This document shows positions 1-64,000 of a stretch of 64,000 nucleotides of DNA, piece by piece (position 1 is the first letter of the stretch; each line of letters begins with the position of its first letter). Both the position numbers and the translations under genes were made by a program. Source of the stretch: a bacterium (GTDB lineage Bacteria; CAIWAD01); NCBI GenBank assembly GCA_030429345.1, contig JAUIFJ010000006.1:1-64000 (forward strand), given 5' to 3'. The notes under the pieces are model-generated. The model made no database searches. It was not told where the DNA came from and saw only the letters and a list, made by a program, of their open reading frames with translations.

Positions 1-217
1 GCCCGACACGCAGGATCAGGTGCCGCTCGTAATACCCGCACCGGTAGCCCTTCCGCGTTTCCGTCCGCTGATGCGGCTCCGCCCCCAGAAAGCTGGAAAA
101 CTCCGCCTCCAGAAACTTTTGCAGGACATCCCGCACCAGCTCCCGCAGAAAATCCGGGTCATCGACCAATGCCGCTTGGAGCTGTCCCTGGAAATTGGCT
201 TCATGCTGCTGGGTCAT
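1..217 (-). CDS. IS256-family transposase, N-terminal fragment
   Basis: The minus strand from ATG 217 encodes about 72 residues, beginning MTQQHEANFQGQLQ, before the window ends. The fragment contains LVRDVLQKFLEAEFSSFLG and then ETRKGYRCGYYERHL. These match the conserved N-terminus of Mutator/IS256 transposases, in which a helical segment ending in a Glu-rich turn precedes an R-x-G-YR-x-GYYxR block. A strong Shine-Dalgarno (AAGGAGG) sits 6 nt upstream of the ATG. The catalytic DDE domain lies beyond the window, so whether the copy is intact cannot be judged. Overlapping plus-strand reading frames here are shadows. Confidence 0.8.
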   Translation of the reverse strand, partial: MTQQHEANFQGQLQAALVDDPDFLRELVRDVLQKFLEAEFSSFLGAEPHQRTETRKGYRCGYYERHLILRVG

Positions 218-292
218 GGTTTCCCTCCTTAGTGATTTGGTTATGCACCACTAAAGAAGGCCATGGCCCTTCCTTTTTCAAGGGCTTAGCTG

Positions 293-318
293 CTTTTGCA
301 CAAATCTACGGACTCAAC
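293..318. repeat. IS256-type terminal inverted repeat (left end)
   Basis: The approximately 26-bp outer end of the element lies between the transposase start and the next gene. The inward-facing sequence has GAGTCCGTA, then TTTGTGC and AAAAG, the layout of IS256 terminal repeats. The partner repeat is not in the window. Confidence 0.6.
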
Positions 319-394
319 CCTCGGAATGGTTGCATATAGCTCTTGTCATTGCGTAAGAGAAGAATTCTGAATAATTAGTGAGCTGGAAGCAACA

Positions 395-449
395 GAGGGA
401 TGACGCTCGCTTTGATGTCAAATTGATATAAAAGAGAGGATGACGCTCT
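395..449 (+). promoter_or_regulatory. Direct repeat GGATGACGCTC x2 abutting the start of the HARE/GIY-YIG gene
   Basis: GGATGACGCTC occurs at 398-408 and again at 438-448, exactly 40 bp apart, each preceded by GAG(A/G). The second copy ends one base before ATG 450 and supplies the AGAGGA Shine-Dalgarno-like bases. A TATAAA at 427-432 lies between the copies. The arrangement could be an operator bound on one face of the helix (about four turns apart) or a duplication; both are inference. Confidence 0.4.
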
Positions 450-1250
450 ATGGCAAAGAATCTCCCCTGGCGAAAAGCAATTGAGAAAGTCCTTGAAGTA
501 GAGCAAGGTTCAATGCACTACAAGGATATCGCTGAGAAAGTCGTAAGTGAAGGATTGAGAACAACCATTGGTGCGACTCCTGCTGCAAGTGTCAACTCTG
601 CTATAAACACGTCAATACGAGAGGAAGGTGACGACTCACCATTTCAAGGTGTTGGTAAAGGCGAGTACATCCTAAAGAAGAAGGCTGGTGGCCTGAAGAA
701 GGCGAGTAACAGTTCCATTGCCACAGGTTCAGAATCTAGATCTGAAGTAGAAACTCCAAGTTCTGTCATTAGCTCATTCGGTATGTATTGGAGAAGAGAT
801 CGAATCTTGTGGGTTTCAAAGCCTAGAGTTCTTGGGATGCAACAGATTGGAGCCGAACACGTAGACTTCAATGAACAGAATGGAATATACCTACTCTACG
901 ATAGCAGAGAAGTGATCTATGTTGGCCGTACTACAGACAGGCCACTCGGGAGACGACTCTTCGAACATACGGTGGATAGACTATCAACCAGATGGGATCG
1001 GTTCTCTTGGTTTGGCCTTCTCCCAGTTTCAGAGAAGGGTAAGTTGGGTCCATTAGATGGTTCGTTTGAGGCTTCCAAGATTATTCCAGCATTTGAGGCA
1101 ATTCTGATAGAAGCACTAGAACCTAGGCAGAATCGTAAGCGCGGAGATGACCTTTCTGCCGTGGAGTACTTTCAAAAAGAAGACCCTGAGATCGATATAA
1201 GAAACAAGAAGGCACTACTGGCAGCTGCTATTGAAGGTCTGGCACCATAG
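450..1250 (+). CDS. HARE-HTH domain / GIY-YIG nuclease fusion protein
   Basis: 266 residues. Residues ~6-75 have the HARE-HTH pattern (WRKAIEKVLEV, MHYKDIAEKV, then SVNSAINTSI and a GKGEYIL strand), a winged-helix module known from eukaryotic chromatin factors and bacterial restriction enzymes. Residues ~78-110 are a Ser-rich linker. Residues ~143-232 form a GIY-YIG nuclease: GIY at 145-147, YVGR at 157-160, Arg168/Arg169, the catalytic-Glu context AFEAILIEALEP (Glu216) and Asn228. All family catalytic positions are therefore present. Codon use is clearly AT-richer than flanking genes, and the gene abuts an IS256 end, which suggests horizontal acquisition. A sequence-specific DNA nuclease, perhaps a stand-alone restriction or defence factor, is plausible, but no methyltransferase partner is visible. 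The function is inferred from domains only. Confidence 0.75.
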   Translation: MAKNLPWRKAIEKVLEVEQGSMHYKDIAEKVVSEGLRTTIGATPAASVNSAINTSIREEGDDSPFQGVGKGEYILKKKAGGLKKASNSSIATGSESRSEVETPSSVISSFGMYWRRDRILWVSKPRVLGMQQIGAEHVDFNEQNGIYLLYDSREVIYVGRTTDRPLGRRLFEHTVDRLSTRWDRFSWFGLLPVSEKGKLGPLDGSFEASKIIPAFEAILIEALEPRQNRKRGDDLSAVEYFQKEDPEIDIRNKKALLAAAIEGLAP

Positions 1251-1330
1251 TTTTCAATCCTACATCCATCAATTGGCTGGATTGTGAATAGATCGTTTCG
1301 GTTCTTCAGTGATCTACAAAGGATCCCCCC

Positions 1331-1876
1331 ATGCCCCGCGAACTATCCCATCTAACCCCCACCTTCCGCCCCCTTGTCGAGCAACTCCTCGCCGAGTGCG
1401 AAGCCTCCGGCTTCCCCATGCGTCCTTTCTACACCCTGAGGAGCCCCTTCGAGCAGGGCGGCCTCTGGAGGCAGTCGCGCAGCGGAGAGGAAGTGCGGGG
1501 GAAGATCGCCGAATTGAGGGCGAAGGGGGCGGCCTTCCTGGCCCATTGCATTGAGAGTGTCGGGCCGCGGGACGGGAGGCATGTGACGAATGCCATCCCC
1601 GGGATGTCCTGGCACCAGTGGGGGGAGGCCGTGGACTGCTACTGGCTGCTGGAGGGGCGCGCCGAGTGGTCCACGCGGCGGCAGGTAGGCGGGGCCAACG
1701 GCTATGCCGTATACGCCGAGAAGGCCGCCGCCCTGGGGCTGAACCCCGGAGGCCACTGGCGGTCCTTCAAGGACTGGCCCCATGTCCAGCTGCAGGCCGC
1801 GGGGAGCCCCGGAAGGGTGCACAGCCTGGAAGAGATCGACCGCGAGATGCAGCAGCGCTTCGGCAGCGAGGGCTAG
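1331..1876 (+). CDS. M15-family (VanY/endolysin-like) peptidase
   Basis: 181 residues without a signal peptide. The zinc-peptidase signature S-x-H-x2-G-x-A-x-D appears as SWHQWGEAVD (His95, Asp102), and the third ligand lies in DWPHVQL (His151). This is the arrangement of M15 D-Ala-D-Ala carboxypeptidases and phage L-Ala-D-Glu endolysins. The protein would cleave peptidoglycan cross-bridge peptides if exported or released. The lack of a leader and the position beside an IS and a foreign-looking nuclease gene make a phage or mobile origin possible, though GC content is like the host's. The start is the first ATG in a frame that is open across the signature. Confidence 0.75.
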   Translation: MPRELSHLTPTFRPLVEQLLAECEASGFPMRPFYTLRSPFEQGGLWRQSRSGEEVRGKIAELRAKGAAFLAHCIESVGPRDGRHVTNAIPGMSWHQWGEAVDCYWLLEGRAEWSTRRQVGGANGYAVYAEKAAALGLNPGGHWRSFKDWPHVQLQAAGSPGRVHSLEEIDREMQQRFGSEG

Positions 1877-1910
1877 AGTGGCGTTGCCTTCCACGGCCAC
1901 ACAGGATCCA

Positions 1911-2765
1911 ATGGAAACACGCGAAGACTACTGGGACGATCCCGTCGCCAAGGCGGCATTCATTCGCTTCCTGAAGCACATCCATGGCCTCGACCTGGGA
2001 CTCTGGGATCGCCTCGGATACTGGGACGAGGCCTACACCCCCTTCTCCTTCTTCGAAAAGGGCGAGGTCGTGGCCAGTGTCTGCCTGTATCTCATCCGCG
2101 CGCGGCTGCAGGGACGCGACGGCCATGTGGCGCAGATCTCCGGGGTCGGCACGCGCTCGGAGTATCGCCGCCAGGGCCTGAGTCGCGAATTGACTCGGCG
2201 GGCGCTGGAGTGGGCCGCGGGGCGCCATGAAGCGCTCTTCCTTTTCGCCGACGAGGAGGCGAAGCCGGTCTACCGGCGGCTGGGCTTCGAGGAGTGGCAG
2301 GACTACTTCTGGAGCACGGAAGCGGAACCCGTGCCGCCGATGCCGGGCGCCCGCCGGCTGGACATGGACTCCGTAGAGGACCGGCGCTGGATCACGGCCC
2401 TTGCCGAACGACGTTGCGCTCCTTCGGAAGAGTTCTCCTGCCTGCAGCCGAAGCTGCTGCTCTTCCACCTGCTCTACGACCGCGGCCTCGAGATCCTGCG
2501 CCTGCCCGGCAGGGACTGCGCCGTGCTCCTGCGCCGCGGCGAGGAGAAACTCCAGGTGCTGGATTTCCTCGCCGAGGAGGTACAGCCCTTCGAGGCCTGG
2601 TTCCCCTTCGTGACACGGGGCGAGCGCCGCGTCGACTTTCGGCTGCCGGTGGACAGGCTGAAACCGCCTTCCCCTGTTTTGCAGCCGGCTCGGGGCAACG
2701 ACGCCTTCGTCTCCCCCGGCTTTCCCCTGGAGCGCCCGGTCTTCCCGGCGACGATCTTCGCCTGA
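1911..2765 (+). CDS. GNAT-family N-acetyltransferase
   Basis: The frame is open further upstream, but translation most likely starts at ATG 1911 (METREDYWDD), giving 284 residues. The acetyl-CoA loop is in VGTRSEYRRQGLSRELTRRA (residues ~79-98, R-x-x-G-x-S form), followed by FADEEAKPVYRRLGF, the usual GNAT beta6-beta7 region. The C-terminal ~130 residues resemble a second, degenerate GNAT-like or substrate-specificity domain as in two-domain acetyltransferases. The substrate is unknown. The gene begins 34 bp after the peptidase gene and is followed closely by a P-loop NTPase gene, so the three may be co-transcribed. Confidence 0.75.
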   Translation: METREDYWDDPVAKAAFIRFLKHIHGLDLGLWDRLGYWDEAYTPFSFFEKGEVVASVCLYLIRARLQGRDGHVAQISGVGTRSEYRRQGLSRELTRRALEWAAGRHEALFLFADEEAKPVYRRLGFEEWQDYFWSTEAEPVPPMPGARRLDMDSVEDRRWITALAERRCAPSEEFSCLQPKLLLFHLLYDRGLEILRLPGRDCAVLLRRGEEKLQVLDFLAEEVQPFEAWFPFVTRGERRVDFRLPVDRLKPPSPVLQPARGNDAFVSPGFPLERPVFPATIFA

Positions 2766-2783
2766 GGCAACACAGGAGCCGCG

Positions 2784-2810
2784 ATGAATCATTTTCGCCA
2801 GCCAGCATGA
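2784..2810 (+). CDS. Possible 8-codon coupling mini-ORF upstream of the NTPase gene
   Basis: An AGGAG sequence lies 5 nt before ATG 2784, which opens an eight-residue frame (MNHFRQPA) whose TGA overlaps the ATG of the next gene (ATGA at 2807-2810). The downstream gene has no good Shine-Dalgarno of its own, so ribosomes finishing this mini-ORF could restart there. There is no evidence that the peptide itself matters. Confidence 0.3.
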   Translation: MNHFRQPA

Positions 2811-3358
2811 GGTGCCACCTGCGAATCGCCGTCTGCGGGGCGCATCACACCGGCAAGACGACGCTCATCGAGGCCCTCGCCGAGGCGCTGCCCGACTTCG
2901 CCGTCTACGAGGAGCCCTGGCGCAGCCTGGAGGCCGAAGGCCATCCCTTCGCCCATCCTCCGGAGCGCGGGGACTACGAGGCGCAGCTCGAACGCTCCCT
3001 GCAGGACCTGCTGGAGGCCGAAGGCGCATGCCTTTTCGAGCGCTGTCCGCTGGATCTTGTCGCCTACCTGGCCGTTCTCGAGGGCTGCGAACATCCGGAG
3101 CTGTCCATGCCATGGAGCGAGGTGGAAGCAGCCCTGGAGTGCCTGGATCTCATCGTATCTCTTCCGATTGAGAATCCGGATCCCCTGCCCCCGGGGGAGG
3201 ACACGCCCTTCGCGCCGCGAGCGGAGATCGCGGAGGTCCTGCAATCGCTGCTGCAGGAAGAGCAGGACCGATCGGGCCTGCGCCTGCTCGAAGTAAGCGG
3301 CTCTCCCGCGGAGCGCTGCCGGCAGGTGCTGGATCACATGCGGCAAATGAAGGCCTGA
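2807..3358 (+). CDS. Small P-loop NTPase / kinase-like protein (AAA_28-like)
   Basis: 183 residues. A Walker A motif GAHHTGKTTL (residues ~10-19) follows an initial beta-strand (LRIAVCG). FERCPLDLVAYLAVLEG further on resembles the lid/Walker B region of small nucleotide-kinase-like ATPases that sense nicotinamide or deoxynucleotide substrates. The start at ATG 2807 is chosen because the Walker A strand begins right after it. The longer upstream frame runs inside the GNAT gene and is spurious. The substrate is unknown; a nucleoside or metabolite kinase is one possibility. Confidence 0.65.
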   Translation: MRCHLRIAVCGAHHTGKTTLIEALAEALPDFAVYEEPWRSLEAEGHPFAHPPERGDYEAQLERSLQDLLEAEGACLFERCPLDLVAYLAVLEGCEHPELSMPWSEVEAALECLDLIVSLPIENPDPLPPGEDTPFAPRAEIAEVLQSLLQEEQDRSGLRLLEVSGSPAERCRQVLDHMRQMKA

Positions 3359-3360
3359 AG

Positions 3361-3392
3361 CGGCCCGGCGGGGCAGCGGACACGCCGGGCCG
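3361..3392. terminator. GC-rich inverted repeat between convergent genes
   Basis: CGGCCCGGCG (3361-3370) pairs with CGCCGGGCCG (3383-3392) around a 12-nt loop, midway between convergent stop codons. No T-tract follows on either strand, so it is a possible transcript-end hairpin rather than a canonical intrinsic terminator. Confidence 0.4.
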
Positions 3393-3413
3393 CCGCCCCG
3401 CCGTGTTGCACCC

Positions 3414-3653
3414 TCAGTCCAGGTCCTTCAGCGCCGCGCCGAAGTTGATGTGAAAGGGCGCGCCCTCCAGCACCAGGGCCGGGACGGACTGCACGCCGCG
3501 CTCGCGGGCCTCCGCCAGGCGGGCCTTGTGCTCGCCCAGGTGGACGATTTCCACGTCGAATCGCTGCCGGTCGAGGGCCTCGGCAACCCGGTTCTCCGCT
3601 TCCACGCACACGGGGCAGCCCGCGTGGTAGAAGATCGCCTTGCTCTTGCTCAT
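3414..3653 (-). CDS. Thioredoxin/glutaredoxin-like redox protein
   Basis: 79 residues starting at ATG 3653, preceded by AAAGGAGATCCC. A thioredoxin-fold redox site CPVC (Cys13, Cys16) follows the first strand (KAIFYHAG), and the cis-proline loop is SVPAL (Pro58). The length matches single-domain glutaredoxin/NrdH-like proteins. It is divergent from an HxlR-family regulator across a 147-bp spacer, a common arrangement in which the regulator controls the redox gene. The specific substrate is not evident. The longer frame upstream of the chosen start is non-coding. Confidence 0.8.
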   Translation of the reverse strand: MSKSKAIFYHAGCPVCVEAENRVAEALDRQRFDVEIVHLGEHKARLAEARERGVQSVPALVLEGAPFHINFGAALKDLD

Positions 3654-3800
3654 GGGATCTCCTTTCTTTGGGGCGAAACGCCCCCCTTTCATGTCGCTGT
3701 CGCCCGCCAAGATGAACCGGCGCAGCGAAGCTGCAAGAGGGCACCGGACGGTAAGGGGGGCACCAAATGGTCGGGAATGGCTGAAACAGGGCGCACAAAA

Positions 3801-4127
3801 ATGACGAAAATCTCCGAGCCTTCGCTTTATCGCCGCCTGGAAGACGTCATCGGCTGCAAATGGTCGGTCTCGGTGCTGCTCGCCATCGAGGAAGGCGTCA
3901 CACGCCCCGGCGCCCTCGAGCGCCGCATCGAGGGCATCTCGACCAAGGTGCTCTCCGAGCGCCTGCGCAAGCTGACCCGCTACAATCTTCTCGAGCGGAC
4001 CGCCTTTCCGGAAGTCCCTCCCCGCACCGAGTACACGCTGACGCCTGCCGGTCGGGAACTGGTCCTGATCCTCGACCGGATTCGCCGCCTCGACGAATCC
4101 CTGCGCGCAGGGAACGGCCTTCCGTAG
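3801..4127 (+). CDS. HxlR-family winged-helix transcriptional regulator
   Basis: 108 residues. The pattern LEDVIGCKWSVSVLLAI, GALERRIEGISTKVLSERL, then RTEYTLTPAGREL is the HxlR (MarR-like) winged helix, with recognition helix at ~40-55 and wing at ~75-85. A single cysteine (Cys19) sits at the start of the first core helix, close to the sensing cysteine of redox-active HxlR proteins such as HypR. With a divergently transcribed CPVC protein next door, redox or electrophile sensing is a reasonable inference. An in-frame ATG at 3777 could extend the N-terminus by eight residues. Confidence 0.82.
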   Translation: MTKISEPSLYRRLEDVIGCKWSVSVLLAIEEGVTRPGALERRIEGISTKVLSERLRKLTRYNLLERTAFPEVPPRTEYTLTPAGRELVLILDRIRRLDESLRAGNGLP

Positions 4128-4212
4128 CACATAGCCCGGGGGCAAAGAGGCCTTTTCGCCGCATCGCTGCCGTATACTCCTGGACGGTTGTATCACGTTC
4201 TCCATTGCCCGT

Positions 4213-4241
4213 TTGACATTCCGCATCGTTTTGACTAGTCT
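4213..4241 (+). promoter_or_regulatory. Sigma-70-type promoter of the aminotransferase gene
   Basis: A perfect -35 TTGACA (4213-4218), a 17-bp spacer and TAGTCT (4236-4241) lie about 128 bp upstream of the aminotransferase ATG, leaving a leader of ~120 nt. The same TTGACA-17-TAnnnT layout precedes the histone-like gene at 28.7 kb. Confidence 0.6.
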
Positions 4242-4368
4242 ACAGGGATCGCGACCGATTCCTGCCGCGACGCTTTTCGCTTCAGGTTCTTCCTTTCCCT
4301 GCCGGACCGCCGTCGCGCGGATCACTCCCTCCAGTCCATCACAACGCAAAGCTGCCCGGAGGACACTC

Positions 4369-5853
4369 ATGGCCATCGAAGTTCACCTGCAGACACTGCA
4401 GGCCTTGCGCGACGCGGCAGGTCCCGCGCGCACGACGGGGCTGGACGAGGAAACCCTGGGCGAGCGCCTGCAGAGGGACCGCCTGCTGCAGCAGGCGATC
4501 CACGAAGCCGGCGAGGAGCGCCAGCGGCTCACGGACGAGGAGCAGGCGCTGCTCGCTCTGCCCGAAGAGGAAGCCTGCCGGCGGGCCCAGGAGCACCTGG
4601 TCAACTTCTATCCTGCCGATGGCATCAATCCCTACATCCCGCTGGCGGCGCGCGGTCCCTGGATCGTGACGACCCATGGCGCCGTGATCCATGACAGCGG
4701 GGGCTACGGCATGCTCGGCATGGGACACAATCCGCCGGAGATCCTGGAGACGCTCGGCGCGCCGATGGCGATGGCCAACGTGATGACTCCCAGCCTGGCC
4801 CAGCGTCGCCTGGGCGAACTGATGCGCAGGGAGATCGGCCACCGTCGCGGCTCCTGCCCGCTGCCCAGGCACATCTTCCTCAACTCGGGCTCCGAGGCCG
4901 TCTCGCTGACGGCGCGCATTGTAGACATCCACGCCGCCCGCGCCACCACCTCCGGCGGCCGTCCGGACGGACGCGAGATCCGCACCCTGAGCCTGGCCGG
5001 CGGCTTCCACGGTCGCACGGAACGGCCGGCGCAGCTCAGCGAGAGCACACGCGAGGCCTACGACACGCACCTGGCCTCCTTCCGGCGGGATCCCGGCATC
5101 GACTTCGTGCCGATGAACGATCCGCAGGCGCTGCGCCGCGCCTTCGAGGAGGCCGCCGCAAAGGGCGTGTTCTACCAGGCGCTCTACATCGAACCCGTCA
5201 TGGGCGAGGGCCTTCCCGGCGTGGCCGTCACACGGGAGTTCTACGAGGCCGCCCGGGCCCTGAGCCGCGAACACGGCGCCCTGCTGGTCGTCGACTCGAT
5301 CCAGGCCGCGATCCGCGCACAGGGCTGCCTGAGCATCGTCGACTATCCCGGGTTCGAGGACTGCGAGGCCCCGGACATGGAGACTTTCTCCAAGGCCCTC
5401 AACGCGGGACAGTTCCCGCTCTCCGTGATCGCCCTCAGCGAGACCAGCGCGAAGCTCTACCGGACCGGCGTCTACGGCAACACGATGACCGGCAATCCCA
5501 AGGCCATGCGCGTCGCCTGCCACGTGCTCGCCTCGCTGGACGAGGAGCGGCGCGAGCACATCCGCCGCTCCGGCGCGGCGCTCAAGGAAGGCCTCGAGCA
5601 GCTGGCGAAGGAATACAAGGGGATCACGCGCGTGGACGGCACCGGCCTGATGGTCTGCGCCCACCTGGATCCGAAGGTCTACACGGTCAACGGCCGCGGC
5701 GGCTTCGAGGAATTCCTGCGCGTGAACGGCATCGAGATGATCCACGGCGGCGAGAACGGCCTGCGCTTCACGCCGCACTTCGCCATCGACGAGGAGGAGA
5801 TCGGGATCATCCTGGACACGGTGCGCAAGGGGCTTCGTGTACTGGCCATCTGA
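4369..5853 (+). CDS. Class III aminotransferase (PLP-dependent)
   Basis: 494 residues from ATG 4369, which follows CGGAGGACACTC. The fold-type I class III signature is visible: HIFLNSGSEAVSLTARI binds the cofactor phosphate, GGFHG follows, LLVVDSIQAAIR holds the cofactor Asp, and METFSKALNAGQFP contains the Schiff-base lysine. Relatives include ornithine, lysine and omega-amino-acid aminotransferases. The substrate cannot be assigned from sequence. The ~80-residue charged helical N-terminus is longer than in typical members. The gene stands alone with its own promoter and runs tail-to-tail with alr, only 18 bp apart. Confidence 0.85.
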   Translation: MAIEVHLQTLQALRDAAGPARTTGLDEETLGERLQRDRLLQQAIHEAGEERQRLTDEEQALLALPEEEACRRAQEHLVNFYPADGINPYIPLAARGPWIVTTHGAVIHDSGGYGMLGMGHNPPEILETLGAPMAMANVMTPSLAQRRLGELMRREIGHRRGSCPLPRHIFLNSGSEAVSLTARIVDIHAARATTSGGRPDGREIRTLSLAGGFHGRTERPAQLSESTREAYDTHLASFRRDPGIDFVPMNDPQALRRAFEEAAAKGVFYQALYIEPVMGEGLPGVAVTREFYEAARALSREHGALLVVDSIQAAIRAQGCLSIVDYPGFEDCEAPDMETFSKALNAGQFPLSVIALSETSAKLYRTGVYGNTMTGNPKAMRVACHVLASLDEERREHIRRSGAALKEGLEQLAKEYKGITRVDGTGLMVCAHLDPKVYTVNGRGGFEEFLRVNGIEMIHGGENGLRFTPHFAIDEEEIGIILDTVRKGLRVLAI

Positions 5854-5871
5854 AGAACCAACGGCGACAGA

Positions 5872-7041
5872 CTAGGACACGACCACCCGCGGAATTCGCT
5901 CGGGCAGGCGCACCAGCACTTCGTAGTTCATTTCGTCCGACATGTTGCTGAAGGAGCTGATCGAGATCTGCTGGCGCTTCTGCCTGCCGATCAGCACGAC
6001 CTCCGTGCCCGGCTTCACCTCCGGGATGCCGGTGACATCCACGGAGATCATGTTCATGTTGACCGCGCCGATGACCTGGCAGCGCCGGCCGTTGATCAGC
6101 ACGCGGCCGCGGTTGCTCAGCGCGCGGGAGAAGCCTTCCGAATAGCCCACCGGCACGATGGCCACGCGCCGCTTCTTCGTCGCCTGGTAGAAGAGGCCGT
6201 AGTTGACGAACTGCCCCGGTGTCACATCCTTGATCGCCATCACCAGGCTCTTCCAGGAGATCACGCGCTTCAGCGGATCCTTCTGCCCCAGGGCCTGCCG
6301 GCCTTCCGTTTCCATCAGGTAGCGCATGCGTACTTCCTGCGTGGGCCAGAAGCCGTAGGCGGCAATCCCGACCCGCACCTGGTCAAGGATCGCCTCCGGG
6401 TAGAAGAAGATGCCCGAGCTCGGTGAGACATGTCTCCGTCCCAGGGCCAGTCCGCGGCTGACGAAGAAACGGCAGCCTTCCTCGAAGACGCGCAACTGGT
6501 CCTGGATCCGCACGTAGTTGGCGATGTTCTCTGCGCCAGCCAGGTGCGTGCAGGTGCCCTCGATCTCGAAGCAGGCCGAATGCTCCCGCAGGATCGCGAC
6601 GATCTTCTCCCTGTCCCAGTCCTCGAGACCCAGCCGGTTCATGCCCGTTTCCAGCTCCAGGTGGATGCGTGCGGGGCGCTGCAGGCGCTCGGCGAGGCGG
6701 CGACTGGTCTTCAGCCGCTCCATGTCGAAGACGTGAAAGGCGATGCCTTCCGAGATGGCCCATTCGAGGGCTTCGTCGTTCATCTCCCCCATGACGATGA
6801 CCTGGCTGTCGGACCTGGAGAGGGCCCGCGTCACACGCCAGCCCTCCTCGGCATTGGAGGTGGCGAAGTGCCGCTGCCCGCAGGCTTCGGCAAGCGGGAC
6901 GAAGCCCTCGATGCCGTGGCCGTAGGCATTGCCCTTGACCACCAGCACCAGGCGCGACAACTCGCCGATGCGCGACTTGAGGAAGCGGAGATTGCTGCGC
7001 AGGGCGGCGCGGCTCAGCTCGATGTGGGACGTGTGATACAT
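5872..7041 (-). CDS. alr: Alanine racemase
   Basis: 389 residues; ATG 7041 is preceded by GGCAGGAGGATTC. PLP lysine Lys36 lies in VVKGNAYGHG, LETGMNRLG is the family substrate-barrel motif, and the catalytic tyrosine lies in VPVGYSEGF. NMNMISVDVTG corresponds to the usual VSMD-type loop of the C-terminal beta domain. It interconverts L- and D-alanine for peptidoglycan precursors in the cytoplasm. The length is normal. It follows a split histidine-kinase gene by about 75 bp on the same strand. Confidence 0.93.
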   Translation of the reverse strand: MYHTSHIELSRAALRSNLRFLKSRIGELSRLVLVVKGNAYGHGIEGFVPLAEACGQRHFATSNAEEGWRVTRALSRSDSQVIVMGEMNDEALEWAISEGIAFHVFDMERLKTSRRLAERLQRPARIHLELETGMNRLGLEDWDREKIVAILREHSACFEIEGTCTHLAGAENIANYVRIQDQLRVFEEGCRFFVSRGLALGRRHVSPSSGIFFYPEAILDQVRVGIAAYGFWPTQEVRMRYLMETEGRQALGQKDPLKRVISWKSLVMAIKDVTPGQFVNYGLFYQATKKRRVAIVPVGYSEGFSRALSNRGRVLINGRRCQVIGAVNMNMISVDVTGIPEVKPGTEVVLIGRQKRQQISISSFSNMSDEMNYEVLVRLPERIPRVVVS

Positions 7042-7116
7042 GAATCCTCCTGCCTCTTCGTCGACATGGCCAAAATGTCCACAAACAGACAGGGATCCAA
7101 GCCCTTGCCCGGCTTT

Positions 7117-8070
7117 TCAGTCCTCCGCCATGCAGTCGCAGATGGCGCGGACCAGTTCGGCGCTGTTGACGGGCAGGGGAATGCAGCGGGCCTCGCGATC
7201 GATCAGGTTCCGCCGGGTGAGAATCGGACAGGGAAACTCCGAATAGAAAAGCGTGCGCATCCGGGGGTGCAGGTGTTCGACCTGGATCGCCAGGTCGCGC
7301 CCGTTGCTGTCGGGCAGGACGGCTTCGCAGAGCAGCAGGTCCAGCTTCTCCAGCTCTTTCGCCGCCGACAGGGCCTCCTCCGGCGTGCGCACGGCGCGGG
7401 CAGTGATCCCGTGATCGCCCAGGCTGCGCGCGAGCGCGCGCAGCAGGTCGGCACGAGGTTCCACGACCAGAACCACGGGCGACTCCGCTCCCGCGGTTTC
7501 CGGCTTGTCGTACGCGGCATGCGGCGCTTTCGTGGTCTGCCGCAAGTTTTCCGCCGGCCGCAGGAGAATGGAGAAACTGCTGCCGACCCGGCCCTCGCTG
7601 GCCACACGGATTTTCCCCCGGCACTGCTTGACGATGCCGTAGACAGTCGCCAGCCCGAGGCCCGTGCCGCGTCCCATCTCCTTTGTGCTGAAGAAAGGCT
7701 CGAAGATGCGCTGTCTCACGGCATCCTTCATGCCTTCGCCGCTGTCGCTCACTTTCAGCTCCACGAAGGGGCCCGGCTCCCATTCCGTCTCGCAGCCGGC
7801 AAACTCCTCGTCGATCCGGATCAGGCGGCATTCCAGGACGATCAATCCGAAACCGCTGATGGCATCCCTGGCATTGGCGCATAGGTTGGTCAGCACCTGA
7901 TGCAGCTGGGAAGGATCCAGTTCGACTTCGGGCAGGTCTTCCCCGGGCTGCAGACGCAACTCGATGTCCTCGCCGATCAGCGACTGAAGCAGCGGTTCGT
8001 GCTCCTGCAGGCAGCGATCGAGTCGCACGCGTCCCTGGACGACCACCTGGCGACGGGCGTATCCCAGCAT
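7117..8070 (-). CDS. Histidine kinase ATPase + degenerate receiver (C-terminal half of a split hybrid kinase)
   Basis: 317 residues beginning at ATG 8070, 3 nt after the TGA that ends the upstream half; both halves lie in the same frame. It starts with MLGYARRQ, which normally continues directly from HisKA helix 2. The HATPase domain shows QLHQVLTNLCANARDAI (N box), DSGEGM (G1) and GTGLGLATVYGIVK (G2). Residues ~200-317 form a receiver-like domain whose phospho-acceptor Asp is replaced (LLLCEAVLPDSNG) and whose conserved Lys is missing (CIPLPVNS), so it is a pseudo-receiver. It could be made by reinitiation at TGA-CAA-ATG, but may equally be the distal part of a disabled gene. Confidence 0.7.
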   Translation of the reverse strand: MLGYARRQVVVQGRVRLDRCLQEHEPLLQSLIGEDIELRLQPGEDLPEVELDPSQLHQVLTNLCANARDAISGFGLIVLECRLIRIDEEFAGCETEWEPGPFVELKVSDSGEGMKDAVRQRIFEPFFSTKEMGRGTGLGLATVYGIVKQCRGKIRVASEGRVGSSFSILLRPAENLRQTTKAPHAAYDKPETAGAESPVVLVVEPRADLLRALARSLGDHGITARAVRTPEEALSAAKELEKLDLLLCEAVLPDSNGRDLAIQVEHLHPRMRTLFYSEFPCPILTRRNLIDREARCIPLPVNSAELVRAICDCMAED

Positions 8071-8073
8071 TTG

Positions 8074-8661
8074 TCATACAAGTCCGGCGCTACGCTCGGC
8101 CGCCTGCTGGATCGCCCTGAGGTCCGCCTGCATCGGGGAGTCCTCCGGGCAGTCCATCAGGGCCAGTTCGCTGTGTCCAAGGATCACGCCGATCATGTTG
8201 TTGAAGTCGTGCGCGATCCCACCGGCGAGCCGGCCGATGGCTTCCAGCTTGCGCGCCTCGAAGAGCTCCCGGTCGCGCAGGCGCAGTTCGCGCTCGGCCA
8301 GGATCTGTTCGCTGACTTCGATGCTCAGAATGAACAGGCCCTCGGGGACGGGAATGAAACGCAGGTCGAACCAGCCCGGCTCACCATCCGGGTAACTGAA
8401 TTCGTTGACCATGGAGTCGTGGACACGCTTCTCCATGCAGACACGCATGCGGCGGAAGAGCTCGGTCTGCTCGACTCCGGGCCAGGCCTCGCCGAAGCGC
8501 TTGCCGATCAGCTCGCTGTTGGGACGGCGGCTGTGTTTCTCGATGGCATCGTTGAGGTAGAGGTAGCGCCAGTCGCGATCCAGGATCTGGCAGCCCTCGA
8601 GCATCAGGTCGAGAATACTGCCGTACTCCTGGATGGCCCTGGGGAAAGCGTCTTCCGTCAT
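8074..8661 (-). CDS. PAS + HisKA dimerisation domain (N-terminal half of a split hybrid kinase)
   Basis: 195 residues. A PAS domain (~10-120, with [13 protein letters not shown] and [10 protein letters not shown]) precedes HisKA with the phospho-acceptor His in [20 protein letters not shown]. Translation stops at AAERSAGLV, where homologues usually continue with Arg-Gln. Here the codon is TGA (8074-8076), one C-to-T change from CGA. The next codons (CAA ATG) continue the same frame into the ATPase half. There are no transmembrane segments, so it is a soluble sensor. It may be a recent nonsense mutation, a sequencing error, or a true two-subunit kinase. Confidence 0.75.
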
Positions 8662-8939
8662 CTGTGCCGTTCCTTTCCGGAGAGCCGGGCCCGCCGGGAC
8701 GGAACAGGGCCTCCATGGGGGCCAGTATAGCAGAAGGGGCCAGTTCTGCGAGACGGAATTCCGCCTGTGCGAACGGAAACGCCGCCATCAGCAAAGCTGA
8801 ACAATGTTCCGAAATCGGACCCCGGGAGAAAGGGCAAGAGCCGAATGGCTCAGGAAGGCCTGGAATCGCTTCGCGCGACGAGCAGCATGCTCAGCAGCAG
8901 GCTTTCCTCGCTCCAGCGGGCGGGGTCACTCACCGCGGA

Positions 8940-9956
8940 TCACTCCCTCCCCTCGTCCTTGTCCGCATGCCGGTCGAAGACGCGGTACAGCCAGGCCAGC
9001 AGCGGCAGGACCAGGGCCAGCACGACCAGCAGTCCCGTGTTCATCCAGAACAAGGTCACGGCAGGCGCGGAGGCGTTCTGTGGCGTGAGACGGCTGCCGT
9101 CGCTGTAGCTCATCAGGACCGGGGCGCGGACGGCAAACCAGCCTCCCAGGATCGCCAGCACCTGCAGGGCGGCGCAGGCGCGCGCTCCCCAGCGCCAGCG
9201 GCGGTCCAGGCTCAGGACCACTCCCGGGATCGCCAGCAGGGCCAGGCCGTGCGCCACCCACTGCAAGGGCCTGCGCATCACGGCGGGATCCACCAGGCCC
9301 TGCAGGGCTCCGAGCACAAGCACCGCGCCCCCTGCCAGGAAGGTCGCCAGGAAGAAGAGCATGATCCGTGTGCGAAGGATCGCCCTCTGCTCCCTCGACT
9401 CCAGTTCCCCGTGGAAGAAAACGGCGCTCAGGTAGCCGAAGAGCAGGGCCGTGAAACACCCGCCCAGCAGGCCGAGAGGGCTTGCCCAGGGTTCCACGTA
9501 GAGTTCCCCGAAACTTCCCGCCGTACCGGTGGCCGGAAAATCGCCCAGCAGGGCCACCGCGATCATGCCGTAGCACATGGGCGTCAGGAAGGAGCTCAGG
9601 CGGAAGAGCAGGCTGTAGACGGCGGCGCGACGCTCCGGCTGCGGGTCGTAGGCGCGAAAGGTGAAGAAGGCGCCCCGCAGGATGATTCCACAGAGGGCGA
9701 GACACAACGGCACGAAGAGCTGCACGCTGAGCGCGGCGTAGAAGCGCGGAAAGCCCATGAAGAGGATCACGACCACGGCGACCAGCCAGACGTGGTTCGC
9801 CTCCCAGACCGGGGCCAGGGTCTTCTGCAGCTTGCGCTGCAGTTCCGGATGACCGCGCAGGCTGGCCTCGAGCAGCCCGCCGCCGAAATCGGCGCCCCCG
9901 AAGAGCACATAGAGCGACAGGGCGGCCAGCAGGAGGGCCAGGCTGAGTTCAAGCAT
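8940..9956 (-). CDS. cydB: Cytochrome bd oxidase subunit II
   Basis: 338 residues from ATG 9956, overlapping the end of cydA by 8 nt. The N-terminus LYVLFGGADFGGGLLE is the CydB signature, and WEANHVWLVAVVVILFMGFP matches its conserved quinol-oxidase helix. About eight to nine hydrophobic segments follow. With CydA it forms the inner-membrane terminal oxidase that reduces O2 with quinol. A start further upstream inside cydA is in frame but not needed. No convincing CydX-like micro-subunit follows. Confidence 0.93.
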   Translation of the reverse strand: MLELSLALLLAALSLYVLFGGADFGGGLLEASLRGHPELQRKLQKTLAPVWEANHVWLVAVVVILFMGFPRFYAALSVQLFVPLCLALCGIILRGAFFTFRAYDPQPERRAAVYSLLFRLSSFLTPMCYGMIAVALLGDFPATGTAGSFGELYVEPWASPLGLLGGCFTALLFGYLSAVFFHGELESREQRAILRTRIMLFFLATFLAGGAVLVLGALQGLVDPAVMRRPLQWVAHGLALLAIPGVVLSLDRRWRWGARACAALQVLAILGGWFAVRAPVLMSYSDGSRLTPQNASAPAVTLFWMNTGLLVVLALVLPLLAWLYRVFDRHADKDEGRE

Positions 9957-11250
9957 CGCGGGCCTCCCGGCGGAACCAGAGCGCCAGCAGGCCGAAACTG
10001 AGCAGACCCAGAATCGTATACAGTACCACCACGCCGGCCAGGGTCCATCCCATACCCGGAACCGGCGTGACCGCGTCGGCCGTGCGCAGCACACGGTAGA
10101 TGATCCAGGGCTGGCGTCCGACCTCGGTGACGACCCAGCCCGCTTCCAGGGCCAGGAATCCGGCAGGCGTCAGCAGCACCAGCAGGCGCAGGATCCAGCG
10201 GCGCGACAGCAGCTCCACTCTGCGCCAGCGGGCGAGTCCGTAGGCCAGCGAGAGGGCGGCCAGCATGGTGCCGATCCCCACCATCAGCTGGAAGGCCAGG
10301 TGTGTGACAAGCACCGGAGGCCGCTCGTCCGGGGGGAAGTCGTTCAGTCCCTTCACCTCGGCCTCCAGGTCGCCGAAGGCCAGGAAACTCAAGCCCCCGG
10401 GAATCGCGATGCCTCCGACGACCCGGCTTTCCTCTTCCAGCGGCCAGCCCCCGAGCCAGAGCGGCGCGCGGGTCTCCGTATGGAAATGGGCCTCGAAGGC
10501 CGCCAGCTTCTCCGGCTGGCGCTGTGCGACGGACTTGGCGCTCAGGTCGCCCACCAGGGGCTGCAGCAGCGAGCTGACAGCCAGCAGGGGCAGCAGGAAG
10601 GACAGGGCGCGGCGGTGGAAGGCCGGGGCTGTCTCACGCAGCAGGCCCCAGGCGTGCAGGCCCGCGGCGGCCAGCGTGGTCGCCTGAAAGGCTGCCAGCA
10701 GCATGTGCAGCGCCTGCAGCGGCCAGGCCCGGTTGAACATCGCCGCCCAGGGATCGATGTTGAAGGCCTGGCCCTCGATCCAGTCGAAGCCGGCCGGGGA
10801 GTTCATCCAGCCGTTGGCGGCGATCACGAGAATGCCGGAGGCCAGGCCGCAGAGCCCGACCATGGCGGCGCAGAACAGGTGCACACGGGGACTGAGCGCC
10901 TTCCATCCATAGAGAAACAGCCCCAGGAAGATCGCCTCCAGGAAGAAGGCCGCGCCCTCCAGGCTGAAGGGCATGCCGATGATCGGCCCGGCGTGCTCCA
11001 TGAAGCCGGGCCAGAGCAGGCCCAGCTGGAAGGAAAGCGCCGTGCCGCTGACCGCGCCGGTGGCGAAGAGGATCGCCGAGCCCTTCATCCAGGCCCGCGT
11101 GAGACGCAGGTCGAGCGGGTCGCCGTGTTTCAGGTAGCGGCGGTAGGCCTGGAACATCAGGAAGGGCATCACCATCGAGATCGAGGCGAAGACGATGTGG
11201 AAGCCCAGCGAGAAGGCCATCTGCAGCCGGGCCAGGAGAAGGTGTGTCAC
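9949..11250 (-). CDS. cydA: Cytochrome bd oxidase subunit I (short Q-loop type)
   Basis: 433 residues, translated from GTG 11250, which overlaps the previous stop as GTGA. Haem ligands are recognisable: His18 in LGFHIVFA, the His in QALHMLLAAFQ and the Met in FQLMVGIGT. GRQPWIIYRVLRT is the conserved quinol-site motif. At 433 residues it lacks the long Q-loop insertion of the E. coli enzyme and resembles the short, cyanide-insensitive-oxidase-like subclass. It sits in an operon with a DUF3224 protein, a small membrane protein and a metal-receptor-like protein. Confidence 0.93.
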   Translation of the reverse strand: MTHLLLARLQMAFSLGFHIVFASISMVMPFLMFQAYRRYLKHGDPLDLRLTRAWMKGSAILFATGAVSGTALSFQLGLLWPGFMEHAGPIIGMPFSLEGAAFFLEAIFLGLFLYGWKALSPRVHLFCAAMVGLCGLASGILVIAANGWMNSPAGFDWIEGQAFNIDPWAAMFNRAWPLQALHMLLAAFQATTLAAAGLHAWGLLRETAPAFHRRALSFLLPLLAVSSLLQPLVGDLSAKSVAQRQPEKLAAFEAHFHTETRAPLWLGGWPLEEESRVVGGIAIPGGLSFLAFGDLEAEVKGLNDFPPDERPPVLVTHLAFQLMVGIGTMLAALSLAYGLARWRRVELLSRRWILRLLVLLTPAGFLALEAGWVVTEVGRQPWIIYRVLRTADAVTPVPGMGWTLAGVVVLYTILGLLSFGLLALWFRREARDA

Positions 11251-11645
11251 GCCGTGGAATCCTGAAGCTCGTAGTCGAAGTCGTAGAAATGGCGGCCGTC
11301 CTCGATGCGGATCTGCATCACGCCGGAAAGGCCTGCCAGCGCGCCGCTGCCGGAACCGGGCGTCACCTCGAGCAGCAGTCGCTGCCCCGCGGGCCCCAGG
11401 GTGCCGAAATGCTGGAGCACGAAGCTTCCCTCGCGCCCTTCCAGGCTGCCCTGGACCTGCTCCAGGGCCACGTAGCCGGCTTCATTGTCGCGCCGCGCGC
11501 TGAGCATCTCGCCGCGGCTGGTGCCGTTCAGCGGTCCGTGGAAGGTCTTGCGGATCCGCAGACGTCCCAGGGCGACTCCCCCTTCGCCCTCCAGCTCCCA
11601 CTCGGCGGGACTCAGCTCGACCTCGAAACTCCCGGTGATGCGCAT
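11247..11645 (-). CDS. DUF3224 family protein
   Basis: 132 residues from ATG 11645 (Shine-Dalgarno CAGGAGAG). The block GEMLSARRDNEAGYVALEQV, then GREGSFVLQHFGT and GSGSGALAGLSGVMQI, is diagnostic of DUF3224, a small beta-barrel family of unknown function related to allene-oxide-cyclase-like folds. No signal peptide is present. Its stop overlaps the cydA start by 4 nt, so its translation is coupled to that of the oxidase; a functional link is inference. Confidence 0.85.
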   Translation of the reverse strand: MRITGSFEVELSPAEWELEGEGGVALGRLRIRKTFHGPLNGTSRGEMLSARRDNEAGYVALEQVQGSLEGREGSFVLQHFGTLGPAGQRLLLEVTPGSGSGALAGLSGVMQIRIEDGRHFYDFDYELQDSTA

Positions 11646-11688
11646 GTGTGCTCTCCTGTGGCGGTTGATGCGATGGCGTTTCCGTGGA

Positions 11689-11892
11689 TCACCGATCCGG
11701 AGTCCAGCGCGCCGCATCGACGATCGACCAGAGGTGGATCAGCCAGCCCAGCAGGAAGATCCACAGAATCGAGGCGAAGACGAAGTGCAGGCCGGCCATC
11801 AGCAGGCGGCCCTGCAGGAGCTGTCCCAGCCCCGGTATGAAGAAACTGGCCAGGGCCGCAAGCACGTTGCCGCCGGATCCTTGTCCGCTCAT
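11689..11892 (-). CDS. Small two-helix membrane protein
   Basis: 67 residues from ATG 11892 (AAAGGAGATTCCGA before it). A Gly-rich start leads into LAALASFFIPGLGQLLQGR, then a hydrophobic stretch and HLWSIVDAARW. The FxPGLGQxxxG motif resembles the DUF5683/TM2-like family, whose members lie in the inner membrane with two close helices. No function is known. The start codon overlaps the stop of the upstream gene (ATGA). Confidence 0.7.
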   Translation of the reverse strand: MSGQGSGGNVLAALASFFIPGLGQLLQGRLLMAGLHFVFASILWIFLLGWLIHLWSIVDAARWTPDR

Positions 11893-12728
11893 TCGGAATC
11901 TCCTTTTGCTGTGTGATCCATCTTCTCGAGCTTGCCTGCCAGCTCGCAAAAAGTCTCCTCCGCCGCCGCCATGCGGCTGCCGTACCAGCTGAAGACCTGG
12001 CCGTCTACAGGCAACAGGCGTGTCGTCGGCAGCTCCGGACGCAGCTCGTCGAGGTGTTTCGGCTTGAAGGGGAATGGCTCGGAGGACAGCAGCACCAGCT
12101 CCGCCTCGCGCAGCTCGGCCAGGCTCACTTCCGGGTAGCGCGCGCGATCCGCGAAGAGGTTGCGCAGGCCGGCGGCCTCGAGCATGGAATGGATGAAGGT
12201 GTCGCCGCCGGAGGCCATCCAGGGTTTGCGCCAGATCAGGTAGGCCGTGCGCAGGGGCGGGCAGGGCGGCGGTCCGGCAAGGTCACGCCGGATCCCTTCG
12301 GCGAGGTCCTCGCCGGCCTGTGATACGCCGCACAAGCGGCCCACGCTGCGGATCATCTCCAGCGCCCCGGCAACGGTCGCCACGTCGCAGACCCAGACCG
12401 GCAGCTGCCGCGAGAGGGCCTGCACCTGTTCCCGCGTGTTCTCTTCCTTGTGCGCCAGCACCAGGTCGGGCTGCAGGGCCAGGATCTGCTCCAGCTTCAG
12501 GTCCTTGGTTCCGCCGATCCGCGGCAGGGCATCGACCTGCCCTTCGGGCCGCACGCAGAAGCGCGTCCGGCCCACGACCCGTTCCCCCAGGCCCAGGTCG
12601 AAGAGCAGTTCCGTAATGGAAGGAACCAGGGACAGCAGTCGCCGGGGCTTGGCAGGAAGGCGCAGCGAGCGCCCGAGGGGATCGCGAACCTCTTTCCATT
12701 GGGTTGCCTGGGACTGCGGCGAATGCAT
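11889..12728 (-). CDS. Helical-backbone metal-receptor (BtuF/TroA-like) protein
   Basis: About 279 residues from ATG 12728. RRLLSLVPSITELLFDLGLG is the BtuF-type N-terminal motif, IGGTKDLKLEQILALQPDLV follows, and EAAGLRNLFADRARYPEVSL belongs to the second lobe. Relatives bind cobalamin, haem or iron-siderophore for ABC importers. No signal peptide or lipobox is visible at this start or at the further upstream in-frame starts, which is odd for a periplasmic receptor. It heads the operon ending in cydAB, so a haem or corrinoid role is possible but unproven. No permease or ATPase gene is nearby. Confidence 0.75.
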   Translation of the reverse strand: MHSPQSQATQWKEVRDPLGRSLRLPAKPRRLLSLVPSITELLFDLGLGERVVGRTRFCVRPEGQVDALPRIGGTKDLKLEQILALQPDLVLAHKEENTREQVQALSRQLPVWVCDVATVAGALEMIRSVGRLCGVSQAGEDLAEGIRRDLAGPPPCPPLRTAYLIWRKPWMASGGDTFIHSMLEAAGLRNLFADRARYPEVSLAELREAELVLLSSEPFPFKPKHLDELRPELPTTRLLPVDGQVFSWYGSRMAAAEETFCELAGKLEKMDHTAKGDSE

Positions 12729-12875
12729 CGGCCGGCCTGGTTTCACGCGGTGGCAGGATCCCCCAAGGGTAGCAATTCGGAACAAGGTGTGGGAAAGCGG
12801 TCGCTGTGGGGGAAGGGGGAAATGGGAGGCGCATTGCCTGACTCACGGAAAGTCCCGACTTGGCGACGCCCCCCG

Positions 12876-13117
12876 ATTCAGTCGCCCCTGCGCAGGCAGG
12901 GGCCCATCTTGAAGCCGCTTCCAGAGGCCAGGCCCGGTGACCCTCTCAAAATCCCACCACGGCAACGCCTCCCCTCCGATTCAGTCGCCCCCGCGAAGGC
13001 GGGGGCCTATCTTGAAGCCGCTTCCAGAGGCCAGGCCCGGTGACCCTCTCAAAACTCCACCACGTCAACGCCCCCCCGAGTCAGTCGCCCCCGCGAAGGC
13101 GGGGGCCTATCTTGAGA
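12876..13117 (+). repeat. Array of palindromic repeats upstream of the GIY-YIG gene (3 cores, period ~100 bp)
   Basis: Cores start at 12876, 12979 and 13079. Each reads ATTCAGTCG (AGTCAGTCG in the third), then a GC palindrome such as CCCCCGCGAAGGCGGGGG, then CC(T/C)ATCTTGA. The first two are followed by ~60 bp of nearly identical sequence (GCCGCTTCCAGAGGCC and onward), giving direct repeats of 103 and 100 bp. These occupy most of the 12729-13267 gap, in which no gene is supported. The layout resembles REP-type extragenic palindromes. Confidence 0.85.
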
Positions 13118-13267
13118 GTCACTACAAGGATCAGGATCTGTAGGCAACACACAGGCAACAACTCTGCCATGAATCAACTCGAATCAATCACAGAGAATCA
13201 TGCATCCACGGGCATGCGGTTTGCGCTCATGCTACAGACGCCACCCCTTTTCCAGGAGAACGAAGCC

Positions 13268-13597
13268 ATGGAAGTGTTAACCACAAACCTGAAGCGGAAT
13301 CCTTGTGTATACATACTGACGAACAAGCCATGGGGAACACTCTATGCCGGGGTTACTGCATTCCCCGTGCGTAGAATCTGGGAGCACAAGTCCGGGCTTG
13401 GAAGCGACTTTGTATGGCAGCATCGGTTGGGTGTACTCGCCTGGATCGAATGGAATCAAACGATGGACGAGGCGATTCGAAGGGAGAAGCGACTCAAGAA
13501 GTGGAGGCGTAGCTGGAAGATCCGGCTGATCATGGTAGACAATCCGAAATGGGTAGACATGTATGACAGCCTGCTGAAGTCGCTGTCAGGGATCTAG
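13268..13597 (+). CDS. Small GIY-YIG nuclease domain protein (UPF0213/COG2827-like)
   Basis: 109 residues from ATG 13268, which has AGGAG 9 nt upstream; the frame is open further 5' but without a ribosome site. The single-domain GIY-YIG pattern is VYILTNKPWGTLYAGVT (VYI 14-16, YAG 26-28), PVRRIWEHKSG (Arg35/36, His40) and EAIRREKRLKKWRRSWK (Glu73 as candidate catalytic Glu), then NPKWVDMYD. This is the stand-alone family of short nucleases found in many bacteria. The gene is AT-richer than neighbours and stands between two arrays of related palindromes facing in opposite directions. Cleavage or mobilisation of those palindromes is a testable inference. Confidence 0.85.
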   Translation: MEVLTTNLKRNPCVYILTNKPWGTLYAGVTAFPVRRIWEHKSGLGSDFVWQHRLGVLAWIEWNQTMDEAIRREKRLKKWRRSWKIRLIMVDNPKWVDMYDSLLKSLSGI

Positions 13598-13624
13598 CAC
13601 TGCACGGTGAATTTCGACCGATGT

Positions 13625-13795
13625 GAAGATGGGTCCCCGCCTGCGCGGGGACGACTGAATTGGTGGGGCGTGGGTGTCCGGGCGGTGGGTCGGAGTCCCT
13701 GCCTGCGCGGGGACGACTGAATTTGGTGGGGCGTGGGTGTCCGGGCGGTGGGTCGGGGTCCCCGCCTGCGTTGGGACGACTGAATTTGGTGAGAC
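13625..13795 (-). repeat. Array of palindromic repeats downstream of the GIY-YIG gene, inverted (3 cores, period 62-63 bp)
   Basis: Three cores, each ending in ACGACTGAAT at 13651-13660, 13713-13722 and 13776-13785, carry the same motif as the upstream array in reverse orientation. The first reads AAGATGGG, then TCCCCGCCTGCGCGGGGA, then CGACTGAAT. Spacers (GGTGGGGCGTGGGTGTCC and onward) are conserved within the array but differ from those upstream. With a hairpin at 13899-13920 they fill the 13598-13945 gap. The third core has a mismatched palindrome arm (GCGTTGGG). Confidence 0.85.
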
Positions 13796-13898
13796 GCGGA
13801 TGTCCAACCCAGCAGAGAGTAGCCCTCATGCCGGTACCATGGACCCTGTTCGCCTGGTGTGCACGATTCCAGGGGCGCGAGGCGCACACACATCCCTT

Positions 13899-13920
13899 GC
13901 TGAGGGCGCAAGCCCTCAGC
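13899..13920. other. Perfect 9-bp hairpin with GCAA loop
   Basis: GCTGAGGGC and GCCCTCAGC flank the tetraloop GCAA just downstream of the minus-strand cystathionine-type enzyme gene (stop at 13946). No T-tract follows, so it may be a transcript-end stabiliser rather than an intrinsic terminator. Confidence 0.45.
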
Positions 13921-13945
13921 CCGAGACAAACCAGGATCGTCCCCC

Positions 13946-15193
13946 CTACCTCACCGTATGCAAGGCCTGGCGCAGGTCCTCGATGATGTCGTCGACGTGT
14001 TCGATGCCGACCGAGAGGCGGATCATGCTTCCCGAGATGGCGGCGTGTTGCATGTCCTCCGGGGACATGTCGCTGTGCGTCATGGTCGCAGGGTGCTGGA
14101 TCAGGGTTTCCGTGCCGCCCAGGCTGACGGCCAGCTTGCAGTGCTTGACGCTGTCGAGCACACGGAAGGCCTCCGCCTCCCCGCCGCGGATGTCGAAGCT
14201 GATCAGGCTGCCGGTGCCGCTGCACTGGTTGCGCCAGATGCGGTCCTGCTCGTCGTCCAGCTCGCCGGGATAGTAGACCTTCTCGACGCAGTCCTGCTCC
14301 TTGAGCATCTCGACGATCGCCCGGGCGTTGGCCTGCTGCTGGCGCATGCGGATGCCGACGGTCTCCAGGCTGCGCATCAGCAGCCAGCCGGTGAAGGGCG
14401 AGGCCATGTTGCCGAAGATGGTGCGCATCTCGCTGATCGGCGCCAGCAGCTCCTGCGGACCGAGCACGGCGCCGGCCACCAGGTCGCTGTGTCCGCCGAT
14501 GAACTTGGTCGCGCTGTAGACGGTGATGTCGGCACCGAGCTTCAGCGGCTGCTGGAAGACGGGCCCCATGAAGGTATTGTCCACCACCAGGCGGATCGGC
14601 CGCTCCTCCGTGCCGTGGCGCCGGCAGAGATCGAGGCAGCGCTTCAGGTCGGTCATCTGGTTGCTGGGATTGGCCGGTGTCTCGATGTAGACCATGCGCA
14701 CGCCGTGATCCGGCTGCTGCAGGCGCTGCTCGAGCTCGTCGACGAAGGTGCTGCCGGCGGGAATCCAGTGGCAGCGCATGCCCCAGCGAGGCATGATCTT
14801 GCTCAGGAAATAATGTGTGCCGCCGTAGACCGGCGTGGTGGCCACCACTTCCTCGCCCGGTGAGACATGGGCCAGGATCGTCGAACTGATCGCCGCCATG
14901 CCGCTGGAAAAGACCAGCGAGGTCTCCGCGTTCTCCCAGACCGCCAGGCGGTTCTCGAGGATCTCCAGGTCCGGGTTGTTGAGCCGGCTGTAGATCAGCC
15001 CCGGCACCTCGCCCGGTTCCTTCTCCTTCATGCCGTAGGCCAGCTCGAAGAAGTGTTTCCCCGCCTCCGCGTTGCGGAAGGCGAAGGTGCTGGTCAGGAA
15101 GACCGGCGGCTTGACCGCGCCCTCGGAAAGGAAGGGATCATAGCCGTAGCCCATCATCAGGGTCTCGGGATGCAGACAGCCTTTGTGCTTCAT
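13946..15193 (-). CDS. Cys/Met-metabolism PLP enzyme (cystathionine gamma-synthase/lyase type)
   Basis: 415 residues. The family markers are YSRLNNPDLEILENRLA, SSGMAAISSTILAHVSPGEE (cofactor phosphate loop), VDNTFMGPVFQQPL (cofactor Asp) and VYSATKFIGGHSDLVAG with the Schiff-base Lys. This fold-type I family includes cystathionine gamma-synthase, beta/gamma-lyases and methionine gamma-lyase, which cannot be separated here by eye. The 415 residues include a longer than usual FELAYGMKEKEPGE insertion near the substrate entrance, as in methionine-gamma-lyase-like members. It belongs to sulfur-amino-acid metabolism with metK, ahcY and the SAM hydrolase elsewhere in the window. Confidence 0.88.
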   Translation of the reverse strand: MKHKGCLHPETLMMGYGYDPFLSEGAVKPPVFLTSTFAFRNAEAGKHFFELAYGMKEKEPGEVPGLIYSRLNNPDLEILENRLAVWENAETSLVFSSGMAAISSTILAHVSPGEEVVATTPVYGGTHYFLSKIMPRWGMRCHWIPAGSTFVDELEQRLQQPDHGVRMVYIETPANPSNQMTDLKRCLDLCRRHGTEERPIRLVVDNTFMGPVFQQPLKLGADITVYSATKFIGGHSDLVAGAVLGPQELLAPISEMRTIFGNMASPFTGWLLMRSLETVGIRMRQQQANARAIVEMLKEQDCVEKVYYPGELDDEQDRIWRNQCSGTGSLISFDIRGGEAEAFRVLDSVKHCKLAVSLGGTETLIQHPATMTHSDMSPEDMQHAAISGSMIRLSVGIEHVDDIIEDLRQALHTVR

Positions 15194-15294
15194 CGTTCTC
15201 TACCTGCCTTGTTTGCCGGCGAAGAGTGCTTCCGCCGGGGAGTATTGTATCTCGACGCGAGTCGAAATCGAATTCGATCGATACGGTACGGAAG

Positions 15295-16044
15295 CTATTC
15301 CCGGGGGAGCAAGACCAGTTCTTCCTCTCTTCCCACCAGCTCTGCAGCGCTGCCGTCCTTCAGCGCGATCTCGTAGTGTCCCGCGCTTCCCAGGATCACG
15401 GAAGCTTCCCCCTCCCGGCACTCGGCATAACAGCGGCGCAGGGGCATTTCCCTGTCGCCGTATACGAAGCGTCCGCCTGCGTGCCCGGCGTGTTCTTCGC
15501 GCAGGGCGCTGATGCAGTTGCCGAAATCGTCCACGAAGAGGATCCTTCCCTTAAGCGCCTCTCCCTCGCTCTCCGGCTCCAGCCGGTAGGGGCAACGGGC
15601 CTTCCCTTCTACACCGCCCGGATCCTCCCCCGCCAGCAGGCGCAGGGCCAGGGGCACGAAGTGGTCCCGGCCGTGAAAGGTGGCGCTGCCGGTTACCGGC
15701 GCCGACGGCAGAAGGCGAGAGCGCGCCTGTGGATCGAGGGCCAGCACATAGCTCAGCAGTCCGTTGTCCGGCGCCAGGAAGTCCTGGCCCAGGGCGCGCA
15801 GCCAGACCAGCGCCCGCTCGCTGCCCACTCCGGGATCGACGACGCAAAGATGCAGCCGACGCCGACGCGGCAGGCCCTGCACGAAGCTGTAGAGCAGCCA
15901 GGCTGCCGCCCGCAGATCCTGCGGCGGACAGTCATGGCTGATGTCCACCAGCGAGAGGGCGGGCCGCTCCTCCAGCAGGCGGGCCTTCATTTGCGCCACG
16001 TAGGACGAGCCCGGGCCGAAATCCGTCAACAGGCTGAGCAGCAT
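15295..16044 (-). CDS. SAM hydrolase / SAM hydroxide adenosyltransferase (DUF62 family)
   Basis: 249 residues. The family motifs are LLTDFGPGSSYVAQMKA at the N-terminus, VDISHDCPP, VVDPGVGSERALVWL and LAPDNGLLSYVL. The C-terminal beta domain has ILFVDDFGNCIS. Characterised members hydrolyse S-adenosylmethionine to adenosine and methionine; halogenase relatives (chlorinase/fluorinase) share the fold but have special loops that are not evident here. The role may be SAM homeostasis. It is about 100 bp upstream of the cystathionine-type gene on the same strand. Confidence 0.88.
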   Translation of the reverse strand: MLLSLLTDFGPGSSYVAQMKARLLEERPALSLVDISHDCPPQDLRAAAWLLYSFVQGLPRRRRLHLCVVDPGVGSERALVWLRALGQDFLAPDNGLLSYVLALDPQARSRLLPSAPVTGSATFHGRDHFVPLALRLLAGEDPGGVEGKARCPYRLEPESEGEALKGRILFVDDFGNCISALREEHAGHAGGRFVYGDREMPLRRCYAECREGEASVILGSAGHYEIALKDGSAAELVGREEELVLLPRE

Positions 16045-16078
16045 GAAGCCTCCTTGGCCAACTAGGGATTCCGCGCTT

Positions 16079-16579
16079 TCAGGATTCTTGATGTGGATCC
16101 AGTTCCAGGCGCCAGTAGATCACGCCCTCCAGCGGATTGTCGTAGTAGGGCGGAATCCGCCGGAAACCCAGGGAGTCGTAGAGCGCCATGGCCTCCACAA
16201 GCCGCTCCAGGGTATCCAGCAGCATGGCGGCGTAGCCGGCCCTCCGCGCCTCGGCGATCACCGCTTCGGCCAGCAGGCGCCCGATCCCCCGCCCTCTGCC
16301 GGCGGGCCGGACATAGAGCCGCTTCATCTCGCAGCAGTTCTTTGCCGGATCGCCGAAGGAACGCAGGGCCACGCAGCCCAGGGTCGCCTCATCTTCACAG
16401 GCCAGCAGAATGCAGCCCCCGGGCTCCGCGTACTTGCCGGGCAATCGGCGCAGGTCGGCCTCGAAGTCCTGGAAATGCAGATCCTCGCCCAGCCAGCGGC
16501 CGTATTCGAGAAAGAGCTCGCGCGCAAGCTGCAACTCTTGCTCGCTCCGGGCGGGTTGGATCAAGATCGCGGACTTCAT
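16079..16579 (-). CDS. GNAT-family N-acetyltransferase
   Basis: 166 residues from ATG 16579, overlapping the preceding stop (ATGA). The GNAT acetyl-CoA loop is in EMKRLYVRPAGRGRGIGRLL (R-G-R-G-I-G), followed by LLDTLERLVEAMALYDSLGF, the usual C-terminal motif of putative carnitine- or amino-acid-type acetyltransferases. The substrate is unknown. It ends the LPS-gene cluster that begins with the lipid A acyltransferase. Confidence 0.85.
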   Translation of the reverse strand: MKSAILIQPARSEQELQLARELFLEYGRWLGEDLHFQDFEADLRRLPGKYAEPGGCILLACEDEATLGCVALRSFGDPAKNCCEMKRLYVRPAGRGRGIGRLLAEAVIAEARRAGYAAMLLDTLERLVEAMALYDSLGFRRIPPYYDNPLEGVIYWRLELDPHQES

Positions 16580-17574
16580 CGGCTCTCCTCCAGGAAGGCC
16601 AGCACTTCCTGGAGTACCGCTTCGGGATCGATACCCTTCATGCAGGCCAGGGTGCCCAAGGGACAGCTGCGATGGCCGTGCCTGCCGCAAGGGCGACAGT
16701 CCAGCTCGATCTCGAAGACCCGGTCCCGAGGACGCTGCGGCCCGAAACCGAAGGAAAGCACCGTCGAGCCGAAGAAGGCCCAGGTGGGACAGCCGGCGGC
16801 CTGGGCCAGGTGCAGGGGCGCGCTGTCGTTGACCAGGGCCAGCGAGCACTGCCGAAGCAGTTCGCAGGACTCGCGCAGCCCCAACTCGCCGGCCAGGTTG
16901 TGCGCTCCGGGAAGATCCCGGCAGACGCTTTCGCAGAGTTCCCGGTCCCCTTCGGCGCCCAGCACGACCAGCGGATGCCCGGCGCGGACCAGGCCGCAGG
17001 CCAGCTGCCGAAAGGACTCCGCCGGCCACTGCTTGGTCGCCCAGACCGAGGCCGGCGCCAGGGCGACGGGACGTTCCAGGCCGCGCTTCTCGAGCAGTCC
17101 GGCAACGCGTGCCGCCTCGCGGGGGGCCGTATACAGGGAGGGCAGGGCCGGACCTTCAAGGTCGGCGAGGGCGCGCAGGCGGACCGTCTCGTGGCGTGTG
17201 CGATCGTCGGGGCGCAGCTCCGTATACAGGAAGGAACCCGTCGCCCCGCGGTAGCCGACGCGCTCGCCGGCCCCGGAAAGGCGAGCCAGCAGCGCGCTGC
17301 GCAGGCTGCGGTGGGCGCTGACCAGCTTGTGCGGTCGCCAGGCGCGCAGGCCGGCGCCCAGGCGCCACAGGGCAGGCAGGCCGCGATCCTTCCCCTTTTT
17401 GTCATACACGAACACCCGTTCCAGGCGGGGATCGTCGCGGTAGAGGGCCGCCCCCGGCGGCGTGGTCAGCAGGGCCAGCCGCGCGCCCGGGTGCTGTTCC
17501 GCCAGCGCGTCCAGCAGCACGGAAAGCAGCACCAGGTCGCCGATGAAGGCCGTATGGATCACGGCGATCCTCAC
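16576..17574 (-). CDS. ADP-heptose:LPS heptosyltransferase family (GT9)
   Basis: 332 residues from GTG 17574, whose GTGA overlaps the upstream stop. The start IAVIHTAFIGDLVLLSVLLDA is the glycosyltransferase family 9 nucleotide-binding region. VALAPASVWATKQWP and LVNDSAPLHLAQAAGCPTWA are the conserved donor-site loops. DCRPCGRHGHRSCPLG is a Cys-rich insertion also seen in many WaaF-like proteins. It adds heptose to the LPS inner core on the cytoplasmic side of the inner membrane. An in-frame ATG 42 nt upstream lies within the previous gene and is less likely. Confidence 0.88.
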   Translation of the reverse strand: MRIAVIHTAFIGDLVLLSVLLDALAEQHPGARLALLTTPPGAALYRDDPRLERVFVYDKKGKDRGLPALWRLGAGLRAWRPHKLVSAHRSLRSALLARLSGAGERVGYRGATGSFLYTELRPDDRTRHETVRLRALADLEGPALPSLYTAPREAARVAGLLEKRGLERPVALAPASVWATKQWPAESFRQLACGLVRAGHPLVVLGAEGDRELCESVCRDLPGAHNLAGELGLRESCELLRQCSLALVNDSAPLHLAQAAGCPTWAFFGSTVLSFGFGPQRPRDRVFEIELDCRPCGRHGHRSCPLGTLACMKGIDPEAVLQEVLAFLEESR

Positions 17575-18440
17575 GGCGCGGGGGTCGTCTTCCAGCGCTT
17601 GTGCATCCAGAACCACTGCTCGGGCAGGCGGCGGACCTCTTCTGCCATCAGGTCCGTGAAACGCTGGGTCAGGGCGAGCACGTTCTCTTCGCTGGCCTCC
17701 CAGTCGGGATCCACCGGGATCTCGCGGAAATCGATCTCGTGGTTCCCGTCGGGCAGGCGGCGATCGTGGACGAACATCACCGGGGCCTTGAGGCGCAGGG
17801 CGTATACGGCGGCCCCCGTCGGCGTCGAGGCCGGGTGGCCGAGGAAGTCGACGAAGACTCCCCGGCTGCGCGCGTCCTGGTCGGAGAGGAAGGCCAGCAG
17901 GCGGTTGCGCTTCAGTTCGCGCAGCACCTTACGGCCGGCCTCGCGGGTGTAGATCACGTCCACGCCGGCGCTCTTCCGGCTGGCGTTGATCAGCTCGTCC
18001 AGGAAAGGGTCGTTGATGCGCTTGACGATGTAGGACAAGGGGTAGCCCGCGAGGCAGGTCGCGGCGCCCATCATCTCCCAGCTGCCGAAGTGGCCGCCGA
18101 CGCAGATCAGGCCCTTGCCGCGCTCCAGCAGGCGGCCGGGAAGCTCGCGGTCCAGGAAGCGCACGTGCTGCTCGACGAAAGGGCGGTCCACGTTGGGCAG
18201 CCAGAGCAGTTCCAGGCCCGTCAGCACGAAATGGCGACGGCAGGCGCGGATCACGGAGCGGCGCCAGGCGGCGTCCTTTTCAGGGAAAACGCGGCGCAGG
18301 TTGGCCTGCATCACCGCGCCGCGCAGGGGCAGCAGGAAATGCCAGATCCAGCCGATCACGCCACCCGCGCGCAACAGGCCCTTCCAGGACAGCCGGCGCA
18401 GGCCGGACACGGCCAGGCGGATCAGCCGCTCGCGCATCAT
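17571..18440 (-). CDS. Lipid A biosynthesis lauroyl/myristoyl acyltransferase (LpxL/HtrB family)
   Basis: 289 residues from ATG 18440 (Shine-Dalgarno GAGGAGAA; ATG 18437 follows immediately). The acyltransferase H-x4-E motif is GGHFGSWEMMG, preceded by an N-terminal hydrophobic segment that anchors it to the inner membrane. LSDQDARSRGVFVDFLG and PTGAAVYALRLKAPVM are family blocks, and the C-terminus EQWFWMHKRWK is conserved. It transfers a secondary acyl chain to Kdo-lipid A. It overlaps genes on both sides, so its expression is coupled to the cyclase upstream and the heptosyltransferase downstream. Confidence 0.9.
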   Translation of the reverse strand: MMRERLIRLAVSGLRRLSWKGLLRAGGVIGWIWHFLLPLRGAVMQANLRRVFPEKDAAWRRSVIRACRRHFVLTGLELLWLPNVDRPFVEQHVRFLDRELPGRLLERGKGLICVGGHFGSWEMMGAATCLAGYPLSYIVKRINDPFLDELINASRKSAGVDVIYTREAGRKVLRELKRNRLLAFLSDQDARSRGVFVDFLGHPASTPTGAAVYALRLKAPVMFVHDRRLPDGNHEIDFREIPVDPDWEASEENVLALTQRFTDLMAEEVRRLPEQWFWMHKRWKTTPAP

Positions 18441-20596
18441 TTCTCCTCGAAGGCCGTCACACCGTCCCAGTCCACGGCGGGCGGATCGACCTTCCAGCGC
18501 TCGCAGCGGGAAAGCATTTCGCGCGAGGGGCCGTCGTCCGCGTGGGCGGCGAGCAGTCCGCGGAAGTGCCCGGCGGCCTCCTCGAAGCGGCGCTCGGCCA
18601 TCAGGCGGCGGCCTTCGCCGTATTCGGCGCACAGGGTTGCCGCATCGGCGGCCCGCGGGCTCTGGCGGTCGCAGATCACCTCGTATACGAAGACGCCCTC
18701 TTCCTTGCCCTTGACCCGGATGCAGTCCAGCTCGCGTCCGACAAAGTGCTCCCTGACCTGTTCCCAGGTGGCCCCGGAGACCATGACCAGGGTGCCGTAG
18801 AACTTGTTGGCGCCTTCCAGCCGGGCCGCCAGGTTCATGTTGTCGCCGATCGCCGTATACTGCTGGACCTCGTCGCTGCCGAAATTGCCCACGGCCATCG
18901 GTCCGGAATTGAGACCGATGCGGGCCTTGATGACAGGGAAGCCGGCGGCCGTCCAGCCGGGCTGCAGTTCCAGGATGACCTCCTGCATGCGCACGGCGGT
19001 TTTCACGGCGGCCAGCGCGTGATCCTCCATCGGCAGCGGCGCTCCGAACTCGGCGACGATCGCATCGCCGATGTACTTGTCCAGGATGCCTCCGTGTTCG
19101 AAAACCAGGTGCGTCATGGCGCTCAGGTACTCGTTCAGCAGCTGCTGCAGCTGTTCCGGGCTGAGGCCTTCCGAGATGGTGGTAAAGGAGGCGATGTCCG
19201 AGAAGAGCGCCGTGATCACCCGCTCCTCCCCGCCGAGGGTCGCGGCGTCGGGATTCTTCAACACCTCGTTGACCACGGCCTTCGAGACATAGCGCGAGAA
19301 GATGTTGCGCACCTCCTGGCGCTCGCGGCGGGCGCGCAGGAACTGCTGCAACACGCCGCTGACCCAGGCCGCGGCGGCGCCGATCAGGGGCGCGAGCATC
19401 GGAAGCCAGATTGTGTGCTCGCTGAAGCTCCACAGGCAAAGCCAGTACCAGCCGAAGAGCAGGCCGCCCGTCAGCAGGGCCGCCGGCAGCGGCCCCAGGG
19501 TGAGCACGATCAGCGTGCCGGCCAGGCTCATGCCGAGCACAAGCAGCAGTTCCCGGGGCCAGCTCAGCTCGTAAATGTAGCGCTCGTCCAGCATGGTCTG
19601 CACGGCGTGGGCATGTGTCTCGACCCCGGGCATTTCCATGGTCGTGCCGTCGGCGCCCTGCCAGGGAATGCCCTTGTTGTCGTGGAGGTCGTCGGCGCTG
19701 TGACCCACAAGCACGATCTTGTCGCGGAAGGGGTGCGGATCCTCCTCCCCGAAGAGCATGGAGTACATTTCCAGGTCCTTCATCAGCTCCATGTAGTCCG
19801 AATCCAGGTCCGGATCGGGCAGGTCGAAATCGGCGTCGTCCAGGATGCTGGAAAAAGAGTAGCGCGGGTAGGTTCCCGTCGGTCCGCGGTAGTGGGTGCG
19901 CATGATGTTCGAGAGTCCCCGCACAAGGGGCACGCTGCGCCGGCCGATGTGCAGCGTGTCACTCGTCGGGATCTCGAGGCGCTCGACGCCCTCCAGTTCC
20001 ATGATCAGCTTCGTGCCGATGGTCGGCAGCAGCTCGCCGCGATAGGGCTGGAAGAGGTGGTAGCGGCGGTTGATCCGGTCGCCGTCGATGATGTCGTCGA
20101 CCAGCCCCCAGGGGGTCCCCGTATCATGGAAGCGCTTGAGGGGCGGATCGAGTCTCACATAGCTCGAGCCGTCGGGCAGCCTCTCCTGCGCCAGCTCCCC
20201 GCTGAGAATCACCGTGCGCCCCTCGTCGACGGCGCGTTGCAGGGCCTCCTGCAGCAGGCGGTCCCCCAGGGAATCGGAGCTGGTGGTGAACATGATGTCG
20301 AAGACCACCGCCCGCGCGCCGGCGTCGAGCAGGTTCTGCAGCATGCGGGCGTGCCAGGCGCGGCTGAAAGGCCAGATCGCGTCCAGGTCGGTGTAGCTGC
20401 GGTTGTCGACCTCGACCACGACCAGGGGACTGTGTGATACATCCACCGGCCCGCGCTCGCGGAAGCGCAGGTCGAGGGTGCGCAGTTCCAGGCCCAGCAG
20501 CTGCGAATCGGCCAGCAGGAAGAGCAGGGAGACCGTCAGGCCGCCCGCCAGCACCAGCCCGGCCGCGAGAAGGGAGCGCCCGTGTCCTCTCAGCAT
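18437..20596 (-). CDS. CHASE2-domain class III adenylate cyclase
   Basis: 719 residues. TM1 (~9-30) leads to an extracytoplasmic CHASE2 sensor (~35-340, with VVFDIMFTTSSDSLGDRLL and FRDKIVLVGHSADDLHDNKG). Three transmembrane helices (~350-425) precede a class III cyclase domain (~460-640). Metal-binding aspartates are in LFSDIASFTTISEGLS and DKYIGDAIVAEFG. The Lys in the latter and the Asp in AIGDNMNLAARLEG are the adenine-specifying pair, so cAMP rather than cGMP is expected. A C-terminal TPR-like tail follows. Its TGA overlaps the lpxL start (ATGATG). Confidence 0.9.
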   Translation of the reverse strand: MLRGHGRSLLAAGLVLAGGLTVSLLFLLADSQLLGLELRTLDLRFRERGPVDVSHSPLVVVEVDNRSYTDLDAIWPFSRAWHARMLQNLLDAGARAVVFDIMFTTSSDSLGDRLLQEALQRAVDEGRTVILSGELAQERLPDGSSYVRLDPPLKRFHDTGTPWGLVDDIIDGDRINRRYHLFQPYRGELLPTIGTKLIMELEGVERLEIPTSDTLHIGRRSVPLVRGLSNIMRTHYRGPTGTYPRYSFSSILDDADFDLPDPDLDSDYMELMKDLEMYSMLFGEEDPHPFRDKIVLVGHSADDLHDNKGIPWQGADGTTMEMPGVETHAHAVQTMLDERYIYELSWPRELLLVLGMSLAGTLIVLTLGPLPAALLTGGLLFGWYWLCLWSFSEHTIWLPMLAPLIGAAAAWVSGVLQQFLRARRERQEVRNIFSRYVSKAVVNEVLKNPDAATLGGEERVITALFSDIASFTTISEGLSPEQLQQLLNEYLSAMTHLVFEHGGILDKYIGDAIVAEFGAPLPMEDHALAAVKTAVRMQEVILELQPGWTAAGFPVIKARIGLNSGPMAVGNFGSDEVQQYTAIGDNMNLAARLEGANKFYGTLVMVSGATWEQVREHFVGRELDCIRVKGKEEGVFVYEVICDRQSPRAADAATLCAEYGEGRRLMAERRFEEAAGHFRGLLAAHADDGPSREMLSRCERWKVDPPAVDWDGVTAFEEK

Positions 20597-20600
20597 GGGA

Positions 20601-21986
20601 TCAGGCCTGGCGGTCGATGATCGGGATCAGGTCCGGATCCGTCTGGCGGTACTCGTTGAGCTTGTTTCGCAGGGTGCGGATCGAGATGCCCAGCGAGTCC
20701 GCCGAGCGCGTGCGGTTGTTCTCGTAGCGCTTGAGCGTGGAAAGGATCAGCCGCTTCTCCATTTCGTGGATCGTGATCTCTCCCATGTCCAGGTCCAGCT
20801 CTCCCGGGCTCTCGACCAGGGCGTCCATGGGGGCGAAGGAGGCGGCGTCGAGCACGTTCTTCGTCGCCATCACCACGGCGCGCTCGATGGTGTTCTCCAG
20901 TTCGCGCACATTGCCCTCCCAGGACTGTGAGACAAGCCAGCGCATGCCCTCTTCCCCGATGCCCAGCACGCTGACGCCCAGCTTCTCGCTGTACTTCTTG
21001 AGGAAGTGCTCGGCGAGCAGCGGAATGTCGTCCCGCCTCTCGCGCAAAGGCGGCAGCAGGACAGGGATCACATTGAGCCGGAAGAAGAGGTCCTTGCGGA
21101 ACCCGCCCTGCTGGACCTCCTTCTGCAGGTCGCGGTTGGTGCTCGAGATGATGCGCACGTCCACCGGGATCACTTCGTTGGAGCCGACACGCTGCACCTC
21201 GCCTTCCTGGAGCACGCGCAGCAGCTTGGCCTGCAGGGACAGCGGCATCTCGCTGATCTCGTCCAGGAAGAGCGTGCCGCCGTCGGCCTCCTCGAAAATG
21301 CCCTTGCGGTCCGTGTTGGCCCCGGTGAAGGAGCCCTTGATGTGCCCGAAGAGCTCGCTTTCCAGCAGCTGGTCCGGAATGGCGGCGCAGTTCTTTGCCA
21401 GGAAGGTCTTGTCGGCGCGATTGCTGTGGCGGTGCACGGCCCGTGCGACAAGCTCCTTGCCCGTGCCGTTCTCGCCCTGGATCAGCACGCTGGAATCGCT
21501 GCGCGCCACCGTGCGCAGCATGTCGAAGATCTGCTTCATGCGCGCGTTGCGGCCGATGATGCTGCCGAAGTGGTCGCTCTCCTCCAGCTGCGTGCGCAGG
21601 AAGCGCGTCTCGCTGAGCAGGCGCCGGTGCTCGAAGGCCTTGCGCAGGCGGTGATCCACTTCCTGGGCCGTGAAGGGTTTCTGGATGTAGTCGAAGGCGC
21701 CGAGCTTCATCGCCTTGATGGCGTCGTCCACGCTGGCGTGCGCGGTCATCACCATGGCCAGGCGGTCCTCTTCCTGCCCGCGGAGCACCTCGAGGAACTG
21801 CAGCCCGTCCATGTCTTCCATGCAGACGTCGGTCAGCACCAGGTCCACGGTCTCTTCCTTGAGACGGGCCAGGGCGGCCTTGCCGCCCGGGGCGGTCAGC
21901 ACTCGATAGCCCATTTCACTCAGGCCGGCCTCGAGCATCTCGGTGATCAGGGCTTCGTCGTCTACGACCAGGATCGTCTTTTTCAT
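20601..21986 (-). CDS. NtrC-family sigma-54-dependent response regulator
   Basis: 461 residues. The receiver (1-120) has phospho-acceptor Asp53 in VLTDVCMEDMDG. The AAA+ domain (~140-370) shows Walker A GENGTGKELVARAV, GTLFLDEISEMP (Walker B) and the sigma-54 contact loop as GSFTGANTD, a GSFTGA variant of the usual GAFTGA. The Fis-type HTH is at 415-455 (RSADSLGISIRTLRNKLNEY). It activates sigma-54 promoters when phosphorylated, presumably by the kinase whose gene overlaps its start (ATGA at 21983-21986). Confidence 0.93.
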   Translation of the reverse strand: MKKTILVVDDEALITEMLEAGLSEMGYRVLTAPGGKAALARLKEETVDLVLTDVCMEDMDGLQFLEVLRGQEEDRLAMVMTAHASVDDAIKAMKLGAFDYIQKPFTAQEVDHRLRKAFEHRRLLSETRFLRTQLEESDHFGSIIGRNARMKQIFDMLRTVARSDSSVLIQGENGTGKELVARAVHRHSNRADKTFLAKNCAAIPDQLLESELFGHIKGSFTGANTDRKGIFEEADGGTLFLDEISEMPLSLQAKLLRVLQEGEVQRVGSNEVIPVDVRIISSTNRDLQKEVQQGGFRKDLFFRLNVIPVLLPPLRERRDDIPLLAEHFLKKYSEKLGVSVLGIGEEGMRWLVSQSWEGNVRELENTIERAVVMATKNVLDAASFAPMDALVESPGELDLDMGEITIHEMEKRLILSTLKRYENNRTRSADSLGISIRTLRNKLNEYRQTDPDLIPIIDRQA

Positions 21987-23221
21987 GTGGATTCCGATCT
22001 GTGTTCCATGCCGCGCGGAGCGCGTGATTCAGCCTCTCGGACACGGGGCAGTGTAATGCGGAAGTGCGCTCCCTTCCCGGAGTCGAGCAGCTCCACCGAC
22101 CCGGCGTGCAGCTCGACGTTCTTGCGGACAATGGCGAGGCCGAGGCCCGTGCCCTTGGCCCGCGTGGTGAAGAAGGGATTGAAGAGCTTGCGGCGGTGGT
22201 GCTCGGGAATGCCGGGCCCCGTATCACGGACATCGATCGTGATGCGCCCGGCCGAGGCCGCCAGGTCCAGTGCGAGTACGCGCGGCCCCTCTTCGAGGGA
22301 CTGCATGGCCTGGACCGCGTTCTTGCAGAGATTGAGGAAGGTCTGCCGCAGCAGCTCGGGGTCCATGCGCGTGAGCAGCGCCTCTTCGCCAAGCTCTCCG
22401 CGCAGTTCGCAGGGAACCTCCATGGTGTCCATTTCCACCTGCAGGAAGCTCAGCACCTCCTCGAGCACGGCGCGCAGGTCGGCCTGGCGGAAGGTCGGCT
22501 CGACCTTGCGCGTGTAGGCCAGCAGGTTGGTGGCGATCTTGTTCAGGCCGTCCACGCCCTCGATGATCTTGTTGACGTAGTGCCGTTCCTTCGTGCCGTT
22601 CTCGAGCCGGTTCTGCAGCAGGGCGGCGAATCCGCCGATGCCGCCCAGCGGGTTGCGCAGTTCGTGTGCGACACTGGCCGCCATTTCCCCCAGCGCGGCC
22701 AGGGTGCGGACCTGGGCCATGTGCTCTTCCATGCGGTGCACGCTGGTCAGGTCGTCGAGGATCAGCAGGGCGCCGATGGCCTCCCCCGCATCGTCGCCGA
22801 CCAGACGGCAGCGCAGGCGGAAGATGCGCTCCTCCTCGGCCTCCTGCAGGCGGAACTGGTCCTGCTCGATGACCCGGTTCTCGCGGATCACCTCCTCGAG
22901 CACTTCGGCCAGGGCCCTGGGCAGGCTGTCGTGTGCCACGGCGGGCAGGTCCGGCAGCTGCAGCAGGCTGCAGGCCGCCGGATTGGCTTCCGTGATCCGG
23001 CCGTCCAGCCCCGCCATCAGCACGGCGCTGGCCATGTTGTCCAGGATCTGCTGCTGCATGTTGCGTTCGCGCTCCTTCTCGAGCAGGTTGCGCGCCAGCA
23101 GGCGGTTCTTGCGCTCCAGCTCGCCGTTGAGCTCGTCCAGCCGCTCCTGCAGCAGCTCGCGCGTCAGCAGCAGTTCGCGCACGGCTTCGGGACCGGATTC
23201 CGGTGGGGGAAGAGGCGTCAT
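21983..23221 (-). CDS. Soluble PAS sensor histidine kinase (NtrB/AtoS-like)
   Basis: 412 residues without transmembrane segments. A coiled-coil N-terminus (~15-60) is followed by a PAS domain (~62-170), HisKA with SVAHELRNPLGGIGGFAALL and HATPase with LRQTFLNLCKNAVQAMQ (N box), DTGPGIP (G1) and GTGLGLAIVRKNVELH (G2). It is the likely partner of the downstream sigma-54 activator, as in NtrB-NtrC or FlrB-FlrC pairs. The signal is unknown. The gene starts within the stop of a second response regulator (ATGA), making a three-gene signalling unit. Confidence 0.92.
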   Translation of the reverse strand: MTPLPPPESGPEAVRELLLTRELLQERLDELNGELERKNRLLARNLLEKERERNMQQQILDNMASAVLMAGLDGRITEANPAACSLLQLPDLPAVAHDSLPRALAEVLEEVIRENRVIEQDQFRLQEAEEERIFRLRCRLVGDDAGEAIGALLILDDLTSVHRMEEHMAQVRTLAALGEMAASVAHELRNPLGGIGGFAALLQNRLENGTKERHYVNKIIEGVDGLNKIATNLLAYTRKVEPTFRQADLRAVLEEVLSFLQVEMDTMEVPCELRGELGEEALLTRMDPELLRQTFLNLCKNAVQAMQSLEEGPRVLALDLAASAGRITIDVRDTGPGIPEHHRRKLFNPFFTTRAKGTGLGLAIVRKNVELHAGSVELLDSGKGAHFRITLPRVREAESRAPRGMEHRSEST

Positions 23222-23658
23222 TCGTTCCTGCCGCCTTTCAATCGCTGCTCGAGTTCGCGAATCCGCTCCTTCAGGTTGTCGACCTCGCTGCGCAGGGTGC
23301 GCTCCTTGTGTCCGCGCTCGAGCATCTCGATCACGTCGGTGGCGCGGAAGGGCTTGACCAGGTAGTTCGTCGCGCCCAGTTGCAAGGCCTCCAGGCAGGT
23401 CTCCAGGGAGGGGAACCCGGTGATGACGATCGTCACCAGCAGCGGGTACTCCGCGCAGAGGCGCTGGATGTGATCCATTCCCTGGATGCCGGGAAGGTGG
23501 ATGTCGCAGAGCACGGCATGGAAACCGCCCTCCTCTTCCAGCAGGCGGAAGGCCTCATCGACCTTGTCCGTGGCGCGGCAGGCGTGGCCGGTGTGCTCCA
23601 GGGTCTCGACGAGCACCTGCTGGCTCAGGGGATCGTCCTCGAGGATCAGGACTTTCAT
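23218..23658 (-). CDS. Single-domain response regulator with coiled-coil tail
   Basis: 146 residues. The receiver has acidic pocket ILEDD (residues 5-9), phospho-acceptor Asp52 in VLCDIHLPG, a Thr in VITGF and the Lys in NYLVKPF. A Glu/Arg-rich coiled coil (~118-142) replaces an output domain. It could dock on the downstream kinase or act as a phosphate sink. The Shine-Dalgarno is GAGGAAGCC. No DNA-binding domain is present. Confidence 0.9.
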   Translation of the reverse strand: MKVLILEDDPLSQQVLVETLEHTGHACRATDKVDEAFRLLEEEGGFHAVLCDIHLPGIQGMDHIQRLCAEYPLLVTIVITGFPSLETCLEALQLGATNYLVKPFRATDVIEMLERGHKERTLRSEVDNLKERIRELEQRLKGGRNE

Positions 23659-23667
23659 GGCTTCCTC

Positions 23668-23940
23668 TCAGGAGTCCTCGGACTCCGGCTCTTGTTCCTC
23701 GAACATGTCCTTGTAGTACTCGCGCAGCTCCGGGATCGGCTCGACATAGTCCTTCCAGGCCTTCATCGCGCCCTCCTGGTCCACGCACTTGTGGCACAGG
23801 ATGATGGTGTTGTCCTGGCCGACGCCGGACCATCCGCGGCCATAGCAGAGCTTGCAGCTGCGGCGCTTGCGGTTCTCGCCGGCAATGCCCTTGGCCGCTT
23901 CCAGGTGTTCGTCCGCCAGGCGGAACTCGTCTTGGCTCAT
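23668..23940 (-). CDS. Small zinc-ribbon protein
   Basis: 90 residues from ATG 23940 (CAGGAAGAGAG before it). Two CxxC knuckles, CKLCYGRGW and ILCHKC, are 16 residues apart and would bind one zinc. The N-terminus is a charged helix and the C-terminus is very acidic. No family could be named. It lies just upstream of the response-regulator gene on the same strand, 9 bp away, so it probably belongs to that operon. Confidence 0.65.
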   Translation of the reverse strand: MSQDEFRLADEHLEAAKGIAGENRKRRSCKLCYGRGWSGVGQDNTIILCHKCVDQEGAMKAWKDYVEPIPELREYYKDMFEEQEPESEDS

Positions 23941-24003
23941 CTCTCTTCCTGTGAATTGTCCTGCAGTCACACGGAATCGCGGTCGATCCCGGTGGGGATG
24001 CGC

Positions 24004-25437
24004 CTAGCCGGCGTCCCCGTGATCCATCAGGCTGTCTGCCTTGCCGTTGTCAATGGTCGCGTCGATGCCCTCCACCGGCTCCGGGTAGCAGCCGGAGAAG
24101 CAGGCCGAGCAGAAGTCCCTGGGGTCCTTTTCCGTGGCCCGCAGCATGCCCTCCAGGCTCAGGTAGGCCAGGCTGTCCGCGCCGATGGCATCGCGAATCT
24201 CCTCCAGGCTCTCGTGCTGGTTGGCCAGCAGCTCTTCGGGGTCGGGAAAATCCATGCCGTAGTAGCAGGGATAGCGCACGGGCGGACTCGTGATCCGCAC
24301 ATGCACTTCCGCGGCGCCCGCCTTGCGCAGCAGGTCGACCAGCTTGTTCATGGTCGTGCCGCGCACGATCGAATCGTCGACCAGCACCACGCGCCGTCCG
24401 CGGATCACGCCTTCCACCGCGTTGAACTTGAGCTTGACCCGTTCCGTGCGCCCCTTCTGCTCCGGGGCGATGAAGGTCCGTCCTACATAGTGGTTGCGGA
24501 TCAGGCCCAGCTCGAACTTGGTCTCGCTGCGCCGGCTGAAGCCCAGGGCGCTGGTGTTCGAACTGTCCGGCACGGGCACCGTGATGTCGGCGTCGTCTAC
24601 ATCCGCCTCGAAGGCCAGGGCCTTGCCCAGCTTGCGTCGCGTCTTGTCTACATTCTCGCCGAAGATCTTCGAATCCGGCCGGCTGAAGTAGACGAGCTCG
24701 AAGATGCAGTGGGCCGGACGGCGCTGCGGAGCGATGCGCTGCGACTGCAGCCCTTCGCCGTTGACCAGGATCAGCTCGCCCGGTTCCACGTCGCGCACGT
24801 AGGACGCGCCGATGATGTCGAAAGCGCAGGACTCGCTGGCGAAAACGGTCCTGCCTTCGAGCTCGCCCATGGCCAGGGGCCGGTAGCCGAAGGGATCACG
24901 GGCGGCGACCAGCCCTTCCCTGCTCAGGAAGACCAGCGAATAGGCGCCCTGCAGGCCCGAGAGGCCTTCCTTCAGCCGGTCGACGAAGCTTTCGCACTGG
25001 CTGCGCGCCATGCGGTGCAGGATGATTTCCGAGTCGGTGGTCGTCTGGAAGATCACGCCCGCCCGTTCCAGTTCGGCCCGCAGCTGGCGCGCGTTGCTGA
25101 TGTTGCCGTTGTGCGCCATGGCCAGTTCGCCGTCCTTGGTGACGACGCGGAAGGGCTGCGTGTTGCGGTAGTCGCTGGCGCCGTGGGTCGAATAGCGCAC
25201 GTGTCCGATGGCCGAGCGCCCCGGCAGCAGCTGCAGGCTCTCGTGATCCGGAAAGACCTCCCCCACCAGGCCCAGGCCGATGCGCCGGTGCAGCACGCTT
25301 CCTTCCGAACTGACGATGCCCGCGGACTCCTGGCCGCGGTGCTGCAGCGCGTTCAGGCCGAGCACGGCCAGCGAGGCCGCGTGTTCCACGTCATGGATGC
25401 CGAAGAGGCCGCAGTATTCGCCGATACCCGATTCCAT
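24004..25437 (-). CDS. purF: Amidophosphoribosyltransferase
   Basis: 477 residues from ATG 25437. An eight-residue propeptide precedes Cys9 (CGLFGI), the N-terminal nucleophile of the glutaminase domain; HRGQESAGI and HNGNISNA are family motifs. The PRPP site is VVLVDDSIVRGTT. Cysteines at AHCIFEL, RYPCYYG and DFCSACFSGC match the positions that ligate the Fe-S cluster in the Bacillus-type enzyme. It catalyses the first step of purine synthesis. purM is at 37.4 kb, not linked. Confidence 0.94.
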   Translation of the reverse strand: MESGIGEYCGLFGIHDVEHAASLAVLGLNALQHRGQESAGIVSSEGSVLHRRIGLGLVGEVFPDHESLQLLPGRSAIGHVRYSTHGASDYRNTQPFRVVTKDGELAMAHNGNISNARQLRAELERAGVIFQTTTDSEIILHRMARSQCESFVDRLKEGLSGLQGAYSLVFLSREGLVAARDPFGYRPLAMGELEGRTVFASESCAFDIIGASYVRDVEPGELILVNGEGLQSQRIAPQRRPAHCIFELVYFSRPDSKIFGENVDKTRRKLGKALAFEADVDDADITVPVPDSSNTSALGFSRRSETKFELGLIRNHYVGRTFIAPEQKGRTERVKLKFNAVEGVIRGRRVVLVDDSIVRGTTMNKLVDLLRKAGAAEVHVRITSPPVRYPCYYGMDFPDPEELLANQHESLEEIRDAIGADSLAYLSLEGMLRATEKDPRDFCSACFSGCYPEPVEGIDATIDNGKADSLMDHGDAG

Positions 25438-25469
25438 AGTGCCTTTCCCTTCTTGGGCCGGGCCGCAGC

Positions 25470-26834
25470 CTAGCCGAGCAGACCGACCTTGTTCAAGAGC
25501 ACGAGCGTCACGGCCACCGGTGTGACAAAGCGCACCAGCAGGCGGAAGCCGATGTAGAGCCAGGGCGAATGGTGTTCGGCGCCGAAGGCCTTGCGCACCT
25601 TGGTCTCGTCGGCGATCCAGCCCACGTAGATCGATGTCAGCAGGCCGCCCACGGGAAGCATCCAGTTGGAGGCCAGGTAGTCCATGGTGTCGAAGAAGTT
25701 GCGGCCGAAGATTTCCTGCCAGGCGCCGAAGAGCTTCCCGGACCCGGACAGGGCGGAAGGGATGCCGAAGACGAAAATCACCAGTCCGCTGAGGATCGCC
25801 GCCTTGCGCCTCTGCCAGTCCAGGCGGTCGATGAGGGTCGCCGTGACCACTTCGAGGATGCTGATCGCGCTCGAGAGGGCGGCCAGCAGGAGCAGCAGGA
25901 AGAAGCACAGGCTGAGGAACTGGCCGCCGGGAACCTGGGCGAAGACGATGGGAATGGTCTTGAAGACAAGGCCGGGGCCCGCTTCCGGCTCGTAGCCGAA
26001 GGCGAAGATCACGGGAAAGATCATCATGCAGGCCAACAGGGCGATCACCGTGTCCAGGATGCTGACGGACAGCGCGCTGCGTACGACATCCTTGTTCGAG
26101 CCCAGATAGCTGCCGTAGGTCAGCATGGCGCCCATGCCAAGGCTCAAGGTGAAGAAGGCGTGTCCCAGGGCCTCGAGCACGCTGTGCGCGCTCAGCATCT
26201 CGGCGTGGGGCATGAAGATGAACTCGACGGCCTTCATGAAGCCGTTGTCAGGCAGGAAAATACCGCGGATCACGATGAAGACCAGCAGCAGCATCAGGAC
26301 CGGCATCAGCACGTTGCAGGTCTTCTCGATGCCCTTCTTGACACCGCCGATGACCACGCCCACGGTCAGGACCATGAAGAGCGTGTGCCAGAGCAGGTTC
26401 AGGTCGGCCGCTGTGTAGAGCTTGCCGAAGGTCTCCCCGATGGCCTCGGGGCCCTGGCTGGTGAAGCCGGTCAGGCTGAGCAGCACGTAGTGCATGGCCC
26501 AGCCGGCGACGACGCTGTAATAGGAAAGGATCACGAAACCGGCGAGCACTCCCAGCCAGCCCGCCATGCCCCAGCTGCTGCCTTCGCGGTGGAAGAAATG
26601 GAAAGCGCCCACAGGCGTCTGCCTGCTGCCCTGGCCGAGCAGCAGCTCGCTGACCATGATCGGCATGGCGACGAGGGCCACGCAGACCAGGTAGATCAGG
26701 ACAAACAGCCCGCCGCCGTTTTCGCCCGTGATGTAGGGAAATTTCCAGATGTTGCCCAGACCCACCGCGCTGCCGGCGGCGGCCATGATGAAGCCGAATC
26801 GTGTTCCCCATTCCGGGCGTGATCCATTCGCCAT
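25470..26834 (-). CDS. Sodium:neurotransmitter symporter (SNF/NSS) family transporter
   Basis: 454 residues with 11-12 hydrophobic helices. The N-terminal signature GSAVGLGNIWKFPY is the unwound TM1 Na+ and substrate site of LeuT-fold transporters. EWGTRFGFI precedes it, and GMGAMLTYGSYLG and LAALSSAISILEVV match TM6 and TM8. It most likely imports an amino acid with Na+ at the inner membrane. The particular substrate is not predictable. The length fits the bacterial MhsT/TnaT-type subgroup. Confidence 0.9.
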   Translation of the reverse strand: MANGSRPEWGTRFGFIMAAAGSAVGLGNIWKFPYITGENGGGLFVLIYLVCVALVAMPIMVSELLLGQGSRQTPVGAFHFFHREGSSWGMAGWLGVLAGFVILSYYSVVAGWAMHYVLLSLTGFTSQGPEAIGETFGKLYTAADLNLLWHTLFMVLTVGVVIGGVKKGIEKTCNVLMPVLMLLLVFIVIRGIFLPDNGFMKAVEFIFMPHAEMLSAHSVLEALGHAFFTLSLGMGAMLTYGSYLGSNKDVVRSALSVSILDTVIALLACMMIFPVIFAFGYEPEAGPGLVFKTIPIVFAQVPGGQFLSLCFFLLLLLAALSSAISILEVVTATLIDRLDWQRRKAAILSGLVIFVFGIPSALSGSGKLFGAWQEIFGRNFFDTMDYLASNWMLPVGGLLTSIYVGWIADETKVRKAFGAEHHSPWLYIGFRLLVRFVTPVAVTLVLLNKVGLLG

Positions 26835-26843
26835 GTGTCTCCC

Positions 26844-27356
26844 CTAGGGTTGCCAGCTCAGGGTGAGCCGGATGCCCGCCTGCGCCTCTCCCGCCACCGC
26901 CCCCGGTGACACACTCAGGTCCAGGCTGTCGTCGTAGTTGCTCAGGTGTCCGCTTACATAGGCGTCAAGCACGGAAGCCATGCGCAGCCAGAGCCACCAC
27001 CAGAGCAGCTTGTTGCGATCGGTCAGGTAGAACTCCTCGCGGTAGGCGCTGAATTCCTGGTAGGCCTCGTCCTCCCCCAGGAAGGCTTCCGCGCGGCGCT
27101 TTTTCCAGTCCTGCCAGTTCCGATGTTGCTGCCGGGCGCCGATCAGTATGCCCAGTTCGGCACCGGCGAAGGCGGCCGCCTTGACCCATTCCCCATTGTA
27201 GGCCTGCCCCCATCCCGGAAGCGCCATGCTGCGCCACATGGCTCCCCTGGCGCGCAGGATCGCCGTGGAATCCGCGCCGGCCTGTGTGAGCAGACGGGGC
27301 GCTTCCTCGGCCTGCAGAGCGGCCGCGCCGCAGAGCAGCAGCAGAAGCCGTCTCAC
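26844..27356 (-). CDS. DUF5683 family exported/membrane protein
   Basis: 170 residues from GTG 27356, which overlaps the ridA stop (GTGA). A signal peptide (RRLLLLLCGAAALQA, cleavage near residue 17) is followed by the DUF5683 motif MALPGWGQAYNGEWVKAAAF. NKLLWWWLWLRMASVLDAYV is a second hydrophobic segment. DUF5683 proteins are common in FCB-group genomes and have no known function. Coupling to RidA is positional only. Confidence 0.78.
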   Translation of the reverse strand: MRRLLLLLCGAAALQAEEAPRLLTQAGADSTAILRARGAMWRSMALPGWGQAYNGEWVKAAAFAGAELGILIGARQQHRNWQDWKKRRAEAFLGEDEAYQEFSAYREEFYLTDRNKLLWWWLWLRMASVLDAYVSGHLSNYDDSLDLSVSPGAVAGEAQAGIRLTLSWQP

Positions 27357-27751
27357 GCCTTGCGCGCCTCGCCGCCCAGGCTGACGACCGCCTCCATTTC
27401 CACGAGCACGTCCATGGGAAGCCCGGAAACGGCAACCGCGTGCCTGGCGGGCGGAGTGTCGGGGAAAAAGCCGGCGTAGACCGTGTTGAGCGCCGGATAG
27501 TCGGCCATGTCCCTCAGGTAGATGCCCACCTTCAGCACATCTTCCATGCGCGCGCCGGCCGCCTCGATGACCGCTTTCAGGTTCTGCAGCACCTGCCGGG
27601 TCTGGCTTTCGATGTCCTCGCCGGCCAGCGTGCCGCTGGCCGGATCCAGGGCGATCTGACCGGAGGTGTACAGCAGGCGCCCGTCGTGGCAGGCCTGGCT
27701 GTAGGGACCAATGGCCTCAGGGGCCTTGTCCGTACGGACGATGGTTTTCAT
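27353..27751 (-). CDS. RidA family reactive-intermediate deaminase
   Basis: 132 residues. Family blocks are PEAIGPYSQA, LYTSGQIALDP, GEDIESQTRQVLQNL and PARHAVAVSGLP, which holds the conserved Arg that binds the imine carboxylate. RidA hydrolyses enamine/imine intermediates released by PLP dehydratases. It acts in the cytoplasm as a trimer. The Shine-Dalgarno is GGGAGAGAGCC. The 27752-27976 gap separates it from a divergent small gene. Confidence 0.9.
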   Translation of the reverse strand: MKTIVRTDKAPEAIGPYSQACHDGRLLYTSGQIALDPASGTLAGEDIESQTRQVLQNLKAVIEAAGARMEDVLKVGIYLRDMADYPALNTVYAGFFPDTPPARHAVAVSGLPMDVLVEMEAVVSLGGEARKA

Positions 27752-27976
27752 TCGGCTCTCTCCCGCTGAAGGGCTGATGGTGAAAAGCCTGGATCCCGCG
27801 ACTGCGCCGAGCGCATCGGCAAGGCGTCTCTAAAAGTATGAAAGGAAGCTCTTGCGACACAGGATTGCAGGAAATTTTTTCCGCTTCTGACGACCAAGCT
27901 TTTCATTTTGCCCCCGATGCGCTACACTTCGGCGCTCCCGGGCACCTGGCCCGACCATCGAAGCAGCGGAGGGCCA

Positions 27977-28144
27977 ATGGCCGAAAAGAAGAAAGCTCCC
28001 GCCAAGAGCAACAGCCGCGAGAACGAACTCGTCGAGATCATGCAGCTGATTGCCTTTCCGGAACCGGAAAAGTACCTGGACCTGATCAAGCAGATCTGCA
28101 ATACGCAGAAGATCGACCGCAGACGAGTCCACAAGATCGACTAG
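27977..28144 (+). CDS. Small lysine-rich hypothetical protein (55 aa)
   Basis: ATG 27977 follows GCGGAGGGCCA. The protein is basic at the N-terminus (MAEKKKAPAKSNS) and then forms a probable helical pair (ENELVEIMQLIAF, EKYLDLIKQICN). No family was recognised. A strong intrinsic terminator lies 27 bp after the stop, which supports a real transcription unit. The basic tail echoes the histone-like protein encoded just downstream on the other strand. Confidence 0.6.
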   Translation: MAEKKKAPAKSNSRENELVEIMQLIAFPEPEKYLDLIKQICNTQKIDRRRVHKID

Positions 28145-28170
28145 TCCCGGGATCCAGCACGCCCCCAGAC

Positions 28171-28198
28171 AGGGACCGCCTTGGCGGTCCCTTTTTCT
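28171..28198 (+). terminator. Intrinsic terminator of the 55-aa gene
   Basis: AGGGACCGCC and GGCGGTCCCT form a 10-bp stem around a two-base loop, followed by TTTTTCT. It lies 27 bp after the stop. Confidence 0.9.
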
Positions 28199-28327
28199 CT
28201 CTTCCGGACATGGCCAGCATTGCTCCCATGAAAGCGCCTGTCCCAGTCACGCGAACAGCGAACTCCGCGCCCCCTTGCCCCGTGCACATGGAACACGGGG
28301 TTTCAGCTTTGAATCCGGCCCTGTAGA

Positions 28328-28360
28328 CAAAAAAAGGCCCTTTCCCGCGGGAAAGGGCCT
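28328..28360 (-). terminator. Intrinsic terminator of the histone-like gene
   Basis: On the minus strand the stem AGGCCCTTTCCCG / CGGGAAAGGGCCT ends in a run of seven T (A run at 28329-28335), about 25 bp after the stop. Confidence 0.92.
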
Positions 28361-28383
28361 GAGCTTCTCTGGAACAGGAAGGT

Positions 28384-28695
28384 CTACATCTTGTTCAGGA
28401 AGTCGCGCACATAGGCGCTGATGCCGACCTTCTGCTTCTTGGCAGCAGCCTCGAGCCGCTTGAGCAGCTTGTCGGAAATCCGGATGTGGATGACGTTGTT
28501 CAGCAGCTCGGCGGTCTTCTTGGAGACCTTCTTGGCGGCCTTCTTGGGAGCGGCGGCAGCCTTCTTGGCGGCCTTCTTCACGGCCTTCTTCTTGGCGGCG
28601 ACCTTCTTCTTCGGTGCGGCTTTCTTCTTGGCGGCTGCCTTCTTCTTCGGTGCGGCTTTCTTCTTCGGAGCAGCTTTCTTCTTCGCGCGTGCCAT
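28384..28695 (-). CDS. Histone-H1-like tail fused to a ribbon-helix-helix domain
   Basis: 103 residues. Residues 2-60 are almost only Lys, Ala and Pro in repeats such as KKKAAP, like eukaryotic H1 tails and bacterial Hc1/AlgP-type proteins. Residues 68-102 (VIHIRISDKLLKRLEAAAKK, VGISAYVRDFL) fit a CopG/Arc-type ribbon-helix-helix, with the beta-strand HIRIS and the second-helix motif SAYVRDFL. A dimeric RHH would give sequence or structure preference, while the tails neutralise DNA charge. A nucleoid-associated or global regulatory role is inferred. The ATG has Shine-Dalgarno GGGAGGACCCC, a clear promoter and a strong terminator. Confidence 0.82.
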   Translation of the reverse strand: MARAKKKAAPKKKAAPKKKAAAKKKAAPKKKVAAKKKAVKKAAKKAAAAPKKAAKKVSKKTAELLNNVIHIRISDKLLKRLEAAAKKQKVGISAYVRDFLNKM

Positions 28696-28742
28696 GGGGT
28701 CCTCCCGGTTTGTGGATCACGGTATTACATGTGTCGTTTTCA

Positions 28743-28771
28743 AAGCTATGTCAGTCAAATGGACTTGTCAA
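28743..28771 (-). promoter_or_regulatory. Sigma-70-type promoter of the histone-like gene
   Basis: On the minus strand TTGACA (28771-28766), a 17-bp spacer and TAGCTT (28748-28743) lie about 48 bp upstream of ATG 28695. A second TTGACT-like hexamer occurs within the spacer. Confidence 0.65.
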
Positions 28772-29263
28772 GCACGAAATCCATTATCGTCACACCGTGA
28801 GACGACTTTAATCCCTTTTCATCGAATTGGCGAACACGCCCATGCGGATACCCCGCGCGGCAGGCGCGTGAGTCAACACCGCTTCCTTCCCGGGGGAAGC
28901 GCGGCGGCCGCAAAGCTGGAATGTTCAAATTCGGGCATATAATGCCGCGGCTGGGCGCGAATCACGAAGTATTTCCACGAAGTGAGCGGCAGTATACTCC
29001 GCCCCCGAAGCGGGTATACGAGTCCAGGAGGCGCTGGAAGCCCGGATGATCCCTTGCGGAATTACACGGCCCCTCTTCCCGCGGGCCCGGATCCGTGTTC
29101 GCGCACACGAGGTCCCCGGCATGGCCCACCGTCCGGGTCGGGCGTACGGCGGCGCGAAGGAGCCTCCGCTTTGCCGGAAAGGAGGCGTGAAACAAGTCTA
29201 ACAGGGAATGATTCGCAGGGGGGAATGGGCAGGGCCCTTGACGCGGGGCTGCTCCGAAGCGGC
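28772..29263. other. Intergenic region between hflX and the histone-like gene, no gene seen
   Basis: No supported gene or known RNA. It holds a TATAAT at ~28940 inside an AT-rich stretch without a matching -35, two GTATAC words (28993, 29014) and several short GC palindromes. I looked for 4.5S RNA, 6S RNA and tRNA signatures and found none. Confidence 0.5.
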
Positions 29264-30586
29264 CTAGGAAGCGGCTTCAGGGGAAATGACACATCCCTGG
29301 GCCGCCAGTTCCCGGCAGATCCGCGCCTGGCGCTCCAGCGGAAGCTGTACTCGCAGCAGGAACCCCTTCTCGTCGGCATCCTCGCCGAGCACGCGGCCTT
29401 CGCGGCGCAGGACGCCTGTCAGGGAGTAGGCGTTCAGCGGCACACGCACCTGGAACTCGCACCAGGTGTCGCCTTCCCTGCGGCCCAGCTCGCGCAGCAG
29501 CTCCTCCAGGCGGAGTTCCGTCAGCGCGCTTACCAGCAGGCTTCCCGGGTGCTTCAGGCTTGCGCGACGCAGCTCGTCCGGGTCCTGCACCAGATCCACC
29601 TTGTTGAACAGGAGCTGCCGCGGCGTGTTTCCCGCCCCCAGGTCCTGGAGCACGTGGTCCACGACGCGAATGCGCTCTTCCCAGTAGCCGTGCGACAGGT
29701 CGACCACGTGCAGCAGCAGATCCGCCTCCGCGGCCTCTTCCAGGGTGGAGCGGAAGGAGGCGACCAGGTGATGCGGCAGCTTGCGCAGGAAGCCCACGGT
29801 GTCCGAGAGCAGGCATTCGGCGCCGTCCGGCAGCAGCAGGCGCCTTACGGTGGTGTCGAGGGTGGCGAAGAGGCGGTCTTCCGCGAGCACGCCCGCGCCT
29901 GTCAGACGGTTGAGCAGGGTCGACTTGCCGGCATTGGTATACCCGACCAGCGACACCCGGAAGCGGCGATCGCGTCCCTTGCGGCGGGTGGCCCGCTGGC
30001 GGGAAATGGTCTTCAGGTCGCGCTCCAGCTGGCGGATGCGTGTGCGCACCAGCCGCCGGTCGGTCTCGAGCTGTGTCTCACCGGGCCCGCGCATGCCGAT
30101 GCCGCCCCGTTGCCGTTCCAGGTGCGTCCAGGCCCCGCTCAGGCGGGGCAGCAGGTAGTTCAGCTGGGCCAGCTCGACCTGGGTGCGCGCTTCGCTGCTG
30201 CGCGCACGGGTGGCGAAGATATCGAGAATCAGCCCGCTGCGGTCGACCACCGGGACGCCGCAGGCCTTCTGCAGGTTGAGCGCCTGCCGGGGGCTGAGGT
30301 CGTCGTCGGCGAAGACCAGCGCCAGGTCCAGCTCCTCGACCAGGGCGCCGATGTGCTCGGCCTTTCCGCTGCCGATCCAGGCCTTCGTGTCCGGCTTCTC
30401 GCGCGGCTGGATCACGCTGTCGACGATCTCCGCGCCGGCGGTGTCCGCCAGCTGCGCCAGCTCCTCCAGGTTGGCGACGACTGTATCACGATCGTCGCCG
30501 GGAAGCTGCAGGGCCAGCGCCAGGGCCCGGGGACGCTTGCCGTCCTCGCGGCGGCGCAGGGCTTCGGGGGTGAAACTCTGGTTCAC
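29264..30586 (-). CDS. hflX: GTPase HflX
   Basis: 440 residues from GTG 30586, preceded by GGAGGAGAACGC and overlapping the upstream stop (GTGA). The HflX N-domain has VFADDDLSPRQALNLQKACG and LPRLSGAWTHLERQRGGIGM. The GTPase domain shows G1 GYTNAGKST, G3 DTVGFLRKLP and G4 NKVD. It is a ribosome-associated GTPase that splits or rescues stalled 70S ribosomes under stress. It is the last of six overlapping genes starting at alaS. Confidence 0.93.
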   Translation of the reverse strand: MNQSFTPEALRRREDGKRPRALALALQLPGDDRDTVVANLEELAQLADTAGAEIVDSVIQPREKPDTKAWIGSGKAEHIGALVEELDLALVFADDDLSPRQALNLQKACGVPVVDRSGLILDIFATRARSSEARTQVELAQLNYLLPRLSGAWTHLERQRGGIGMRGPGETQLETDRRLVRTRIRQLERDLKTISRQRATRRKGRDRRFRVSLVGYTNAGKSTLLNRLTGAGVLAEDRLFATLDTTVRRLLLPDGAECLLSDTVGFLRKLPHHLVASFRSTLEEAAEADLLLHVVDLSHGYWEERIRVVDHVLQDLGAGNTPRQLLFNKVDLVQDPDELRRASLKHPGSLLVSALTELRLEELLRELGRREGDTWCEFQVRVPLNAYSLTGVLRREGRVLGEDADEKGFLLRVQLPLERQARICRELAAQGCVISPEAAS

Positions 30587-32616
30587 GCGTTCTCCTCCTT
30601 GCCGCCGGGCGACCGGCCGGCCGTGAGCTGCTCCAGCAGAAGCAGCGCCAGGGCCAGCAGCAGCAGGTGTCGCCACAGTTCGCCTCCGCGGCGCCCCTCC
30701 GCCAGCTCCTGCGGGTCCTTCGGCGCTACCTCGAAGGGAAGGCCGCTTTCGCGGACCAGGGCTTCCAGCTGCAAGGGAGCGCGCCGCAGGTCTTCCAGGG
30801 CCGGATTGACAGCCAGCAGCTGCTCCTCGCCCTTCGTGTTGCGCAAGCGGTAGAAGCCGCTGCGATCGAGAGCGGGCAGGGGCAGGGGACCGCGGTTCGC
30901 CGGAGGCGGCAGGACGAAGGTCTCTTCCGGGCCTTCCAGGCGAAGTCCGGCAGCGCTCCGGCCGATCCAGCGGGATCCGGCAGGCCAGGCCGCGCTTTCT
31001 CCGCAAACAAGGACCGGCGCATCGGCGGCGCGGCCCAGGGCCAGCCAGCGCATGCCGCGCTGCATCAGGGGAGCGAAGAGCCCGCTTTCCGCCAGGTCGG
31101 ACCAGCTGTCCTCCGGACTGCTGTGCAGCAGCAGCAGCCGGCGGCCGCCTTCCATGGCGCTGAGAAGCGGCAGCTGCCCGCGCAGGCCGAGCAGGGTGCG
31201 GGCTTCGCCGGCCTGCGGTCTTTTCAGCAAACGGTCGACTCCCAGGGAAGGCAGCGCGTGCCCTTCCTTCAGCAGGCCCTCGAACACGGGATGCGGATGA
31301 TCCATGAACTCCAGCCTGCGCCCGGAACCCGTCTCCAGGCTCACACTGGCGGGCAGCTCGAGCACTTGCAGGCATTCTTCCATCAGGTGCAGGCCGCCTT
31401 CTCCGGAGGGAAGCAGGAAAAGGCCCAGGCCGGCCTCCCGGGCGCGCCGCAGAGTCCGCGGCAGGCCGGCAGAAGGCCGGGAGGCGTCCAGCGGCGCGAC
31501 CAGCGCGTCCCAGTTTTCCAGGTCCACGCTAGCCAGTTCCCGGCTGTCGTAGGCCTGCAGCTCCAGGCCCATGCGGTAGCTGCTGTCTGGCGCCAGCGCC
31601 GCGCGCAGGGCCGGCTGGCAGGCTTCCCCGTTGTCGAGCAGGAGCACGCGGATGGCGGGCGGCACCCGCAGAACCGTTCGCCAGGCAAGAGCCCGCTCGT
31701 TCAGCCCTTCCAGGCTCAATTCCAGGGGCCAGACACCGGCAGCGGGAGTCGGAAAGCGGATCTCGACCTGCCGCGATTCCCGCTCCAGCGGCTGCGAGAT
31801 CCACAGCTCCTCGCCGTGACGCAGCTGCAGAGCCGGCGTGGCTTCCAGGCGGTCCGGCGGCCAGGAGGTCAAATCAACACTCCAGCGCTGGGGCTGTCCC
31901 TGCCGCAGGAGGCCGCTCCGGATCCGCGGCGGGGCGAAGCCTGCCGGTGACTCGACCGCCGTCGCAGGAGCATGCAGCCAGCAGCCCAGCCCTTCGTCGA
32001 ACAAGAGACTGTCGAGCGCGAGGCCCGTGCGGCCATCGCTGAAAAGGTGAAGCTCCCGCAGAAGGTCCGAGGGAGGCAGCAGGCCGTGAGCCAGCCGCAG
32101 GGCGCCGTCCAGGTCGTCGGCGGCATCGCTGGCTTCAAGGCCGGCGAGCACCTCCAGAGCCTCGGCCGAGGTCATGGACGGCGTCCCCAGCAGGGCCGCG
32201 GGGCGTGCCAGGCGCACGATGCTGAAGCGGTCTTCCTCTTCCGCCGCTGCCAGCAGGCGGCGCGCGCGGTCGCGCAGCTGATCCAGCGCTCGCCCCTTCT
32301 CAAGAGGCAGCTGAGTGCTCAGGCTGTTGTCCAGCAACAGGACCGCGTGCAGGCCCGTGCGGCTGCCCAGGCCTTCCAGCCGATGGGCGGGCCGCGCGAA
32401 ACTGAGAACCAGCAGGGCCAGGATCAGCATGCGAAGCAGAAGCAGCAGCCAGCGCGTGAGACGCAGGCGGCGCAGGTGGCTGGCCTGGATCGCGCGCAGG
32501 AAGCGCGTCGTGGACAGGGGGCTGGGGCGCCGGCGACGGGGGTTGAGCAGATGGATCAGCAGGGGAATGCCCGCCGCGGCCAGCAGCCCCAGCAGGATTC
32601 CGTTGAGGAAGATCAC
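30583..32616 (-). CDS. BatA-domain / vWA-like membrane protein
   Basis: 677 residues from GTG 32616 (GTGA overlap with gmhA). The N-terminus FLNGILLGLLAAAGIPLLIH then LLNPRRRRP with STTRFLRAI is the BatA N-terminal double-transmembrane domain; a second helix follows at ~45-65. A vWA-like region starts at LHAVLLLDNSLST. Its DxSxS is changed to DNSLST, so metal binding may be retained. The central region is beta-rich, and a C-terminal helix (LLLLALALLLLEQL) forms another anchor. Related proteins sit beside MoxR ATPases, but none is nearby here. Confidence 0.85.
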   Translation of the reverse strand: MIFLNGILLGLLAAAGIPLLIHLLNPRRRRPSPLSTTRFLRAIQASHLRRLRLTRWLLLLLRMLILALLVLSFARPAHRLEGLGSRTGLHAVLLLDNSLSTQLPLEKGRALDQLRDRARRLLAAAEEEDRFSIVRLARPAALLGTPSMTSAEALEVLAGLEASDAADDLDGALRLAHGLLPPSDLLRELHLFSDGRTGLALDSLLFDEGLGCWLHAPATAVESPAGFAPPRIRSGLLRQGQPQRWSVDLTSWPPDRLEATPALQLRHGEELWISQPLERESRQVEIRFPTPAAGVWPLELSLEGLNERALAWRTVLRVPPAIRVLLLDNGEACQPALRAALAPDSSYRMGLELQAYDSRELASVDLENWDALVAPLDASRPSAGLPRTLRRAREAGLGLFLLPSGEGGLHLMEECLQVLELPASVSLETGSGRRLEFMDHPHPVFEGLLKEGHALPSLGVDRLLKRPQAGEARTLLGLRGQLPLLSAMEGGRRLLLLHSSPEDSWSDLAESGLFAPLMQRGMRWLALGRAADAPVLVCGESAAWPAGSRWIGRSAAGLRLEGPEETFVLPPPANRGPLPLPALDRSGFYRLRNTKGEEQLLAVNPALEDLRRAPLQLEALVRESGLPFEVAPKDPQELAEGRRGGELWRHLLLLALALLLLEQLTAGRSPGGKEENA

Positions 32617-33197
32617 GTGGGCCGATGCTCCCGTTCCACCAGCCAGGCCAGGATGTGGCCCACGGTGATGTGACACTCCTGCACCCGCCCCGGATCGTCG
32701 GAAGGAACGACGAGTGCTGGATCACACAGATCGCGCAGTGCGCCCCCGCTCCCGCCCAGCAGGCCGACCACGGCCAGTCCTCGACGGCGGGCCTCCCGGG
32801 CGGCCTGGATCACGTTGGCCGAGTTGCCGCTGGTGCTCAGGCAGACCAGCAGGTCTTCCGCACGGGCCAGGGCCTCCAGCTGCCGCGAGAAGATGCGCTC
32901 GAAGCCGTAGTCGTTGGCACAGGCCGTCAGCAGCGAGCTGTCCGTCGTCAGGGCCAGGGCGGCAATGGCCGGACGCTCGAGGCTGGCGCTCAGCCGTACG
33001 ACAAACTCCGTCGCCAGGTGCTGGCTGTCCCCGGCGCTGCCCCCGTTGCCGCAGAAGAGCAGCTTGCCGCCGGCGTCCAGGCGCTCGACCATCCGCTCGG
33101 CCATGGCGGCGATGGTCGCGCCGTGCTCGCGGGCAAGGGTCTCCTTGAGTTCCGCGCTCTGCCTCAGGAAGAAAGCAATCTGTTCGTGATCCATCAC
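32613..33197 (-). CDS. gmhA: SIS-domain phosphoheptose isomerase
   Basis: 194 residues. LLFCGNGGSAGDSQHLATEF is the GmhA active-site motif with the catalytic His, LTTDSSLLTACANDYGFERI follows, and LVCLSTSGNSANVIQAA is the sugar-phosphate loop. The C-terminal CHITVGHILAWLVE carries conserved zinc and catalytic residues. It converts sedoheptulose-7-phosphate to D-glycero-manno-heptose-7-phosphate, the first step of ADP-heptose synthesis. It shares a 4-nt overlap with both neighbours. Confidence 0.92.
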   Translation of the reverse strand: MMDHEQIAFFLRQSAELKETLAREHGATIAAMAERMVERLDAGGKLLFCGNGGSAGDSQHLATEFVVRLSASLERPAIAALALTTDSSLLTACANDYGFERIFSRQLEALARAEDLLVCLSTSGNSANVIQAAREARRRGLAVVGLLGGSGGALRDLCDPALVVPSDDPGRVQECHITVGHILAWLVEREHRPT

Positions 33198-33967
33198 TCG
33201 CCTTTCTGCCGCGCCTCGCGGAGGGCGGCGAGGATCTCGGCCAGCCGGCCCCGGGCGCGTCCGTTCTCGATGGCGCTGCCGATCACGAGGGCCGAGGCTC
33301 CGGCCGCGGCCAGCTCGCCCGCCTCTTCAGGTCCGGAGATCCCGCCGCCGACGATCAGCGGCAGGTCCAGGTTCTTCGCCAGGGCGCGCACCATGGCCGG
33401 GGGCACCGTCTGCGGAGCGCCGGAACCCGCTTCCAGGTAGAGCTGCCGCATGCCCATGCAGCGCGCGGCCAATCCGTGCGCCAGGGCGATGTCGATCTTG
33501 TGTCGAGGCATGGGCTGGCTGGCGCTCATGAACTGCGCGCTGCTTGTCACACCGGCCTCGACCAGCAGGTAGGCCGTCGGCAGGCATTCGAGGCCCGCGT
33601 GCATTACCTGCGGCGCGCCCCGCACCTGTTCCCCGATCAGGAACTGCGGATTGCGGCCCGAGAGCAGGCTGAGGAAGAGGATGGCGTCGGCCTGGGGCAC
33701 GACCTGGCTGTTGTCTCCGGGAAAAAGGATCACCGGCAGGCCGCTCTCCTTGCGCAGGCGGGCGACTGTATCACCGAAGTTGTTTCCAAGGAGCAGGCTG
33801 CTGCCGGCCAGGAAACCGTGGACTCCGGCATCCGCCGCTTCCCGGGCCAGCGGTGTCAGCTCTCCGGCAGGCAGTCGATCCGGATCCACCAGCAGGTAGA
33901 GCAGGGTTTCACCGGCGGCTCGCGCCTGGTGCAGCCGGCTTTCGACCGGTCCCAGCTCGATGGTCAT
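33194..33967 (-). CDS. Geranylgeranylglyceryl phosphate synthase family protein (PcrB/GGGPS)
   Basis: 257 residues with a TIM-barrel pattern: LYLLVDPDRLP (metal/phosphate Asp), FLAGSSLLLGNNF, VILFPGDNSQV, ADAILFLSLLSGRNPQFLIG and MRQLYLEAGSGAPQTVPPAM. GGGISGPEEAGELAAAGASA and VIGSAIENG form the phosphate loops. The enzyme joins a prenyl diphosphate to sn-glycerol-1-phosphate, the committed step of archaeal-type ether lipid synthesis; bacterial members occur in the FCB group and Firmicutes. No glycerol-1-phosphate dehydrogenase or second prenyltransferase is in the window. The overlap with gmhA and the FAH gene implies coupling. Confidence 0.88.
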   Translation of the reverse strand: MTIELGPVESRLHQARAAGETLLYLLVDPDRLPAGELTPLAREAADAGVHGFLAGSSLLLGNNFGDTVARLRKESGLPVILFPGDNSQVVPQADAILFLSLLSGRNPQFLIGEQVRGAPQVMHAGLECLPTAYLLVEAGVTSSAQFMSASQPMPRHKIDIALAHGLAARCMGMRQLYLEAGSGAPQTVPPAMVRALAKNLDLPLIVGGGISGPEEAGELAAAGASALVIGSAIENGRARGRLAEILAALREARQKGE

Positions 33968-34716
33968 GCGTCCCTCTCTACAGTATTGCTCAAGCTGCCG
34001 ATTCCTTCCACTTCGACCCGGATCTCGTCGCCGGGGCTCAGAGGCCCGACGCCGGCGGGGGTCCCGGTCAGGATCACGTCGCCGGCCCGCAGGGTGCAGA
34101 AACTGCTCAGAAAGGAGAGCAGCTCGCCCACCGGCCGGATCATCTGCGAGGTGCGTCCCTGCTGGACAGGTTTCCCGTTCAACAGTGTACGCAAACCCAG
34201 GTCCCGCGGATCCAGGTCGTCGCGAATCCAGGGTCCCAGGGGGCAGAAGGTGTCAAAGCCCTTGGCGCGCACCCACTGGCCGTCCTTCTTCTGCAGGGAG
34301 CGGGCGCTGATGTCGTTGGCGATGGTCAGGCCGAAGACCCGATCCAGGCAGTGCTCGGGCGACAGGTGCCGTCCGCCCTTGCCCAGGACGACCGCCACTT
34401 CGCCTTCGTAGTCGATCCGCCCATCCACGCCCTTCGGCAGACGAATGGCGTCCCCGTGGGCGCAGAGCGCCGTGTCGGGCTTCCAGAAGACCAGCGGATC
34501 CTCCGCCTTCCAGCCCGGATTGAGTTCCTCGATGTGCTCCGCGTAGTTGCGGCCGATGCCGAAGATGCGCGGCTGTTCGACGGGCGGCAGCCAGTCCAGG
34601 CCGGCCGGATCGTGCTCGCCGACCACCTTGCCGCCGGCGTCGATCTGCAACACGCTGCCCTTGTCCAGGCGCCCCATGCAGGGCCCCTGGGGGCCGCGGA
34701 AGCGACACCACTTCAC
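33964..34716 (-). CDS. Fumarylacetoacetate hydrolase family protein
   Basis: 250 residues from GTG 34716 (GTGA overlap with alaS). IFGIGRNYAEHIEEL, DYEGEVAVVLGKGGR (two metal Glu), VFGLTIANDISARSLQKKDG (metal Asp) and VILTGTPAGVGPLSPGDEI are the FAH fold motifs. Members cleave or isomerise C-C bonds in acylpyruvates and homoprotocatechuate-type ketones, and some are oxaloacetate decarboxylases. The exact reaction is not predictable. A longer in-frame extension inside alaS is spurious. Confidence 0.88.
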   Translation of the reverse strand: MKWCRFRGPQGPCMGRLDKGSVLQIDAGGKVVGEHDPAGLDWLPPVEQPRIFGIGRNYAEHIEELNPGWKAEDPLVFWKPDTALCAHGDAIRLPKGVDGRIDYEGEVAVVLGKGGRHLSPEHCLDRVFGLTIANDISARSLQKKDGQWVRAKGFDTFCPLGPWIRDDLDPRDLGLRTLLNGKPVQQGRTSQMIRPVGELLSFLSSFCTLRAGDVILTGTPAGVGPLSPGDEIRVEVEGIGSLSNTVERDA

Positions 34717-37349
34717 GCCTGCTCCAGGACCTGTCTCACGGCGGCGCGGAAGGCCTCGCGGGCCTCGGGCAGGCCGGCGGGATTCTTGCCCCCCGCCGTC
34801 GCCAGCTGGGGCCGTCCTCCTCCTCCGCCTCCGACCAGGGGCGCGACCTCCTTGACCAGGGCGCCGGCCTTCAGGCCGTGCCGGGCGATGACGGCGTCGC
34901 TGACGAGAACCGCCAGCATCACCTTGCCCTTGTCCTCCGCGCTGAGCAGGGCGACCGTATCCCGCCCGCTCTCGCGCAACTTGTCGCACAGCTGTTTAAG
35001 GTCCGCCATCGAGGCGCCCTCCACGTGTTCCACATGCAGGGTGACGCCGGCCAGCTGCTCCCCCTCGTCCATGGCCGCGCCGGCTTTCAGCTCCAGCAGC
35101 TCGGCCTTCAGCTTCTCGTGCGCCTTCTCGAGGCTCTTCTTCTCCTCGAGGGCGCGCTCCAGCTTCTCGAGGGGATCGGCGCCCCGGCTGGAAAGCAGGT
35201 CGGCCAGGCGATCCAGCGCCCGCTGCTGCTCCTGGCGCAGGGCCTGGGCTCCTTCGCCGGTCACGGCCTCGATGCGTCTCACGCCGGCGGCGATGCCGCC
35301 CTCGTGGACGATGACGAAATCCCCCAGCTGGCCCGTGGCCGCCAGGTGCGTGCCGCCGCAGAGTTCGGTAGAGAAGCCGGGCACGTCGATCACGCGCACC
35401 TTGTCCCCGTACTTCTCGCCGAAGAGGGCCATCGCCCCGCGGGCGATCGCCTCGTCGTAGCTGCTCTGGCTCACGCCGACGCGCAGGTTGGCCCGGGCCT
35501 GCTCCATGACCAGGCGCTCGACCTGCTCGATCTCGGCGCGGCTCAGCGGCGCCGTGTGACGGAAATCGAAACGCAGGCGCCCCGGCTCGACCAGGGATCC
35601 TTCCTGTCGCACATGCTCTCCCAGCACCTGGCGCAGGGCCGCCTGCAGCAGGTGGGTCGCGGTGTGATTGCGCTCCGTCGCCCGTCGAAGGGCCGGATCC
35701 ACGGAGGCCGACACCGGCTCGGCCGGCTCGAAGTCTCCCGTGATCCGCCCGAAATGCACGCGCACTCCGGCGACGATGCGCGTGTCCTCGACCTCCATGC
35801 TCCAGGCCCCGCCCTGGATCCGCCCGCGGTCGCCGACCTGGCCGCCGGCCTCCGCATAGAAAGGGCTGCTGGCCAGCACCAGCTCCATCCGCTCGCCGGA
35901 GGACCTCCTCCAGCGCAGGACTTCCGTGGCCATGTCCAGGCAGTCGTAGCCGACGAAGGAGTCGCTGCCGGCGCGAACCTCCTGCCAGGGCTGCTGCTCC
36001 CCGCTTTCCAGGCTTCCCTTGCGCGCCTCGCGGCTCTGGCTGCGCTGCTTCTCCATTTCGCGGGCGTAGCCCTCGCTGTCCACCTGCAGGCCGTGTTCGC
36101 CCGCCATCTGCTCGGTCAGGTCGAGAGGAAAGCCATAGGTGTCGTACAGCCGGAAGGCCTCCTCGCCTGGAACCGTGTCCTGCTTGCGTTCGGCCAGCTC
36201 GGCGCGCAAATCCTGGAAGCGTTTGAGGCCCTGGTCCAGGGTGCGGTCGAAGCTCCTCTCTTCCGCCTCCAGAACGCCGCGGATCGCGTCCGCCTGCGCC
36301 GGGAGGCCCGGAAAGGCCTCGCCCATGCTCTCGCAAAGCACATCGACCAGGCCCGGCAGGAAGGAGCCGCGGAAACCCAGTTCACGGCCGAAGCGCGCCG
36401 CGCGGCGCAGCAGGCGGCGCAGCACATAGCCTCGTCCCTCGTTGGAAGGGAGGGCGCCGTCGGCAATCGTGAAACACAGGGAGCGCAGGTGGTCGGCGAT
36501 CACGCGGTGCGGCATGCCGTCCTTCTCCGTGTACTTCACGCCGCTGTCGGCGGCAATGCGCTGGATCAGCGGCTGGAACACATCCGTGTCGTAGTTGGAG
36601 TCGCAGTTCTGCATTACGGCGCAAAGGCGCTCGAAGCCGGCGCCCGTGTCCACGTGCTTCGCGGGCAGGGAATGCAGGGAGCCGTCCTTCCGCCGGTCGT
36701 ACTGGATGAAGACCAGGTTCCAGATCTCGATGAAGCGGTCCGAGTCCGTGTTGACGAAACAGCTTTTCGGATCCATCCTGCCGAAGCGCTCGCCGCGGTC
36801 GATGTGGATTTCCGTGCAGGGGCCGCAGGGTCCGATCTCGCCCATTTCCCAGAAATTGTCCTTCGCGTCGAAGCGCAGGATGCGCTTCTCGTCGATGTCG
36901 GTTTCCGTGCGCCAGGTCTCGTAGGCCTCCTCGTCGAAGGGCACCTGCTCATTGCCGCCGAAGACCGTGGCGTAGAGCCGGTCCTTGGGCAGGCCCCAGA
37001 CTTCCGTCAGCAGTTCCCAGGCCCAGCGGATCGCCTCCCGCTTGTAGTAGTCGCCGAAGGACCAGTTGCCCAGCATCTCGAAAAAGGTGTGGTGGTAGGT
37101 GTCGCGGCCGACCGCCTCCAGGTCGTTGTGCTTGCCGGAGACACGCAGGCATTTCTGTGTAGACGCGGCACGGCTGTAGGGACGGCTGCCCTCGCCCAGG
37201 AAGACATCCTTGAACTGGTTCATGCCCGCGTTGGCGAAGAGCAGGGTCGGATCCTCGTGTGGCACGACCGACGAGCTGGGCACCACTTCGTGTCCCCGCT
37301 CGCGAAAGAAGTCGAGAAATTCCCGACGAATGGCAGCAGCAGTCTTCAT
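34713..37349 (-). CDS. alaS: Alanyl-tRNA synthetase
   Basis: 878 residues, normal length. The class II core begins RREFLDFFRERGHE and has SVVPHEDPTLLFANAGMNQF. The editing domain holds the zinc and catalytic residues in NHTATHLLQAAL and CGGTHLAATG. A coiled coil (~720-760) and a Gly-rich C-Ala domain (VGGGGGGRPQLATAGG) finish it. It heads a run of five further genes that each overlap the previous one by 4 nt. The start ATG 37349 follows GGAAGGATAG. Confidence 0.96.
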   Translation of the reverse strand: MKTAAAIRREFLDFFRERGHEVVPSSSVVPHEDPTLLFANAGMNQFKDVFLGEGSRPYSRAASTQKCLRVSGKHNDLEAVGRDTYHHTFFEMLGNWSFGDYYKREAIRWAWELLTEVWGLPKDRLYATVFGGNEQVPFDEEAYETWRTETDIDEKRILRFDAKDNFWEMGEIGPCGPCTEIHIDRGERFGRMDPKSCFVNTDSDRFIEIWNLVFIQYDRRKDGSLHSLPAKHVDTGAGFERLCAVMQNCDSNYDTDVFQPLIQRIAADSGVKYTEKDGMPHRVIADHLRSLCFTIADGALPSNEGRGYVLRRLLRRAARFGRELGFRGSFLPGLVDVLCESMGEAFPGLPAQADAIRGVLEAEERSFDRTLDQGLKRFQDLRAELAERKQDTVPGEEAFRLYDTYGFPLDLTEQMAGEHGLQVDSEGYAREMEKQRSQSREARKGSLESGEQQPWQEVRAGSDSFVGYDCLDMATEVLRWRRSSGERMELVLASSPFYAEAGGQVGDRGRIQGGAWSMEVEDTRIVAGVRVHFGRITGDFEPAEPVSASVDPALRRATERNHTATHLLQAALRQVLGEHVRQEGSLVEPGRLRFDFRHTAPLSRAEIEQVERLVMEQARANLRVGVSQSSYDEAIARGAMALFGEKYGDKVRVIDVPGFSTELCGGTHLAATGQLGDFVIVHEGGIAAGVRRIEAVTGEGAQALRQEQQRALDRLADLLSSRGADPLEKLERALEEKKSLEKAHEKLKAELLELKAGAAMDEGEQLAGVTLHVEHVEGASMADLKQLCDKLRESGRDTVALLSAEDKGKVMLAVLVSDAVIARHGLKAGALVKEVAPLVGGGGGGRPQLATAGGKNPAGLPEAREAFRAAVRQVLEQA

Positions 37350-37368
37350 CTATCCTTCCGTTCCTCGT

Positions 37369-37419
37369 TTCACAAAACCAACCAAACCAATTCAAACATC
37401 ACACATCACACTTCATACT

Positions 37420-37428
<9 letters not shown>
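37369..37428 (-). repeat. G/T-rich heptamer-like spacer between purM and alaS
   Basis: On the minus strand the spacer reads as repeated TGAAG and TGTGATG units, followed by a TTGGTTTGGTTGG tract. Its composition is unlike the surrounding GC-rich DNA. A similar spacer (TGAAGTTTG units, then GTTGGTGGGTTGG) separates the DUF3108 and RfaE2 genes at 62.7 kb. Function unknown. Confidence 0.5.
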
Positions 37429-38420
<992 letters not shown>

Positions 38421-38424
<4 letters not shown>

Positions 38425-40220
38425 CGTGCTCCCCCGGAGGCGTTTTCGTCGTACATGCCCTCGATCAGGTCGTGGTACTTGCCCATGATGAAATGGCGCT
38501 TGACTTCCAGCTTGGGCGTCAGCTCGCCGGCGTCGATGGTGAACTCGCTTCCCAGCACGACGAACCTGCGCACCTTCTCGTAGCGCGCCAGGTCCGCGGA
38601 GTGCCGCTCGATCTCGTCCCCGATCCGTTTGTATACGGCTGGGTTCTCGCTGAGCTCGTCCGTGCTCGCCAGGGCCTCTTCGCCCAGCTCCTCCCGCAGG
38701 CGGTCGAAGGAGGGCACGATCAGCGCGCTGATGAAGTTGCGCTTGTCGCCGATCAGCATGCACTGCTCGATCAGCGGGCTGGCGCAGAGGGCCTTCTCGA
38801 TGGGCTGGGGCGCGACGTTCTTGCCGCCGGAGGTGACGATGAGGTTCTTCTTGCGGTCCGTGATCCGCAGGAAGCCGTCCCGGCCGATGTGCCCGATGTC
38901 GCCCGTATACAGCCATCCTTCGCGAATCGCCTGTGCCGTCTCCTCCGGATTGTTGTAGTAGCCCAGCATGATGTTGGGGCCGCGGGCGAGGATCTCGCCG
39001 TCCTCCGCAATACGCACCTCGACGCCCGGAAAGGGCCGCCCGACAGTGCCGAAACGGAACTCGTTCACCGTGTTGGCCGTGATTACCGGGCTGCTCTCCG
39101 TCAGGCCGTAGCCCTCGACGATGCGCATGCCCGCGCTGAGGAAGAAATCGCCCAGGTGGCGGGCCAGGGGCGCGCCGCCGGAGACCATGAAGCGCAGGCG
39201 GCCGCCGGTCTTCTCGCGGATCTTGGAATAGACCAGCTTGTCGGCGACGCGGTACTTGAGGGCCAGCAGGCCCGCCGGTTCCCGCCGCTGCTGGGTCAGC
39301 GCCGCCACCTTCTGTCCCACGCCCAGGGCCCAGTTGAAGATCCTGCGCTTGCTCTTGGGGCCTTTTTCCACGTTCTCCAGGATGCGGGCGTGGATCTTCT
39401 CGAAGAGCCGCGGCACGCTGATCATGATTGTCGGCCGGGCCCGCAGCAAGTCCTCGCCGACCGTGGTCATGTCGCGGGCGTAACACACTTCCGCGCCCAC
39501 GCAGAGGGGGTAGTAGTAGCCGGCCAGGCGCTCGAAAACGTGCGACAGGGGCAGGAAGGAGAGGAAGCGGTCCTCCTCGCGCACGGGAAAGGTCTCGCGG
39601 GCTCCGTCCACGTTGCTGAGAATGTTCGTGTGACTCAGCATCACGCCCTTCTGCGTGCCCGTCGTGCCCGAGGTGTAGATCAGCGTGAAGGGCGAGTCCG
39701 GATCGTGCCCGTGGGCCTCCTGTTCCGCGCGGCCGGGATGCTCTTCGCGCCAGGCGCGGCCTTTCTCTTCCAGCTCGTCCCAGCCCAGCAGGCCCTCTGC
39801 CTTCAGGCCCGGCATGCCGACCAGGATCGACAGCTGCGGCAGCTGCTCCTTCTTCTCGCGGATCTTCTGCAGCTGCTCGCTGTCGGAAACGAAAAGCAGC
39901 CTGCAGCCGGAATCGAAAAGAATCTGCGCCGCCTGTCCGGCGGGAAGGGTCGGATAGACCGGCACGACCCAGGCATTGCAGAACAGCGAGCCCATGTCGG
40001 CCAACATCCATTCGAAGCGGTTGGGCGAGAGGATGCCGACCCGGTCCCCGGCCTCGATGCCCAGCGAACGCAGGCCGCCGGCCACATTCAGCACACGCTC
40101 CTTGGTCTGGGCCCAGGTGATCGACTGGTATTCGCCCTTGACCTGGGTAGCGTAGGCCGGCCGATCCGCGTGGCGGATTACGGTTTCCAGAAAGCGTTCG
40201 GGCAGGGTCTTGGCGGCCAT
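38421..40220 (-). CDS. Long-chain acyl-CoA synthetase (AMP-binding, FadD15-like)
   Basis: 599 residues. The adenylate-forming motifs are LIYTSGTTGTQKGVMLSH (P-loop), VEGYGLTESSPV, LYTGDIGHIGRDGFLRITDR and KNLIVTSGGKNVAPQPIEK, which carries the hinge and nearby lysines. The length and the FLPLSHVFERLAGYY block fit the bacterial/eukaryotic-type long-chain ligase group. It activates fatty acids with ATP and CoA at the inner membrane face. The Shine-Dalgarno is GAAGGAGACTCC. A motif shared with the carbamate kinase gene lies ~67-90 bp upstream. Confidence 0.92.
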
Positions 40221-40286
40221 GGAGTCTCCTTCGGGTCCTGTCGAAGCGGTGCTCGGGAGTCGACGCCGCCCTGGGGAAGCGCCGCA

Positions 40287-40309
40287 AAAGCTTGGAATAT
40301 AAGGAAGAG
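40287..40309 (-). promoter_or_regulatory. Conserved upstream element, copy 1 (acyl-CoA synthetase operon)
   Basis: On the minus strand CTCTTCCTTATATT, four variable bases, then GCTTTT. The same arrangement occurs at 46525-46548 upstream of carbamate kinase. TATATT could act as a -10 box, but no TTGACA-like -35 is present at 16-18 bp, so a special promoter or regulator site is possible. Confidence 0.5.
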
Positions 40310-40500
40310 GTCAGGCTGCCCCACCTTCTTCCGGCTGATCCCGCGAGATCTCCTCCGAAGCGTTCCCGCGGCCCGAACTGTGGCAATCCTTGAAAAGTTT
40401 GTCCAGCCTGATTCCTGTTGCCGCTCTGAAGTGGATTCTTCAGTCTGTAGTAGCGGACGATCAACGGTGGCGTCCGCAATACACACTGAAAGGGGACAAG

Positions 40501-41217
40501 ATGAACACAGGAAAAGCTCTTCTGCTGGCCGGTACCATGCTCCTGGGCACCCAGCTCGCCTGGGCCCAGACCTTCACGGCGGACCTGTCGGGCTCCAACG
40601 AGGTCCCGCCCAACGGCAGCCCGGCCAGCGGCAGCGTCACGGCCATGCTGAGCGGCACGACGCTGAGTCTCAGCGGCAGCTTCAGCGGCCTGGCGGGAGA
40701 CTATACGGCCAGTCACATCCACAACGCGCCCGCGGGGTCCAATGGCGGAGTGGTCGTCGGCCTGACCTTGAACGGCGGCGGTTCCAGCGGCAGCTACGAG
40801 GAGGCGGACAACACCTTTGTCCTGAGCCCGGCGGAAGTCGACGAGCTGATCGCCGGCAACTTCTATGTCAACGTGCACTCCGTCGAAGTGCCCAGCGGGG
40901 AGATCCGCGGCCAGCTCACCCGGGTCCAGACTTCGGACACGGAGGACCGTCCCGCGGCCTTCCGGCTGCAGGGCGCCTGGCCGAATCCCTTCAATCCGGA
41001 AACCCGCATCCAGTTCAGCCTGCCGGAAAGCCGCCAGGTGCAGCTGATGGTCCATGACATGCAGGGCCGCCGGGTCACGACTCTCGTCGACGGACTCCTG
41101 CAGGGGGGCGAGCACAGCGTGCTCTTCGACGCGGCGGGTCTGGCCAGCGGCGTCTACAGCTACACGCTGAGCGCGGAAGGCCAGCGGCAAAGCGGCCTGA
41201 TGACCCTGGTCAAATAG
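40501..41217 (+). CDS. Secreted CHRD-domain protein with FlgD/sorting-type C-terminus
   Basis: 238 residues. Signal peptide 1-22 (ALLLAGTMLLGTQLAWA). The CHRD domain (~23-135) has FTADLSGSNEVPP, SHIHNAPAGSNGG and FYVNVHSVEVPSGEIRGQL. Residues ~155-238 form a FlgD-like Ig domain typical of type-A sorting tails: AWPNPFNPETRIQFSLPE, GRRVTTLVDG, SGVYSYTLSAEG. CHRD proteins are exported or surface proteins of unknown binding function. The tail is a hallmark of FCB-related candidate phyla. It is monocistronic with a downstream intrinsic terminator; AAAGGGGACAAG precedes the ATG. Confidence 0.9.
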   Translation: MNTGKALLLAGTMLLGTQLAWAQTFTADLSGSNEVPPNGSPASGSVTAMLSGTTLSLSGSFSGLAGDYTASHIHNAPAGSNGGVVVGLTLNGGGSSGSYEEADNTFVLSPAEVDELIAGNFYVNVHSVEVPSGEIRGQLTRVQTSDTEDRPAAFRLQGAWPNPFNPETRIQFSLPESRQVQLMVHDMQGRRVTTLVDGLLQGGEHSVLFDAAGLASGVYSYTLSAEGQRQSGLMTLVK

Positions 41218-41240
41218 CCGCCACCTAATTTGTATCACAC

Positions 41241-41272
41241 AAGCCCTCCGGTCGATGGCCGGAGGGCTTTTC
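41241..41272 (+). terminator. Intrinsic terminator of the CHRD gene
   Basis: AAGCCCTCCGG and CCGGAGGGCTT form an 11-bp stem around a short loop, followed by TTCGT. The stem also suits transcripts arriving from the minus-strand MFS gene, so it may act in both directions. Confidence 0.88.
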
Positions 41273-41283
41273 GTCTCACGGGA

Positions 41284-42648
41284 TCAGGTCTCCAGGGTCT
41301 TGCCCTGCCGCCACATCAGGAAGCTTGCCAGCAGCAGCATGCCCGCGCTCAGGCCGAAGGCGCCGGCCCAGCCGAAGGCCGTCAGGGCCAGCCAGCCCAG
41401 CGGCGGACCAATGAGTCCGCGCACGCCGGTCATGCTGACATGGATGCTCTGGTAGACGGCCGCGTCCCGGCCTTTCGCGAAGCGCATGCTGGAGAGCACC
41501 CAGGCCATGTGCACGCCGCCCATGGCGAGGCCGTTGACCAGGAAGGCCATAAAGAGCAGCGGCACCTGCGGACCCGTGTGAGGCAGCAGCAGCGAGCAGG
41601 CCAGCAGCAGGAGCGGATAGCCCGCCAGCAGCAGGAAGACGCCCCCGCAGTAGCTGGCGCTGTTGTGGCGGTCGTGCTGCCGGCCGAAGAAGGGCATGGC
41701 GATCATCGAGCCGAAGCGGGCCAGGCCGAGCTGCCCCAGGGCGATGGTGGCGTAGCTCAGGCCCATGCCTTCAACGAGGAAGCCCGGCAGGACCGTCAAC
41801 AGAATGAAGAAGCCCATGCCGTAGAGCATGAACTGCATTTCCCAGCGGAAGAAGGAAGGGTTGTCCCGCAGCTCGCGGATCATGTGTTTCGGCGGATCGA
41901 AAAAAGCCCAGCCGCGGCCTTCGTGACCCAAAAGGGTCTGGTCCGGGCGGGCCATGCCTGCGGCGGGAGGTTCCGGGACGCCCGTCGCATCGCCCGACTC
42001 GCCCGGCCCTTCGCTGTTTCGCGCCGCGTGGCGATCCGCTTCCCGTCGGGCCTGCTCGCCTACGGGAATCGTGCCCATCAGGATCCTGTCCGCCAGGCCG
42101 GCCAGCGCCAGCAGGATGAAGAGATGCTTCCAGTGATCCTCGCCCAGGTCCAGGTATTCGCCGATGCCCCAGCTGGCGAGCAGGACCACCGCCGACTGGA
42201 GCATCGAGACGCGGCTGAAGAGCCGGCTGCGCCGTCCTTCGGGGTAGTTGGCCTGCAGCAGACGGTTCTTCAGCGGAATGTAGAGCGACTGCCCGGTGTA
42301 GAAGAGCGCCATCAGGGCGATCAGCACGGCGATCTCGCCCGCGAGGGCGTTGCCGGCCATGGGAAGGGCGCAGCAGAGGCCGAGGACGGGAAAGAAGCGC
42401 CGCCAGCGCACGACACGGTCCAGCAGGCCGCGCCACCAGATCGAGAAGGTGAAACACAGCGGCAGGACCATCGTGATCCACATGACGTCCAGGTCCGTCG
42501 CGCCGAGACTCTTGCGCGCCACCGTGGGAATCAGGTGCAGCCCGGCCATCGACACGCCCAGGAAGAGCACGGCCACCATCTGCGTCCGCAGGGTGCGGCG
42601 GACAAGGGGGTCTGGATCACGGGCAATCAAGAATAGACTCTTCCTCAC
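41284..42648 (-). CDS. Major facilitator superfamily transporter
   Basis: About 454 residues if GTG 42648 is used; 12 hydrophobic segments with a long charged central loop (~210-275). Blocks such as GGVFLLLAGYPLLLLACSLL and GLIGPPLGWLALTAFG fit MFS helices. No substrate is evident. The start is uncertain. The frame runs upstream to ATG 42753 and beyond, but that stretch contains one of the GGGGCGGCC palindromes found between genes here, so the shorter form is preferred. No good Shine-Dalgarno is present at either position. Confidence 0.75.
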   Translation of the reverse strand: MRKSLFLIARDPDPLVRRTLRTQMVAVLFLGVSMAGLHLIPTVARKSLGATDLDVMWITMVLPLCFTFSIWWRGLLDRVVRWRRFFPVLGLCCALPMAGNALAGEIAVLIALMALFYTGQSLYIPLKNRLLQANYPEGRRSRLFSRVSMLQSAVVLLASWGIGEYLDLGEDHWKHLFILLALAGLADRILMGTIPVGEQARREADRHAARNSEGPGESGDATGVPEPPAAGMARPDQTLLGHEGRGWAFFDPPKHMIRELRDNPSFFRWEMQFMLYGMGFFILLTVLPGFLVEGMGLSYATIALGQLGLARFGSMIAMPFFGRQHDRHNSASYCGGVFLLLAGYPLLLLACSLLLPHTGPQVPLLFMAFLVNGLAMGGVHMAWVLSSMRFAKGRDAAVYQSIHVSMTGVRGLIGPPLGWLALTAFGWAGAFGLSAGMLLLASFLMWRQGKTLET

Positions 42649-42651
42649 TGC

Positions 42652-42674
42652 AAGGGGCGGCCTGCGGCCGCCTT
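42652..42674. repeat. GC palindrome, copy 1 of 3
   Basis: AAGGGGCGGCC-TGC-GGCCGCCTT, near the start of the MFS gene. It has the opposite centre orientation to copies 2 and 3. The three copies lie within 0.75 kb around ndk. Confidence 0.7.
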
Positions 42675-42784
42675 CCCATGCGCCTTGCCGTTCAGCCGCC
42701 CTCTTCCTGAGCAACCAATCCTGCTCCAGTGCGGAAACGTGACACGGTTTCATGTCCGAACACGGGGCGCGATTCAACGAGAGA

Positions 42785-42807
42785 AGGGGCGGCCGCAGGC
42801 CGCCCCT
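42785..42807. repeat. GC palindrome, copy 2 of 3 (possible ndk terminator)
   Basis: AGGGGCGGCC-GCA-GGCCGCCCCT, 27 bp beyond the ndk stop. On the minus strand it is followed by TCTCTCG, so it could end the ndk transcript without a strong T-tract. Confidence 0.7.
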
Positions 42808-42833
42808 TCAGGGTTTCGGCGTTGACGCGACGG

Positions 42834-43256
42834 TTAGCGCAGGGCGTTCATGTCGCTGACGGCAAAATAGAACGCGGTCTCGTTCACTCCGTTTTCGGCG
42901 CTGTCGCTGCCGTGGACGGCATTGGCCTCGATGCTCTCGGCGAACTTGTTGCGGATGGTGCCTTCGGCGGCCTCCTTGGGGTTGGTGGCGCCGATGATCT
43001 CCCGCATGCGGGCGACGGCGTTCTCACCCTCCAGGGCGATCACGACGACCTTGCCGCTGGTCATGTAGGACACCAGGTCCTTGTAGAAGGGGCGTTCCTT
43101 GTGGATCGCGTAGAAGTCCTGCGCCTGGCCCTGGGTGAGACGCAGCATGCGCATGCCCAGGATGTTGAAGTCCTCCTTCTCCAGGAAGGAGACGATTTCG
43201 CCGATGTGGCGGTTCTGCACCGCGTCGGGCTTGATGATCATCAGGGTCCGTTCCAT
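42834..43256 (-). CDS. ndk: Nucleoside diphosphate kinase
   Basis: 140 residues. [19 protein letters not shown] is the family N-terminus, and [12 protein letters not shown] carries the phospho-His (His115). It balances NTP pools by phosphate transfer from ATP. The Shine-Dalgarno GGAGGAGCCC precedes ATG 43256. It lies downstream of sucD with a palindrome between them. Confidence 0.96.
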
Positions 43257-43358
43257 GGGACGGGCTCCTCCGTGTTGTGGGGGGCGGATCGTGGGCCGCC
43301 CGTGTGATTTTGTGGTGATTCGTTCGTGTTCCGTCGTGGCCCGGGAATCCGGTGTGGG

Positions 43359-43380
43359 GGGGCGGCCGCAGGCCGCCCCT
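43359..43380. repeat. GC palindrome, copy 3 of 3 (between sucD and ndk)
   Basis: GGGGCGGCC-GCA-GGCCGCCCC, 37 bp past the sucD stop. It is identical in core to copy 2. Confidence 0.7.
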
Positions 43381-43416
43381 ACCGTGGTGATCGGGTTTCA
43401 CGGGGATCCGGATCGG

Positions 43417-44286
43417 TTATTTCAAACATCCCGCCATGGTGGGGCCGATGTCGGCGGGGCTTTCGACGACGTGTACGCCGGCCTCCTTGAGGGTGGCCAT
43501 CTTCTCCGCCGCCGTGCCCTTGCCGCCGGCGATGATCGCGCCGGCGTGCCCCATGCGACGCCCCGGAGGCGCGGTCTGTCCGGCAATGAAGCCGACGACC
43601 GGCACCCGGATGTTGTCGGCGATGTAGGCCGCGGCTTCCTCTTCCGCGCTGCCGCCGATCTCGCCGATCATCACGATGCCCTTTGTCTCACCGTCGTCCT
43701 TGAAGTGCTTCAGGATGTCGGTGAAGGTGCTGCCGATGATCGGGTCGCCGCCGATGCCGATGCAGGTGCTCTGGCCGATGCCTTCGGCCGCCAGCTGTCC
43801 GACCGCCTCATAGGTCAGCGTCCCCGAACGGGAGATCACGCCCACCGGGCCCGGGCTGTGGATGAAGCCCGGCAGGATGCCCAGCTTGGCCTGGCCCGGC
43901 GTGATCAGGCCGGGGCAGTTGGGGCCGATCATCACGGCGCCGCTGGCGTTGAGCGCGGCCTTGACCGGCACCATGTCGCGGGTCGGAATGCCTTCCGTGA
44001 TGGTGACGATCAGGCGGATGCCGGCCTCGATCGCTTCCAGAATCGCGTCCGCGGCGAAGGGGGGCGGCACGAAGATGATGCTCGTGTCCGCTCCGGCGGC
44101 GTCCACCGCGTCGCTGACCGTGTTGAACACGGGCTTGTCCAGGTGCGTCATGCCGCCCTTGCCCGGTGTGACACCGCCGACGATGTTCGTGCCGTACTCG
44201 ATCATCTGTCCGGCGTGGAAGGTGCCCTCCCCGCCCGTGAATCCCTGCACGATCACCTTGTTGGTCTTGTCCAGTAGAATGGCCAT
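43417..44286 (-). CDS. sucD: Succinyl-CoA synthetase alpha subunit
   Basis: 289 residues. Family motifs are [37 protein letters not shown] and the phospho-His loop [15 protein letters not shown]. With SucC it converts succinyl-CoA to succinate with NTP synthesis in the TCA cycle. It directly follows sucC, 9 bp apart. Confidence 0.96.
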
Positions 44287-44295
44287 GGATCTTCC

Positions 44296-45468
44296 CTACT
44301 TCACGGCGGCGACGGCCTTCTCGGCCGCGTCGCGCAGGTTATCGCCGACAATCAGGTCGATGCCGCTGGTGCGCAGCATCTCGGCGGCCACCTCGTGGTT
44401 CGTGCCCGCCAGGCGGACCACCACGGGCACCTCGACTCCCACGTTCTTGACGGCCTGGATCACACCGGCCGCCACGCGGTCGCAGCGCACGATGCCGCCG
44501 AAAATGTTGATCAGCACGCATTTCACGTTGGGGTCGCTGAGGATGATCTTGAAGCCGGCCTCGACGGTTTCCGGACTGGCGCCGCCGCCCACGTCCAGGA
44601 AGTTGGCCGGTTCGCCGCCCACGTACTTGATGATGTCCATGGTGCCCATGGCCAGGCCCGCGCCGTTGACCATGCAGCCCACGGTGCCGTCGAGCTTGAT
44701 GTAGTTGAGGTCGTGCTTCGCCGCCTCGATCTCGCTCTCCTCCTCTTCGCTCAGGTCGCGCAGTTCGGCATAGTCCTTGTGGCGGAAGAGGCTGTTGTCG
44801 TCGAAGTTGATCTTGGCGTCGAGGGCCAGCACATCGCCCTGCTTCGTGGTGACCAGGGGATTGATCTCGAAGAGCGAGGCGTCGGTCTCTTCCCAGGCCT
44901 TCGCCAGCGCCAGGAAGAAGCGGACCGCGTTCTTGAAGGCCGAGCCGGAGAGGCCCAGCTTGAAGGCCAGGCGCCGGGCCTGGAAGCCCTGGAAGCCGGT
45001 CAGCGGATCGATGGTCTCCTTGAAGATCTTCTCCGGGGATTCCGCGGCGACCTTCTCGATCTCCATGCCGCCCTCGGTGGAAGCCATGACCGTGACACGC
45101 GAAGTCTGGCGGTCGAGAACCAGCCCGACGTAGTACTCGTGCTCGATCTCGCAGCCCGCCTCGACGAGCAGGCGCTGCACCTTCTTGCCCTCCGGCCCGG
45201 TCTGGTGTGTGACAAGCTGCATGCCCATGATCTCTTCGGCCAGGGCGACGCACTCCTCGCGGCTGCGGGCCAGCTTGACGCCGCCGCCTTTCCCGCGGCC
45301 GCCGGCGTGGATCTGGGCCTTGACCACGGCGACCGCTCCACCGAGCTGGTCCCAGGCCTGTCCGGCGAGCTCGGCGGCGCGCTCGGGGTCGGTCACCGGC
45401 ACACTGGCCGGCACGGGCACGCCGTAGCGCTTGAGGATCTCCTTGCCCTGGTATTCGTGAATCTTCAT
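44296..45468 (-). CDS. sucC: Succinyl-CoA synthetase beta subunit
   Basis: 390 residues from ATG 45468 ([20 protein letters not shown], the invariant N-terminus). The frame extends 10 codons further but the family start is clear. The ATP-grasp region has [28 protein letters not shown] and [15 protein letters not shown] follow. [10 protein letters not shown] and [11 protein letters not shown] are the nucleotide and subunit-contact loops. Confidence 0.95.
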
Positions 45469-45540
45469 CTCGCGTCCCTTGCAGTTGCGGTGATACATGA
45501 AGACGGCGATCCCCGCCGGGATCGCCCGTTGTGATTCAAT

Positions 45541-46482
45541 TCAAGCCGTCAGCCAGGTCCCGCCTCCTCCAGCCAGGGCTTCGGGCAGGCCGTCGAAATC
45601 CGTGATCAGGCAGCGTTCTCCGCCGCCGGCGAGGAAGGCCAGCGCGGCCTCGATCTTCGGCCCCATGCTGCCGGCAGGAAACTCGCCCTGCTGCAGGAAG
45701 CGCTGGGCCTCCTCGACGCTCAGCCGGTCATGCCGCTTCTCCTCCGGCGTGCCGAAGGCCGTTGCCACACGGGATACTCCCGTCAGGATCACCAGCTCCG
45801 GGGCGCCCAGCTTGTTGGCCAGCAGGGCGCTCAGGCGATCCTTGTCGATGACGGCGTCGACGCCCTCGTAGCGCCCGTTCTCGTCCAGGTAGCAGGGAAT
45901 GCCTCCCCCGCCGCCGGCGATGACCAGTGCGCCGTTCTGCAGCAGCACCTGGATCACGGGGGCATTGACCACTTCCAGCGGTTGCGGGCTTCCCACCACG
46001 CGCCGCCAGCCGCGACCGCGGTCCTCGCGCAGGGTCCAGCCCCGGCTTTCGCGCAGGGCCATGGCCTCTTCCAGTCCGTATACCTGGCCGACGAACTTGG
46101 TGGGTTCGATGAGCGCCGGATCCAGGGGGTCGACGATCACCTGTGTGACAAGAGTCGCCACCGGGCGCTCGTCCCCGCGCTGGAGCATGTCGTTGCGCAG
46201 GCACTGCTCGATCATGTAGCCGATGCCGCCCTGGGTGTCTGCGACGAGCACGCCCAGGGGAATCTGCGGAATGCGGCCGAAGGCCAGCTCGGTGCTCAGC
46301 AGCCGGTTGCCCACCTGGGGGCCGTTGCCATGGGTCAGGAGCAGCGGGCGCCCGCTTTCGAGCAGCGGGCGCAGGTGCTGGATCGAGCGGCGCGTGTTGG
46401 CGAACTCCTGGTGGATGTCCGCGTCCCCGCTGGTGGAAATGGCGTTGCCGCCCAAGGCTACGACAATCGTGCCAGCGTCCAT
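45541..46482 (-). CDS. arcC: Carbamate kinase
   Basis: 313 residues from ATG 46482 (Shine-Dalgarno GCAGGAGAAGAGGTC). Amino-acid-kinase fold motifs are IVVALGGNAI, LTHGNGPQVGNRL, VIAGGGGGIPCYLDENG and DAVIDKDRLSALLANKL. It interconverts carbamoyl phosphate plus ADP with carbamate plus ATP. Ornithine carbamoyltransferase is encoded 9 kb away, which would complete an ATP-yielding citrulline breakdown. No arginine deiminase gene is in the window. Confidence 0.93.
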   Translation of the reverse strand: MDAGTIVVALGGNAISTSGDADIHQEFANTRRSIQHLRPLLESGRPLLLTHGNGPQVGNRLLSTELAFGRIPQIPLGVLVADTQGGIGYMIEQCLRNDMLQRGDERPVATLVTQVIVDPLDPALIEPTKFVGQVYGLEEAMALRESRGWTLREDRGRGWRRVVGSPQPLEVVNAPVIQVLLQNGALVIAGGGGGIPCYLDENGRYEGVDAVIDKDRLSALLANKLGAPELVILTGVSRVATAFGTPEEKRHDRLSVEEAQRFLQQGEFPAGSMGPKIEAALAFLAGGGERCLITDFDGLPEALAGGGGTWLTA

Positions 46483-46524
46483 GACCTCTTCTCCTGCGGG
46501 CTGAAGCCCATTGGTGGAAACCCA

Positions 46525-46548
46525 AAAAGCGGGCAATATAAGGAAGAG
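46525..46548 (-). promoter_or_regulatory. Conserved upstream element, copy 2 (carbamate kinase)
   Basis: On the minus strand CTCTTCCTTATATT, four variable bases, then GCTTTTT, ~43-66 bp before ATG 46482. It matches the element at 40287-40309, with identity in all positions outside the four-base gap. Confidence 0.5.
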
Positions 46549-46564
46549 CCTTGCCGGTGACCAC

Positions 46565-47305
46565 TCACCCGGCAATTCCCCCGGCAGGCCCTTGGCCGGG
46601 GATCTCGAGGCGTTCGACCAGGCCGTCCTTGAGGTGCAGCACTCTCTGGGCCCGCGCCGCGACCCGGGCGTCGTGGGTCACGACCACCAGGGTATTGCCC
46701 TTGCCATGCAGGGAATCGAAGAGTTCGAGGATTTCGGTCCCCGTGCGGCTGTCCAGATTGCCTGTCGGTTCATCGGCGAGCAGCAGGCTGGGCTTCGTGA
46801 CCAGGGCACGGGCCACGGCGACACGCTGTTTCTGGCCGCCGGACAGTTCCCCCGGACGGTGGTCCATGCGATCCGGCAGTCCGACGGTTCTCAGCGCTTC
46901 ACTGGCCCTCGCGGAGCGGTCCTGCGCCGAAGCCCCCTGGTAGATCAGGGGCAGCTCGACATTCTCCAGCGCGGTCTGCCTCGCCAGCAGATTGAAGTTC
47001 TGGAAGACGAAGCCGATCTCCACGCCGCGGATGCGGCTCAATTCGTCGTCGTCCGCCAAAGCTGAAATGTCGATGCCATTGAGCAGGAACTCGCCGGAGG
47101 TGGGCTTGTCCATGAGGCCCAGCAGGTTCATCAGCGTGGACTTGCCGCTGCCGCTGGGGCCCATGATCGCCAGGTATTCGCCGCGTGGGACATCCAGGTC
47201 GATGCCGCGCAGGGCAGGCACGGTGATACTTCCCTGGGAATAGGTCTTGGCCAGGGAGCGAATGCGGATCAGGATGTCAGAAGAGGAGGCCGATGGTCCA
47301 GCCAA
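46565..47305 (-). CDS. ABC transporter ATP-binding protein (LolD/MacB type)
   Basis: About 246 residues if TTG 47305 is the start (GGGGGAT 7 nt upstream); ATG 47338 is an alternative that overlaps the previous gene more. Walker A is GPSGSGKST, Q-loop VFQNFNLL, signature LSGGQKQR, Walker B LLLADEPTGNLD, and H-loop VVVTHD. The sequence groups with ATPases of lipoprotein-release or MacB-like exporters. No permease gene is adjacent; instead the gene follows an outer-membrane-barrel candidate and a large lipoprotein. Confidence 0.88.
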   Translation of the reverse strand: MAGPSASSSDILIRIRSLAKTYSQGSITVPALRGIDLDVPRGEYLAIMGPSGSGKSTLMNLLGLMDKPTSGEFLLNGIDISALADDDELSRIRGVEIGFVFQNFNLLARQTALENVELPLIYQGASAQDRSARASEALRTVGLPDRMDHRPGELSGGQKQRVAVARALVTKPSLLLADEPTGNLDSRTGTEILELFDSLHGKGNTLVVVTHDARVAARAQRVLHLKDGLVERLEIPGQGPAGGIAG

Positions 47306-48557
47306 GATGGATCCCCCTGCTATAGCTGAAAAGGCCATTGTAGGACTTGAAGCCGAGGCCCGCAATCAACTGCCTGCCGCCGGACAGGGCACGCTGCCAG
47401 TGCAGGTCGCCTCCCAGGGAGAGACCCCGTCCGTAGCCGGAGGCCAGCTCGAGGCCCACCTGCAGATCCGGATAGTGGGGCGGCTGCCAGCCACCGTATA
47501 CGGAGAAGCGCCGAAGCCTGGCGCGGCTGCGCGAGGCGCGCCTCAGGTCGGTCCGCAGGGCCACGGTCCATTCCTTGTGCGGACGCCCCGCCAGCCCCAG
47601 GATCCAGCGTGGCGGGCTGGTCTCGCGCAGGTTGCGGGCGCGGCGGGAATAGCTGCTGTCCACCAGCTGCTCCTCGAAGTCCGCGAACTCGAACTCGCTG
47701 GAGATCGGCTGCTCGGGCAGGTGGAATTCCAGCACCTGCTCGCGCACGTCGCCCCAGTGCATCACGCCCAGGAAGTCCCGGATCACGAGCTCGGCCCGCA
47801 GGGGAATTCCGGCCAGGCTGTCCGTCCAGCTGCCGCCCAGGTCCAGACCCATTCCGTGTCCGCGGGCCTTGAGCAGCAGGTGTTCGCCCTCCGCCGAAAG
47901 GCTCCCTTCCGGCGGGGAGATCTCCAGCCCCGAGCGGCGCGTCGAAAGCAGGCGGCCCCAGTGCCAGTCCAGGGCCATGCCCAGGCGCAAGGGGCCCCGC
48001 GAGGCAGCCAGGTTCAGTGTGTGACTCTGCAGCAGGATCGCCTTCAGCCCCATCTCGTCCATGCGGATCGCTTCCCGCGGGTCATTGCCGAAGAGCGCCA
48101 CGCGCAGGGGATCCGTGTCCATGACGGCGCGCGCCTCGCTCTGCAGCGCCAGAGCATAACCGGCGCTGAAGTCCTCGAAGCCCCAGGGCAGGTCCACGGG
48201 CAGGGCGCGGCGCCAGCCGAAGGGCTCGAAGGACCCCGTGTGATCCAGTCCCAGGGTTCCGCCGAGCCTGTCCATCAGTTCCCGTTTCTCGCTCTCGTCG
48301 AGAAACTGGCCGATGTACTCGTTGTACAAGTGGATCGAGAGGTCATCGTTGCGCAGGTTGAGCCTCGCGCTCAGCGTCAGCCAGCCCGCGTGCCCTTCCC
48401 TGCGACAGGCATGGGCCGGATTGAAGGACATGGCGGCGACGCCCGTCTGCAGAAGCTCGTCCGCTCCGCCCAGCAGGGCGGGGCCTTCCCGTCCCTGTGC
48501 ACCCGCCCGAAGGGGCAGGGCAAGCAGGAGGAGAACCAGCAGCGCTGTTCCGCTCAT
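47277..48557 (-). CDS. Exported outer-membrane beta-barrel candidate (DUF5723-like)
   Basis: 426 residues from ATG 48557, overlapping the lipoprotein stop (ATGA). A signal peptide (TALLVLLLLALPLRAGAQ) is followed by alternating hydrophobic/polar strands. The C-terminal half has amphipathic strand pairs (LQVGLELASGYGRGLSLGGD, IAGLGFKSYNGLFSYSRGIH). The last residue is Phe, as in many outer-membrane proteins. It resembles DUF5723-type porin-like proteins of FCB bacteria. The role is unknown. Confidence 0.72.
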   Translation of the reverse strand: MSGTALLVLLLLALPLRAGAQGREGPALLGGADELLQTGVAAMSFNPAHACRREGHAGWLTLSARLNLRNDDLSIHLYNEYIGQFLDESEKRELMDRLGGTLGLDHTGSFEPFGWRRALPVDLPWGFEDFSAGYALALQSEARAVMDTDPLRVALFGNDPREAIRMDEMGLKAILLQSHTLNLAASRGPLRLGMALDWHWGRLLSTRRSGLEISPPEGSLSAEGEHLLLKARGHGMGLDLGGSWTDSLAGIPLRAELVIRDFLGVMHWGDVREQVLEFHLPEQPISSEFEFADFEEQLVDSSYSRRARNLRETSPPRWILGLAGRPHKEWTVALRTDLRRASRSRARLRRFSVYGGWQPPHYPDLQVGLELASGYGRGLSLGGDLHWQRALSGGRQLIAGLGFKSYNGLFSYSRGIHLGWTIGLLF

Positions 48558-50557
48558 TGCCAGTCCCCGAGGCGTGCCTGCAGGGTGATCCGGCCGGTGA
48601 CGCGCAGTTCCTGGGATGCATGGAAGCGAAGCGTGTCCTCGTCGCCGAAGGCGTCGAAGCGGTACCAGCCCCACCACTGCTCGACGGGCTCCTCCTCCGG
48701 GACCCAGGTCCGTCCGTCCCAGCGGCCGCCCCGCATCAGGCGCAGGGCCTGCTCGCGGATCACGGCATCCAGTGTGTCACGATTTCCGCCCTGGCCCGCG
48801 GGAAGAATCGCGATCGGCTCGAAGAGCGCGATGGAATCGGCAGGCGCAATCCGCGGGTTGCCGGAGCTGACCCAGGCCTGCAGGGTGCCGCCCAGGGGAA
48901 TCTCGTTCTCGAGGAAAAGCTCCAGGCCGGCCTCCGCCACTTCCCGGCCCAGTTCGACGTCTCCTTCCTCCGGTCCGCTCTCCCAGAGCGCTTCCAGCAC
49001 CACCAGTTCCGCGGGCAGGACCACCTGGGTAAAGCGCAGGCTGGAAAGGCTGTCGATGCTCAGGATCTGTCCGGGCAGGAGCTGCAGCTCACCGCTAAGG
49101 TCGAGGGACTCCGGTTCCCGCTCCAGGAAGGGCCCCATGCCCTCGAGAAGCATGCGCCCGTCGTTCGTGTCGACTTCGCTGCCGGCATGCAAGAGCGTGT
49201 CCGCCAGGCTGTTGCCGGACTGCACACCGAGTTCCAGCTGCAGGTCGAAGAGCATGCCGACCGAACTCTCCAGGCGCAGCTCCATGTCTACATCGCGGAA
49301 ACGGAAATTGCCCAGCTCCGCCGGCAGATCGTCCATGGGATAGGCCCGCGGCTGGATCTCAACGAGGTAGGGCTCGAGGAATTCGCCCCGGAAGAAGTCC
49401 AGGCGGGAAGGGTCGACCTCCACGTCCATCTGCAGCCGGTCCCTCGTCCTCAGGACCTGCATGCCGGGCACTTCCAGCGTATGTCCGCGGACCAGCAACG
49501 GCAGTTGCTGGGGCAGGCGCTCTCCCAGGTCCAGGAAACGGACCTGCTCGTAGTGGTCGTGGATCACGACCGTCGCGCCGGGTTGTACCACATCGCTGAG
49601 GCTGCGCAGCGTGTCCCCGGCGGAGGTGCGGAACTGGGGCAGCAGCACCTCGACGCTGAGCGGAACCTCGTAGCGGTTGTGGAAGGCGTAGCTCACGTCG
49701 ATCTCGCGGCTGAGCGCCTCGAGGACGCGCAGGCCGGGATCGGCGGCCAGCGAATCCAGCTGCTCGAAGTCCTGGCGCCCGATGTGGGCCCTCGCGCTGT
49801 CGGCCAGGCCGGTCTCGTGCGCCAGGCCCAGCTCGAGCGTCGCGGGCGAAAGCAGGCGCGACTGGTCCAGGGGCCGGCTGCTGCCGCTAAGCCGCAGCAC
49901 CAGCTCGGAGGTCACCAGTCCCAGCAGTTCCAGCGGCTCCTCGCGGAACACGCCGGGGGGAAGGCTTCCTGGCTCCGTCAGCGAACCGCTGCCGAGCAGC
50001 CGGCCGCGGTCGTTGTATACATCGATGTCGAGTTCCTGCAGCTCGAAGGCGAAGCCGTGTTCGCCCTCCAGGCGGAAGAGGCTTTCGACGAAATGCACCC
50101 AGTCCACCTCCTGGAAAGGACTGAGCGGAAGGTCGAGCAAGAAGGGAATGGGCTGGGGAAGACGAACGATGGAATCGAGGCTGTCCGCCAGCGATGGAAA
50201 GAGGTCCTCCAGGGGGATCACCAGGCCGGAACCGCCCAGCTCCGTGAAGCGCAGGCCCTGCGGACCGGCCTCCAGGCTGCGGCTGGCGCCGTCCCACCAC
50301 AGGGAATCGGCCAGCCGGATCTCCTCGCTGTCCAGCTCCTGCAGGAAAAGCAGCAGGCTGTCGCCGGAACGGAAGGCGATGCGCTCGCTGGCCTCCGCCT
50401 GTCTCACGCGCAGGGTTTCCGGAGCCGTACTCAGGTAGAAGCCGCTTTCCCAGGAGGTGCCCGAAGGGTCTTCGAGGCTGCAGGCGGCCAGGGCCGCCAG
50501 GAGAAGAAAAGCGGACAGCAGGCGCGGATGTCCGTTTCGAACTCGATCCGGCTGCAT
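48554..50557 (-). CDS. Large lipoprotein of unknown function
   Basis: 667 residues. The N-terminus has a positively charged start, a hydrophobic stretch and the lipobox LAAC (Cys26), so it is lipid-anchored in the periplasm or outer membrane. The rest is acidic, Leu-rich and predicted beta-rich without recognisable repeats or cysteines. It is co-oriented and overlapping with a barrel protein and followed by an ABC ATPase, suggesting an envelope complex. No family was recognised. Confidence 0.8.
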   Translation of the reverse strand: MQPDRVRNGHPRLLSAFLLLAALAACSLEDPSGTSWESGFYLSTAPETLRVRQAEASERIAFRSGDSLLLFLQELDSEEIRLADSLWWDGASRSLEAGPQGLRFTELGGSGLVIPLEDLFPSLADSLDSIVRLPQPIPFLLDLPLSPFQEVDWVHFVESLFRLEGEHGFAFELQELDIDVYNDRGRLLGSGSLTEPGSLPPGVFREEPLELLGLVTSELVLRLSGSSRPLDQSRLLSPATLELGLAHETGLADSARAHIGRQDFEQLDSLAADPGLRVLEALSREIDVSYAFHNRYEVPLSVEVLLPQFRTSAGDTLRSLSDVVQPGATVVIHDHYEQVRFLDLGERLPQQLPLLVRGHTLEVPGMQVLRTRDRLQMDVEVDPSRLDFFRGEFLEPYLVEIQPRAYPMDDLPAELGNFRFRDVDMELRLESSVGMLFDLQLELGVQSGNSLADTLLHAGSEVDTNDGRMLLEGMGPFLEREPESLDLSGELQLLPGQILSIDSLSSLRFTQVVLPAELVVLEALWESGPEEGDVELGREVAEAGLELFLENEIPLGGTLQAWVSSGNPRIAPADSIALFEPIAILPAGQGGNRDTLDAVIREQALRLMRGGRWDGRTWVPEEEPVEQWWGWYRFDAFGDEDTLRFHASQELRVTGRITLQARLGDWQ

Positions 50558-50616
50558 CTGTCCGCTCCCGTAGAAAGAGAACGGGACCCAAGCCAGGCCC
50601 CGTTCGCTGTGATCCG

Positions 50617-52050
50617 CTAGTACCGGTAGTGTTCCGGCTTGTAGGGGCCGTCCTGCGGCACGCCGATGTACTCGGCCTGCTCCGTGCTGAGCCGTGTCAG
50701 GCGGACGCCCAGGTGTTCCAGGTGCAGACGGGCCACTTCCTCGTCCAGGACCTTGGGCAGCCGGTATACGCCCAGCTCGTGCTTGTTCTCCGCCAGCGCC
50801 ACCTGGGCCAGCACCTGGTTGGTGAAGCTGTTGGACATCACGAAGCTGCTGTGACCGGTGGCGCAGCCCAGGTTGACCAGGCGTCCCTCGGCGAGCAGGT
50901 AGATGCTGTGTCCGTCCGCGAACTCGTAGCGGTCGACCTGGGGCTTGATGTTCTCGCGTGTGACATCGCCCGCCTCCTCGAGACGCGAGACCTGGATCTC
51001 GTTGTCGAAATGGCCGATGTTGCAGACGATCGCCTGGTCGCTCATCGCCTTCATGTGATCGAAGGTGATGACGTCCTTGTTGCCTGTCGTGGTGACGAAG
51101 ATGTTGCCCTCGCCGATCACGTCCTCGAGGGTCTTGACCTCGAAGCCCTCCATCGCCGCCTGCAGGGCGCAGATCGGATCGATCTCGGTGACGATCACGC
51201 GGGCGCCCAGGGCGCGCATGCTGTGGGCGCAGCCCTTGCCGACATCGCCATAGCCGCAGACCACGACCACCTTGCCGGCCACCATCACGTCGGTGGCGCG
51301 CTTGATGCCGTCGGCCAGCGATTCACGGCAGCCGTAGAGGTTGTCGAACTTGGACTTGGTGACGCTGTCGTTGACGTTGTAGGCCGGGAAAAGCAGTTCG
51401 CCCTTCTCGTGCAGGTGATACAGGCGGTGCACGCCTGTGGTGGTCTCCTCGCTGACGCCCTCGATGGACTCCGCGGCGCGTCGCCAGCGGCCGCCATCCT
51501 CGCGGCAGGCTTCTTCAAGCACCTTGTTGAAGGCGCGCTCTTCCTCGTTGTCTCCGCCCAGGGAAGGAATGCTGCCCTCGGTTTCGGCCCGCTCCTCCAG
51601 CTTCTTGCCCAGGTGGACCATCATGGTGGCGTCGCCGCCGTCATCGACGATCAGCGTCGGGCCTTTGCCTTCGGGATAGCTGAGGGCCTGCTTGGTGCAC
51701 CACCAGTACTCTTCCAGGGTCTCGCCCTTCCAGGCGAAGACGGGAACGCCGGCGGCGGCAATGGCGGCAGCGGCATGGTCCTGGGTGCTGAAAATGTTGC
51801 AGGAGCACCAGCGCACATCGGCGCCCAGCTCCACCAGCGTCTCGATCAGCACCGCGGTCTGCACGGTCATGTGCAGGCTGCCCATGACCCGGTGGCCCTT
51901 GAGCGGCTTGAGCGGACCGTACTTGGCGCGCACGGCCATCAGGCCCGGCATCTCGTGTTCGGCAATGGTGATCTCGCGGCGGCCGAAGGCGGCCTGGCTC
52001 ATGTCGGCGACCTTGTAATCGAGGCCGGCTTCGGCAATCGTCTGACTCAT
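50617..52050 (-). CDS. ahcY: S-adenosylhomocysteine hydrolase
   Basis: 477 residues from ATG 52050. [39 protein letters not shown] (NAD site), [15 protein letters not shown] and the C-terminal PYKPEHYRY are diagnostic. [13 protein letters not shown] and [18 protein letters not shown] belong to the substrate domain. It splits SAH into adenosine and homocysteine and follows metK on the same strand, forming a methyl-cycle pair. No SAH or SAM riboswitch was recognised in the 109-bp gap between the two. Confidence 0.96.
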
Positions 52051-52159
52051 TCTGAATACTCCTGGCAGTGGATGCCGCCGGTCCGTCGGGGAGCCGCCGG
52101 TCGGTCGTCCGTTATCGTTGTCGGCAGGCCTGGAAGCAGGATTCACCCGGCCTCGAAGG

Positions 52160-53323
<1,164 letters not shown>

Positions 53324-53350
53324 AGGTCAATCCGTTGCTTGGATGGGTGA

Positions 53351-54337
53351 TTACTCGTTCGATGCCAGGCGACTGTGATCGCCCAGTTCCAGGATGCGGG
53401 GACCGGCCTCGCAGGCCGCCTGCTCCCCGAAGACGCTCTCGACGAGACTGCTGTGTGACACACGGCAGCCCTCGGCCAGGATGCTTTCCCTGACGCGGCT
53501 GTGTTCGATGACGCAGCCCTCGCCGAGGCTCACGTTGGGGCCGACAATGGAATCGCGGAGCACGACGCCGGGGCCGAAACTCACCGGGGGCAGCACCAGG
53601 CTGTTCTCGAGCCGGGGCTCTTCCGCGGGACAGGCGCGGCTGGCCAGGTAATGGCGATTGGTGGCAAGCAGGGTCTCCTTCTTGCCGCAGTCGAACCAGT
53701 CGCCGATCTCGACGGCCTCGTAGGGATCGCCGGCCTCGATGCGCTCCTGCAGGGCGTCCGTGATCTGGAACTCGCCCCGCGTGCGCCGGTTCTCGGCGAT
53801 CATGCGCTCCAGGCTCTCCTTGAGCACGCCGCCCTGCTTGATGTTGTACAGACCGACCAGGGCCAGGTTGCTCGTCGGGTGCTCGGGCTTCTCCACCAGC
53901 CGTGTGATTCGTTCGCCTTCGGTCTCGGCGACTCCGAAGCGGCGGGGGTCCTTCACGGTCTTGACTCCGAGCACATTGCTGGAACGGGCCCGAATGCCGG
54001 CGATATCGGCCGTGAACAGGGTGTCGCCAAGAATGATGAAGACCTCGCCGTCGTCCTCGCTCAGTCCCAGGGAGACCGCGTGGCCCAGGCCGAGCATCTG
54101 CTCCTGGCGCACGAAGGTGCACTTCAGGTCGGGCCAGGTCCGCGCCAGGTGTTCGCGCACCAGTTCCTCGCGGTAGCCGACAATGAAGACCGCCTCCTCA
54201 AGCCCCTCCGCCAGCAGTTCAAGCAGAATCCAGTCGATGAGGGCCCGTCCCGCGACGGGCACGAGCACCTTTGGCAGGCTGACAGTCAGGGGCCGCAGAC
54301 GAGTGCCGACACCGGCAACGGGCAATACCGCTTTCAT
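53351..54337 (-). CDS. Sugar-1-phosphate nucleotidyltransferase (LbH tail)
   Basis: 328 residues from ATG 54337. The NTP-transferase domain (1-~235) begins LPVAGVGTRLRPLT with PKVLVPVAG (uridylyl/thymidylyl signature) and has ILGDTLF and GEFQITDALQ. Residues ~245-328 form a left-handed beta-helix (VVLRDSIVGPNVSLGEGCVI, ESILAEGCRVSH), as in glucose-1-phosphate thymidylyl- or UDP-GlcNAc-type transferases. It would supply activated sugars for LPS or capsule. The sugar is not predictable. The frame extends upstream into a repeat-rich gap that is not coding. Confidence 0.87.
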   Translation of the reverse strand: MKAVLPVAGVGTRLRPLTVSLPKVLVPVAGRALIDWILLELLAEGLEEAVFIVGYREELVREHLARTWPDLKCTFVRQEQMLGLGHAVSLGLSEDDGEVFIILGDTLFTADIAGIRARSSNVLGVKTVKDPRRFGVAETEGERITRLVEKPEHPTSNLALVGLYNIKQGGVLKESLERMIAENRRTRGEFQITDALQERIEAGDPYEAVEIGDWFDCGKKETLLATNRHYLASRACPAEEPRLENSLVLPPVSFGPGVVLRDSIVGPNVSLGEGCVIEHSRVRESILAEGCRVSHSSLVESVFGEQAACEAGPRILELGDHSRLASNE

Positions 54338-54535
54338 GCAGAAGACCTTCCGAAGTGGCTGCCGGGTACTGGGAAAACGAGATTCTTGCGTCCTTCGATC
54401 ATAGCCGGGGAAGGTGCTGATTTCCTGTCGGAATTCCGAGATGGCGCTCCAGCCGCCCGGAGGAAACAACACGATCCGGACACCGGGATACGAATCCCGG
54501 GATTCGTTCTTTGCGGATTCGGGCATGACCGCGAT

Positions 54536-54713
54536 CCGTTTGTCGCCAACCGTTGGACGACGCGGACGGTACCCGTGAATCGCCGCAACGATCCATGTAT
54601 CGCAAACCGTTTGGCGACGCGAACCGTCACCGTATTCAACCGTCCACCGCGATTCGTTTGCCGCCATGAACCGTTTGTCGCAAACCGTTTGGCGACGCGA
54701 ACCGTCACCGCGG
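54536..54713. repeat. Palindromic GTCGC...GCGAC repeats (3 copies)
   Basis: Copies at ~54536-54575, ~54592-54636 and ~54671-54713 share GTCGCAAACCGTTTGGCGAC or a close variant, followed by GCGAACCGTCACC in the last two. The core is an imperfect palindrome (GTCGC/GCGAC, CAAAC/GTTTG). They lie in the 54338-55107 gap, where no gene is supported. Confidence 0.75.
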
Positions 54714-54831
54714 ACTAAAGCCCGCGGCTATCATTCCGCGCCCCTGGAGGGGCGATTGATCATAGAACGTGCTGGCGGGATCGTGGTCCCGCAGGGGCCA
54801 TTGAACGATAGCCGCGGGCTTTAGTCCGCGG
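54708..54831. repeat. REPIN-like inverted repeat pair
   Basis: A 25-bp sequence (CCGCGGACTAAAG then CCCGCGGCTATC) at 54708-54732 is repeated perfectly inverted at 54807-54831, 74 bp apart. Each arm is itself a palindrome built on the GGGCTTTAGTCC-type core that is known for REP elements recognised by RAYT transposases. No RAYT gene is in the window. Confidence 0.85.
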
Positions 54832-55013
54832 TGGGCGTGTGTCCATGGCGGTTGTGCGTCCACCGTGGGCGTCCGCGGTGGGCGTGTGTCCATGGCGGTT
54901 GTGCGTCCACCGTCGGCGTCCGCGGTGGGCGTGTGTCCATGGCGGTTGTGCGTCCACCGTCGGCGTCCGTGGTGGGCGTGCGTCCATGGCGATTGTGCGT
55001 CCGCCGTGTCGGG
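54826..55013 (+). repeat. 47-bp tandem repeat, four copies
   Basis: Units start at 54826, 54873, 54920 and 54967, each beginning CCG(C/T)GGTGGGCGTG with CCATGGCGGTTGTGCGTCC inside. The first three are almost identical and the fourth has several changes. The period is not a multiple of three, so the open frames across it are coincidental. It is a minisatellite that could vary in copy number between strains. Confidence 0.9.
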
Positions 55014-55033
55014 AAGGTGTTCCCGATGGTGCC

Positions 55034-55070
55034 GAAAAACGAATCGCCGCGGGCCTCAACCCGCGGCGAT
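55034..55070 (-). terminator. Intrinsic terminator of the ornithine carbamoyltransferase gene
   Basis: On the minus strand ATCGCCGCGGG and CCCGCGGCGAT form an 11-bp stem, followed by TCGTTTTTCGG, 38 bp after the stop. The stem sequence resembles the REP-like arms upstream, so it may be a repeat recruited as a terminator. Confidence 0.75.
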
Positions 55071-55107
55071 GGAATTCATTCCGGATGGTGGGCAGTGGAA
55101 TCGGTCC

Positions 55108-56025
55108 CTAGCGGTTCTCGAGCAGCATGCAGAGAATGCCCTTCTGGGCATGCATGCGGTTCTCCGCCTCGTCGAAGACCACGCTGTTGGGGCCGTCCAT
55201 GACCTCGTCGGTAATCTCGCGACCGCGCTCGGCGGGCAGGCAATGCATCACGAGGCAATCGTCCTTGGCCATGGAGAGCAGGTCCTGGTTCAGCTGGAAG
55301 CGCTGCAGCAGGTCGGCCTTGCTGCCGGCCTGGTCCTTCTGGCCCATGCTGGCCCAGACATCCGTATACAGCACGTCGCTGCCCTTGCAGGCTTCCCGCG
55401 GATCATCGGTGACGACGATCTTCGAAAGGCCTTCCTCGCGCGCCGCCTGCAGCAGGCCGGGGTCCGGCATGGTGTTCGGATTGGTCGCGATGCGCAGCTC
55501 CATGGGAATGCGCCGCGCAAGGTTGAGCCAGCTGTTGGTCATGTTGTTGCCATCGCCAAGGTAGGTCACGACCTGGTTCTCGATGGTGCCCTTCTTCTCG
55601 TATACGGTGAAGATGTCGGCCATCACCTGGCAGGGGTGGGTCAGGTCGGTCAACATGTTGACGACCGGCACGCTGGCGTGCTCTGCCAGCTCCTCCACCT
55701 GGGCATGGCTGAAGGTGCGGATCAGGATGCCGTCCACGTAGCGGCTGAGCACCTTGGCCACGTCATGGACCGACTCACGCTTCCCCAGGCTGATCTCGGC
55801 GTCAGTGACGAACATCGGGGTGCCGCCCAGCTGGGCAATGCCGACCTCGAAACTCATGCGAGTTCGCAGGGAGGGCTTGTGGAAGATCATGGCGAAGGCC
55901 TTGTCGGCCAGCGGCTTGCGGAAGGTGCCGCTCTTCACTTCGGCCTTCATCTCGGCACTCAGGCTCATGCAGCGGTGGATTTCCTCGCTGCTGAAATCGG
56001 TCAGCTGGAGCAGGTCCTTGGTCAT
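55108..56025 (-). CDS. argF: Ornithine carbamoyltransferase
   Basis: 305 residues from ATG 56025. The carbamoyl-phosphate loop is SLRTRMSFE, then THPCQVMAD, TDVWASMGQ and HCLPAERG, all OTCase-specific. It makes citrulline from ornithine and carbamoyl phosphate, or the reverse with carbamate kinase. An upstream in-frame start would run through the promoter and is rejected. A sigma-70-type promoter and an intrinsic terminator make it a single-gene unit. Confidence 0.93.
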   Translation of the reverse strand: MTKDLLQLTDFSSEEIHRCMSLSAEMKAEVKSGTFRKPLADKAFAMIFHKPSLRTRMSFEVGIAQLGGTPMFVTDAEISLGKRESVHDVAKVLSRYVDGILIRTFSHAQVEELAEHASVPVVNMLTDLTHPCQVMADIFTVYEKKGTIENQVVTYLGDGNNMTNSWLNLARRIPMELRIATNPNTMPDPGLLQAAREEGLSKIVVTDDPREACKGSDVLYTDVWASMGQKDQAGSKADLLQRFQLNQDLLSMAKDDCLVMHCLPAERGREITDEVMDGPNSVVFDEAENRMHAQKGILCMLLENR

Positions 56026-56066
56026 GGCGGTGGTATTCCTCTTCTGGGGGTGAAAGATAGCGGCCG

Positions 56067-56095
56067 AGTCTAGCAATGAAGCGGGGGTTGGGCAA
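56067..56095 (-). promoter_or_regulatory. Promoter of the ornithine carbamoyltransferase gene
   Basis: On the minus strand TTGCCC (56095-56090), a 17-bp spacer and TAGACT (56072-56067) lie 42 bp upstream of the ATG. Confidence 0.55.
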
Positions 56096-56126
56096 CAAGA
56101 GACCTTCGCAATCCCTCAAGCAGAAA

Positions 56127-56160
56127 ATCGCTATCGCTATTGGGATCGCTATCGCTATCG
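56127..56160 (+). repeat. Short ATCGCT tandem repeat
   Basis: ATCGCTATCGCTAT, four bases, then ATCGCTATCGCTATCG. It is a simple hexamer repeat in the gap between the OTCase promoter and the terminator at 56.3 kb. No gene is seen in the rest of the gap (56096-56385). Confidence 0.7.
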
Positions 56161-56296
56161 ACGCTCAAAAAACCTCAACCCTGTCCTCCGCGACAGCGGC
56201 CACCGTTTCAATCCGGGGCAGGAGAGTGCCACGGAGTGTTTGTGATGCAAGGAGGGGACATCGATAGCGACGTGAGCCGGCGGGTAGGCTGTACTA

Positions 56297-56330
56297 CAAA
56301 AAACCCTCCCGCTCCGAAGAGCGGGAGGGT
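56297..56330 (-). terminator. Intrinsic terminator of the large secreted protein gene
   Basis: On the minus strand ACCCTCCCGCTC and GAGCGGGAGGGT form a 12-bp stem with a four-base loop, followed by TTTTTTG, 55 bp after the stop. Confidence 0.93.
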
Positions 56331-56385
56331 GGTTGAGGATCACTCCTCGGGAAAGAATCCGAAGACCCTTCCCCTGTCGGTCAAC

Positions 56386-59334
56386 CTAGGGGCAGACCGG
56401 TTCCACACGGATGTGGTAGTTGCCCAGCGAAGCGGGGATCACCGTGCTGGTGACGTTGCCCAGGGGGGTCACCGTCGCGCCGCCGAAGTCGCCGCCATCG
56501 GCCACGACCAGGTTGTAACTCGTCGCGGCGGCAACCGCGCTCCAGCTCAGCGTGATGTTGCCACCACCGTAGAGGGCGACCAGGTCAACAATGTCCTCGC
56601 AGGGCGAGACGCAGGTGCTGGTGACATCGATCTGGAAGTTGCCGTTGTTGGCGCTGAAGCCCTCGACAAGTACCCAGTAGGTCAGACCGGCCGTCACGGA
56701 GAAGGTCAGTTCCGACTGCAGGCCGCAGAAATCGTCGTTGAGGGCGAATTCGGTGCCGCCATCGCAGGGGCTGACAGTCTCGTAGGCGCGGAGGTAGGAA
56801 TCATAGTCCGTGCCGCCACCGCAGAGGCTGACGGTGACATCGCAGTCTACCGGGGCCACGAAGGTGTAGATGTAGTCGTTGGCAGCGTTGCCGGCGACAT
56901 TCGTGGTGTTGAGGGTGCTGCCCGTGTCACTGAAGGTGGGCAGGGTCATTTCCGCGACCGGATCGCAGGGATCGATGATTTCGCAGGGCGTGCAGGTCAC
57001 GCTCAGGGCGTAGTCACCGGTGGTGTCGGCCCAGTAGCCGGCGGCAGCCACTACCAGGTAGTAGGTACCGGGAAGCAGGCACTCGCTGGTCAGGCTCTCG
57101 CCTTCGCACCAGCCGCCCAGGTCGCCCTGGGTCAGGATGGTCGTGCCGTCGCTGTCGACCAGGCTCAGCACGCCGTCAATGCCTTCCACGCTGAGGGAGG
57201 CATCAATGATGTAAGTGTCGTCCAGGGTCACGGAGAAGTAGTCCAGGTCGAAGGTGTTCTCGACGCCGTCCCAGGTGGTGGTCACGGTACCGCAGGCGGT
57301 CATGCCGCAGGACATGAGCGTGGCGGTGGAGAAATCCTCGTTGGGCTCGACTTCGGCCACGCCGTCGCACATGATCTCATCGCAGCCGCAGATGGTGGCG
57401 TTCATGTTGATGTCGAAGAGACCTTCGTCGCCCGCGCCGAATCCGCCGATGACCAGGGTGTAGTCGCCGGGAGGAATGCAGGTGGTGAGGAAGTTCGTGG
57501 CGAAGTCGGTCAGCTCGCAGGAACCGTCGTTGTAGAGCACGTTCAGGCCGCCGTCGCAGGGATCGCCCGCGAAAAGGTAGCTGTCCGTGTCGAAGGCGGT
57601 GCCGGCGAGGCAGGTGGTGACATCCAGGGTGAACCAGTCGGCAGCCGTGAAAGTGTAGCCCAGCTGACCATTGCCCAGCTCGAGAACGTCGGGGGCGCCG
57701 ACCGTGTTCTCACCGACCAGGCTGACACCGGCGAAGGGATCGACGGCGACAGGGGCGAAGACATCACAGGGATCGACGAAGGCGCACTCGGTGATGGCCA
57801 GATCCAGGCCATAGTGCCAGGGCGTCTCGACCGTGCAGGGGTAGCCTTCGAAGAGGTTGCCGCTCAGCTCGTCATAGGCGACGGCCAGCATGTAGTAGTC
57901 GCCGGGGGCCAGGCACTCGGTGCTGCCCATTGCCGTGGTTCCCTCGGCGGCGAACACGGCGGCGAACTCGGTCGGCGCTTCACAGTCGAGGTCGAAGATG
58001 ACGCCGGCCATGGGCACGCAGACGGAAGCGACGGTCAGGTCGACGATGCCTCCGGGCTCGGGCACGGTGAAGAGGAACCAGTCCGTGTCACGGCTGCCGC
58101 CGTCGGCCCAGGTGGTGCCGCAGGTGGCGAGACCGGACCAGGGCTCGGCAGCGACGGGGTCGCTGTTGCAGCCGCCGTTGGTGTCGTCGCAGGGAGCTTC
58201 CAGCTCGGCGAAGTCGAAGCCGGTGGGGCAGCCCAGGTCCTCGCAGGGAGGAGCGGTGGTCGTCACGCAGAGCTCGTAGGCGCCCGTGTTGGTGCTGTAT
58301 CCGTCGACGGCGATGTAGACCATGCCGGCGGGGTACACGCAGGAGACTTCCGAGGTCAGGCCGCAGGAGTCGTCGTTGCCGCCAATGGAGACGCCGGCAG
58401 CGTCGAAGATGCCGAGCGCGGAATCATAGTCGGGAGCGCTGCAGAGGCTGATCGTGTAGGAGGTCACACCGTCGGCCATGAAGCGGTACCACACGTCCGG
58501 GGCGTTGCCCGTGCTGGTGGCGCTGTAGAAGCCGGTCCAGCAGGCGTCCTGGGTGAAGGGCGGGACAGCGTCCTGGGTCGCCTGGTCCGTGCTGCCGCTC
58601 ATGCAGTCGCCGTCGACCGTGATGTCGATGGCATTGGCGAAGTCGTCGTTGGCCGGGGGCGGCGGGGGCGGATCGCAGGGAGCGCCGACCGTCAGCTCGA
58701 AGGTGCCGCCGGCACCACTGTAACCGGTGATGCCGATCAGGTAGTCGACGCCGTCCTCGAAGGTGAACTCGTCGCACTCCAGGTAGGTGGCATACCCGCA
58801 GGCGCTGTCGCCATCGCGGTAGTAGAGCTGGGTCAGGTCGGTGCAGTTGTCGTAGATGTACATGTCGGTATCGAAGTCGGTACCGGCATTGCATGTCTGC
58901 AGATCCAGGCCCACGCCCGTACCGGTGTACGAGAAGAACCAGGTCTCGCCGGCAGCGATGGTGTGCGTACCGGAGGCCAGCGCGGTCGGGTTGTTGCAAT
59001 CCGTGGTGCGCGGCGCGCCGACGGCTTCATGGCGCAGCTTGCGCTGGGCCGCTTCGCTCAGCTCGGCCTGGGTGGCCCGCATGGACAGGTCGGCGGCCGT
59101 GCCGCTGGCATAGGCGCGCTCGCGCTCCACCTTGGTGGGCATGGCGCGTTCGGTTTCCACCATGGGCAGTGCCAACTGCAGCTGGTCCAGGTCGACGGGC
59201 TGGCTGACAGCACGCAGGCCCTGGGCTTCCTTCTGGGTCAGGTCTCCCTGGGCCACCAGGTCGCTGTACTTGTCCGCGTGGGCAAGTCCGGCGACCAGGA
59301 CGCCACAAAGTCCTGTCACGAGAAACTTCTTCAT
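56386..59334 (-). CDS. Large secreted multidomain protein with PPC-like repeats
   Basis: 982 residues from ATG 59334 (Shine-Dalgarno TTGGAGGAGAG). Signal peptide 1-20 (KKFLVTGLCGVLVAGLAHA). After a charged helix (~25-90) come about six Cys-rich beta domains resembling bacterial pre-peptidase C-terminal (PPC) domains. Each has FDTDSYLF/YDSYLRAY-like motifs, a Cys-Asp-Gly-Gly or Asn-Asp-Asp turn and a closing Tyr-x-Leu-x-Val strand. A Pro run (PPPPPP) separates domains 1 and 2. A final ~70-residue fibronectin-III-like domain (ITLSWSAVAAATSYNLVVAD) ends the protein. No protease domain and no FlgD/type-A tail are present. It is probably a cell-surface or extracellular binding protein. Confidence 0.82.
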   Translation of the reverse strand: MKKFLVTGLCGVLVAGLAHADKYSDLVAQGDLTQKEAQGLRAVSQPVDLDQLQLALPMVETERAMPTKVERERAYASGTAADLSMRATQAELSEAAQRKLRHEAVGAPRTTDCNNPTALASGTHTIAAGETWFFSYTGTGVGLDLQTCNAGTDFDTDMYIYDNCTDLTQLYYRDGDSACGYATYLECDEFTFEDGVDYLIGITGYSGAGGTFELTVGAPCDPPPPPPANDDFANAIDITVDGDCMSGSTDQATQDAVPPFTQDACWTGFYSATSTGNAPDVWYRFMADGVTSYTISLCSAPDYDSALGIFDAAGVSIGGNDDSCGLTSEVSCVYPAGMVYIAVDGYSTNTGAYELCVTTTAPPCEDLGCPTGFDFAELEAPCDDTNGGCNSDPVAAEPWSGLATCGTTWADGGSRDTDWFLFTVPEPGGIVDLTVASVCVPMAGVIFDLDCEAPTEFAAVFAAEGTTAMGSTECLAPGDYYMLAVAYDELSGNLFEGYPCTVETPWHYGLDLAITECAFVDPCDVFAPVAVDPFAGVSLVGENTVGAPDVLELGNGQLGYTFTAADWFTLDVTTCLAGTAFDTDSYLFAGDPCDGGLNVLYNDGSCELTDFATNFLTTCIPPGDYTLVIGGFGAGDEGLFDINMNATICGCDEIMCDGVAEVEPNEDFSTATLMSCGMTACGTVTTTWDGVENTFDLDYFSVTLDDTYIIDASLSVEGIDGVLSLVDSDGTTILTQGDLGGWCEGESLTSECLLPGTYYLVVAAAGYWADTTGDYALSVTCTPCEIIDPCDPVAEMTLPTFSDTGSTLNTTNVAGNAANDYIYTFVAPVDCDVTVSLCGGGTDYDSYLRAYETVSPCDGGTEFALNDDFCGLQSELTFSVTAGLTYWVLVEGFSANNGNFQIDVTSTCVSPCEDIVDLVALYGGGNITLSWSAVAAATSYNLVVADGGDFGGATVTPLGNVTSTVIPASLGNYHIRVEPVCP

Positions 59335-59406
59335 AACTCTCCTCCAACACAATGATTTGCGGAAGCCGTTCGTGTCGCGCTTCCGACGATTGAAACGAGT
59401 CTCTTC

Positions 59407-59441
59407 AAAAAGAAACGGGGGGCTGCGACAGGCAGTCCCCC
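59407..59441 (-). terminator. Hairpin plus T-tract in the leader of the secreted protein gene
   Basis: On the minus strand GGGGG-A-CTGC and GCAG-CCCCC form a stem, followed by GTTTCTTTTTG, 73 bp before the ATG. It is either a terminator for upstream transcripts or an attenuator in a long leader. Confidence 0.55.
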
Positions 59442-59853
59442 GAAATGGACAATTCGGATCCGGCAAAAGCATGCCAGAAGCAGATCAGCTGGGTCTCCGG
59501 GCAGGCTTTCGAGCTCATGGGTTTCATCCTTCAGGGATGCAGGATCGGTTCCCGGGCGGGAAGTCGATCTGGCAGTTCATTCAGGGATGCCGGGCCGGGC
59601 GCCGGCACAGGTCACGCACTTTCTGCCAGGCCTCCGGACAGGATCCCGGCAGCACAGCTTTAAAGCAAATGCCATGCCTTCCTGAAGCACAGCCTCCGCC
59701 ACCGAAAAGCGACAAGAGGTGAATTCAGTTTTACTCCTGCTTGCCATACCAAACACCATTCAAAGCCGGATGTGCAGAATCGGGCTTGGCGTAACGGTTT
59801 CTGAACAAATCGGAAACACTGTTCTCAATGACTGAACAGCTGACACCTTCCAA
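59442..59853. other. Intergenic region upstream of the secreted protein gene, no gene seen
   Basis: No supported gene. TTCAGGGATGC occurs twice (~59530 and ~59580). The region could hold the promoter and a structured leader for the secreted protein gene, but I recognise no riboswitch class. Confidence 0.4.
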
Positions 59854-59880
59854 CGCAAACGAGGGGCATGAAGCCCCTCG
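59854..59880 (-). terminator. Terminator of the P5C dehydrogenase gene
   Basis: On the minus strand CGAGGGGC and GCCCCTCG form an 8-bp stem around a five-base loop, followed by TTTGCG. The T-tract is short. It lies 28 bp after the stop. Confidence 0.65.
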
Positions 59881-59907
59881 CTGTTTGCGACCAGGATGGA
59901 ACAGCCT

Positions 59908-61539
59908 CTAGTCTTCCGAGCTCAGGAAGGGGTAGGCGAAGTGCCGCGCCGGAACAGCGGTCTCTTTCACCGTACGGATGTTGCACCACCGGAGCAGGTT
60001 GTACATGCTGCCGGCCTTGTCGTTGGTGCCCGACTTGCGGCCGCCGCCGAAGGGCTGCTGCCCGACCACGGCTCCCGTCGGCTTGTCGTTGACGTAGAAA
60101 TTGCCCGCCGCGTTCTTCAGGGCCAGGGAAGCCTGTCTCACGGCGGCGCGGTCCCGGCCGAAGACGGCGCCGGTCAGGGCGTATTCGCTGGTGCTGTCGG
60201 CGATCTTCAGGGTCTCTTCGAAGTCCTTGTCCTTGTATACGAAGACCGTCAGCACCGGGCCGAAGATCTCCTCGCGCATGGTGAGGAAGTCGGGCTTCTT
60301 GGCCTGGATCACGGTCGGCTCGATGAAGTAGCCCGTCGTGTCGTCACAGCCGCCGCCGAAAAGGATCTCCGCGTCCGCGGAGTCCTTCGCCTGTTCGATA
60401 TAGCCCCGAATGCTGGCGAAGGCCCGGGCGTCGATCACGGCATTGAGGAAGTTGCCGAAATCCTCCGGGTCGCCCATGCGGATCTCGGCGAGCTGGGATT
60501 CCATTTCCTGTCTCACGGCGGGCCAGAGGCTTTCGGGAATGTAGGCCCGGCTGGCCGCGCTGCACTTCTGGCCCTGGTACTCGAAGGCGCCGCGGACCAG
60601 CGCCGTGGCCAGGGCCGTCGTGTCCGAACTGCTGTGGGCGAAGACGAAGTCCTTGCCGCCGGTCTCACCGACGATGCGCGGATAATTACGGTAGCCGCGG
60701 ATGTTCTCGCCGACAGTCTTCCAGAAGCCCTCGAAGACCTCGGTGCTGCCGGTGAAATGAATGCCCGCCATGGAGGGGTGCTTCATCAGCAGGTCGCTGA
60801 GGCTGCCTCCGGGGAAGGGCAGAAACTGCAACACGCCCGCCGGCAGGCCGGCCTCGCGCAGGATCTTCATGAAGACCCAGTTGGAATAGATCGCCGTGGT
60901 CGCCGGCTTCCAGATGCTGACACCACCCATCAGGATCGGGCTGGTCGGCAGGTTGCCGCCGATGGAGGTGAAATTGAAGGGACTGACGGCGAAGGTGAAG
61001 CCTTCCAGGCCGCGGTACTCCAGGCGGTTCCACATGCCCTCGGAACTGATCGGCTGCTCGTCGTAGATGCGGCGCGCGTAATACACGTTGAAGCGCAGGA
61101 AATCCGCCAGTTCGCAGGCGGCGTCGATTTCCGCCTGGAAGGCCGTCTTGGACTGGGCCAGCATGGTGGCGGCGTTGATCTCGTCGCGGAAGGGACCGCT
61201 GAGCAGATCGGCGGCCTTCAGGAAAATGGCCGCGCGGTCCTCGAAGGGCATGCTCGACCACTCGGGCAGGGCCTGCATGGCTCCGTCAATGGCGCGCTGC
61301 CCCTCATCGGGACCGGCCAGCTGGCACTCGCCCAGCACATGCGCGTGGTTGTGAGGCATGACGGCCTTGCGTGAGCTGGCCCCGGCGCATTCCTCTCCAT
61401 TGATGAACAGGGGAATCTCCGCGTGGCCCGAACGCAGTTCGGCCAGTTTCGCTTTCAGGGACGCGCGCTCGGGCGTGCCCGGGGCATAGGACTTGATCGG
61501 CTCGTTTACGGGAACCGGAACAGGATAGGAGGGAAGCAT
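59908..61539 (-). CDS. pruA: 1-pyrroline-5-carboxylate (L-glutamate gamma-semialdehyde) dehydrogenase
   Basis: 543 residues. The ALDH catalytic Glu is in VGETGGKDFVF and the catalytic Cys in EYQGQKCSAASRAY. FAVSPFNFTSIGGNLP and IWKPATTAIYSNWVFM are typical of the stand-alone P5C dehydrogenase type shared with eukaryotic mitochondria. Unlike E. coli PutA, it is not fused to proline dehydrogenase. It oxidises glutamate semialdehyde to glutamate with NAD in proline/arginine breakdown. No proline dehydrogenase gene is in the window. Confidence 0.94.
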   Translation of the reverse strand: MLPSYPVPVPVNEPIKSYAPGTPERASLKAKLAELRSGHAEIPLFINGEECAGASSRKAVMPHNHAHVLGECQLAGPDEGQRAIDGAMQALPEWSSMPFEDRAAIFLKAADLLSGPFRDEINAATMLAQSKTAFQAEIDAACELADFLRFNVYYARRIYDEQPISSEGMWNRLEYRGLEGFTFAVSPFNFTSIGGNLPTSPILMGGVSIWKPATTAIYSNWVFMKILREAGLPAGVLQFLPFPGGSLSDLLMKHPSMAGIHFTGSTEVFEGFWKTVGENIRGYRNYPRIVGETGGKDFVFAHSSSDTTALATALVRGAFEYQGQKCSAASRAYIPESLWPAVRQEMESQLAEIRMGDPEDFGNFLNAVIDARAFASIRGYIEQAKDSADAEILFGGGCDDTTGYFIEPTVIQAKKPDFLTMREEIFGPVLTVFVYKDKDFEETLKIADSTSEYALTGAVFGRDRAAVRQASLALKNAAGNFYVNDKPTGAVVGQQPFGGGRKSGTNDKAGSMYNLLRWCNIRTVKETAVPARHFAYPFLSSED

Positions 61540-61664
61540 GAATACCTCGCGACTGAACGGCCGGGAGTCAAGCGGAAGCGCAGAGGGCTTGGGGTATCAC
61601 GCCGGCGGGCCGTGGCGCCGGAGCGACGAGATTCGAGTGTAGTAATTCCACGGGCATCCTGGGC

Positions 61665-61773
61665 TCTCCCCCGCTGCCATCCCGTGACTCCTCACACTGT
61701 CAACCAGTGGCTTCCCCCGTTGCCAACCCGCGGCTCCCCCCGCTGCCATCCCGTGGCTTGACCACGGGATCCT
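61665..61773 (+). repeat. Degenerate direct repeats (CCCCCGCTGCCATCCCGTG)
   Basis: Units at ~61665, ~61711 and ~61735 share CCCCCG(C/T)TGCCA(T/A)CCCG(T/C)G. The last continues into GGCTTGACCACGGGATCC, whose partner GGATCCCGCGGTCAAGCC lies at 61813-61830 as an imperfect inverted repeat. Confidence 0.65.
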
Positions 61774-61838
61774 TGTCCGCGTCGCAGACCGAAGGGCCTG
61801 AGGCCACTAGACGGATCCCGCGGTCAAGCCAAAGGCCT

Positions 61839-61863
61839 GCCCCCGCGAAGGCGGGGGGATGAC
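61839..61863 (+). repeat. Solo palindrome related to the 13-kb arrays
   Basis: CCCCCGCGAAGGCGGGGG with flank GATGACA. It shares the central palindrome with the 12.9-kb cores but not their ATTCAGTCG flank. It is the only solo copy seen. Confidence 0.6.
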
Positions 61864-62227
61864 AAAGTGGTAGGGGATGATAGAGAGGGCCCGCAACGTG
61901 GTGTCGTTGCGGGCCCATGGCATTCAAGATGCGCCTCTTCACAGGGTTCGCGGATTCGGGCGAACCGCAACCGACGCAATCAGGAAGACTCCGCCGGCGC
62001 GAACCACCGATGATTTTGCGTCAACGACTGAAGCACGAATCATGCCATTCCATGTGGCACTGTTAATACTGGACTTGCCTGCAGAACTGCCAGACACGCC
62101 CTTGCAGAACCGTTGGATCCTGAACAAACAATCAATGGCCGCTGTCCAGGCCGGTTCTCTGCGGAGTGGGAACAGGGGAATAAGAGCTGGAACCGCTGCA
62201 GAGTGGAGGCAGCTGTGCTGTGGCGGA

Positions 62228-62701
62228 TCAGCCCTTGCGGATCTTCTCCACCAGGGCCGTCGTGCTGCGGCCTTCGCGCAGTTCGATGGTTTCCACTCGG
62301 CCGCCGGCGGCGATCACCTCGCGGGCGCCGACGATCTGGTCGACGGCATAATCGGCTCCCTTGACGAGGATATCGGGACGCAGCTCCTCGATCAGGCGCA
62401 GGGGTGTGTCCTCCTCGAAGAGCACGATGCGGTCGACGCAGCTCAGGGCGGAGAGCACGAGGGCGCGATCCTCCTGCACGCAGAGCGGGCGCTCGGGCCC
62501 CTTCAGGCGTCTCACGCTGGAGTCGCTGTTCAGTCCGAGGACCAGCCCTGCCCCCAGTTCGCGGGCCCGCTGCAGGTACTCCACGTGCCCCGCGTGCAAC
62601 AAGTCGAAGACGCCGTTGGTGAACACGACCGCCTGCTGCCGATGCAACAGATCCAGGCGCCACTTCTGCGCCTCCCGCAAACTGACCAGCTTGTCATACA
62701 T
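62228..62701 (-). CDS. D-glycero-beta-D-manno-heptose 1-phosphate adenylyltransferase (RfaE2/HldE C-terminal type)
   Basis: 157 residues from ATG 62701 (GGGAGAG upstream). The nucleotidyltransferase HxGH motif is in [18 protein letters not shown], and [18 protein letters not shown] is diagnostic of RfaE domain 2. It forms ADP-heptose for the LPS core, downstream of GmhA (32.6 kb) and upstream of the heptosyltransferase (16.6 kb). The RfaE1 kinase domain is not fused here and not in the window. Confidence 0.92.
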
Positions 62702-62768
62702 CAAAAACTCTCCCATGCGCAACCAACCCACCAACAAACTTCAATCTTCGTACTACAAACTTCATCCT
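62702..62768 (-). repeat. G/T-rich heptamer-like spacer between the DUF3108 and RfaE2 genes
   Basis: On the minus strand GATGAAG and TGAAGTTTG units are followed by GTTGGTGGGTTGGTTG. It is similar in build to the spacer at 37.37-37.43 kb. Confidence 0.5.
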
Positions 62769-64000
62769 TCATCCATCCCGTATTTCCTTCAACCTCAAAC
62801 TGATCCGCCCCACGCCGATCTGGAACTTGGCTTCCAGCGGCAGGCTGCGCTCGTCGTCGCTGAAGGTCCCCCAGAACTCGCCGGTCAATCCGGCGATGCC
62901 CTGGTAATCGGCCAGGCCATGCACCTTGCGCACGGGAACCCGCTGGCCAAGGGAACGGATACGATCCCTGCCGTCGGGCTCGATGATCGTGCGGTGCATC
63001 TCCTCGTCGATGATCGTCAACACGGACCCGTAGCGCTCTTCCTGCACCTGCCGCCTGGCGGCGAAAAGCAGGCTCAGGCCGTCGAAGACCTCCTGGGCCA
63101 GGGGCAGCTGCTGGTAGTGGATCACGCCGTCGGCCTTGTAGCCGTGGACCAGCAGGCGGCCGGCCTCGAAATCGCTGGTATACCTGGACTCGTAGCGCTC
63201 GTTGCCCTCCACGCTGTCCAGGTTGAACTCGAGGCTGTGCAGGCAGTGGCCCGGAATCAGGCTGCTGTACTCGTCGTGCAGGTCGATCAGCCAGCGGTAG
63301 ATCGGGTTGCTGTCGATCTTGTAGTACACGCGGTAGACGGGCATGCCGTCGGGCAGCGTAAGCTCGGCTCCCTCCACGCCGACGATCAGCGTCCCCAGCG
63401 GAATGAAGCCGAAGGAGACCGCGTACTCCCATTCGCGGCCGGGGGGAAAGAAGCGGGCGAAGTTCTCCCGCATGCGCTCGCGCCGCTCCCGAATGGTCGG
63501 CAGTCCTCCCAGCAGGTGCTCGACGCCGTGGCGACGGGCATACTCCTGCAGGCTGCGGTCGTTGTATACATGGTGATAGCGGTGGCCCAGGACCTCCAGC
63601 CAGCGCCGCGAAAGCGCGGGGCGCGCGGGTCCCGCCGCGGCAATCGCCTCCTCCAGCATGGGGCGCAGCGGATAGACATCGATTCCCTGGCGCCAGGTCT
63701 GCAGGGCCTGATCGAGGCGGCCCTCCCTCAGCAGGCCGCGGGCGCGATGCAGGTAGAGCCAGGAGTTGTCCGGCCGTTTCTCGATCAGCCGCACGCCCCA
63801 GGGCTCGAGGCGCGGATCCCGCAGGCGATCCAGCACGCCGAGCAGCAGGCGGGCGCTGTACTGCACTTCCGGCTTCAGGTCCACCGCCTGCTCCAGCAGG
63901 GGCAGGGCGGCGCTCGTGTCTCCCGCCTGCAGGCGGCAGCGGGATTCGTGATACAGCCTGGCAAAGGACGGCGTCGCCGCGGGCAGGGCGGCGAAGCGCT
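62769..64000 (-). CDS. TPR + DUF3108 protein (5' end beyond window)
   Basis: At least 410 residues; the frame is still open at the window edge. An internal GTG at 63884 could be read as a start but the coding pattern continues upstream (SRCRLQAGDTSAALPLLEQA), so the gene is truncated. The visible N-terminal part has TPR-like helices (WLYLHRARGLLREGRLDQAL). DUF3108 (~residues 150-280 from the internal GTG) has VSFGFIPLGTLIVGVEGAE and VYYKIDSNPIYRWLIDLHDE. Family members are usually exported proteins of unknown function. No signal peptide can be assessed. Confidence 0.82.
   Translation of the reverse strand, partial: RFAALPAATPSFARLYHESRCRLQAGDTSAALPLLEQAVDLKPEVQYSARLLLGVLDRLRDPRLEPWGVRLIEKRPDNSWLYLHRARGLLREGRLDQALQTWRQGIDVYPLRPMLEEAIAAAGPARPALSRRWLEVLGHRYHHVYNDRSLQEYARRHGVEHLLGGLPTIRERRERMRENFARFFPPGREWEYAVSFGFIPLGTLIVGVEGAELTLPDGMPVYRVYYKIDSNPIYRWLIDLHDEYSSLIPGHCLHSLEFNLDSVEGNERYESRYTSDFEAGRLLVHGYKADGVIHYQQLPLAQEVFDGLSLLFAARRQVQEERYGSVLTIIDEEMHRTIIEPDGRDRIRSLGQRVPVRKVHGLADYQGIAGLTGEFWGTFSDDERSLPLEAKFQIGVGRISLRLKEIRDG

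Follow-up and report, generated by a model that had tools for sequence, protein, structure and literature searches.

A small GIY-YIG nuclease gene bracketed by inverted REP-like palindromes that are probably its own recognition sites

What connects a small nuclease gene with the two arrays of palindromes that enclose it? We examined this question at one locus in a 64,000-nucleotide stretch of bacterial DNA (hereafter, the window), together with the rest of the genome and the loci of related genes. We consider it probable that the locus combines a divergent Ssn-type GIY-YIG nuclease with its own recognition sites, REP-like palindromes that belong to the CGTC/dRS3 class. The pairing of gene and sites, their orientation, the conservation of hairpin and loop, the active-site residues, a second orthogonal pair and a gain/loss polymorphism can all be read, as far as sequence goes, from the genomes compared. 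Binding, strand-specific cleavage of single-stranded DNA and mobility are predictions.

An earlier, sequence-only reading had described three palindromic cores upstream of the gene and three downstream in the opposite orientation. We recovered all six (Table 1), with the spacings it had given (103 and 100 bp upstream, 62 and 63 bp downstream) and with the downstream set inverted relative to the upstream set. Read towards the gene, the upstream copies have the form 5'-ATTCAGTC-hairpin-CC(C/T)ATCTT, and the downstream copies are its reverse complement. The copies proved less uniform than had been described. The ATCTT flank is found in four of the six (the three upstream and the innermost downstream) but not in the outer two downstream, and the stem is intact in four, being weakened in the second downstream copy and broken in the third. 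The four intact copies fold, with DNA parameters, into an 8-bp stem and a 4-nt loop at -10.5 to -11.8 kcal/mol. The arrays do enclose the gene, as had been claimed, but the repeats also occur outside the locus, in about 40 copies genome-wide. The spacer of the 103-bp units had no second match anywhere in the organism's own genome. A CRISPR-like array was ruled out because the spacers are themselves repeats, and Rfam, tRNA, PADLOC and NCBIfam scans returned no match.

Table 1. Coordinates of the gene, its palindromes and related features in the window.
Feature	Position	Strand	Details
Upstream site 1, family A	12876..12910	+	hairpin 12884-12903; GTC tag outward, CCCATCTT side gene-facing; -10.6 kcal/mol
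Upstream site 2, family A	12979..13013	+	hairpin 12987-13006; -11.8 kcal/mol
Upstream site 3, family A	13079..13113	+	hairpin 13087-13106; -11.8 kcal/mol
Two tandem 103-bp units bearing upstream sites 1 and 2	12869..13074	.	91% alike
Shine-Dalgarno-like AGGAGA	13254..13259	+	sequence
109-aa GIY-YIG nuclease gene, Ssn-type	13268..13597	+	PF01541; conserved Y15, Y26, G28, R36, H40, E73, N92
Downstream site 1, family A	13626..13660	-	hairpin 13633-13652; ATCTT side gene-facing; -10.5 kcal/mol, z -4.5
Two tandem 63-bp units bearing downstream sites 2 and 3	13660..13785	.	94% alike
Downstream site 2	13695..13722	-	ATCTT side lost, stem weakened
Downstream site 3	13758..13785	-	ATCTT side lost, stem broken
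Dispersed copies: family B site 61746-61772 adjoining untagged family A core ~61834-61858	61746..61858	+	

In agreement with the same reading, the enclosed gene encodes a 109-residue GIY-YIG protein (PF01541, 47.7 bits against a cut-off of 22.6) and has a ribosome site, AGGAGA, 8 nt before the ATG. The reading frame stays open upstream to a GTG at 13040, running through a palindrome; position 13268 is nevertheless the likely start, because the ribosome site precedes it. The gene is AT-richer than its surroundings, as had been noted (its GC is 51.8% where the window as a whole has 65.6%, which ranks it among the lowest 2% of 330-bp windows), but the AT-rich stretch starts at about 13111, ahead of the gene. 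In an alignment of 78 relatives, the conserved residues listed in Table 1 were invariant, except Y15, which was nearly so, and the window protein keeps all of them. An AlphaFold2 model (mean pLDDT 89.8) showed the GIY-YIG core, and structure comparison and profile search placed UPF0213 proteins, the UvrC N-domain and Slx1 as its nearest folds. Sequence, alignments and model agree on a small protein that consists of one GIY-YIG domain and retains its catalytic residues. The protein is divergent, with an end branch of 1.07 in a poorly resolved protein tree, and the position of the GFTKKY motif is occupied by SDFVWQH.

Within the organism's own genome, the palindromes around this gene (family A) are not chance repeats: the full pattern had 35 matches at up to three mismatches compared with none for the reversed pattern, and the bare core had 49 at up to one mismatch compared with three in the control. 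The GTC of the tag is invariant; the copies in the window have A before it, and some dispersed copies have C. The short contig C19 carries a second small GIY-YIG gene (101 aa), which lies between copies of a palindrome of its own, family B (TCATCCCGTGG-CTTGA-CCACGGGATCC; 70 genome matches compared with none in the control), with the tag side outward. Around the third GIY-YIG match, in a UvrC-like frame of 613 aa, no such sites were found. Genome-wide there are about 110 dispersed sites of the two families. Away from both gene loci opposed doublets dominate; family A sites point inward in five of seven close pairs, at 119-149 bp, and family B sites in 12 of 24, mostly at 104-120 bp. The interiors of five family A doublets had no match elsewhere in the genome and are unrelated to one another, which rules out a conserved REPIN body for this family.

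Other features of the same genome concern these repeats. Sites of the two families adjoin in mosaic clusters more commonly than their numbers predict (C11:78884-79000, C41:21553-21783, C81:60-400 and window positions 61746-61858). A variant palindrome, TCATTCCGTGG-CTTGA-CCACGGAATCC, forms tandem arrays at C18:28376-28633, C65:45410-45933 and C88:13-116, with no GIY-YIG gene found nearby, and possibly represents a third family that lacks its gene. At seven or more places, family A palindromes are interrupted by an insertion sequence with the ends TAATGCCTCCCCAC and TGATGCATCCCCAC, always at the same point of the loop region. It breaks the assembly at the G000 contig ends C35, C51, C44 and C4 (L170, L168, L169 and L171) and at C75, C83 and C87 (L158, L157 and L156), and resembles known insertion sequences that target REPs, such as ISPpu9 (PMC8450116). 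The genome also encodes ComEC, which says little because ComEC is widespread.

To place the locus among its relatives we used a profile scan with one genome per species, in which at least 536 of at least 587 candidates were confirmed and 80 named loci were listed. Among the matches listed, the relatives come from Proteobacteria, Bacteroidota, Nitrospirae, Planctomycetes, Chloroflexi, Elusimicrobia and others. Clustering of palindromes at the gene, which the sequence-only reading had proposed as a check, was borne out: among the matches listed, an inverted pair flanked the gene on its two sides within 700 bp in 42 of 74 relatives compared with 4 of 1549 control positions on the same contigs. 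When a tag-plus-hairpin definition was used, CGTC-type hairpins stood on both sides within 500 bp of 52 of 75 genes listed compared with 15 of 2041 control positions. Again among the matches listed, the odds of the association exceeded 300-fold, the nearest copies pointed inward by 46:13 upstream and 50:11 downstream, and two-sided sites were missing at about 30% of relatives. In a Neisseria relative (51% identical; L104), 12 sites surround the gene at distances of up to 500 bp. A check for carriage by phages against 50,697 phage records came back empty, and plasmid matches were mostly on large non-mobilizable replicons.

The typical site of a relative is GTCATTCCCGC-GAAA-GCGGGAATCCA, with stems that are genome-specific. 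The 4-nt loop is GNAN, including GAAG and GCAG, in 150 of 153 sites among the matches listed. Among DNA tetraloops, c(GNNA)g and c(GNAB)g stand out for their stability, which suggests a folded single DNA strand, the hairpin, as the working form. Stem class tracked the protein tree (20 changes compared with a mean of 28.4 in shuffles, 0 of 400 as low) and stem distance tracked protein distance (Mantel r 0.34, p 0.0005, n 48), in both cases partly through shared descent. Loop class gave no such signal against the tree (11 changes, 11.1 in shuffles).

Gene and sites were also compared across 116 genomes. At least five generic sites were present in 10 of 17 genomes with the gene compared with 9 of 99 without it (Fisher p 1.2e-5), the 17 leaving out three weak matches of another subgroup, which were set aside on visual inspection of their scores and sequences. 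The expectation that relatives lacking the gene would lack the palindrome was upheld in part. The window's own type is absent from three genomes of the same family and one of the same class (about one match each, equal to the control), but the same-family genomes hold other palindromes of the class, and such palindromes occur in nine genomes without an intact gene. One of these nine carries a decayed gene (L189, G092:C6:92968-93054) and in the rest the GIY-YIG genes are all of the UvrC or other types; a Y1 gene, too, is absent from two of the nine. The sites can therefore outlast the gene or persist without it, and assembly gaps around the repeats may hide some genes.

The class to which the palindromes belong has been described before. 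CGTC REPs form four families, CGTC-1 to CGTC-4, of which CGTC-1 is dRS3 of Neisseria; they are mostly opposed dimers, and no dedicated enzyme or transposase was reported for them in 2013 (PMC3733652). They are defined by an unpaired CGTC (or TGTC, CCTC) tag at one end, a stem of 8-9 bp with a loop of 4-5 nt, a short unpaired tail near CCA and, 'almost invariably', A-T pairs at stem positions 1 and 2 (PMC3733652). The repeats studied here share the tagged hairpin, the unpaired tail (CC(T/C)A in family A) and the opposed dimers, as well as the dimensions, with an 8-bp stem and 4-nt loop in family A and a 9-bp stem and 5-nt loop in family B. Family B also has A-T at the first stem positions, whereas family A is mostly tagged AGTC and its stem begins with G-C followed by C-G or T-A. 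In contrast to the survey, the partner here is a GIY-YIG gene. Proteins of the UPF0213/YhbQ type and UvrC share the GIY-YIG fold (1zg2, 1ywl, 1yd6), but their loci have no flanking palindromes, apart from one of the nine UvrC loci examined, at which a site of the class was seen.

As for the enzyme, Ssn proteins, or site-specific single-strand GIY-YIG nucleases, are reportedly enzymes that cut single-stranded DNA at NTS repeats in Neisseria meningitidis and affect transformation. The same study (Nat Commun 2025) is reported to find homologs in many phyla, the cognate repeat being scattered through the genome in many copies and also lying close to the gene. The window locus presumably matches Ssn nucleases in these sequence features, and we do not take the system to be new in kind. 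Both combine a small single-domain GIY-YIG protein with a many-copy cognate repeat that flanks the gene. The differences lie in the divergence of the window protein, in its sites (which have AGTC as tag, G-C as the first pair of the stem and an added ATCTT), in the presence of two orthogonal enzyme/site pairs in one genome and in the nuclease activity, which is predicted here.

Allelic states in relatives speak to how such loci change. In Azospirillum lipoferum 4B, a dimer-gene-dimer segment separates sufB from sufC, and three congeners lack it between flanks that are 95-96% identical. At one intergenic site in Sphingobium plasmids three states were seen: the gene between two hairpins (frameshifted in one copy), a single symmetric hairpin on its own, and no hairpin. 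The lone hairpin, GTCACCCCGGGTCAAGCCCGGGGTGAC, joins the upstream site's left arm to the downstream site's right arm, and may be either the target before insertion or the product of deletion between short direct repeats (8-9 bp). These states indicate that gene and palindromes come and go as one unit, whose breakpoints fall at or in the palindromes. Decayed Ssn-type genes (L245 in Sphingobium TomTYG73, and L189) occur at sites or in genomes where palindromes persist. Of the mobile or recombination element proposed from sequence alone, the gain/loss unit is supported; movement driven by the enzyme is conjecture.

The alternative that survives best is a self-spreading element made up of the gene and its inward-facing palindromes: by nicking single-stranded palindromes the GIY-YIG enzyme would copy or move them, the role proposed for RAYTs with GTAG REPs. 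The many dispersed sites, the narrow spacing of the inward doublets and the allelic states in Azospirillum and Sphingobium are all consistent with it, as are several REPIN-like 72-bp CGTC-class doublets in another genome (G047, L190-L195), whose body is conserved while their flanks are unrelated. On the other hand, the unrelated interiors of the five family A doublets are unlike a copied element, and the lone Sphingobium palindrome can arise by the deletion described above. GIY-YIG enzymes act on DNA by hydrolysis and are not known to pass through a covalent intermediate, so that joining would require host repair, and Y1 transposases, present in 16 of 18 other palindrome-bearing genomes tested, could act in trans. 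We therefore regard self-spreading as doubtful, though worth keeping in mind. A wider form of the idea is equally tentative: CGTC REPs in general might be non-autonomous partners of GIY-YIG genes, and the palindrome-bracketed gene an autonomous, transposase-free selfish element that relies on the nicking of single-stranded hairpins and on host repair.

A different owner for the repeats would be the Y1 (RAYT) transposases of the genome, with the GIY-YIG gene as a bystander. There are indeed 10 Y1_Tnp matches in the genome. The five best Y1/RAYT genes (L147-L151), however, are each flanked by their own unrelated repeated palindrome, for example GCTGCAGGCGAAAGCCTGCAGC, so that the pairing of enzyme type with repeat type is specific within one genome, and neither family A nor family B sites lay within 1.5 kb of the eight Y1 loci read. 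The palindrome class was found at none of 28 Y1 transposase loci, which had only unrelated chance hairpins, while the association with GIY-YIG genes recurs across many phyla. The survey likewise found no tyrosine transposase gene flanked by CGTC repeats (PMC3733652). RAYT ownership of the two families is ruled out by these loci, and the bystander explanation as a whole is very improbable. What does hold is the parallel of layout that the sequence-only reading had drawn, with a GIY-YIG enzyme in the place of the Y1 transposase, since bracketing is far above chance in many phyla, two pairs occur here and the 28 Y1 loci have none of this class. As in RAYT/REP systems (TnpA-REP, GTAG REPs; PMC2817692, PMC8266576), a small nuclease gene is flanked by genome-dispersed palindromes and recognition of a single-strand hairpin is expected; unlike them, the enzyme is a GIY-YIG hydrolase and not a Y1 HUH tyrosine transposase, and the sites carry (A/C)GTC and no GTAG tag. 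Finally, the hairpins might be ordinary intergenic terminators or mRNA-stabilising REPs that cluster at a small AT-rich gene by accident, and stable hairpins in intergenic DNA could serve as RNA structures when transcribed, but this is hardly credible given the association with a single protein family and the rarity of such flanking at random positions (both among the matches listed, as above), the preferred orientation towards the gene, the tagged ends outside the stem, the lack of a T-run and the GNAN loops, which with GAAG and GCAG are not of the RNA GNRA type.

For the reading that we favour, a divergent Ssn-type nuclease with its own sites, the following course is envisaged. Where DNA becomes single-stranded, on the lagging strand, during repair or as incoming transforming DNA, each site would fold into its hairpin, with a stem of 8 bp and a GNAN tetraloop closing it. 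The enzyme would recognise the folded, GTC-tagged hairpin and cut that strand. The sites are scattered along the chromosome and reach their highest density, in inward orientation, around the gene, so that gene and sites would spread or be lost as a module. Predicted consequences are the shaping of DNA uptake and transformation, of recombination or of the spread of flanking DNA. Two orthogonal enzyme/site pairs stand beside five RAYT/REP sets in one genome, so that site specificity is directly testable, and site-specific single-strand cutters would be useful tools. More broadly, the present data link the CGTC class to Ssn-type GIY-YIG genes across many phyla as GTAG REPs are linked to RAYTs, and these genes would supply the missing enzyme partner of an old class of repeats.
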